This document shows, piece by piece, positions 1 to 33,336 of a DNA stretch of 33,336 bases. This DNA is from Bacteroidales bacterium (GTDB lineage: Bacteria; Bacteroidota; Bacteroidia; Bacteroidales; VadinHA17), in contig JANTGF010000044.1 in assembly GCA_024763075.1 (NCBI GenBank), forward strand, positions 1 through 33,336, in the 5' to 3' direction. The position numbers were made by a program, and so were the translations under genes. Every line of letters begins with the position of its first letter. Position 1 is the stretch's first letter. The notes under the pieces are model-generated. The model saw only the letters and a list, made by a program, of their open reading frames with translations, had not been told where the DNA came from and made no database searches.

Positions 1-1
1 C

Positions 2-1495
2 GATGAGGATTTGTTGTATTTCAGCCAGCGCGGTGACTTTTATAAAAACCTGTTTTCAAAAAAGGTGAATTTTATGATCGGACGAAAAAGTAATTTTCAG
101 TTTGTTACTGATTTTGATCCGATGGAAACAAGCGGACATTACACTGAAGCAAATGCATATCAGTACACCCCTTTTGTGCCACAGGATATTGACGGACTGA
201 TGGAGCTGATGGGAGGGGATAAAGCTTTTGAAGACTGGCTGGATGCCTGTTTTGCTACTGAAACCGATCTTTCAAAGATCAATGTTCGGGATGTTACCGG
301 GTTGATCGGCCAGTATGCACATGGCAATGAACCAAGCCATCATATTGCATATTTGTATAACTATGCCGGTACTCCATGGAAAACACAAAAAATGGTGCGA
401 AAAATACTCTCCACTCTTTACACGGATAAGCAGGACGGAATTGACGGAAACGAAGATTGTGGACAAATGTCGGCCTGGTATGTGATGAGTGCCATGGGGA
501 TTTATGCCGTAACTCCGGGAATGGATTACTACGTAATTGGCAGTCCTGTTTTTGATAAGGTTACGATAAATCTTGAAAATGGCAGAAAATTTGAGATCAT
601 CGCCCGGAACAACAGCGAAGAAAATGTTTATATACAATCTGCCAGCCTGAATGATGCCCCCTGGCCGAAAACGTATCTAAACCATGAGGATATAATGAAA
701 GGTGGTGAAATTGTTTTTGAAATGGGAAACCGGCCAAACACCGATTGGGGAATAAAAAAAGAAAATCGTCCGTACTCTGCGAAAGAAAAATTCAAATATG
801 CCAAAGCACCCAACATTCAGTTTAAAGATATATTGTTTCTGAAAAGCAGGAAGGTAACTCTTTCCGGTGATGAACCCGGAGCCAGGATCTATTACACACT
901 GGATGGAGCAGAACCCACGGAAAAGTCTGTATCCTATACAAAACCGGTAAGGATAACAAAAACTTCCGTTTTAAGAACCCGGTCTTATGTTGATGGGGTT
1001 GCTCCTGGATATCCCATAACCATACAATTCATGAAAATTGATATGCTTGAAGCAGTGAATGTTTCCGGACTTAAACCCGGTATAAAGTTTATTTACAGGG
1101 AAGGGAAAGGTGTTTTAAATGCGCGGCATCAGGAAACTGCACCTGTACTGGATACCGGTGTGCTGAAAACTTTTAATGTGGATGCGATAAAAGATGACAG
1201 GCCTTTCGGATACCAGCTTGAAGGATATATCAAAGTTCCGGAAACCGGGGTTTACACCTTTTATCTTGAGGCAAATGACGGGGCCATTCTGTTTATAAAT
1301 GGTAAAGAAATTATTGATAACGATGGAGGTCACAGGGCACAGCGACTGGATTCTAAGATTGGGCTTAAAAAAGGATGGCATCCAATCAGGGTAGCATATT
1401 TCCAGCAGGGCCTGGCCAAAAGTCTGATTGTAACCTGGGAAGGACCGGGCGTTGGGCTTCAGGAGGTTTCAGAAGATGTGCTTTTTTATAAATAG
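2..1495 (+). CDS. GH92 alpha-mannosidase, C-terminal part (5' end outside window)
   Basis: This frame is open from the first bases (codons Asp-Glu-Asp-Leu-Leu), so the gene starts left of the window and the N-terminal domain and signal are missing. The visible part holds the end of the GH92 catalytic domain: GNEPSHH at about nt 323-343, which carries the family's catalytic-acid Glu, and GNEDCGQMSAWY near nt 443, a Ca/catalytic loop. An Ig-like CHB_HEX_C domain follows (YYTLDGAEPT, roughly nt 810-1050), then a PA14 domain (GVYTFYLEANDGAILFINGK, roughly nt 1190-1480) that probably binds glycan. GH92 enzymes are Ca-dependent exo-mannosidases acting on N-glycan or yeast mannan, usually in the periplasm or on the surface. 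The gene converges on the HAD gene. Family call is firm; linkage specificity cannot be read here. Confidence 0.93.
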   Translation, partial: DEDLLYFSQRGDFYKNLFSKKVNFMIGRKSNFQFVTDFDPMETSGHYTEANAYQYTPFVPQDIDGLMELMGGDKAFEDWLDACFATETDLSKINVRDVTGLIGQYAHGNEPSHHIAYLYNYAGTPWKTQKMVRKILSTLYTDKQDGIDGNEDCGQMSAWYVMSAMGIYAVTPGMDYYVIGSPVFDKVTINLENGRKFEIIARNNSEENVYIQSASLNDAPWPKTYLNHEDIMKGGEIVFEMGNRPNTDWGIKKENRPYSAKEKFKYAKAPNIQFKDILFLKSRKVTLSGDEPGARIYYTLDGAEPTEKSVSYTKPVRITKTSVLRTRSYVDGVAPGYPITIQFMKIDMLEAVNVSGLKPGIKFIYREGKGVLNARHQETAPVLDTGVLKTFNVDAIKDDRPFGYQLEGYIKVPETGVYTFYLEANDGAILFINGKEIIDNDGGHRAQRLDSKIGLKKGWHPIRVAYFQQGLAKSLIVTWEGPGVGLQEVSEDVLFYK

Positions 1496-1586
1496 AAAGT
1501 TATTATTGATTAACCGGTTCATCGTATTAAATGTTTGAATCAACAGAATTAACAAAAGGTGAAAGTCCCGTTCTTCTGAATTGCAA

Positions 1587-2255
1587 TTAGAGAGACTTCC
1601 TTAGTTTTAAAAGAGTCTCTATGGTGATTTCAGCAAGATCATTCACAACAAGGTCTGCCTTACTTACATTTTCTCTGGTGTTGGTCCCATTCAGCAATCC
1701 GATAACTTTCATTTTTGCACGTTTTGCAGCAATAATTCCGTTTTCAGAATCTTCAATTACAATACAATTATTTGGGCTGACTTTTCCTTTCCCGGCTGCT
1801 TTCAGGAATATATCGGGCTCCGGTTTTGACTTTATTCCTCCGGAGCCATTTACAATATGCCTGAAGTATTTTTTAAGGCAACTCAGTGAAAGGACTTTAT
1901 TCACAACTTTTTGAGAGCTTGAAGAAGCCAGCAAGAGCAATACTTTATTCTCAGAAAGAAGGTCTATCAGATCTGTTATACCATTTATAATTGGAAAAGG
2001 GTTAGAATTTTCCAGTTTTTGTATAAAACAGTTATTTTGAATTCTGACAAGGTTCTCAGCATTTTCATCCAGTTCAAATTTATCAATTATTTGTTTCCAC
2101 ATTTCAGACCCTGATATACCCATAAACCGGTCATGTTCTTTCTGTGTAAGTGAGATGTTCAGTTTACGGAACATCTCCCGCTCACACTCCTGATGGATGG
2201 GTTCACTGTTAACAATAACCCCGTCCATATCGAAAATTACAACAAAATTATTCAT
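1587..2255 (-). CDS. HAD-superfamily hydrolase, beta-phosphoglucomutase/phosphatase-like
   Basis: A 222-residue protein, the usual length of HAD subfamily I enzymes with a small helical cap. Motif I is FDMDGVIVNSEP with nucleophile Asp9 and acid/base Asp11. Motif II is the serine run in LLLASSSSQK, motif III the Lys in KSKPEPDIF, and motif IV is VIEDSENGI. The Glu-Asp pair with a conserved SENG loop resembles beta-phosphoglucomutase and the 2-deoxyglucose-6-phosphatase group. It begins 26 bp after the GH31 stop on the same strand, so the two are probably cotranscribed, which would fit processing of a sugar phosphate derived from the released sugar. No signal peptide, so cytoplasmic. Substrate is not determinable from sequence alone. 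Confidence 0.85.
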   Translation of the reverse strand: MNNFVVIFDMDGVIVNSEPIHQECEREMFRKLNISLTQKEHDRFMGISGSEMWKQIIDKFELDENAENLVRIQNNCFIQKLENSNPFPIINGITDLIDLLSENKVLLLLASSSSQKVVNKVLSLSCLKKYFRHIVNGSGGIKSKPEPDIFLKAAGKGKVSPNNCIVIEDSENGIIAAKRAKMKVIGLLNGTNTRENVSKADLVVNDLAEITIETLLKLRKSL

Positions 2256-2281
2256 TTTATGTGTTTATAAGTTTCGGATAG

Positions 2282-5089
2282 CTAAAACCTTACAGCAAGT
2301 TCCTTACCCGAATAAACCACAGTTTTATCCGGTTTCAATTCAGGTTCTATACCGGTTCCATGGTTTTTGTCCACCAGTACAATATGAATAGTCCGCTGTT
2401 TCAACATTCCCGGGAATTCTCCCTCGCGTTTTCCGATGGTTAGTTTCCTGGCTTTGTCATTCCATTTCATTAAAATGGTGGCATAGGCACCTTTCTCATA
2501 GTTATAATTGTCATTTTCGTCTTCATAAAGTGTAAATTCGGCATCAGCGCCCGGGTATATCCGGACCTCAAGAGGGTCTGCTTTTTTCTCTTCAGCATAT
2601 TGAAGATCCGGTCCCAAAGGAACAATGGATCCCGCTTTTACAAAGAGCGGCATTATATCAATGGGAGCAGGAGTGTTGGTGTTCTGTCCGCCTTTAAAAA
2701 ATTCACCTGTCCAGAAATTGTACCACCCCAAAGATTCCGGCAGATAAACAGAAACGGATTTTGCAGGCGGAATCTTCTGCTCATTCTGAGCTTTCGATTC
2801 ATCAGGTTTTATCCATGCAAGTTTGGTAATGGCCCCTCCGAGTGTTTGATAATACTCCATTTTAACAGGGTACTTTTTCCCTGCTTGCAATCTGATTTTT
2901 CCCATATTTACTGTTACCCCGTGATCTGTCCAGTTATCAATGATCAGTTGATTGTTCACCCAAACCCTTATGCCGTCATTTGATGTGGTAACAAAGGTAT
3001 ATTCCCCGTTTTCTTCAGCCAGAATTTCTCCTGTAAACCGAATGCTGTAGTAATGCTGATGGATTTCTTTTGGCCTGGATTTTCCGTCATTCCAATCAAA
3101 ATCCGGTTTTGATTCCAATCTTTTTGTAACCAAAGTGTCAAAATTCTGTCCGTTATAAAATTCCGTAGTCAGCCCTCCTTTTTCACCATCAGCAGAAAAG
3201 AGATTTGCTGCAGGAATCACATTTCCGATAAAAGTGTGTTCAAAGTACATTTTTTCTGTGACAGGTGTTACAAGAAAAGCCGGCCCGAACATATATTCGT
3301 TATCAATTATATGTACTTGAGGATCATTGTTGAAATCAAAGGACAAACCACGCATCAGGGTATAATTATTGTCTGTAATCTGCCATGCCATTGAATAAAT
3401 ATAGGGCATCAAACGATACCGGAGTTTGTCAAATTTCACCTGAGTATCGTATGACCAGGATCCTTTTTCTCCAAAATTCCATACTTCCCGGGGAGTTCCG
3501 GTTCCATGTGAACGAAAGATGGGACAAAATACCCCGAACTGATACCAGCGTGTGTATAGCTCACGGTAGGCATCATCTTTACAGCCCAGTGCATTGTTTG
3601 GTATAAATGCTCCGATATCCGTTGTCCAGTAAGGAATACCTGTATAACAAAAGTTTATCCCGGCCGATATTTGTTTTCGTAACACATCCCAGGTAGCAAT
3701 AATATCCCCCGACCAGGTAATGCTTCCATACCTCTGTTGACCGGCATATGCAGAACGGGTTAGAATGCATACCCGTTTTTGATCAGTGGTTTTCCGCTGG
3801 CTTTCATAAACACCTTTTGTGGTCATCAATGCATAGGAGTTCAGGTATCTTGCCCAGCTGCCGGCTGCATGGTCATTCAGTTTTTTAGCATTTTCTGCAA
3901 TTTCATCCGGAGTGTCTCCGGTAAATTCAGGCTCAGTGGCATCCATCCACCAGCTGTCTACGCCGATGGAAAAAAGATTTTTATTCAACCATTTCCAGTA
4001 AAGCTTACGGGCAGCGGGATTGTAAGCATCGTAAATTGAGCCTTTTTCCCCGTTTTTCAGATTACAGATAAATCCGTTTGCATACATATCTTTATAAACG
4101 CCGGTTATGGTATCAAATCGTGGCCATACAGAAATGGCATAATGAACATTCATTGCATGAATTTCTTTAAGCATTTCCTTTGGATCAGGAAAAATATCCC
4201 GGTCAAAGTCCATGGCGTTCCATCCCAGATTTCCCCAATACTGCCAGTCCTGTACAATTACATCAAGTGGTACTTTTCTTTTCCGGAATTCCTTTACGGT
4301 ACCAATGATATCCTCCTGGGTTTTGTAACGCTCTTTGCTTTGCCAGAAACCATAAGCCCATTTTCCAAACATGGGAACTTCCCCGGTTAACTTTCGATAA
4401 CCTGAAATTACTTCATCCGTATTTTCTCCATTTATAAAATAATAGTCAATGGCATCACCAACTTCAGACCACAGGAACATGCCTGACTCATCATCCTTAA
4501 ATTTTGTTTTGGAATAATTTTCCCATAAGATCCCGTAATTATTTGAAGAAACCAGTACCGGCACAGCGGCAATTTTGTTTTCCTGAACCAGTGTAACCTG
4601 ATGTCCCCGGTAATTCATGATCCCATCCTGATGCTGACCCAGTCCGTAAATTGCTTCATCCCGAAAGAGAAGAAAATTTTGTCTGACATGAAATGCTTTT
4701 TCTTCATCCATATCTGTTTTTTCAAACGCATTTCCATTCTCCGTCAGCTTCAAACCTCCGGATTTATCGTAAAAAGAAATGTTGGTTGTGCTGATATCAT
4801 ATTTAAGGGTAATATCCCGGGTGGTCAGCGAAACAGTTCTGTCTGTTTGTTCAAAACTCCAGTAAGTATCCTGTTTTGAATTCTTCAGTACCATCAGGCT
4901 TTCCCGGGCAGGGTATTTTACATCGGAGGCATGAATAACCTGGATAACGGCATCTGACCATACGATCAGTTTAACTACACCCGCTTTTGTTTTTATTACT
5001 AATTCATTCCCGTTGCGTGTAATTTCCGGTTGCATTGAGTTACAACTGAAGAGGAGGGAAGCAAATAAAATAATGAGGATTCGTTGCAT
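2282..5089 (-). CDS. GH31 alpha-glycosidase lipoprotein with inserted PA14 domain
   Basis: A 935-residue secreted enzyme. The N-terminus is a lipoprotein signal with lipobox LLFSC (Cys16), so it should be anchored in the periplasm or on the surface. An N-terminal beta-sandwich (about 20-235) precedes the GH31 barrel (about 240-600), with nucleophile Asp383 in WWMDATEPE and probable acid/base Asp462 in ITWSGDIIATW. The proximal C-terminal beta-domain is split: FLVTPVTEK (about 605-613) and VSVYLPESLGWYNFWTG (about 779-795) are normally near-contiguous in GH31, but here about 165 residues containing a PA14 domain (LAEENGEYTF, NDGIRVWVNN) lie between them. GH31 enzymes release alpha-glucose or alpha-xylose from non-reducing ends; alpha-xylosidase is a reasonable guess, unproven. 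First gene of a minus-strand pair with the HAD gene. Confidence 0.92.
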   Translation of the reverse strand: MQRILIILFASLLFSCNSMQPEITRNGNELVIKTKAGVVKLIVWSDAVIQVIHASDVKYPARESLMVLKNSKQDTYWSFEQTDRTVSLTTRDITLKYDISTTNISFYDKSGGLKLTENGNAFEKTDMDEEKAFHVRQNFLLFRDEAIYGLGQHQDGIMNYRGHQVTLVQENKIAAVPVLVSSNNYGILWENYSKTKFKDDESGMFLWSEVGDAIDYYFINGENTDEVISGYRKLTGEVPMFGKWAYGFWQSKERYKTQEDIIGTVKEFRKRKVPLDVIVQDWQYWGNLGWNAMDFDRDIFPDPKEMLKEIHAMNVHYAISVWPRFDTITGVYKDMYANGFICNLKNGEKGSIYDAYNPAARKLYWKWLNKNLFSIGVDSWWMDATEPEFTGDTPDEIAENAKKLNDHAAGSWARYLNSYALMTTKGVYESQRKTTDQKRVCILTRSAYAGQQRYGSITWSGDIIATWDVLRKQISAGINFCYTGIPYWTTDIGAFIPNNALGCKDDAYRELYTRWYQFGVFCPIFRSHGTGTPREVWNFGEKGSWSYDTQVKFDKLRYRLMPYIYSMAWQITDNNYTLMRGLSFDFNNDPQVHIIDNEYMFGPAFLVTPVTEKMYFEHTFIGNVIPAANLFSADGEKGGLTTEFYNGQNFDTLVTKRLESKPDFDWNDGKSRPKEIHQHYYSIRFTGEILAEENGEYTFVTTSNDGIRVWVNNQLIIDNWTDHGVTVNMGKIRLQAGKKYPVKMEYYQTLGGAITKLAWIKPDESKAQNEQKIPPAKSVSVYLPESLGWYNFWTGEFFKGGQNTNTPAPIDIMPLFVKAGSIVPLGPDLQYAEEKKADPLEVRIYPGADAEFTLYEDENDNYNYEKGAYATILMKWNDKARKLTIGKREGEFPGMLKQRTIHIVLVDKNHGTGIEPELKPDKTVVYSGKELAVRF

Positions 5090-5402
5090 AATAATAGAGG
5101 TGTTTGGTGCATTAAAAAAAGCAATAATAAAACCTGAGAAAAAATTTCAGGGTCCGTGTTAAGCGCATTGAAGTCAAGGAATATAGATTATGAGTAAAAC
5201 CAGGTTCACCCGTATAAATCACTTTGAGTTAATTACCAAAAATGATTGTTCCATTGCCGGAGAATCTGCTGCAATTTAACTCATTATTTATAATTTGTTC
5301 GGATCATGATGAAAAGTATATCCGATGGTCCATTCAAAAATATTAAAAAAATAACTATTAACTGATTCTTTTTGTCTTTTTATTATTTATTAGCTTTGGG
5401 GT
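5090..5402. other. Divergent intergenic region between GH31 and histidine kinase
   Basis: 313 bp without a credible gene. It must hold promoters for GH31 (minus) and the kinase (plus). Only the plus-strand TAnnTTTG-like box near 5391 is a reasonable match; no clear minus-strand promoter or riboswitch was seen. Confidence 0.5.
5371..5398 (+). promoter_or_regulatory. Candidate Bacteroidota sigma70-type promoter for the histidine kinase
   Basis: TAGCTTTG at 5391-5398 matches the Bacteroidota -7 consensus TAnnTTTG, and TTTG at 5371-5374 could be the -33 element. The 16-bp spacing is slightly short. The box ends 4 bp before the ATG, so a transcript from it would be leaderless or nearly so. Confidence 0.35.
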
Positions 5403-6467
5403 ATGATATTTTCCAGATTCTTAAAATATCCTACACCTGGACAGGTTGTATGGTTTACAGTACTTGCCAATTCTTTTATTCTCATTTGTGTTTTGATATT
5501 GGCAAAAGTTCTTCTTGTAAGAGATTTTCCAGTATCTCTGATATTTTTTATTCCATTGATTGTGGCAATACCTGCCTGGTATATAATATCCCTTGCGTTG
5601 GAACGGTTTATTTATCGCAGGATTAAAGTTATTTATAAAACCATTTCAAATATGAAAGGTACAGGGGTACAAAAAATTGGCAGGGAAAATCTTAATGCGG
5701 ATATCATTGGTGATGTGGAGAAGGAAGTATATGACTGGACCGCCGTTAAAAGTAAGGAAATTGAAGATCTGAAAAAACTTGGGGAATTCAGAAGAGAATT
5801 TCTTGGTAATGTTTCTCATGAGTTGAAAACCCCCGTTTTTAATATTCAGGGGTATATTGAAAGTCTGATTTCCGGTGGATTGAAGGATGAAAATATAAAT
5901 ATGAAATACCTGAAACGCGCAGGTAGTAATGTGGACCGGCTGGCAAAAATCCTCAGTGATCTTGAGATGATCTCACTATTGGAAAGCAATGTTTTCAAGC
6001 TGGATATGAAGCGATTCATTTTAAATGACCTGGTAATGGACGTTTTGGATGATTTAAGAGTTATGGCTGAAAAATCTGGCATCACGCTGGGTTTGAAGCA
6101 AGGAATTATTCGTGATATTTTTGTAATTGCAGACAGAGAGAAAATCAGGGAGGTTTTAATAAATCTGATCACAAATTCTATTAAATATGGGAAAACAGGA
6201 GGGGAAACCCTGATTGGGTATTATGATATGGATAAAAATATCCTGGTTGAGATCTCAGATAATGGTATTGGAATTGATAAAGAGTATTTGCCCAGGTTGT
6301 TTGAAAGGTTTTTTATGGTTGATAAGGCCCGTTCTAAAGAAAGGGGAGGTACCGGACTGGGATTGTCAATTGTGAAACATATTATCGAAGCTCATCAACA
6401 GAATATAAATGTCAGGAGTACACCGGGACTGGGTTCCACCTTTGGTTTTACGCTGAGAAAAGGATGA
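5403..6467 (+). CDS. PhoR-like membrane sensor histidine kinase, no adjacent response regulator
   Basis: 354 residues. Two membrane segments (about 15-40 and 43-68) are separated by only a few residues, so there is no periplasmic sensor domain. A charged linker leads to HisKA with phospho-acceptor His139 in FLGNVSHELKTPVF. The HATPase_c domain follows, with N-box NLITNSIKYGK, G1 box ISDNGIGID, F-box LFERFF and G2 box GGTGLGLSIVKH. This matches the PhoR/WalK type common in Bacteroidota. Such kinases usually lie beside an OmpR-family regulator, but the neighbours are GH31 (divergent) and galM, so its partner is elsewhere. The ATG at 5403 is the only sensible start for the first membrane helix. 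Confidence 0.9.
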   Translation: MIFSRFLKYPTPGQVVWFTVLANSFILICVLILAKVLLVRDFPVSLIFFIPLIVAIPAWYIISLALERFIYRRIKVIYKTISNMKGTGVQKIGRENLNADIIGDVEKEVYDWTAVKSKEIEDLKKLGEFRREFLGNVSHELKTPVFNIQGYIESLISGGLKDENINMKYLKRAGSNVDRLAKILSDLEMISLLESNVFKLDMKRFILNDLVMDVLDDLRVMAEKSGITLGLKQGIIRDIFVIADREKIREVLINLITNSIKYGKTGGETLIGYYDMDKNILVEISDNGIGIDKEYLPRLFERFFMVDKARSKERGGTGLGLSIVKHIIEAHQQNINVRSTPGLGSTFGFTLRKG

Positions 6468-6851
6468 GGGGTGGGATAATTTGAAAATTTGAAAGTTGTT
6501 TGATTTGAAAATGGAGTGATAATTCTGGAGCATAAATTGTTTGCTGGCTGAGTATGTCGAAGCCAGCTTCCCGGAATGCATAGCCGGAAGAAACAAAGTT
6601 AATGACAGGGGAATGCTTGTTTCCCCTGAAGAATAGTGTTAAATGCTATTGAGCTATAGGTATTTCTTCATGGCCTGTGCATATTGAAAATACCTGGAAG
6701 TTTCATCTGTGTTAATATGTTGAAAACTATACTTCCGGAACTCCTTTTATTTTTATAATTTTAAGGTCTTATATCATAATGAACAAATGCCTGATTATTA
6801 TGGTATTTTCTGATTGGTATCAGGTGAATATTCAAAATAATAAAAGAGAAA
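6468..6851. other. Intergenic region with one hairpin
   Basis: 384 bp with no supported gene. Just after the kinase stop is a short AT-rich run with repeated ATTTGAAAAT-like words (6479-6512). A perfect 8-bp stem, CAGGGGAA at 6606-6613 paired with TTCCCCTG at 6621-6628 with a 7-base loop, has no following T-run, so it is not a classic terminator. The promoter of galM is probably near the right end, but no consensus box was recognised. Confidence 0.5.
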
Positions 6852-7997
6852 ATGAAATTCAGATTTGTATCCCCGGCTTTTATAAGCCTGATTGTAGCAG
6901 TAGTGGTTTTTTCCTGTGGTTCCGGTAAACAAAATAATAACCAGACAAAATCTAAGGGTAAGATGAAAGTTGAATCAAAAGTATTTGGAAATGTGGATGG
7001 TAAAGAAGTGTATTTATTTACCCTGCAGAATAATAAGGGCATGAGTGTGAGTATTACGAATTACGGTGGAATAATTACCGCTGTTTATACTCCCGGTAAG
7101 AATGGTAAATCAGAAGATGTGGTGCTGGGATTTGATAATCTTCAGTCATATCTGGATGGACATCCTTATTTTGGAGCATTGGTTGGCCGTTATGGTAACC
7201 GTATTGCAAAAGGGAAATTTGTGTTGGACGGACATGAATATACGCTAGCAGTAAATAACGGAGAAAATCATTTGCATGGCGGTCTTGTTGGCTTCGATAA
7301 AAAGGTGTGGGAGGCTGAACCATTTCAAAAAGACAATGAGGCCGGACTGAAACTGCATTACCTGAGCAAGGACATGGAAGAGGGATATCCGGGGAACCTG
7401 GATGTTCATGTGACCTACACTCTTTCAGATATGAACGAGCTAAAAATTGAATACAGTGCAACTACAGATAAACCAACACCTGTAAACCTTACATCACATA
7501 GTTATTTTAACCTGACAGGAGGTGAAGAAAATGTAATGAATCATGAGGTGGAAATAAATGCCAACCGGTACGTGGTAGTGAATGAATCACTTATCCCAAC
7601 TGGGGAACTCAGGGCCAGTTCCGGTACTCCGATGGATTTTAGCAAAATGCAAAGCATCGGCAGCAGGTACAGCCAGGTAGATGGAGGTTACGATCACTGC
7701 TATGTACTGAATAAGGATAGCAATGAGCTTAGTCTTGCTGCCAAAGTGGTAGAACCCCAAAGCGGAAGAACCATGGAGGTCTGGACCACTGAACCTGGCG
7801 TACAATTTTATACGGGAAATTTCCTGGATGGAACTTTAACGGGAATGAATGGCGTAGTATATAAAAAGAATTATGGGTTTTGCTTTGAAGCACAACATTT
7901 CCCGGACTCTCCGAATCAACCGGATTTCCCCTCTTCAATTTTAAAACCCGGAGAAACTTATAAGCAAACAACTCTTTATAAATTTTCTGTACAATAA
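6852..7997 (+). CDS. galM: Aldose 1-epimerase (mutarotase), lipoprotein
   Basis: 381 residues with a lipoprotein signal (VVVFSCGSG, Cys22), so this mutarotase acts in the periplasm or at the surface rather than in the cytoplasm. It interconverts alpha and beta anomers of glucose, galactose or xylose. The catalytic set of the family is visible: Arg113 in GRYGNRIAKG, His140 in NGENHLHGG, His216 in TSHSYFNLTG, Asp281 in YDHCYVL and the catalytic base Glu346 in CFEAQHFPDSPN. Length is slightly above the usual 340-350 because of the signal and linker. Start ATG at 6852 gives the lipoprotein signal directly. It is 16 bp upstream of the 925-residue gene, so the two probably form an operon. Confidence 0.95.
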   Translation: MKFRFVSPAFISLIVAVVVFSCGSGKQNNNQTKSKGKMKVESKVFGNVDGKEVYLFTLQNNKGMSVSITNYGGIITAVYTPGKNGKSEDVVLGFDNLQSYLDGHPYFGALVGRYGNRIAKGKFVLDGHEYTLAVNNGENHLHGGLVGFDKKVWEAEPFQKDNEAGLKLHYLSKDMEEGYPGNLDVHVTYTLSDMNELKIEYSATTDKPTPVNLTSHSYFNLTGGEENVMNHEVEINANRYVVVNESLIPTGELRASSGTPMDFSKMQSIGSRYSQVDGGYDHCYVLNKDSNELSLAAKVVEPQSGRTMEVWTTEPGVQFYTGNFLDGTLTGMNGVVYKKNYGFCFEAQHFPDSPNQPDFPSSILKPGETYKQTTLYKFSVQ

Positions 7998-8013
7998 TTA
8001 CTGATTACATTTT

Positions 8014-10791
8014 ATGAGCCGACCCCGGAAAACTCTGTTGATATTAAGTTGCTATTTTCTTTTTTACCCTGGAATTTCCCGGGCACAGACGCTAAATACT
8101 TTTGGCTTTAAAATGAGTGACGGGCTGGAAGTTGCCTCTCTGAAGCTGGAAGGAAGCAGTGAACTGGTTATGATTCCCCCCGCCAGTTTATTTAGTATGG
8201 ATGTGAATGGTTCAACTATTCTTTCGAATCAGGCAAAGGTGATGTTTGAGAATAATCAAATCAGGTTAATGTTTCCCAATGGTATTACGGGAATTCTGAA
8301 TTCATATAAAAACGGAAATAAGGGATGGAAGGGAGTTTTGAAATTACTCAATCGTTCTTCTGATACACTGGTGATTGAGAATATGGTTCCGTTCGGAGCC
8401 ACGGCAGATCATGTTTATATTGGCTCTGAGGGACCTCCTTCACTCACACGGGCAAAACTTTTTTTACCGGATCAGTCACCGGTTAGCCTGATCTTACCGG
8501 ATAATGCATGGGAAATGGGTTATGGTGCAAGAAACCTGGATGATAATTATGCGGTGTGTGCAATAAGCAGGAGAACCGGCAAGGATAATGCCCGGTTTAC
8601 AAGATACAAAACCATTCTTCCTCCAAATGGTACGGTTGAATACACCTTTTACGCAGATATTTATATGGGAATTTGGCAGAATGGAGTAAAAAAAATGTTC
8701 CATCAGAATTATTTGTATGATCTGGATACCTTTGACAAATCATTATATGAAAGAGAAGATCTGAAATGGATTCGGGATAAATATATTATCACGCTGCAAT
8801 TTGCATGGGACAAGGACTTTTATGATTCCAAAACCGAAAAATTTAATTTTTACGATTTTCTTGAAGATGGGAAAAAACTTTTTGGAGGGTACGATGTTTA
8901 TGGTATCTGGCCTACCTGGCCTCGTTTGGGAGTTGACCAGAGAAGCCAGTGGGAACTTTATGAAGACCTTCCTTATGGTTTGCCAAAACTAAAGGAGCTG
9001 GCAAAGTATGCCAATAGCATGGGCACAAAGTTTTTTATTTCCTATAACCCATGGGATAAAAGTACGGGCTCCGGAGATCATTTACAGCAAATGGCACATC
9101 TGGTTGAAGCGATTCAGGCAGATGGTGTTGTACTGGATACACGGGGAAGTTCCAGTAAACAGTTGCAGGAAGCTGTGGATAGTGTACGAAAAGGTGTGAT
9201 CATGTATTCAGAGGGAATGGCAGTTCCAAAGGATATGCCTGGCATTGTTGCAGGAAGAGTCCACAATGCAATTGAAATTTCACCGGTACTTAACCTGAAT
9301 AAGCTGATCAAACCCGATTTTGCCATCTTCAGGGTTGTAACGCTTAATAAAGGGAATTTTCACCGGGATTTGGCAGTTTCATTTTTTAATGGCTACGGAA
9401 CGGAGATCAACCGGTTCAATCCGGGTAAACCCGACTGGCTAACGGATCAGATGATTTATCTTGGTAAAACTACCCGTATTCTCAGGGAAAATTCTTCCGT
9501 ATTCTTGTTCGATAAATGGACACCCCTTATTTCTACCCGAAAGGATAAGATATGGGCAAACCGTTGGGGAAACGGTTCAAAAGTACTTTATACTGTTTTG
9601 AGTCAGGATCCGGCAGGAGTACAGGGTCCTTTATTTGAGGTTTTTCCTGTTAAGGGAAAGCATTTTGTGAGTTTGTGGAATCATGAGGAGTTAATTCCGG
9701 AAGTCATTGAAGGGAAAAACTATATCCCGGTTAAAGTGGATGCCTATAATTCAGACCTGCAGGGAACCAATGCATCGGGAAATATTGATTGTATAGCCCT
9801 TTTGCCGGAAATGCTAAAGGTTAAAAGAACGGGGGATTCTCTGATGGTCGTGGCCGGTTCAGGTAATCTTATCCGGATTTGGAACAGGGATGTCTCATAT
9901 CAGGAAAAGTTTACCGAATTTAAGAACGATTCAGCGAATTTAAACCTGCTGGAAGTTTTTAACAGAAATGAAGGAAAATTTATTGTTCAGCTGTTTGATG
10001 GTAAGGAATTACTGGATGAAAAGATTGTAAATATTGAATCCGGTCTGCCCATTAAAGAGAATGTGTTTGCAAGAACAGAACGCCACATGAAACCTCCGGA
10101 AGGAATGATCGTAGTTCCGGAGGGAGATTTCTTTTTTAGGGTATCTAACCCCGATCAGTTTATACCTTATCCTGATTTCTCAAAAGGAAAAAAAGTACAT
10201 ATTCAGAAGTTCTATATGGATGAGTTCCCGGTAACAAATAAGGAGTATCTTACTTTTCTTCAGATGTCAAAATATAAACCACAACATCCGGAGAATTTCC
10301 TGAAGCACTGGGAAAAAGGGATGTATCCTGAAGGCCAGGATAATTATCCGGTGGTAAACATCAGTCTGGAGGATGCACAGGCTTATGCAGCCTGGGCCGG
10401 AAAAAGACTGCCTACGGAAATCGAATGGCAATATGCAGCACAGGGTAGCGACGAAAGAAAATGGCCATGGGGAAATAACTTTCATGGTACACGATGTAAT
10501 AATTCTTTTGGCCAGCCAACACCGGTGGATGCATTTCCAAAAGGGGCAAGCCCGTTTCATCTGATGGATATGGTTGGGAACATCTGGCAGTTTACCAGTG
10601 ATGTTTATACGGCAGGTACATATCGCTATGTTATTATCCGTGGCGGGAGTTATTTTAATCCGAAATCCAGTGGCTGGTATGTGAAGGGGGGGCCGCAGCC
10701 TTTAAACCGGACGCAAATGTTATTGCTTCTTTCACCGGGGTTTGACAGAAATGCTACGGTGGGTTTTCGCTGTGTGGCTGATGCAGAATAA
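8014..10791 (+). CDS. Secreted TIM-barrel glycosidase-like protein fused to a cysteine-less FGE-sulfatase-fold domain
   Basis: 925 residues with a signal peptide (first ~24, ending SRAQ). Residues ~25-250 look like a beta-sandwich. Residues ~255-500 look like a TIM-barrel glycosidase: strands such as YIITLQFAWD, KFFISYNPWD, GVVLDTRGSS (Asp375) and GVIMYSEGMA (Glu400), the last two being plausible catalytic positions by analogy with retaining alpha-glycosidases. A beta-rich region follows. Residues ~697-922 are a formylglycine-generating-enzyme (SUMF1) fold: MIVVPEGDFFF, DEFPVTNKEY, RLPTEIEWQYAA, GNIWQFTSDV, RGGSYF, VGFRC. At the positions of the two catalytic cysteines of true FGE there are Asn882 and Gly887, so it should not convert Cys to formylglycine and may instead bind ligand. 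Operon partner of galM. Domain call firm for SUMF1 fold, tentative for the barrel. Confidence 0.75.
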   Translation: MSRPRKTLLILSCYFLFYPGISRAQTLNTFGFKMSDGLEVASLKLEGSSELVMIPPASLFSMDVNGSTILSNQAKVMFENNQIRLMFPNGITGILNSYKNGNKGWKGVLKLLNRSSDTLVIENMVPFGATADHVYIGSEGPPSLTRAKLFLPDQSPVSLILPDNAWEMGYGARNLDDNYAVCAISRRTGKDNARFTRYKTILPPNGTVEYTFYADIYMGIWQNGVKKMFHQNYLYDLDTFDKSLYEREDLKWIRDKYIITLQFAWDKDFYDSKTEKFNFYDFLEDGKKLFGGYDVYGIWPTWPRLGVDQRSQWELYEDLPYGLPKLKELAKYANSMGTKFFISYNPWDKSTGSGDHLQQMAHLVEAIQADGVVLDTRGSSSKQLQEAVDSVRKGVIMYSEGMAVPKDMPGIVAGRVHNAIEISPVLNLNKLIKPDFAIFRVVTLNKGNFHRDLAVSFFNGYGTEINRFNPGKPDWLTDQMIYLGKTTRILRENSSVFLFDKWTPLISTRKDKIWANRWGNGSKVLYTVLSQDPAGVQGPLFEVFPVKGKHFVSLWNHEELIPEVIEGKNYIPVKVDAYNSDLQGTNASGNIDCIALLPEMLKVKRTGDSLMVVAGSGNLIRIWNRDVSYQEKFTEFKNDSANLNLLEVFNRNEGKFIVQLFDGKELLDEKIVNIESGLPIKENVFARTERHMKPPEGMIVVPEGDFFFRVSNPDQFIPYPDFSKGKKVHIQKFYMDEFPVTNKEYLTFLQMSKYKPQHPENFLKHWEKGMYPEGQDNYPVVNISLEDAQAYAAWAGKRLPTEIEWQYAAQGSDERKWPWGNNFHGTRCNNSFGQPTPVDAFPKGASPFHLMDMVGNIWQFTSDVYTAGTYRYVIIRGGSYFNPKSSGWYVKGGPQPLNRTQMLLLLSPGFDRNATVGFRCVADAE

Positions 10792-10856
10792 GATGTGTTG
10801 CGATAAGGTATAAGAGTCCGTCCATTAAGGCAGTGTTTAGTTCAGAATGTTCGCTA

Positions 10857-10897
10857 TTAAGACTTTCGAAGTCTTAAAAATCAGGAGTTTACTTTTG
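10857..10897 (+). promoter_or_regulatory. Perfect 9-bp-stem hairpin followed by a TAnnTTTG box
   Basis: TTAAGACTT (10857-10865) and AAGTCTTAA (10869-10877) form a perfect 9-bp stem with loop TCG. On the right, TACTTTTG (10890-10897) matches the Bacteroidota -7 consensus, but no clear TTG -33 element precedes it. The hairpin could terminate the upstream operon (it is followed by a short A-run, not T) or be an operator. Function is inferred only. Confidence 0.35.
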
Positions 10898-11018
10898 TAA
10901 ATGACTGGTTTTTCAGACAAGAGTAACGCAGATAGCGGACTTTATGGACAGACACTTAACCTGGCTGTTGCAGGCCGGAACAGATTAGAAAAAAATTGAA
11001 CAGAAAATATTTACGAAA

Positions 11019-11237
11019 ATGATATTTGCAGGGATATTTCGTCAGGATCACCTGAATAGTAAATCGGAACGCAGTAAAAGTCAGATGATCCTGCGTTACG
11101 GAACCTATATATTTTATCTGCTTGTAGTGTTACTTTTGGTGTTTATTTATTTTTATGTAAGTAAGCTTCAGGAAGAACAAAATATCCCCCCTGCCGAAAA
11201 AGCTCCGGTTGTGGTTCCGGCTGATTCAGGCTTGTAG
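11019..11237 (+). CDS. Small single-pass membrane protein, unknown function
   Basis: 72 codons. The centre is a clean hydrophobic helix (YIFYLLVVLLLVFIYFYV, residues ~30-47) preceded by basic residues and followed by an acidic/proline-rich tail ending in VVVPADSGL, an arrangement typical of a real N-in membrane peptide. It ends 41 bp before the sigma54 activator and has the same orientation, so they may be cotranscribed. No known family was recognised. An in-frame ATG at residue 23 is an alternative start that keeps the helix. The lack of a clear ribosome-binding site keeps confidence moderate. Confidence 0.5.
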   Translation: MIFAGIFRQDHLNSKSERSKSQMILRYGTYIFYLLVVLLLVFIYFYVSKLQEEQNIPPAEKAPVVVPADSGL

Positions 11238-11278
11238 CCGGATCAGAAAACTTGTTAATTTTTTTCACTGCTTTTAGT

Positions 11279-12694
11279 ATGAGTAAATTAAAAAACAAAC
11301 CATCAATAGAGTCTTTCACTGGCAGAACTGTTCTACAGGGTATGCCGGAACTTGCCTATGTTTTTGATAAGGAGGGAAGGATGGTCATGTGGAACAAAAA
11401 TATTGAGAAGGTTTTGGGTTTTACAAAAGAGGAATTGTATCATAAATATATAGCTGATTTTATTTACGAGTCAGACCGGAGAAAAACAATTGAAGCCATG
11501 CACCGGATCTTTGAGGAAAGAACAGAACAAACGGTAGAGTATAATCTGTTAACAAAATCAGGGAAAAAATTGCCGTATATTGGTTCAGGCAGTCTGGCAA
11601 TTGTGGACAATCAGGAGTATTTTGTGGGCATGGCTATTAACATTAGAAAATTAAAAAACACTGAGAAAGTATTAAAAAATGTAATTGCAGAATTAAAAAG
11701 CCTGAAGGACCAGTTACAATCGGAAAATATTTATTTGCGTGAAGAAATTAAGAGTCAGCATGATTTTGATGATATCATTGGGGAAAGTGAAGCATTAATG
11801 CACTCTCTGTTCAGGATTAAGCAGGTAGCTGCGTTGGATACTACCGTATTGCTGGAAGGAGAAACAGGGACGGGGAAGGAGTTGTTTGCGATGGCTATTC
11901 ACAGTCGAAGTAACAGAAGTGATAAGCCTTTTGTCAAAGTAAATTGTGCTTCCTTACCCTCAGGTCTGATAGAAAGTGAATTGTTTGGACATGAGAAAGG
12001 TGCCTTTACCGGAGCCATCCAAAGGCAGACCGGAAGGTTTGAACTGGCACACGGAGGTACTATTTTTCTTGACGAAATAGGGGAAATACCCATCGAGCTC
12101 CAGTCAAAACTTTTGCGGGTTTTACAGGAAGGTGAATTTGAGCGAATCGGCAGCTCAAAAACAATGAAAGTTGATGTCAGGGTCATTGCTGCCACCAATC
12201 GTAATCTGGAGGATCATATCAATAAGAAACTATTCAGGAAAGATTTGTATTACCGTTTAAATGTTTTTCCTATTACGATTGCACCCTTACGTGATCGTAT
12301 ATCGGATATCCCTTTGTTGGTGGATCATTTTTTAGAACGGTTTAATCGAAAACTTGCCAGGAAAATTAACAGGGTATCCAAAAAAACAATGAATCAACTG
12401 ATGGCTTATTCATGGCCGGGTAACATCAGGGAACTTGAAAATGTCATCGAAAGAGCGGTGATTATTTCAGGGGGAACAACTTTGAAAATTGAACCACTTC
12501 TCAACCCAAACTTTGAAGAAAAGGAGAAACTCCTTCCTTTAGCCGAATATGAACGGCAATACATTATCCGGGTGCTTGAAAAAACCTATTGGCGCGTGGA
12601 AGGTCATGAGGGAGCCGCCCGTATTTTAGATATGCATCCTGAAACACTTCGCTCACGTATGCGAAAATTAGGTATCAAACGTCCGAGTATCTAA
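11279..12694 (+). CDS. Sigma54-dependent transcriptional activator, PAS-AAA+-Fis HTH
   Basis: 471 residues from the ATG at 11279; an upstream TTG at 11252 would only add a hydrophobic stretch and is rejected. Domains: PAS (~16-125, ELAYVFDKEGRMVMWNKNIE), a short coiled coil (~126-158), the AAA+ sigma54-interaction domain (~166-395) with Walker A GETGTGKE, the sigma54-contacting GAFTGA loop (241-246), Walker B TIFLDEIGE and arginine-finger region LFRKDLYYRLNVFPI, then a C-terminal Fis-type helix-turn-helix (GAARILDMHPETLRSRMRKL). It lacks a receiver domain, so it should sense a ligand or redox signal through PAS. It sits at the left border of the sulfatase cluster, oriented towards it, and is a candidate regulator of that cluster. 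Confidence 0.95.
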   Translation: MSKLKNKPSIESFTGRTVLQGMPELAYVFDKEGRMVMWNKNIEKVLGFTKEELYHKYIADFIYESDRRKTIEAMHRIFEERTEQTVEYNLLTKSGKKLPYIGSGSLAIVDNQEYFVGMAINIRKLKNTEKVLKNVIAELKSLKDQLQSENIYLREEIKSQHDFDDIIGESEALMHSLFRIKQVAALDTTVLLEGETGTGKELFAMAIHSRSNRSDKPFVKVNCASLPSGLIESELFGHEKGAFTGAIQRQTGRFELAHGGTIFLDEIGEIPIELQSKLLRVLQEGEFERIGSSKTMKVDVRVIAATNRNLEDHINKKLFRKDLYYRLNVFPITIAPLRDRISDIPLLVDHFLERFNRKLARKINRVSKKTMNQLMAYSWPGNIRELENVIERAVIISGGTTLKIEPLLNPNFEEKEKLLPLAEYERQYIIRVLEKTYWRVEGHEGAARILDMHPETLRSRMRKLGIKRPSI

Positions 12695-12725
12695 GCCTGT
12701 TGATGTGGTTGTCATCCCGGACACC

Positions 12726-12831
12726 CGCCTGACCAGAGGATAGGTGGCCAGGCGAGGAGTGGTTTCCAAAGCGCAACACTTTCTCCCTGGAGAACCTTCA
12801 ATTTTTCCTTCCTGCGTCGCCGTAAGGAAGG
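12726..12831. terminator. GC-rich block with two hairpins downstream of the sigma54 activator
   Basis: CGCCTGACCA (12726-12735) pairs with TGGCCAGGCG (12745-12754) with one mismatch. CCTTCCT (12807-12813) pairs with AGGAAGG (12825-12831), followed by TTTTAAAAT, and AACCTTC at 12793 offers an alternative partner for GAAGGTT at 12827. The second hairpin is a plausible rho-independent terminator. The block is clearly more GC-rich than the AT-rich sequence on its right and could be a dispersed intergenic repeat. Confidence 0.5.
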
Positions 12832-12875
12832 TTTTAAAATGTAAGCCTGCCTCGATATGAATGTCTTGTGAATCC

Positions 12876-12908
12876 CATTATATATCATGTAAGCCATTAT
12901 ATATAATG
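12876..12908. promoter_or_regulatory. Tandem palindromic repeat, candidate operator
   Basis: CATTATATATAATG at 12895-12908 is a perfect 14-bp palindrome. A copy with one change (CATTATATATCATG) lies at 12876-12889, 19 bp away start to start, close to two helical turns. It is upstream of the sulfatase cluster. A pair of operator sites for a dimeric regulator is the natural reading; simple AT-rich chance is the alternative. Confidence 0.35.
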
Positions 12909-12995
12909 AAATTTATTTGAATTCACAATATAATTATTTCTAATGTTATTAAATAACTATTTGTTTATAAGGTATATATAGGTGCCGTTAAGAGA

Positions 12996-13011
12996 TGGCA
13001 TTGTATTTGTT
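12996..13011 (+). promoter_or_regulatory. Weak sigma54-type (-24/-12) promoter match
   Basis: TGGCAT, 5 bases, then TTGTT: resembles TGGCAC-N5-TTGCW with correct GG to G spacing, but the -12 dinucleotide is GT, not GC. It lies about 50 bp upstream of the preferred start at 13061 and downstream of a sigma54 activator gene, which is the only reason to list it. Confidence 0.2.
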
Positions 13012-13060
13012 TATACAATTTCAATACGGACATATATCAGTAGCTTTTTTTAATAATTAT

Positions 13061-13384
13061 ATGATCAAACTTGAAATTTTTGTACAACCCGGGAGTGAAA
13101 AGTTTTTAGAGTTTTCACAAACACTTGAATTTATTGAAAATGACCTGGCAAAACAATGTTCGTCTTTGTCAATAAACAGGGACAAATCCTTTTCAATTAT
13201 TGCAACTTTTAGTTCTGCAGAACAATTAACTAAGGTTTTTAGTTCGAAAGAACTTGGTGTCCTTTCGGGAGCTATCCGTACACTGAGTACGAAATCGGAA
13301 ATTTTTATTCACGGAATTGGAAATATAATGAAAGGTACTGATTTACAAGAAATCCGTTTAATTTTCTCGAAAAGAGAGAAATAA
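13061..13384 (+). CDS. Small ABM-like (dimeric alpha/beta barrel) protein
   Basis: 107 residues from the ATG at 13061. An in-frame ATG at 12995 would add 22 residues that do not resemble the fold, so the shorter start is preferred. The pattern beta (MIKLEIFVQPG), helix (KFLEFSQTLEFIENDLAKQ), beta (SSLSINRDKSFSIIATF), helix (SAEQLTKVFSSKELGVL), beta (EIFIHGIG) is that of ferredoxin-like antibiotic-biosynthesis-monooxygenase/quinol-monooxygenase proteins. The fold assignment comes from pattern only. The gene is 24 bp upstream of the arylsulfatase, in the same direction, so likely the first gene of that operon. Confidence 0.65.
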   Translation: MIKLEIFVQPGSEKFLEFSQTLEFIENDLAKQCSSLSINRDKSFSIIATFSSAEQLTKVFSSKELGVLSGAIRTLSTKSEIFIHGIGNIMKGTDLQEIRLIFSKREK

Positions 13385-13408
13385 ATTATTAATCAAAATT
13401 CAAAAATT

Positions 13409-15787
13409 ATGAAATTAAAAATTCTTTTTTCATATCTTTCACTAGGTATTATGATGAGCTGCAACGCTCCTCAAAATCAATCTGATAGTAATTCAGTAGG
13501 AGATTACAAAATGGATCGTACAATTTTACCTATTCATCCTCCACAGCTTGCAGCAGTGACTGAAATGGATGCCAGAAATGTTGAAAAACCAGATATTTTT
13601 GAGGTTAAAGCTCCCGATGGAGCGCCCAATATTGTTGTAGTAATGATTGATGATATAGGGTTTGGAGCTACCAGCACTTTTGGTGGAGCCATTCAAACAC
13701 CAACCTTTGACCGCTTAGCTGATAATGGTTTACGGTTTAATCAATTCCATACAACAGCTTTGTGCTCACCAACAAGAGCATCATTGCTTTCAGGAAGGAA
13801 CCATCATAAAATGAATGTTGGTTCTGTTATGGAAGTAGCTACCGGTTTTCAAGGTAACCAAGGAATAAGACCTGACAATGCAAAATACGTAGCAGAAACG
13901 CTTCGCCAAAATGGGTATAGTACCGCTGCTTTTGGTAAATGGCACGAAACTGCTACTTGGGAAGTTTCTGTTTCCGGACCCTATTTCCGCTGGCCAACCC
14001 ATTCTGGTTTTGATAAATTTTATGGGTTTATTGGCGGAGAAACCAACCAATGGGATCCGGTAATTTTTGATGGTGTTACTAAAGTGGAGAAAAAAGATGA
14101 TCCTGATTATCACTTCACAACAGACATGACCAATGAAGCCATTAAATGGATCAAGTTTCAAAAAGCGATGACACCAGATAAACCTTTTATGGTGTATTAT
14201 GCTCCTGGTGCTGTACATGCACCTCATCATGCCCCAAAAGAATGGATAAAGAAATATAAAGGAAAGTTTGATGCGGGTTGGCAAAAACTACGTGAAGAAA
14301 CTTTTGCTCGTCAAAAAGAAATGGGCATTATTCCAGAAAACACAAAATTGGCTCCAATGCCTAGTGATATTAAAGACTGGGAAAGCCTAAGCGATAATGA
14401 AAAGAAATTATTTGCCTTGCAAATGGAAACCTTTGCAGGTTTTATGGAACATACCGATAATGAAGTTGGCAGAATGGTAGATGCCATTGAAGAAGTGGGC
14501 GCTTTAGATAATACCCTGTTTATATACATTATGGGTGATAATGGCTCAAGTGCTGAGGGCGGACTTGAAGGCACATTTAATGAGTTGATTCACCTTAATG
14601 GCATATTTGATGAAGAAACCATTGACAACATGCTTTCAAAAAAAGACGAATGGGGAGGTCCTAATTCTTTTCCGCATATGAGTGCTGCCTGGGCAGTAGC
14701 TACAGATGCTCCTTTTAAATGGACCAAACAAATGGCAGCCGATTTTGGAGGAACTCGCAACGCTATGGTAATGCATTGGCCAAAAGGGATTAGTGCAAAA
14801 GGAGAAATTAGAAGTCAATTTAGTCATGTTAATGATGTAGCGCCAACTATTTTAGAAGCAACCGGTTTACCTGAACCAAAAATGATTAATGGTGTTAAGC
14901 AAATCCCTTTGGATGGTGTAAGTATGCTATACGCAGCAAAAGATAAAGCTGCAGAAGGTCGCCACAAAGTTCAATATTTTGAGATGTTTGGCAACCGAGC
15001 AATCTACCATGAAGGATGGCTGGCACGTGTAGTACATATGGTTCCTTGGGTAGGTAAACCTCGAAATGCTTTTCAAGATGAGAAATGGGAGCTTTATAAC
15101 GTTAAGGAGGACTTCAGTTTAACAAATAATTTAGCTGGCCAAATGCCGGAAAAAGTAAAAGAAATGCAAGATCTTTTTGAAAAAGAAGCGATTGCAAATA
15201 ATGTCTATCCATTAGACGATAGATTGTACGAACGCTTTAATGCTAAACTTGCAGGTCGTCCGGACTTAATGGGAGACCGCAAGACACTAACCCTGGCGGA
15301 CGGTATGGATGGAATATTAGAAAACACATTTTTGAATGTTAAAAACACTTCTAATACTATAACGGCAAATGTGAATTTAAAAGGTAATGACAAAGGAATT
15401 ATTCTTTGTCAAGGTGGAAAATTTGGTGGATGGGCTTTGTATATGGACAATGGGAAGCCTGCCTACACATATAACTACTTTGGTCTAAAAAGATTTACAG
15501 TAGCATCATCTAAAAAAATTACTAATCCAACTGCAGAGATTAAAATGGTGTTTGATTATGATGGAGGGGGAACTGGAAAAGGTGGTACGGCTACCATCTA
15601 TGTTGACGGAGAACAAGTTGCTCAAGGTAGAATAGAAAAGACTCAACCTGCTGTATTTTCTGCAGATGAAACAGCAGATGTGGGCAAAGATGAAGCAACC
15701 CAAGTAGCTGATCTTGTATTTAAAGATATTGAAGATTCTGAGTTTACCGGTTTTGTTAACAAAGTAACAATCAGCATTCCGAATTAA
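13409..15787 (+). CDS. Arylsulfatase lipoprotein (S1 type, Cys-dependent) with C-terminal lectin-like domain
   Basis: 792 residues. Lipoprotein signal with MMSC (Cys18). The sulfatase signature is complete: Ca ligands Asp81-Asp82 in VVMIDDIGFG, then LCSPTRASLLSGR with Cys119, the residue that must become formylglycine, and GKWHETATWE. The alkaline-phosphatase fold spans ~70-600, including IMGDNGSSAEGG (second Ca/sulfate site). Residues ~630-792 look like a beta-sandwich (GGWALYMDNGKPAYTYNYFG, ATIYVDGEQV), as seen in long S1 arylsulfatases. It hydrolyses sulfate esters, substrate unknown, on the periplasmic side. No FGE with its cysteines or anSME is in the window, so the maturase must be elsewhere. 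Base usage differs from the glycosidase genes on both sides. Confidence 0.95.
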   Translation: MKLKILFSYLSLGIMMSCNAPQNQSDSNSVGDYKMDRTILPIHPPQLAAVTEMDARNVEKPDIFEVKAPDGAPNIVVVMIDDIGFGATSTFGGAIQTPTFDRLADNGLRFNQFHTTALCSPTRASLLSGRNHHKMNVGSVMEVATGFQGNQGIRPDNAKYVAETLRQNGYSTAAFGKWHETATWEVSVSGPYFRWPTHSGFDKFYGFIGGETNQWDPVIFDGVTKVEKKDDPDYHFTTDMTNEAIKWIKFQKAMTPDKPFMVYYAPGAVHAPHHAPKEWIKKYKGKFDAGWQKLREETFARQKEMGIIPENTKLAPMPSDIKDWESLSDNEKKLFALQMETFAGFMEHTDNEVGRMVDAIEEVGALDNTLFIYIMGDNGSSAEGGLEGTFNELIHLNGIFDEETIDNMLSKKDEWGGPNSFPHMSAAWAVATDAPFKWTKQMAADFGGTRNAMVMHWPKGISAKGEIRSQFSHVNDVAPTILEATGLPEPKMINGVKQIPLDGVSMLYAAKDKAAEGRHKVQYFEMFGNRAIYHEGWLARVVHMVPWVGKPRNAFQDEKWELYNVKEDFSLTNNLAGQMPEKVKEMQDLFEKEAIANNVYPLDDRLYERFNAKLAGRPDLMGDRKTLTLADGMDGILENTFLNVKNTSNTITANVNLKGNDKGIILCQGGKFGGWALYMDNGKPAYTYNYFGLKRFTVASSKKITNPTAEIKMVFDYDGGGTGKGGTATIYVDGEQVAQGRIEKTQPAVFSADETADVGKDEATQVADLVFKDIEDSEFTGFVNKVTISIPN

Positions 15788-15834
15788 ATGTTGTAATCGA
15801 TGATAAGTTAATGATTAATAAAGATAATGATAAA

Positions 15835-17445
15835 ATGAAAAAACTAATTTTATTAGTAGCTCTTGCAGTAGCAACAATAGCTACTAAAGCACAAGAACGG
15901 AAGTATGCACCTCTTCCCAAAGATATACCTACTGTTGAAAAAGTAAACTCTAAAATTGGCAAGCTTGAAATGCCAAATGGATATCCAACAAGTGCCACTG
16001 CTAAAAAATTGGAAGACGAGATTCTTTATGTTCACGCGGTAGAAGCCTACCTTAATTCGATTCATGGAGTATCCTTATGGGCTATGAGGAAAGGATTCTT
16101 AGAAGTAGGTGTGAAAGATAATGAGTTTTTAGTCTTTCCAAACATGATGGATGGAAATCAACTATTTTTAACTGCCAATATGGATACATATTATTACATG
16201 AGCTTCATTGACCTCTCAAACGGACCTGTAATTGTAGAAACTCCCGTTGATGCTCTTGGAGTTATTGATGATATGTGGTTTAATTGGGTAACAGACTTTG
16301 GTCTTCCTGGTTCTGACAGAGGCGAAGGTGGTCGCTACTTACTTGTACCAGATTGGTATGATGGACAACTTCCAGATGGCGGCTTTTATGTTCGGCGATC
16401 AAAAGCAAATCATGTTTGGTTAGCAGGCCGATCATTTTTAGAGAATAATTCTCCAGAAAAAGCTATAAATGATGCTGAGGTTTTAGCAGTATATCCATAT
16501 TCCCCAGGTGGCCAAGGAACATCTATTGGTGATTATTTAAATGGCGATGCCAAATTAGGATCTCTTTCAAAATATAAAAAAGCAAAAAAGATTGATGGAA
16601 CGGGAATTACCATCAACACCCTCCCTCCATCAAATTATCAACATTTTGTAATGTTGAATGAAATGATTCAAGAGGAACCTGCTATTTCTATGAATCCTGA
16701 AATTGGAGGTTTAGCCGCTGCAATTGGTATCGAAAAAGGAAAGCCTTTTAATCCAGACGAAAGAACAATCGGCATTCTTAATAAAGCCGTTGAAGTGGCC
16801 AATGCTTATGCTCGAACATCAGCAGTTGGGGCGTTGCCTAGCAAAGGCTTTGATTATTATGGAGGTAATTCTGGTTGGTGGAATCCTTTGTTCGAAGGTG
16901 GATATACTTTTACTACACCTCCGCCAGAAATTGGAGTAAAAGGCGAAGTTATACCTTATGAATATACAGCTGCAAAACGTATTGCCGCCCGGGCATCGTT
17001 TTTCTATTTTGCTACTGGCACTACACCTGCCATGTGCATGCGATTAACCGGTATCGGTTCTCAATATCTTATGAATAATGTTGATGAAAACGGTAATCCT
17101 TTGGATGGAGGTAAAACATATAAAGTAACTTTCCCGAAAGATATTCCGGCAGAAAGATTCTGGTCTGTAACCGTTTACAATATGCAAACACGTTCCATTA
17201 TTCAAACGGATCAAAAATTCCCTAGAGCAGGAAGTCAGTCGTTCCCAACGCCTGCAGCACAAGAAAACAAGGATGGCTCAACTACTATCTATTACGGACC
17301 AACAAAACCTGAAGGTGTTTTTGAAGGGAACTGGGTACAAACGAATGCCAATGAAGGATGGTTTCAGCTTCTAAGATGTTATTCGCCAAGTAAAGCTTTC
17401 TTTGATAAAACATGGCAGGCTGGTAAGCTAGAACTTGTAAAATAA
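15835..17445 (+). CDS. Secreted DUF1254/DUF1214 protein
   Basis: 536 residues from the ATG at 15835, which begins directly with a signal peptide (MKKLILLVALAVATIATKAQ); an in-frame ATG at 15811 would put eight charged residues before it. The N-terminal half (~70-190, LFLTANMDTYYYMSFIDLSN, PVIVETP) fits DUF1254, and the C-terminal part (~400-515, FWSVTVYNMQTRSIIQT, TIYYGPTKP, NWVQTNANEGWFQLLRCYSP) fits DUF1214. The two usually occur together in secreted proteins of unknown enzymatic role. It follows the sulfatase by 47 bp, probably in the same operon, and a broken second copy lies just downstream. Confidence 0.9.
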   Translation: MKKLILLVALAVATIATKAQERKYAPLPKDIPTVEKVNSKIGKLEMPNGYPTSATAKKLEDEILYVHAVEAYLNSIHGVSLWAMRKGFLEVGVKDNEFLVFPNMMDGNQLFLTANMDTYYYMSFIDLSNGPVIVETPVDALGVIDDMWFNWVTDFGLPGSDRGEGGRYLLVPDWYDGQLPDGGFYVRRSKANHVWLAGRSFLENNSPEKAINDAEVLAVYPYSPGGQGTSIGDYLNGDAKLGSLSKYKKAKKIDGTGITINTLPPSNYQHFVMLNEMIQEEPAISMNPEIGGLAAAIGIEKGKPFNPDERTIGILNKAVEVANAYARTSAVGALPSKGFDYYGGNSGWWNPLFEGGYTFTTPPPEIGVKGEVIPYEYTAAKRIAARASFFYFATGTTPAMCMRLTGIGSQYLMNNVDENGNPLDGGKTYKVTFPKDIPAERFWSVTVYNMQTRSIIQTDQKFPRAGSQSFPTPAAQENKDGSTTIYYGPTKPEGVFEGNWVQTNANEGWFQLLRCYSPSKAFFDKTWQAGKLELVK

Positions 17446-17606
17446 AAGGGATCACATGGGGTTCATTCAGTACATGGATAAATCGAATTGTAGTAAATCA
17501 GTTTTTACATAATAAGAGAAGACTGATGGAAGGTAGTCGGAAAGATTTTGATGATTTCTCAATTCTGTAAAACGACCTCCCTATTCTGGAATTGACTTTA
17601 AAATGA

Positions 17607-17950
17607 CGAAAAAATCACAAGGAAACGTTGTCTGATCCAATTCCTGCCAAGGCATTTTGGTCGTTTATGGTGTATGATAATCAAATGCGTTCTATTTTAG
17701 AAACCGAAACAAAAAACAGGTGGGGTTGATAGCAATCTGAAAGGAATCAAAAAAGAAAAAGATGGTACCGTTCCCATTTATTTTGGCCCTAAACCACCAA
17801 AGGGTCAAGAAAAGAATTGGGTGCAAACCATGCCAAACAAAGGATATAATGTACTGTACTGTACTGTTAAGATTATATAGCTCTCTTCAACCATGGTTTG
17901 CCAGAACTTGGGTACCTGGTGACTTTGAATTAGTTGAACATAAGAATTAA
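17607..17950 (+). pseudogene. Remnant of a second DUF1214-type gene, two frameshifts
   Basis: Three frames read in succession reproduce the C-terminus of a DUF1214 protein. Frame one (17607-17729) gives DPIPAKAFWSFMVYDNQMRS and stops at TGA 17727. Frame two (to TAG 17878) gives KDGTVPIYFGPKPPKGQEKN and WVQTMPNKGYN. Frame three (17864-17950) gives LLRLYSSLQPWFARTWVPGD. The first break sits at an A6 run (17711-17716). The second is at three tandem GTACT copies (17851-17865): removing two restores Asn-Val-Leu-Leu-Arg in frame. The N-terminal DUF1254 part is absent or unrecognisable in 17446-17606. It resembles the intact neighbour only moderately, so it is an old paralogue, not a fresh duplicate. 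Confidence 0.85.
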
Positions 17951-17954
17951 AAAA

Positions 17955-18446
17955 ATGAAAAATTATATTATTACACTTTTAGTTTTACCGTTTCTGGTTA
18001 GTTGTTCTACAGAAAATAATAATTCTGAAAAAAACATCGCTGTGGTTGAAAAATATATTGAGGCAGTTGAAAATATGGACTTTAACACAATGACATCCTT
18101 ATTAGACGATCAGTACGTGGGGCTTGGGCCTTCATACACTGATTCGATTAATAAGGAACAAGCTGTTGCAAGCTGGAAATATAATGTGGAGAATCTGTAT
18201 GAAGGAATTGAATATACGAGAGAACAGCATGCACCGGTGTTTATAAAACAAGGATCCAATAAAGGAGAATGGGTTTCAAGCTGGGCAGAATTAAATATCA
18301 CCTACAAAAACGGTGAAAAAGTGGTAATCTGGGCCAAAACAGCTTATAAGATCGAAAAAGACAGGATTGTTAAAAGCTTTACTTTTTATAATGAAGCAGA
18401 TGTTTTAAGGCAATTGGGATATGTTTTTATAAAGAACGATTTATAA
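17955..18446 (+). CDS. NTF2/SnoaL-like lipoprotein
   Basis: 163 residues from the ATG at 17955, chosen because it starts the lipoprotein signal MKNYIITLLVLPFLVSC directly; an in-frame ATG at 17934 would put seven polar residues in front. After the lipobox, the pattern VVEKYIEAVENMDFNTMTSLLDDQYV is the helix/turn opening of NTF2-like (SnoaL) domains, followed by the curved sheet strands (EWVSSWAELNITYKNGEKVV, RIVKSFTFYNEAD). No catalytic residues were recognised. Starts 4 bp after the DUF1214 remnant. Confidence 0.75.
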   Translation: MKNYIITLLVLPFLVSCSTENNNSEKNIAVVEKYIEAVENMDFNTMTSLLDDQYVGLGPSYTDSINKEQAVASWKYNVENLYEGIEYTREQHAPVFIKQGSNKGEWVSSWAELNITYKNGEKVVIWAKTAYKIEKDRIVKSFTFYNEADVLRQLGYVFIKNDL

Positions 18447-18473
18447 ACGATTAAGATTATAAATTAAAATAAA

Positions 18474-19010
18474 ATGAATCAGATTAAATTAGTAGTTGCA
18501 ATCCTTATGATTGCAGGAATTAGCGAGGTAAAAGCACAGGTGCCGGAAACACAGGCATTACCTGACACATCAAAAATGACCTATAATCAAATTTCTCAGT
18601 CGCTCGGGTTATTTCTTTATCCAACCAAAGGGCAAAGCCACCAACAGCAAAAAAAGGATGAATTTGAATGTTATAAATGGGCAATGGAACAATCGGGAAT
18701 TGATCCCTTAAATCTCCCCAAAATAGAGGCAGAAGTTCAGTCCGGGCCAACCGGGGGGGCTGTTAGAGGTGCGGCCCGGGGTGCGGCAGCGGGAGCAGCT
18801 ATTGGAGCCATTACAGGCGATGCAGGCGAGGGTGCAGCTATTGGCGCAACAGCCGGAGGGATGCGCGGTATGAGAAAAGGCAGGCAGGCACAGGCTCAGC
18901 AAAACCAACAGTCTCAGGCGAATGCAGCGGCTGCCGAAGATGAACTAAAGAATACTTTTATAAAAGCTTTTTCAGTTTGTATTGAAGGCAAAGGTTATAC
19001 GGTAAAATGA
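18474..19010 (+). CDS. Secreted glycine-zipper protein
   Basis: 178 residues with a signal peptide ending in VKAQ. A polar segment with an isolated Cys (DEFECYKWAMEQSGIDP) precedes a glycine zipper (~93-132): repeated GxxxG/AxxxA spacing in GGAVRGAARGAAAGAAIGA and GEGAAIGATAGGMRG. A Gln/Ala-rich linker (QAQAQQNQQSQANAAAAED) and a short C-terminal segment with a second Cys (FSVCIEGKGYTVK) follow. The two cysteines may pair. Gly-zipper proteins associate with membranes or self-assemble; this one resembles the YMGG-type family. It lies between the NTF2-like lipoprotein and the barrel genes, all on the plus strand. Confidence 0.75.
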   Translation: MNQIKLVVAILMIAGISEVKAQVPETQALPDTSKMTYNQISQSLGLFLYPTKGQSHQQQKKDEFECYKWAMEQSGIDPLNLPKIEAEVQSGPTGGAVRGAARGAAAGAAIGAITGDAGEGAAIGATAGGMRGMRKGRQAQAQQNQQSQANAAAAEDELKNTFIKAFSVCIEGKGYTVK

Positions 19011-19033
19011 TTGAATGATTGAATGATTGAATC
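19006..19033. repeat. 8-bp tandem repeat (GAATGATT, about 3.3 copies)
   Basis: The 8-mer repeats head to tail across the TGA stop (19008-19010) of the glycine-zipper gene. Because the stop lies in the first copy, changes in copy number would only alter the spacing to the next gene. Confidence 0.8.
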
Positions 19034-19068
19034 GTTTCTTTAAATGATAAAACCGGAATTAAACTTTG

Positions 19069-20052
19069 ATGAACAATAAATTTATTTTAATTGTCGCGAT
19101 ACAAATTTTACTACTTCTAAGCATAACATTGGATTGTTCTGCCCAGAAAAAAGAGAAACCGCTGATAGACACACTGGACAATGCTTTTGACCTTAGTCAT
19201 TACCTCTATGATCTTCACGGCTTTTTGCCGGTTATATCTCCAATTACTGAACCGGCAGTAGGTTATGGGGCTGCAGCAGCAGGAATGTATTTCATTCCAA
19301 AGAAGAAAAGTAATGATCTGAAATTTCAAATGCCGGATATTGTAGGGCTTGCCGGAGGACTTACAGCAAATGGTACCTGGTTTGCCGGGGGTGGGTATTT
19401 TGGTTTTTGGAAAAAGGACCATATTCGATATCGTGGAATTTTTGGTTATGGCGATATAAATCTAACGTTCTATGGTTCAGAAAATCCTGCAAAATTTTCA
19501 ATTAGCACTTACTTTTTGTTGCAACAGGCAATGTTCAGGCTGGGTGATAGTAGGCTTATGTTGGGAGGAAAGTATCAATTGGGGAAATCCACGATAACAT
19601 TTTTTGAAGATAGTGATATTCCGGGAATCAATCCATTCGACCTTGACATGGTAAATAGTGGCATTGGATTGATATCTGAATATGAGAATTATAATAATAT
19701 ACTTTCTCCCACAAAAGGTTTAAGGGTAAATCTAAGCTATGATCAGTATCTGGAAGTAATGGGGAGTGACCGAAATTTTGGCCGGTTCACTTTGTTTTCG
19801 CATTTTTACCAACCTATTATCAGAAAAAAGTGGATAGCTGGCTTTAGAATGGAATCTCAGTTGGCAACAGGGGACCCTCCTTTTTACATGACGCCATTTT
19901 TAAACTTAAGAGGGGTGCCGGTTATGCGCTATCAGGGAGAATTGGCGGCATTGGTTGAGACGGAGCAGGAAATTATGCTTACTGGAAGATGGAGTATAGT
20001 GGGCTTTGGTGGTTATGGCAGGGCATTTAAATCATTGGATAGTATGTCTTAA
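19069..20052 (+). CDS. BamA/D15-type outer-membrane barrel, interrupted by an in-frame TAA
   Basis: 327 residues from ATG 19069 (a TTG precedes it by one codon). Signal peptide ends LDCSAQ. No POTRA domain is visible; the rest reads as the 16-stranded D15 barrel type: PITEPAVGYGAAAAGMYF, NILSPTKGLRVNLSYDQYL, PFLNLRGVPVMRYQGE (the LRGxxxxRYxG barrel-lumen signature), then TGRWSIVGFGGYG. It ends at TAA 20050-20052, but the same frame continues for 46 codons with the expected last strands (GAGFRYLIARLLG, DWAFYVVVGSSWMK) to TAA 20191-20193. As written the product lacks its final strands and beta-signal, so it is probably non-functional unless the stop is read through or is a sequencing error. Confidence 0.85.
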   Translation: MNNKFILIVAIQILLLLSITLDCSAQKKEKPLIDTLDNAFDLSHYLYDLHGFLPVISPITEPAVGYGAAAAGMYFIPKKKSNDLKFQMPDIVGLAGGLTANGTWFAGGGYFGFWKKDHIRYRGIFGYGDINLTFYGSENPAKFSISTYFLLQQAMFRLGDSRLMLGGKYQLGKSTITFFEDSDIPGINPFDLDMVNSGIGLISEYENYNNILSPTKGLRVNLSYDQYLEVMGSDRNFGRFTLFSHFYQPIIRKKWIAGFRMESQLATGDPPFYMTPFLNLRGVPVMRYQGELAALVETEQEIMLTGRWSIVGFGGYGRAFKSLDSMS

Positions 20053-20193
20053 GGTTCATCAGCATGGAATACAGGAGCAGGGTTCCGCTACCTGATTGCC
20101 CGGTTACTTGGCTTAAAAATGGGCATTGATGTTGCCAGGGGACCTGAGGATTGGGCGTTTTATGTAGTTGTTGGAAGTTCGTGGATGAAATAA
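20053..20193 (+). pseudogene. Severed C-terminal strands of the D15-type barrel gene
   Basis: 46 in-frame codons directly after TAA 20050, encoding GAGFRYLIARLLGLKMGIDV, ARGPEDWAFYVV and a terminal aromatic Trp-Met-Lys. This is the normal C-terminus of the barrel. No start codon or separate promoter is apparent, so it is not an independent gene. Confidence 0.8.
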
Positions 20194-20230
20194 TTCTTAG
20201 TGTCTTTTAAGCAAAAATTACACTTACCAG

Positions 20231-20262
20231 TTGAATTTTCATTTAATAATGACTTATATTTA
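20231..20262 (+). promoter_or_regulatory. Candidate Bacteroidota promoter for the PorT-type gene
   Basis: TTG (20231-20233), 21 bases, then TATATTTA (20255-20262), seven of eight positions of TAnnTTTG. It would start transcription shortly before the ATG at 20287 and suggests this barrel gene has its own promoter. Confidence 0.4.
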
Positions 20263-20286
20263 CCAATTCGAAAATAAGCAGTTAAA

Positions 20287-21078
20287 ATGAAGAAAATCTT
20301 ACTTGTATTTTTCACTTTATTCATAGGTATCCAATCACATTCGCAGGTGCTTATATCTTTATTACTGGGTGATAAATTGAATTCTCCAAACCTGGAGTTT
20401 GGCCTCGAAGGAGGAATCAACTGGACAAACATATCAGGTTTGGAGACAAATAATTATTCCCGTAAATGGAATCTTGGGTTTTATTTTGATATCCGCCTGA
20501 AAAACCAATGGTTCCTTTATACAGGTGTTTTAGTAAAATCCAATATGGGCGTTGATAAACTCACGGACAAGGATCTGGACTTTCTTGGGGCTACTATTTA
20601 TAAAGACTTTGAAGATCCTAATTTGCGGGCACAGGGGGATTATAGCCAAAAGATGAATTATTTTTTAGTACCTGCACTTGCAAAGTATAAGTTTAAAAAC
20701 CATATGTATGTGGAAGCCGGGCCTCAATTTGGCCTGATGTCCAAATCATGGGTGGAATTCGAATCGGATATTGAGGGCAGGGATGCTATTATTAAAGAGT
20801 ATAATAAAGAAAAGATAAAAAAGCTGGATGCTGGTATTATGATTGGAATGGGATATACCCTCTTTAAAGGATCTGGTTGGACATTGGGAGCTAAATATTA
20901 TTATGGCTTTGTGGATGTATATAAAGACAGGGCGGGGACCAAAAACAGTTCAATATTCCTAAAATTAAATATTCCCATTGGGGCAGGGGAAGGCGCTAAG
21001 CAAAAAGCCGCAGAAAAAGCCGCAAAAAAGGCAGCAAAAAAGAAAGCACGCCAAGAAGCAAAAAATAATAAAAAGTAA
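20287..21078 (+). CDS. PorT-family outer-membrane beta-barrel protein with Lys/Ala-rich tail
   Basis: 263 residues. Signal peptide ends QSHSQ. The body resembles the small barrels of the PorT/OMP_b-brl family common in Bacteroidota: FGLEGGINWTNISGL, NLGFYFDIRLKNQWFLYTGV, NYFLVPALAKYKFKNHMYVE, AGPQFGLMSKS, GIMIGMGYTLFKGSGWTLGA, and last strand NSSIFLKLNIPIG. About 28 residues rich in Lys and Ala (KQKAAEKAAKKAAKKKARQE) follow, probably helical and strongly basic, after the strand that normally ends the barrel. Role unknown; transport or envelope structure is typical. The gene is intact, unlike the barrel genes on each side. Confidence 0.8.
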   Translation: MKKILLVFFTLFIGIQSHSQVLISLLLGDKLNSPNLEFGLEGGINWTNISGLETNNYSRKWNLGFYFDIRLKNQWFLYTGVLVKSNMGVDKLTDKDLDFLGATIYKDFEDPNLRAQGDYSQKMNYFLVPALAKYKFKNHMYVEAGPQFGLMSKSWVEFESDIEGRDAIIKEYNKEKIKKLDAGIMIGMGYTLFKGSGWTLGAKYYYGFVDVYKDRAGTKNSSIFLKLNIPIGAGEGAKQKAAEKAAKKAAKKKARQEAKNNKK

Positions 21079-21099
21079 AATACATATATTTAAATCATA

Positions 21100-22044
21100 A
21101 TGAAAGTTTTCAATAGAATCTCAATCCTTTTGGTCTTATTTTTATTTTTGATTGCTCAAAAAAGTCAGGCACAATATGCCTCAAAGAAAGTTAGGTCTGT
21201 CCACCAGGTATATACCGATAGCCTGAAAAATATTGAATACAACTATACTTTTCCAATTTGGGGGCAGGGGGCATACTCTAAGGGCTTTGATATTCCTTAT
21301 CCTATTGGTATAATGACAAATGGGATCTGGATGGACCAGGGGATACTGATTGATAATATGCAACTTGGAATAAAGACTGACAACCAGGATATCCCATTGA
21401 CCCCTGTTGATTTTATTGGATTCGGTGACAATACAAACACTTCCTATTCGGTTAATGTAAGGCCTGATATCTGGATTTTCCCATTTCTAAATGTATATGG
21501 ATTGTTTGGTTTAGGAAACTCCCATACAGAAGTATTCCTAACGGAACCTGTAGATCTTAAATCAGTGGTAGATCAGGGAATCCGGACGATGGGCTTTGGT
21601 ATTATGGGAGCAGCCGGAATCGGGCCAGTGTGGTTGTCGGTTGATGCCAATTTTACATGGAATAAACCAGAATTGCTGGATAAGGCCACCAGGGTTAATG
21701 TATTGGGTTTACGTTTGGGCCATACTTTTATTTTTAAAAAACATACCGAAAGTAACATTGGCTTATGGGTAGGTGGCATGCGCCTGGCTATGGCTACTGA
21801 AACAAGTGGTGCAATAAAAATGATTGATGCCCTGCCACCAGAAACATGGGAGCGAAGGGATGAAATTGTTAGTGACTACTGGAACTGGTACGATAATGAA
21901 GCTACTCTACCACAAAAAAAAGTTGCAGACAAGGTGCTTACACCAATAGTGGATCGTCTTGAGAATGCAGACGGGGAGATGGTAATCAGATATGGAATGG
22001 ATAAGCAAACAAAGCAACTTTGGAACGGGGTAATTGGTATATAA
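21100..22044 (+). CDS. Predicted outer-membrane barrel protein, interrupted by an in-frame TAA
   Basis: 314 residues with a signal peptide ending in SQAQ. Alternating strands (YSVNVRPDIWIFPFLNVYGL, GFGIMGAAGIGPVWLSVDAN, VNVLGLRLGHTFIFKK) and a loop with ATETSGAIKMIDALPPETW suggest a transporter-like barrel; I do not recognise a named family with certainty. It ends at TAA 22042-22044, yet the same frame continues 37 codons (YQLNKRWQFRTEAGIIGDRK, ALFSVNYRFLGF) to TAA 22156-22158, exactly the kind of final two strands a barrel needs. The sequence just before and after (VIGI, then YQLNKRW) would join well with Gln, i.e. CAA changed to TAA. 22 bp after the PorT-type gene. Confidence 0.8.
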   Translation: MKVFNRISILLVLFLFLIAQKSQAQYASKKVRSVHQVYTDSLKNIEYNYTFPIWGQGAYSKGFDIPYPIGIMTNGIWMDQGILIDNMQLGIKTDNQDIPLTPVDFIGFGDNTNTSYSVNVRPDIWIFPFLNVYGLFGLGNSHTEVFLTEPVDLKSVVDQGIRTMGFGIMGAAGIGPVWLSVDANFTWNKPELLDKATRVNVLGLRLGHTFIFKKHTESNIGLWVGGMRLAMATETSGAIKMIDALPPETWERRDEIVSDYWNWYDNEATLPQKKVADKVLTPIVDRLENADGEMVIRYGMDKQTKQLWNGVIGI

Positions 22045-22158
22045 TATCAGTTAAATAAAAGATGGCAGTTCCGTACAGAAGCCGGAATTATTGGTGATAG
22101 AAAATCAGCTCTTTTTTCTGTAAATTATCGCTTTTTGGGTTTTCGTACAAAAAATTAA
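22045..22158 (+). pseudogene. Severed C-terminal strands of the barrel gene at 21100
   Basis: 37 in-frame codons after TAA 22042, encoding two amphipathic strands that end in an aromatic-rich beta-signal-like motif (VNYRFLGF). No start codon at the front; not an independent gene. Confidence 0.8.
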
Positions 22159-22160
22159 CG

Positions 22161-22219
22161 AAAGTGTCAGCCTGTTGATGCATTTATTGCAAAAAAGTGT
22201 CAGTCTATTGATATTTATC
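22161..22219. repeat. Direct repeat, 26-bp unit, two copies
   Basis: AAAGTGTCAGCCTGTTGATG begins at 22161 and AAAGTGTCAGTCTATTGATA at 22194, 33 bp apart. The copies match at 17 of these 20 positions, then drift. They lie in the gap between the interrupted barrel gene and the convergent minus-strand gene. Confidence 0.7.
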
Positions 22220-22236
22220 AGTAATTTTTATTAGCC

Positions 22237-23028
22237 TTATTCATCAAATCCTGGCCGGATAAAACTCCTGGCTCCCGGAATTGTATGTTCAAGCGACCTC
22301 CGGAGTTTACCTAAGAATACCAGTATTTTTAGCGTTTCGTCTTCCATTCCCGGGAAATGCTGCATTAAACCGGCCCATGCAGCCATGGTCCTGTCAATAG
22401 CTATCAAAGCAATTTTAGCAGAACCCTCGAAGTCTTTGGGCATATCCTCAAGGATTTCCGGAACCTCCTCCATTTTCCCTGTAATGGCCCGCATTATTTT
22501 AGGGTAAAGGAAATGCTGGTACCACCTCAGCACTTCAATGTTGTCTTTTATTTCATTCACTGTTTTTTTTGGAAACCGGCCGGAAAAACTGATCTTCTCA
22601 ATGAATTGTAAATCTGATTCTCCGGACTGGATCAGGTCTGTTGCAGAATCAAACCAATTGTTCATTAATTCCGAATATTCCAGAGCCGCTTTGGAACAGG
22701 GATGGTTATGCGCGATTTCATCCCGCTTTTTCTGTCCTTCAATTTCTTTATCAATATCAATATCATTCAGATCAATACCCTCTTCCTCTGCCAAATCCTG
22801 AATCATCTCAAGGGCTATTGAAAATGAATCTTCAATTTTTTTCCAGAAATCTGAGTTCTCCAGGTCAGTATCTTCAGGGTCATCAGATATCTGTTCCTCT
22901 TGTTCCATCTGAAACTGTAAACAACGTGATGTGAAAGTACAACGTTCACACCACCGGTCGCAATAATTGTATATCCCGGGGATGTTATCGGGGTTGGCTG
23001 CCATTTCATGTAAGCGGTTTCTGTCCAT
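22237..23028 (-). CDS. Conserved-looking cytoplasmic protein with CX3CX2CX5C motif, function unknown
   Basis: 263 residues from the ATG at 23028 (reading leftwards); an upstream in-frame ATG at 23106 would add 26 residues of basic, promoter-like sequence and is rejected. The N-terminus holds YNYCDRWCERCTFTSRC (Cys23, 27, 30, 36), a likely Zn or Fe-S site. An acidic stretch and a mainly helical remainder with HNHPCSKAALEYSEL follow, then RWYQHFLYPKIMRAITGK, DRTMAAWAGLMQHFPGMEDE and a C-terminal PGARSFIRPGFDE. No signal peptide or membrane helix. No family name recognised. It is divergent from the GH16 gene, with about 137 bp between starts. Confidence 0.8.
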   Translation of the reverse strand: MDRNRLHEMAANPDNIPGIYNYCDRWCERCTFTSRCLQFQMEQEEQISDDPEDTDLENSDFWKKIEDSFSIALEMIQDLAEEEGIDLNDIDIDKEIEGQKKRDEIAHNHPCSKAALEYSELMNNWFDSATDLIQSGESDLQFIEKISFSGRFPKKTVNEIKDNIEVLRWYQHFLYPKIMRAITGKMEEVPEILEDMPKDFEGSAKIALIAIDRTMAAWAGLMQHFPGMEDETLKILVFLGKLRRSLEHTIPGARSFIRPGFDE

Positions 23029-23165
23029 GATGTATTTTTCTTTCCTTTTTCCCTGTGTCAGACAAATTATTTTACTCAAATATACAGTCTGATTTTTGCT
23101 TCGCAAAATTTATCTTTGATCTGTAAAGTTTTGCTTATTTTTATGTCCTTAAAAAATGGGACAAA

Positions 23166-25025
23166 ATGAAACAAAAAACAAAAGGAAAAAATATAATCGC
23201 TTGTCTCTTTTTAACCGGAATTGTTTATACCGGTGTATGCCAGACCCCCTTTTATCAGCCTGAAGATTGGTATGTGGTATTTGAAGATCAGTTTGACAAT
23301 GAAGTTTCGCAGAAATGGAAGATTGCACATGAATTTGATCACTACGGTGAACCTCAGGTATATACAAATCGCCCTGAAAATGTTTTTATTCGAAATACTT
23401 CAGGGAATAACTTTCTTGTACTGAAAACCTTTAGGGAAAATTATGAATGTAATAAAATAAGTCCTGCAGGATGCAATAAATCAAAATATGCATATACATC
23501 AGGGTGGGTAGAAACGAAAAAGGAATACAATGTGCAGTACGGATTTATGGAAGCGCGGATAAAAATACCTGAAGGACAGGGTATCTGGCCGGCTTTCTGG
23601 ACTTTCAGGGGAGAAGGGGTGCAGCACAGGCACAATTCTGCGGAGATTGATATTTTTGAGATGGATGGAAAAAGGCCAAAAGTTCAGGGAACCAACCTGC
23701 ACCTTGATTATAACGCTCCGAATTTCAAAGCACCTTCTTTCCCTGAGGAGATAGATATTCATGATTATTCGAATGATTTTCATACATATGGACTCAAATG
23801 GACACCCACAAACATCTATTGGTATTTTGATAACCGGGAAATCAGGAGGTCTCCGAATCCCGGAATAGTGGATCCGGTGAGGATCATTTTAAATGTGGCC
23901 ATTTTCCCCTGGGAACTACCCGGAGAGAACACCTCCTTCCCAACGGAATTGCTTGTTGATTTTGTGAGGGTTTACCGGTATAAAAAACCGGAATTTATTT
24001 CTGAATGGAACGATGAAAATTCAGGGAAAATAAACCATGCTTTCCTGAAAAAAAATGACAGGATTATCAAGGGAGATTTTATTGACGGAGATAAAAAGAA
24101 TGAGTTACTTATCTTCTTTGAAGATGGTAAATGGGCCGAAATGTATTCTTTTCAGAAGGGCAACTGGGCATTGAAATGGTCAAACAGAGGGCAGAAAAAT
24201 ATAGGCATGTGGAGCCTGGATTCCGGTGACCGGTATGTTATTGGCGATTTTGTTGGGGATGCAAAGGAAGAACTGATGATCATATCTGACTCATATAAAA
24301 TATCTCATATGTATTCGTTTGATGGCAAAGACTGGACTTTTCAGTGGAATAATAATAGAAACGGAAGGATAAAACAATGGCATTTGCACAGGGATGACAG
24401 GTATATTACCGGTGATTTTAATAAAGACGGCAAGGATGATCTTCTTTTTATTTCATCAAAAACGGGAAAAATGGAATTGCTTTCATTTAAGGCTGGAGAA
24501 TGGATGAAGACCTGGAATTTGAAGCGAAAAGATAAAACCGGAAACCTGTTCGCAAATTTGGGGGGTGCAATTGTTGCGGGTGATTTTGACGGTACCGGAG
24601 GAGATGAACTGTTTGCGGTTTCAGCCTCATTATTAAGTGCACATTTGTTTTCTTTTGATGGTACCGGTTGGCAGAATAAATGGGAAAGCAAGGATACGGG
24701 AAAGATTGCGGAATGGTTAATTCATACGGAGGATCAGTATTTTGCAGGCGATTTTGATAAAGACGGAAAAGATGAATTGATCTGTATATCTGACTCGGCA
24801 AATGTACAATTGTTTGGGTATGATGATACGGACTGGAGCAGTGAATGGGCAAACGACGGCCTTGGAAATCTAGGGGGAATTTCGTTGGGTGTACCTGTAT
24901 CTGTAAAAATTTCACCAGGATGTTTTTTTGAAAATGCAAAAGCAGATATCTTTCTGTTAAAAGATCCTGAAGGTGATTGTGATAAAATAAATCTGAGATT
25001 GATAAGATACAGAGATCTTAAATGA
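23166..25025 (+). CDS. GH16 endo-beta-glucanase-like enzyme with six FG-GAP-like repeats
   Basis: 619 residues with a signal peptide ending near GVCQ. GH16 catalytic domain (~30-275): FEDQFDNEVSQKWK, GYGEPQ-like DHYGEPQVYTNRPENVFI, YGFMEARIKIPEGQGIWPAF, the active site EIDIFE (nucleophile Glu160, Asp162, acid/base Glu165, the ExDxxE form), and closing strand LVDFVRVYRY. GH16 members of this form cut beta-1,3/1,4-glucans, porphyran or agarose; laminarinase-like is likeliest but not proven. Residues ~280-619 are six repeats with a period of 56 residues, starting GDF at 303, 360, 416, 472 and 528 and a degenerate sixth near 584. Several carry a Ca-binding DxDGxDxL loop (FNKDGKDDL, FDKDGKDEL), so a beta-propeller is likely. 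Confidence 0.93.
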   Translation: MKQKTKGKNIIACLFLTGIVYTGVCQTPFYQPEDWYVVFEDQFDNEVSQKWKIAHEFDHYGEPQVYTNRPENVFIRNTSGNNFLVLKTFRENYECNKISPAGCNKSKYAYTSGWVETKKEYNVQYGFMEARIKIPEGQGIWPAFWTFRGEGVQHRHNSAEIDIFEMDGKRPKVQGTNLHLDYNAPNFKAPSFPEEIDIHDYSNDFHTYGLKWTPTNIYWYFDNREIRRSPNPGIVDPVRIILNVAIFPWELPGENTSFPTELLVDFVRVYRYKKPEFISEWNDENSGKINHAFLKKNDRIIKGDFIDGDKKNELLIFFEDGKWAEMYSFQKGNWALKWSNRGQKNIGMWSLDSGDRYVIGDFVGDAKEELMIISDSYKISHMYSFDGKDWTFQWNNNRNGRIKQWHLHRDDRYITGDFNKDGKDDLLFISSKTGKMELLSFKAGEWMKTWNLKRKDKTGNLFANLGGAIVAGDFDGTGGDELFAVSASLLSAHLFSFDGTGWQNKWESKDTGKIAEWLIHTEDQYFAGDFDKDGKDELICISDSANVQLFGYDDTDWSSEWANDGLGNLGGISLGVPVSVKISPGCFFENAKADIFLLKDPEGDCDKINLRLIRYRDLK

Positions 25026-25070
25026 GAAATAGCTGAAAGCTTTTGTGGAAAATACAGTAAGCAAATAATG

Positions 25071-25098
25071 CCGGGGAACTTTAGATTATTTATCCCGG
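25071..25098. terminator. Possible hairpin downstream of the GH16 gene
   Basis: CCGGG at 25071-25075 can pair with CCCGG at 25094-25098 across an 18-base AT-rich loop. The stem is short and no clear T-run follows, so this is a weak terminator candidate. The rest of 25026-25234 shows nothing else I can name. Confidence 0.25.
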
Positions 25099-25234
25099 GA
25101 CTCTTTATTCTGATAATTTGTCATAAATTGCTGGCAAAAATGAAATAGGAAAGCATTTTTATATATCTTTAAATGGTGAATTTTAATGCAGGGGAGTAAC
25201 TCCGGCTGATCATTTTAATTTAAGCTACAACAAG

Positions 25235-26515
25235 GTGTTTAAAACCTGGATCTTAATTATTGGATTATTCCTGTCTCTTTCGGGTTTTTCCCAGGAAGCT
25301 TATGTGGTCACTCTTGCCCGGTGTATTGATAGTGTACAAAAATACAGTTTTCGGTTACAGGCTGAAACATTTAATACAGAAGCTGCCTTAAAAAACCTGG
25401 ATGTAAGCCATACCCGCTCATTACCTTTTCTGACAGGAGATATTGGAATCGAAGGTCGTTCTTTAAAACCATATGGCTTTGGTCAGCAATGGACGCTGGT
25501 TCATGGTGACTGGTCACTGGGTGATTTTATAAAGAAAACCGATCAGGTTGCCAGGCAGGAAGTAGTTACAGCGCAGCTCATGCAGGAACAGGAACGGCTT
25601 GATGGCATAAGCCGGGTGACATCCCTTTTTATGAATGTTTTGCAAAAAGAGAAGGAGAGGGAATTACTGAACGAGCGTATTCGTCTCCTGGAAACACATC
25701 GTATTGTAGCCACCTCTTTATGGCAGGCAGGTGTTCGTACCCGGCTGGATATTCTCCAGACGGAATCGGAACTTTCGGTTGCCAAAGAAGAAAAAGTAAG
25801 AGTTATAGTGGATATCCGGAACTCCATTCAGGAAATTACCAAACTTACCGGCATGACCATGCTGGATACTTTTCAACTTGAAACGATTAATACAAAAGAT
25901 CTGATCCGGCAGGTCAATATCAGTGAGCTTGACAATCAGTTGGTTACAGAAAACCCATTATATCAGGTTCTGTTATCAAAAGTGCAGACCCGGCAGTTAC
26001 AGACTGAATTGATCAGCGCACAAAGATGGCCTCATGTTTTTGCGGGTGGCGGGTATTTTGTGGATGGTGATCCTACTTCTGACGGAAATTACTGGACAAT
26101 TCAGACCGGCATTGCTTTTCCTATTTACCAGTGGGGGAGCATTAATTACCAAAAAGAAGAGTCGGAAGCCCTTGAAAAATCTCTGAATATGGAACTTCTG
26201 GATCTGAACAGGGAACTACTGATCCATCTTGAAAAGACCATGATCCGATTGGAAGAATTAAATAATATGCTTGGATTACAGGAAGACCGGCTTGAAACCC
26301 TGAAGGAAGCACAGAGCCTGGCGGATATAAATTATAAGGCCGGACTGATCACTAACCTGGAGTATCTGGTTACACAGCAACGGAATACAACAACGATGAT
26401 CACAATTGAAGAAACACGTCTGGAATATATATTAAATCTGATCGAGTATTATCTGGTTACCAATCAGGTTCAAAAAATTAAAGAGATGGGAACATATACC
26501 GATACTTCAAACTGA
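25235..26515 (+). CDS. TolC-family outer-membrane efflux factor
   Basis: 426 residues from a GTG start at 25235; no in-frame ATG lies between the upstream TAA (25184) and it. Signal peptide ends SGFSQ. Long heptad-rich helices (SRVTSLFMNVLQKEKERELL, RIRLLETHRIVATSLWQAGV, LHLEKT-type ELLIHLEKTMIRLEELNNML, DINYKAGLITNLEYLVTQQR) alternate with short barrel strands (HVFAGGGYFVDGDP, WTIQTGIAFPIYQWGS), the OEP/TolC layout with two repeats. It forms the outer-membrane channel of the tripartite pump encoded by the next two genes, with 7 bp to the adaptor gene. Confidence 0.92.
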   Translation: MFKTWILIIGLFLSLSGFSQEAYVVTLARCIDSVQKYSFRLQAETFNTEAALKNLDVSHTRSLPFLTGDIGIEGRSLKPYGFGQQWTLVHGDWSLGDFIKKTDQVARQEVVTAQLMQEQERLDGISRVTSLFMNVLQKEKERELLNERIRLLETHRIVATSLWQAGVRTRLDILQTESELSVAKEEKVRVIVDIRNSIQEITKLTGMTMLDTFQLETINTKDLIRQVNISELDNQLVTENPLYQVLLSKVQTRQLQTELISAQRWPHVFAGGGYFVDGDPTSDGNYWTIQTGIAFPIYQWGSINYQKEESEALEKSLNMELLDLNRELLIHLEKTMIRLEELNNMLGLQEDRLETLKEAQSLADINYKAGLITNLEYLVTQQRNTTTMITIEETRLEYILNLIEYYLVTNQVQKIKEMGTYTDTSN

Positions 26516-26522
26516 TTGCCTT

Positions 26523-27455
26523 ATGATGCGAATAACTTTATATGTGGTGCTTATTGTTCTTATGTTCAGTGCCTGCGTGCAAAAATCCGGTGATAAAACA
26601 CCCCCGTCCAGGGAAATACCCCGGTTAGAGATCACTACCGCGGAAGTCAGCAGAAGGGATATGGTGGATACTGTCTGGATATACGGAGAAGTGAAACTCA
26701 GGCAGGAAGCCTTGCTGGCATCTCAGTTCGATGGCCGGCTGGATGGGTTTACCCTGCTAATGGGAGACCGGGTGAAAAAAGGGGAAAGACTGGGAGTGAT
26801 CATTCCTCCCATGAGAGAAGCACTGTTACAGGTGATGGATCAGATGGATGAAAGCCAGAAGAAGTTGTTGTCCAGCGAGATCAATGAAATTAATATGTAC
26901 AGCCCTATTGAGGGAACTATTCTTGAGGTGTTCAAACATACGGGTGATGTGGTGCAGAAAGGAGAACCCATTGTTCATATTGGCCAGCTGAAGACACTGG
27001 ATATTCACGGAGATTTACCTTTACAATATCTCGCAGATATTCAAAGAATTAAATTTATAAATGTTGTTTTTGTGAACTACCCTCATGTTCCTGTGCGTTT
27101 AAAGATAGATGCCTTTGGTGGCCAGGTAGATCAGGCCAAACAAACGGTTCCAATCCGGTTAAAGCTTGAAAATCATAAAGGAGAGTTCAGACCCGGGATT
27201 CTGACCCGTTTGTATTTTCCCGGAATAAGGCATACAAATGTGCTTGTAATACCCCGGACAGCTCTGTTAGGGGAAGAAGGCGTTTACAGTGCGTTTGTCC
27301 TGAAGGATGATAATACGGTGGAGAAAAAATACCTGAAAACCGGAATAATACAGGATGATTGGGTAGAAGTATTGTCGGGTTTGGAAGAGGGAGAGAAGGT
27401 TGCTACCAAAAAGGCGTATTCACTCATTGACGGAATGGAGGTAATTGTACAATGA
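26523..27455 (+). CDS. RND efflux periplasmic adaptor (HlyD/AcrA family), lipoprotein
   Basis: 310 residues; either of two consecutive ATGs (26523, 26526) can start. Lipobox FSAC (Cys18). The lipoyl/barrel halves are visible: LASQFDGRLDGFTLLMGDRV, KKGERLGVI, then SPIEGTILEVFKHTGDVVQK with GEPIVHIGQL, and a C-terminal beta-barrel plus membrane-proximal part (VPIRLKLENHKGEFRPGILT, VLVIPRTALLGEEGVYSAFV, VEVLSGLEEGEKVATK). The helical hairpin between the lipoyl halves is very short, so it probably docks TolC differently from AcrA or is a reduced type. The stop overlaps the pump's ATG (ATGA), showing translational coupling. Confidence 0.92.
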   Translation: MMRITLYVVLIVLMFSACVQKSGDKTPPSREIPRLEITTAEVSRRDMVDTVWIYGEVKLRQEALLASQFDGRLDGFTLLMGDRVKKGERLGVIIPPMREALLQVMDQMDESQKKLLSSEINEINMYSPIEGTILEVFKHTGDVVQKGEPIVHIGQLKTLDIHGDLPLQYLADIQRIKFINVVFVNYPHVPVRLKIDAFGGQVDQAKQTVPIRLKLENHKGEFRPGILTRLYFPGIRHTNVLVIPRTALLGEEGVYSAFVLKDDNTVEKKYLKTGIIQDDWVEVLSGLEEGEKVATKKAYSLIDGMEVIVQ

Positions 27456-30400
27456 AAGGCCTGTCTTCTTTTGCCGTTGAGAACAGACGGGCAATGATAT
27501 TCACTGCCCTGCTTGCCTCTGCCATTGGATTTTATATGATTTATAAAATTCCCAGGGGTGTTTTCCCCGATGCAACTTTTCCCCGTATTGCAGTAATGGT
27601 TGATTATGGCCTTGCACCTTTGAAAGAAATGGAAATGGAGGTGGTGAAACCGATAGAGGAGGCTGTTATGATGGTGGAAGGGGTTAGGCTGGTAAGATCA
27701 TCCATCAGCAGAGGCTCTGCAGACGTTAATATCGATTTTCAATGGGATACGGATATGTTCAGGGCCTATCAGCTGGTACAGGCACAGGTAAGTGGCATTC
27801 AGCATGCCCTGCCGCCGGGTGTACAGCTGGAAGTCAGGCGCTTTACCACAAGTACCTATCCGGTTGCAGGTTATAGCCTTACATCCGACAAACTGAACCT
27901 GGAACAACTCCGAGACCTGGCCATATATACCATCCGGCCCCAGCTGGCAAGCATTCAGGGAGTGTATAACATTGAGGTGATGGGAGGCCATCAACGCGAA
28001 TACTGGGTAAACCTGAATCCTCAAAAACTGGCTGCTCTGCATATTGATTATCAGCAAATTGAAGATGCTCTGAAGCAATCCAACACCCTTCAGTATGTCG
28101 GACGCCTGAATGAAGAACATAAGTTGTATCTGAACATCGCAGATAACCGTTTTCTGAGTATTGATGATATTGGTAAAACCATTGTCGCACGGGATGGTGC
28201 CACGTCCATTCATCTCTCTGAAATTGCAGATATTGAACCGGCAATAAAAGAAACTTTTATCGCCTGTGAGAGTAATCTGAAACCTGCGGTTCTGGTAACG
28301 GTGATCAAGCAACCCGGAACCAATGCCGTATCCATTATGAATGAGGTGAAAAAGCGATGGGAGGAACTTGAAGCAGGCTTTCCGGGAGATGTGGAGGTAA
28401 GCAAATGGTATGACATGACCAATTTCATTCAGAGTTCTTTAAAGAGTGTGCGTGATGCGATTTTGATAGGTGCTTTGCTCACCATGCTTATTCTTCTGTT
28501 GTTTTTACGTCGTTTGCGCATCACTTTGGTAACGGCAAGTATATTACCTGTGGCATTACTGATCTCTTTTATTTTCATTAAGTTTTCCGGGATGAACCTC
28601 AATATCATGAGCCTGGGAGGTCTGGCTGCTGCCATTGGGATACTGGTGGATAATGCAATTGTGGTAATTGAAAATATTGAAAGATATCTGGAGTCAGGTT
28701 ATTCTAAAAAAGATGCAGTGGTAAAAGCCACCGGAGAGATCATTCCTCCATTGATGGGGGCAACCCTTACCACGCTTGTGGTTTTTATACCTTTGATCTT
28801 TCTTTCTGGTGTTCCCGGGATCTTTTTCAAGGCACTGGCTTCCACACTTTCCATTGCCATTGTCGTTTCTATGTTACTGGCGGTCTTTCTTACACCCTCA
28901 CTGGCGGTGGTGTTTATTTCAACAAAAAAGAAATCGCCCGGCAAGGTAATGCCAAAAATTATTACTGTTCAGCAACATGCATTGAAAGGATTGATCCGCT
29001 GGCCGGTCATTACGGTTGTTCTGGTTATGGCGTTTGCAGGCGTTACCATCTATTTCTATGAGAAAATACCCAGTGGTTTCCTTCCGGAATGGGATGAAGG
29101 TACCATTGTTCATGATTACCTTGCACCACCCGGGAGTTCCATTGAAGGAACCAAAAGTATGGTCAGGAGTGTTGCAGAATATATCATGACCATCCCGGAG
29201 GTTGAGGTGTATTCATTGAGGACAGGACGTAGCCTTGCTCATCCGAGGACCCATGCGAATGATGGTGACTTTGTGATCAGTTTGAAAAAGGGACACAAAC
29301 GCTCGTCCTTTGAGATTATGGATCAGCTGCGGGAGTTTGATGAAGCAAATGAACCCAGGCTGGAACCTGAATTGTTTCAGGTGTTACCCGACCGGCTGAA
29401 TGACCTGAGTGGTGAAATTGCGCCGGTTGTAATTAAAGTCTTTGGTGAAAAACTTCCGGTGATTCAGCATGTTGCCTTGCAAATTGCAGACTCCCTGGAA
29501 CAAATTCCCGGTGCGGTGGATGTTTATAAAGGATTTGCTCCCGGCGAGCCGGAACTGACCATCCGGGTGGATCAGGAAGCTGCCAGCCGGTTTGGATTAA
29601 CGGTAAGTGAAGTGAGCAGGGCGGTACGTATGGCACTGTGGGGAGATGAGGTGACAAACCTGATGGAAGGAATTAAAATCATTCCGGTAAGGGTGCGCTA
29701 TCCAAAGCAGGATTTTGATCATCTGGAGAAAATCAGAAAGATGCCGGTTTACCTGCCATCCATTGACCGGATTTTGCATCTTGAGGAAGTTGCAAGTATT
29801 AAAAAGATCCCCGGAAAAACGGATATCGATCATGAAAATCTGAGTCAGGTGGTAAATATCAAAGCCCAGATCTCAGGAAGGGCCCTCAGTAGTATTATTT
29901 CCGATGTGAAAGCCATGATTGGTCGTATTCCATTACCCCCGGGGGTAACGGTGGAGATTGGAGGACAGTATGAGAGTCAGCAAAGAGCCTTCAGTGAACT
30001 GCTGCTCATTCTGGCTTTTGGTATCTTACTGGTTTTTGCCATTTTATTGTTTGAATTCAAGTCTTTCCGTACGGCAGGTGTTATTTTGCTGGGTACCGTA
30101 CTTTCCGTAAGCGGGGTTTTTATCGCTTTGTGGATCACGAAAATCCCTCTGGATATCTCTGCTTTTATGGGTATGATCATGATCGTGGGGGTGGTGGTAA
30201 ACAATGGCATTTTGCTGATCGATTATACAGAAAAATTTCTGAAAGAACAACCGGATGTTGCTGAAGCGCTCCTTATGGCAGGCAGGGTACGGATGCGCCC
30301 CATCTTAATGACCATGTTATCCACTATTTTCGGTTTTCTTCCGCTTGCCTTTGCCATTGGGGAAGGTTCTGAAATGCTTCAGCCTCTTGCTGTTGCCATG

Positions 30401-30493
30401 ATTGGAGGAATGAGTCTTTCCATGTTTCTGTCCCTGCTTTTGATTCCCGGAATGTACTGGATTGTGAATAAGAAAAAGGTAATTACTACATAA
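27452..30493 (+). CDS. RND-superfamily efflux pump (AcrB/CusA type)
   Basis: 1013 residues, full length, with 12 membrane helices and two large periplasmic loops. First helix after SFAVENRRAMIFTALLASAI, loop opening YKIPRGVFPDATFPRIAV, pore region through ~330. TM4 reads GGLAAAIGILVDNAIVVIEN: Asp400 matches AcrB Asp407, while Asn401 replaces Asp408. TM10 reads IVGVVVNNGILLIDY, with Asn917 at the place of AcrB Lys940, so the classical Asp-Asp-Lys relay is changed. This variant is seen among non-AcrB RND pumps and does not suggest inactivation. No Met-rich metal path was recognised, so substrate (drug, bile salt, metal, lipid) is open. Last gene of the three-gene efflux operon. Confidence 0.95.
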   Translation: MKGLSSFAVENRRAMIFTALLASAIGFYMIYKIPRGVFPDATFPRIAVMVDYGLAPLKEMEMEVVKPIEEAVMMVEGVRLVRSSISRGSADVNIDFQWDTDMFRAYQLVQAQVSGIQHALPPGVQLEVRRFTTSTYPVAGYSLTSDKLNLEQLRDLAIYTIRPQLASIQGVYNIEVMGGHQREYWVNLNPQKLAALHIDYQQIEDALKQSNTLQYVGRLNEEHKLYLNIADNRFLSIDDIGKTIVARDGATSIHLSEIADIEPAIKETFIACESNLKPAVLVTVIKQPGTNAVSIMNEVKKRWEELEAGFPGDVEVSKWYDMTNFIQSSLKSVRDAILIGALLTMLILLLFLRRLRITLVTASILPVALLISFIFIKFSGMNLNIMSLGGLAAAIGILVDNAIVVIENIERYLESGYSKKDAVVKATGEIIPPLMGATLTTLVVFIPLIFLSGVPGIFFKALASTLSIAIVVSMLLAVFLTPSLAVVFISTKKKSPGKVMPKIITVQQHALKGLIRWPVITVVLVMAFAGVTIYFYEKIPSGFLPEWDEGTIVHDYLAPPGSSIEGTKSMVRSVAEYIMTIPEVEVYSLRTGRSLAHPRTHANDGDFVISLKKGHKRSSFEIMDQLREFDEANEPRLEPELFQVLPDRLNDLSGEIAPVVIKVFGEKLPVIQHVALQIADSLEQIPGAVDVYKGFAPGEPELTIRVDQEAASRFGLTVSEVSRAVRMALWGDEVTNLMEGIKIIPVRVRYPKQDFDHLEKIRKMPVYLPSIDRILHLEEVASIKKIPGKTDIDHENLSQVVNIKAQISGRALSSIISDVKAMIGRIPLPPGVTVEIGGQYESQQRAFSELLLILAFGILLVFAILLFEFKSFRTAGVILLGTVLSVSGVFIALWITKIPLDISAFMGMIMIVGVVVNNGILLIDYTEKFLKEQPDVAEALLMAGRVRMRPILMTMLSTIFGFLPLAFAIGEGSEMLQPLAVAMIGGMSLSMFLSLLLIPGMYWIVNKKKVITT

Positions 30494-30591
30494 ACAAGAA
30501 AAGGATTTTTCGGGTAATCTGCAATCCGGAGTTGGAATTCTTAGGGCATGAAACATAAATTTAGTATTTTAGCCAGTATAAAAAATGAAAT

Positions 30592-31704
30592 ATGGCTAAA
30601 GAAGTAATCACAAAAGTTGAGGTAATTAAACTCAATATTCCCTACAAAGAGCCTTTTGTAATATCACTGGGCGTAATTCCGTCTGCCACAAATGTGGTGG
30701 TAAAATTGCATACCAGTTCAGGTCTGACCGGAATTGGTGAATGTGCTCCTTTTGTATTCATTGTAGGGGAAACACAGGAAACGGTTTTTGAGCTGGCGAA
30801 GCATATCGGGAAGTTAATTAAAAACAAGGACCCTTTTGCCATAGAAGACCGTTTGGCTGAAATTGACAGGGCGGTACAAGGGAATTATACCATGAAAAGT
30901 GCGTTTGATATGGCACTTTACGATTTACTGGCAAAAAAAGCGGGTTTACCCTTATACAAACTGCTGGGAGGGAATAATAAGCGTGAGGTTTACACCGATA
31001 TGACCATAAGCATCGGGGATCCTCAGAAAATGGCAAAAGATGCGCTGGCGTTTAAAAATGCCGGGTTCCCTGCAATAAAAGTGAAGCTGGGAACAACGAT
31101 GGAGGCAGATGTGGCCAGGATTAAAGCCATCAGGGACGCCGTTGGTACTGACTATCCCATGCGGATTGATGCAAATCAGGGCTGGGATCCGGTAACAGCC
31201 ATTAAAACGCTTAAAGCACTGGATAAATATAATATTGAACATTGTGAAGAACCCATACCGCACTGGAATAATAAAGAACTCGTGAAAGTCAGGGAGAACA
31301 GCCCCGTTTCCATTATGGCTGATGAATCTTTATTTGATCATCATGATGCTTTCCGGCTGGCAAGTATGGGTGCCTGCGATTATTTCAATATTAAATTCTC
31401 AAAGTCCGGTGGAATTAATAATGCCTTGAAAATCATAGCTATTGCCGAGGCAAGCGGCATCAAATGCCAGGTGGGTTGCATGTCTGAATCACGGTATGCC
31501 CTTACAGCTTTGATGCATCTGGTAGTTGCCCGGAAAGCAATTGTCCATTTTGATATGGATTCTTCACTAATGCTGGCTGAAGATCCGGTGATTGGTGGTA
31601 TTGAATACAAAGGAAGCGGAAAATGGGAACTTTGTGATGCCCCGGGGATTGGTGCGGATTTTGATGAGATTGTACTAGGGAAAATGGAAAGTGTAGTCAT
31701 TTAG
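30592..31704 (+). CDS. Dipeptide epimerase (L-Ala-D/L-Glu epimerase type), enolase superfamily
   Basis: 370 residues, no signal, cytoplasmic. Active-site residues align well with the Bacillus subtilis enzyme: catalytic Lys163 and Lys165 (AIKVKLG), Mg ligands Asp193 (RIDANQGW), Glu219 (HCEEPIPHW) and Asp244 (MADESLFD), second catalytic Lys268 (FNIKFSKSGG), and the dipeptide-binding Asp321-x-Asp323 (HFDMDSS) that marks dipeptide epimerases within the muconate-lactonizing subgroup. It interconverts L-Ala-D-Glu and L-Ala-L-Glu, a step in reuse of peptidoglycan peptides, though related dipeptides are possible. 116 bp upstream of the PLP enzyme, same strand. Confidence 0.9.
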   Translation: MAKEVITKVEVIKLNIPYKEPFVISLGVIPSATNVVVKLHTSSGLTGIGECAPFVFIVGETQETVFELAKHIGKLIKNKDPFAIEDRLAEIDRAVQGNYTMKSAFDMALYDLLAKKAGLPLYKLLGGNNKREVYTDMTISIGDPQKMAKDALAFKNAGFPAIKVKLGTTMEADVARIKAIRDAVGTDYPMRIDANQGWDPVTAIKTLKALDKYNIEHCEEPIPHWNNKELVKVRENSPVSIMADESLFDHHDAFRLASMGACDYFNIKFSKSGGINNALKIIAIAEASGIKCQVGCMSESRYALTALMHLVVARKAIVHFDMDSSLMLAEDPVIGGIEYKGSGKWELCDAPGIGADFDEIVLGKMESVVI

Positions 31705-31820
31705 TACTCCTGGTAGATAAATTTATCTTAAAAACTTATAAGGTTGATTTATAATAGATGAATTCGGGGCAGGTGAAACAAAGAACTCAGATTTTAAGGA
31801 TAAGCATACAATAGATACAA

Positions 31821-32933
31821 ATGGCTTATAAATTCAAATACATCATGGAAAGTGCAGCGGGCACAGAAACTATGATCAATGGGAAAAAATACCTGTATTT
31901 TGCCGGTACCGGATATTTCCAGCTGAATACAAATAAAGAATTGCTGGAAGCGGCAGCAAAGGCCACTATGAAGTATGGAACAGGGAGTTCCACTTCCAGG
32001 TCCATTACCGGAACAAATCCCTTAATTCTTGAAATTGAAAAAAAAGCTGCAGAATATTTTGGAACGGAAGATGCTGTTTATCTGCCATCGGGTTATCTGA
32101 GCAATATTGCAGGAATGGCTGCTTTAAAAGAGCTGGATTTGTTTGATCTTGTTTTTATTGATGAAGATTCCCATTATTGCAATTACGAGGGGGCGGTACT
32201 CACAGGAAAGCCTGTTGTGAAGTTTAAAAACAGGAATGTTGCCGACCTGAAATTAAAGTTTGAGAAATCCTTAAGGAAAGGTGAAAGACCATTGATCGCC
32301 AGCGACGGTCTATTTCCGATTTGGGCAAAACCTGCGCCATTAAAAGACTATCTGGAAATTGCTGAGAAATACAATGGTGTTTTATGGATTGATGATGCAC
32401 ACGGAGTCGGAATTATCGGTGAGAAGGGCAGGGGAACATACGAATACCTGGGTCTGGAGTCGGAGCGTTTGTTTATGGGAGCAACTTTGTCAAAGGCTTT
32501 CGGAGCTTATGGCGGGGTAGTTCCGGCGAGCTTTGAGTTTATAGAGAAAATAAAAACAGGAAGTGTGGTGACCGGCTCCAGTTCGCCTATGAATGCAGCT
32601 GTTGCTGCCGGTATAAAAGGACTGGAGCTGGTGAAGAATCATCCGGAAATGAGAGAAAAGCTATGGGAAAATGCGGGTTATCTGAAAAAGGGAATGAAAT
32701 CTTTGGGCATATCATCCGACGAAAATTGTTTGCCTGTGGTAAGTTTTGTAGCCGGCAATTCTTCTTCCATGAAAAAAATCCATCTGGAGCTTATGGATGA
32801 AGGTATTTATATTCAGTATGCCGATTACAGGGGTTCCGGAAATAACGGAGTACTGCGGATAGTTGTTTTCTCCACTCATACAAAAGACCAGATTGATTTT
32901 TTAATTGAGAAACTTAGAAAGGTGCTTCCCTGA
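31821..32933 (+). CDS. PLP-dependent alpha-oxoamine synthase family enzyme (AONS/KBL-like)
   Basis: 370 residues, fold-type I aminotransferase. Recognisable: NYLG-like YFAGTGYFQL, GTGSSTSRSITGTNPLILEI, PLP-stacking His118 in DEDSHYCNYEG, Asp191/His194 in IDDAHGVGIIGEKGRG, and the Schiff-base Lys225 in GATLSKAFGAYGG. This is the alpha-oxoamine synthase family (8-amino-7-oxononanoate synthase, glycine C-acetyltransferase, serine palmitoyltransferase), which condenses an amino acid with an acyl-CoA with loss of CO2. It is shorter than typical family members, missing about 20-25 N-terminal residues. Reaction not assignable. Its position after the dipeptide epimerase suggests a shared amino-acid theme, unproven. 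The mobile element starts 13 bp after the stop codon. Confidence 0.9.
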   Translation: MAYKFKYIMESAAGTETMINGKKYLYFAGTGYFQLNTNKELLEAAAKATMKYGTGSSTSRSITGTNPLILEIEKKAAEYFGTEDAVYLPSGYLSNIAGMAALKELDLFDLVFIDEDSHYCNYEGAVLTGKPVVKFKNRNVADLKLKFEKSLRKGERPLIASDGLFPIWAKPAPLKDYLEIAEKYNGVLWIDDAHGVGIIGEKGRGTYEYLGLESERLFMGATLSKAFGAYGGVVPASFEFIEKIKTGSVVTGSSSPMNAAVAAGIKGLELVKNHPEMREKLWENAGYLKKGMKSLGISSDENCLPVVSFVAGNSSSMKKIHLELMDEGIYIQYADYRGSGNNGVLRIVVFSTHTKDQIDFLIEKLRKVLP

Positions 32934-32945
32934 GGAATATACATA

Positions 32946-33170
32946 GGGTTTGCTGAAAAACACTTAAATTCTATATAATCAATTATATAAAAGTGCGTAT
33001 TTCATTCCAAATGCAAGGTTTATTATAGGTTTTTACTAAAAGCCTTGCATTTTTTATTATTGTTAGCCCATAACATACCATCTACTTCATTGCTACGGCT
33101 CGCAGTATATCTATACAGCTTTGCCTTGCAGCTTTGTATATGGCATGTTCTGGACTTTTTCAGCAAACCC
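32946..33170. mobile_element. MITE-like non-autonomous element with TIRs and target-site duplication
   Basis: GGGTTTGCTGAAAAA at 32946-32960 and TTTTTCAGCAAACCC at 33156-33170 are perfect 15-bp terminal inverted repeats. TACATA flanks both ends directly (32940-32945 and 33171-33176), a 6-bp target-site duplication. The 225-bp interior has no gene but several hairpins: TATATAAT/ATTATATA with loop CA (32972-32989), within CACTT/AAGTG; a 10-bp stem at 33009-33052; and AACATACCAT matched by ATGGCATGTT (one mismatch). No transposase is in the window, so it would have been mobilised in trans. Confidence 0.85.
33009..33052 (+). terminator. Hairpin with T-run inside the mobile element
   Basis: AAATGCAAGG (33009-33018) pairs perfectly with CCTTGCATTT (33043-33052), followed by TTTTATTATTGTT. 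With a 24-base loop it may act as a terminator for the PLP-enzyme gene upstream. Confidence 0.55.
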
Positions 33171-33176
33171 TACATA

Positions 33177-33336
33177 AGGTTTTTTTCTTGAGTATCGAGA
33201 AATTGAAACGAACATGAACTTTTTTAATCAAAAGTTCATACACGAAAATGATTAAAACAAGTTCATGAGAGAACGGAGTGGTTACATCTGTTCTTAAATT
33301 TTTAGATAATTTGTAACCGAGTAACTAAAAATTTTA
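33177..33336. repeat. AT-rich tail with nested inverted repeats
   Basis: No gene. Three perfect inverted repeats: ATGAACTTTT (33214-33223)/AAAAGTTCAT (33230-33239), loop TTAATC; GGTTACA (33280-33286)/TGTAACC (33312-33318); AAATTTTTAG (33296-33305)/CTAAAAATTT (33325-33334). A partial echo of the first (CAAGTTCATGA) lies near 33259. They may belong to the next locus or to the edge of another element cut by the window. Confidence 0.6.

Follow-up and report, generated by a model that had tools for sequence, protein, structure and literature searches.

The window, by which is meant the whole stretch of 33,336 nucleotides that was analysed, carries on its forward strand a run of genes in which three are damaged and those between them are not. 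The three clustered lesions described in the sequence-only reading (a DUF1214 remnant and a TAA in each of two barrel genes, here called b1 and b2) were confirmed in the sequence, as were the open frames of the NTF2-like, glycine-zipper and PorT-like genes that lie between them. The features are:

13409..15787, + strand: sulfatase, intact, with a weak C-terminal LamG-like stretch; neighbour of the module (PF00884, E 3e-63)
15811..17445, + strand: intact DUF1254-DUF1214 gene, first of a tandem pair (PF06863 and PF06742 above cut-off)
17607..17950, + strand: remnant of the second DUF1254-DUF1214 gene, DUF1214 end only (three pieces match the intact copy and copies in other genomes)
17955..18446, + strand: NTF2/SnoaL-like lipoprotein, intact (PF13474, 23.5 bits, cut-off 22; same place in L104, L105 and L125)
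18474..19010, + strand: glycine-zipper protein, intact (PF13436 and PF13488 above cut-off)
19069..20052, + strand: b1, Omp85-like barrel gene with early TAA at 20050-20052 (PF01103, 22.4 bits, cut-off 24; fold search with a relative's model)
20053..20193, + strand: b1 tail, a normal C-terminal end comprising the last three strands (identity to relatives)
20287..21078, + strand: PorT-like barrel (OMP_b-brl_2), intact (PF13568, E 5e-21)
21100..22044, + strand: b2, barrel of no named family with early TAA at 22042-22044 (unmatched in Pfam and NCBIfam; frame open in all 29 relatives translated)
22045..22158, + strand: b2 tail, a normal C-terminal end comprising what remains of the third-last strand plus the final two (dN/dS, congener protein model)

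The fragment had been read as a DUF1214 remnant with two frameshifts, and both frame breaks stand, one between 17714 and 17749 and the other near 17862 at a five-base repeat run (17851-17867); since the first four fifths of this second gene are missing, the fragment is also marked by a large deletion and is not merely a frameshifted gene. Its pieces lie in changing frames (17610-17714, 17749-17862 and 17864-17938) and match residues 435-544 of the intact 544-residue upstream copy with 48-49% identity. Tandem DUF1254/DUF1214 pairs are also present in G034 and L115, and in L107 a 58% identical sulfatase adjoins DUF1254/DUF1214, b1 and b2; a literature search found no paper combining DUF1254 and DUF1214, though DUF1254 is named in five.

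Behind its TAA the b1 frame stays open for 46 further codons, to 20193, and this tail is 67-83% identical to three relatives, compared with 56-60% before the stop, with 23 of the 24 last residues as in the congener. All five aligned relatives or paralogues are open and carry a sense codon at the stop position (the first b1-type gene of Maribacter L128 was left out of the alignment, as stop-containing), and a paralogue on C19 of the same genome is open and 60% identical. The stop column lies in a variable loop of this alignment, which models of intact relatives place before the last three strands. Both b1 and the relative tested fall below the Pfam and NCBIfam cut-offs (Omp85 profile, 22.4 and 23.0 bits against a cut-off of 24); the Omp85 barrel fold is recognized instead from the model of the G034 relative (mean pLDDT 84), for which TamA and BamA top the Foldseek PDB list, the best five rows having TM 0.55-0.59 by query. 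In the available part of the account of noNterm Omp85 proteins (PMC4104836) there is a likeness to b1 relatives, as these too are Omp85-like and leave no space for POTRA domains, the modelled one having 16 predicted strands; the difference is that b1 and the relative tested score below the profile cut-offs. In a search of 395 class genomes many of the b1 matches listed extend to model position 376-377 and contain a single stop. For L160 and L177, whose frames were read, a break was rejected because the stop is the natural end; in G375 the match, which reaches position 375 and includes a single TAA, may represent a genuine break.

The b2 frame is likewise open behind its TAA, for 37 further codons, to 22158. 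The window's b2 protein has no match in Pfam or NCBIfam, and a fold search with the model of a b2 relative returned generic barrels only and no family. No internal stop is present in any of the 29 relatives translated (30 loci minus L127, L130 and L131, which are at a contig end or partial matches, plus L068 and L069), and almost all of them (27 of 29) agree in the stop column. Models of intact relatives, the congener included, place the stop inside the third-last strand; the earlier statement that both stops fall just before the beta-signal is thus roughly right, b1 being three strands short of the end. The distribution of b2 is patchy, with nine of 117 family genomes having it (this one included), and among those nine only the window's b2 contains a true internal stop, G060 being a partial match. 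A single TAA in b2 of G135 and G137 was considered as a conserved internal stop and rejected, being the natural terminator in frame. No second copy of b2 was found in this genome. Three late TAA are seen in this neighbourhood altogether: those in the window's b1 and b2 and one in the b1-type gene that adjoins b2 in Maribacter L128.

The barrel between b1 and b2 matches the OMP_b-brl_2 family (PF13568); its PorT label is taken over from the sequence-only reading and is presumed here. G034/L125 preserves the five-gene order (NTF2-like, glycine zipper, b1, PorT-like, b2) intact, and in the sole congener found (G001/L102) the b1 tail, PorT-like gene and b2 are open in the same order. Broken b1 or b2 genes are present in three other genomes (L117, G235 and G355): in L117 b1 and a barrel beside it are fragmentary next to stop-free PorT-like and b2 genes, and the b2 remnant is the end only in G235 and the start only in G355, G267 (of the genus of G235) being complete. 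Such repeated breakage speaks for a dispensable module that is lost step by step. The recurring neighbourhood of sulfatase, DUF1254/DUF1214, Omp85-like barrel, PorT-like barrel and b2 was noted with no stated function found, and among the abstract openings of literature on pseudogenes and outer-membrane genes in Bacteroidetes nothing on the module was found.

The cluster has a GC content of 0.385, compared with a block mean of 0.390 (sd 0.021) over 380 kb of genome sequence, and lies at the 34th percentile of 83 blocks; recent transfer was therefore rejected on composition and is not supported. Of the earlier proposal of relaxed selection after transfer, decay of a dispensable cluster remains the best reading and transfer is unsupported, as GC is typical and the b1 tail, PorT-like gene and b2 are found in the congener, although b2 is patchy in the family.

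Comparison with related genomes, suggested earlier as a check, yielded intact versions of the genes, and dN/dS does not yet show relaxed constraint. In comparison with the congener, dN/dS of b2 is 0.155 up to the stop and 0.096 in the tail (37 codons), and that of the PorT-like gene is 0.098. By this measure b2 shows no relaxed constraint; any relaxation is therefore either too recent to show or absent. Because the tails read as normal last strands, conserved like the rest, the stops in b1 and b2 would be either recent or assembly errors.

Lesion density was evaluated with a codon-statistics screen that registers a stop if 100 or more codons precede it and 30 or more follow, and that is blind to frameshifts. 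Late stops were found in two of 22 ORFs of the window versus none of 283 coding ORFs sampled elsewhere in the genome. The sample covers 396 kb, about 9% of the genome, made up of 19 stretches each 20 kb long and the 16 kb that surround the C19 b1 paralogue, which were not picked at random. The Fisher value of 0.005 for the difference between window and sample is post hoc, since the window was picked for its lesions, and with that reservation the earlier suggestion that lesions are denser here than elsewhere is borne out. Among the 30 sample rows flagged by the screen, eight short tails were read and none is protein-end-like; the other 22 were judged by eye to be neighbouring genes. A Pfam scan of 20 of those 22 found no domain across the junction (four without a match at threshold and some matched on one side only, again judged by eye), the remaining two rows being L058. 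Three further window rows were flagged, one of which leads into the sulfatase gene; the other two were read and are not protein-end-like.

Taken together, the stretch is probably an accessory outer-membrane module (the DUF1254/DUF1214 pair, NTF2-like lipoprotein, glycine zipper, b1, PorT-like barrel and b2) caught in stepwise decay, and gene-by-gene loss of a dispensable module is the best reading, over any new genetic trick. Most of the second DUF1254/DUF1214 gene has been deleted and the remnant has lost frame, probably as the early step. Substitutions would then have produced TAA in b1 and b2, where aligned relatives have sense codons; the unspoilt tails suggest that these stops are recent. 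Barrels that lack the last strands and the beta-signal should fail insertion by BAM, and the truncated b1 and b2, without their last two to three strands and C-terminal beta-signal, should therefore not be inserted and would be degraded. Loss of one part would lower selection on its partners, so that further lesions would gather in the same operon. Against decay, three members of the module (the NTF2-like, glycine-zipper and PorT-like genes) have kept their frames open. The late position of both stops, in the last 13% (b1) and 11% (b2) of the frames (0.013 if uniform), is not predicted by plain decay and is left unexplained by it.

In the part of the study available, decayed genes of Shigella concentrate in operons, membrane proteins are prone to loss and loss is convergent across lineages (PMC3218036). 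The likeness is that several genes of one operon are inactivated in one genome; unlike Shigella as described there, the host here is an uncultured Bacteroidales-like organism in whose genome the sampled 9% contains no comparable stop, and the module shows no raised dN/dS.

The unspoilt tails are also what would be expected of truly open frames, and both TAA could then be assembly or strain-mixture artefacts of the contig, with the DUF1214 remnant alone real; the genome is a 197-contig assembly, and a second genome of the species was not found. This explanation is considered unlikely, as a comparable stop occurs in none of the 283 sampled ORFs and none of the 37 family barrel matches, the assembly thus not being generally error-prone in what was examined, and two nonsense changes in one operon would require a local fault.

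That both stops lie in outer-membrane barrels, and that a late TAA interrupts the b1-type gene of Maribacter L128 at a point where the frame of the closely related L129 continues, would be consistent with barrel loss being favoured under phage or predator pressure, b1 and b2 being knocked out independently. Such selection against surface exposure, raised in the sequence-only reading, is unsupported as a general process and is judged improbable: no stop is present in 27 PF00593 or 10 PF13568 matches of the genome (the latter count takes in the PorT-like gene of the window itself as well as a match that scores under the cut-off), the third lesion, which looks oldest, affects a DUF1254/DUF1214 gene and not a barrel, and the PorT-like barrel between b1 and b2 is open and constrained. 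Late truncation might itself be a selected state, convergent with Maribacter L128, that takes the barrel off the surface; stops before the last strands would leave the operon translated for the most part, and downstream genes would escape polarity. Little credence is given to this possibility. Readthrough, in which recoding or a leaky stop would let a little full-length barrel be made, accords with the conserved tails and the single stop per frame before the normal end but is scarcely credible, as none of the 36 tRNAs found in the assembly has a UAA-reading anticodon, the aligned relatives (29 for b2; five relatives or paralogues for b1) carry sense codons at the stops, one inserted residue would have no special fit to both the nearly invariant b2 column and the variable b1 loop, and TAA is the terminator of the intact sulfatase, DUF1254, NTF2-like and PorT-like genes (four of the five intact genes checked beside the stops, in line with the earlier remark on TAA); recoded TAA was rejected on tRNA content, relatives and the genome's other barrels (37 stop-free matches in two families).

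The case gives no support for a new decoding mechanism. If stepwise decay is the right reading, it would be an outer-membrane module lost gene by gene in an uncultured lineage, with an intact relative for comparison.

The lesions lie in a gene series on contig C44 (33,336 bases), which the window covers in full, from an assembly of 4.59 Mb in 197 contigs whose source is taken as Bacteroidales-like.

Genes of the series (window positions)
15811-17445: DUF1254-DUF1214 gene, intact
17607-17950: DUF1214 remnant
3' of the remnant, 5' of the glycine-zipper gene: NTF2-like lipoprotein
between the NTF2-like lipoprotein gene and b1: glycine-zipper protein
19069-20052 (+), tail 20053-20193: b1, Omp85-like barrel, between the glycine-zipper and PorT-like genes; in-frame TAA at 20050-20052
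20287-21078 (+): PorT-like OMP_b-brl_2 (PF13568) barrel, between b1 and b2
21100-22044 (+), tail 22045-22158: b2, barrel of no named family, last in the series, 3' of the PorT-like gene; in-frame TAA at 22042-22044

Between the glycine-zipper gene and b1, a short tandem run (19006-19032) is matched exactly over 27 bases close to the beginning of contig C57. About 2.6 kb 5' of the sulfatase at 13409 lies a gene (8014-10791) for a 925-residue protein with a C-terminal FGE-sulfatase (sulfatase-modifying factor-like) domain.

The b1 stop is codon 328, followed by 46 open codons to the normal end, and the b2 stop is codon 315, followed by 37. Five relatives or paralogues aligned with b1 have sense codons at its stop column, in a variable loop; at the b2 column 27 of 29 relatives share a single residue type, and the remaining two have another. 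In AlphaFold models (mean pLDDT 84 and 86), the intact b1 relative forms a 16-strand barrel, with TamA and BamA heading the Foldseek list, and the intact b2 relative a smaller one that has a helical insert; judged from these models, the b1 stop takes off the last three strands, and the b2 stop the end of the third-last strand and the last two. Such late placement of both stops has a probability of 0.013 if positions are uniform. In Maribacter sp. a b1-type gene (L128:9307-10371) also carries a TAA in frame, 33 codons short of its end and with the tail intact, and the gene of a close relative (L129:3600-4664) is open. Three such cases are too few to carry a reading of their own.

Comparable late stops were sought by codon statistics, with candidates checked by eye and against Pfam, in 396 kb (~9%) of this genome, made up of nineteen 20-kb stretches plus one of 16 kb, a screen to which frameshifts are invisible. 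None occurred among 283 coding ORFs, versus 2 of 22 in the window (Fisher's test, 0.005; post hoc). Stops are likewise absent from the genome's 27 PF00593 and 10 PF13568 barrel matches, the latter including the window PorT-like gene.

Relative to the intact window copy, the DUF1214 remnant comprises three pieces in changing frames, covering residues 435-544 at 48-49% identity; the first four fifths of the gene are missing. With DUF1254/1214 genes from other genomes, identity over that part reaches 64%. Because the pieces match the gene's end, the rest is missing and tandem DUF1254/1214 pairs exist elsewhere (G034, contig C145; L115), it is best read as the decayed second copy of such a pair. 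In genome G042 (contig C67) two DUF1214 matches directly precede a b1-like gene.

Of 117 family genomes, 9 carry b2, as do 10 of 395 genomes sampled from the class; each count includes the window's own genome. Scanning named genomes turned up 30 b2 loci, many in Flavobacteriaceae, with a PorT-like gene directly 5' in 18 (E 1e-5). The intact versions that the sequence-only reading proposed to seek do exist: G034 (locus L125) carries the whole NTF2-glycine zipper-b1-PorT-b2 series intact, and L126, whose contig apparently starts inside the glycine-zipper gene, has the series from that point on. At L107:43-7404, DUF1254/1214, a sulfatase (58% identical to the window sulfatase), a Phenol_MetA_deg-type barrel, b1 and b2 follow one another, every frame open. 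This neighbourhood recurs, with DUF1254/1214 near b2 also in L115 and L120, and near the b1-like gene in G042. In two genomes of genus g11 (L068, L069) the order is reversed, b2 lying directly 5' of the PorT-like gene.

Apparent decay of the module also recurs in other genomes. In L117, b1 is reduced to its last ~75 residues, with a stop, and a neighbouring barrel is in pieces, alongside stop-free PorT-like and b2 genes; b2 can be recognised only by its end in G235 (L189), whose congener G267 has it complete, and only by its start in G355 (L188). On a Cytophagales chromosome (L131:8004-8870) only ~54 residues of b2 match, directly 5' of a PorT-like gene, possibly another truncated copy.

The chief rival explanation is that the TAA codons are assembly errors. 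Against G001 (JAOZKQ010000319.1, a Bacteroidales MAG), the one congener of the source that the searches gave, dN/dS is 0.155 for b2 before the stop, 0.096 for the 37 codons behind it and 0.098 for the PorT-like gene. Three relatives match the b1 tail at 67-83% identity and the part upstream of the stop at 56-60%, and in G001, whose contig starts within b1, 23 of the last 24 residues are the same. Since dN/dS is low on both sides of the b2 stop and the b1 tail is well kept, most divergence passed under constraint, and the stops are young or false. The proposed dN/dS check, made for b2 and the PorT-like gene, gave low values, with no positive sign of decay, in a pairwise measure that averages over both lineages and is blind to very recent relaxation. 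Decay following transfer, as first suggested, is not supported: base composition is not atypical, and G001 has the b1 tail, the PorT-like gene and b2. Recoding or readthrough is not supported either, as none of the 36 tRNAs found in the assembly reads UAA and the aligned relatives have sense codons at the stop positions.

Most simply, the cluster is read as a dispensable operon undergoing loss, given a module with patchy occurrence, breaks in other genomes as well and three hits here. Shigella offers a parallel to the triple-hit module: there, decayed genes are concentrated in operons, and the inactivation of one is considered to ease selection on the remaining genes of its operon (PMC3218036).
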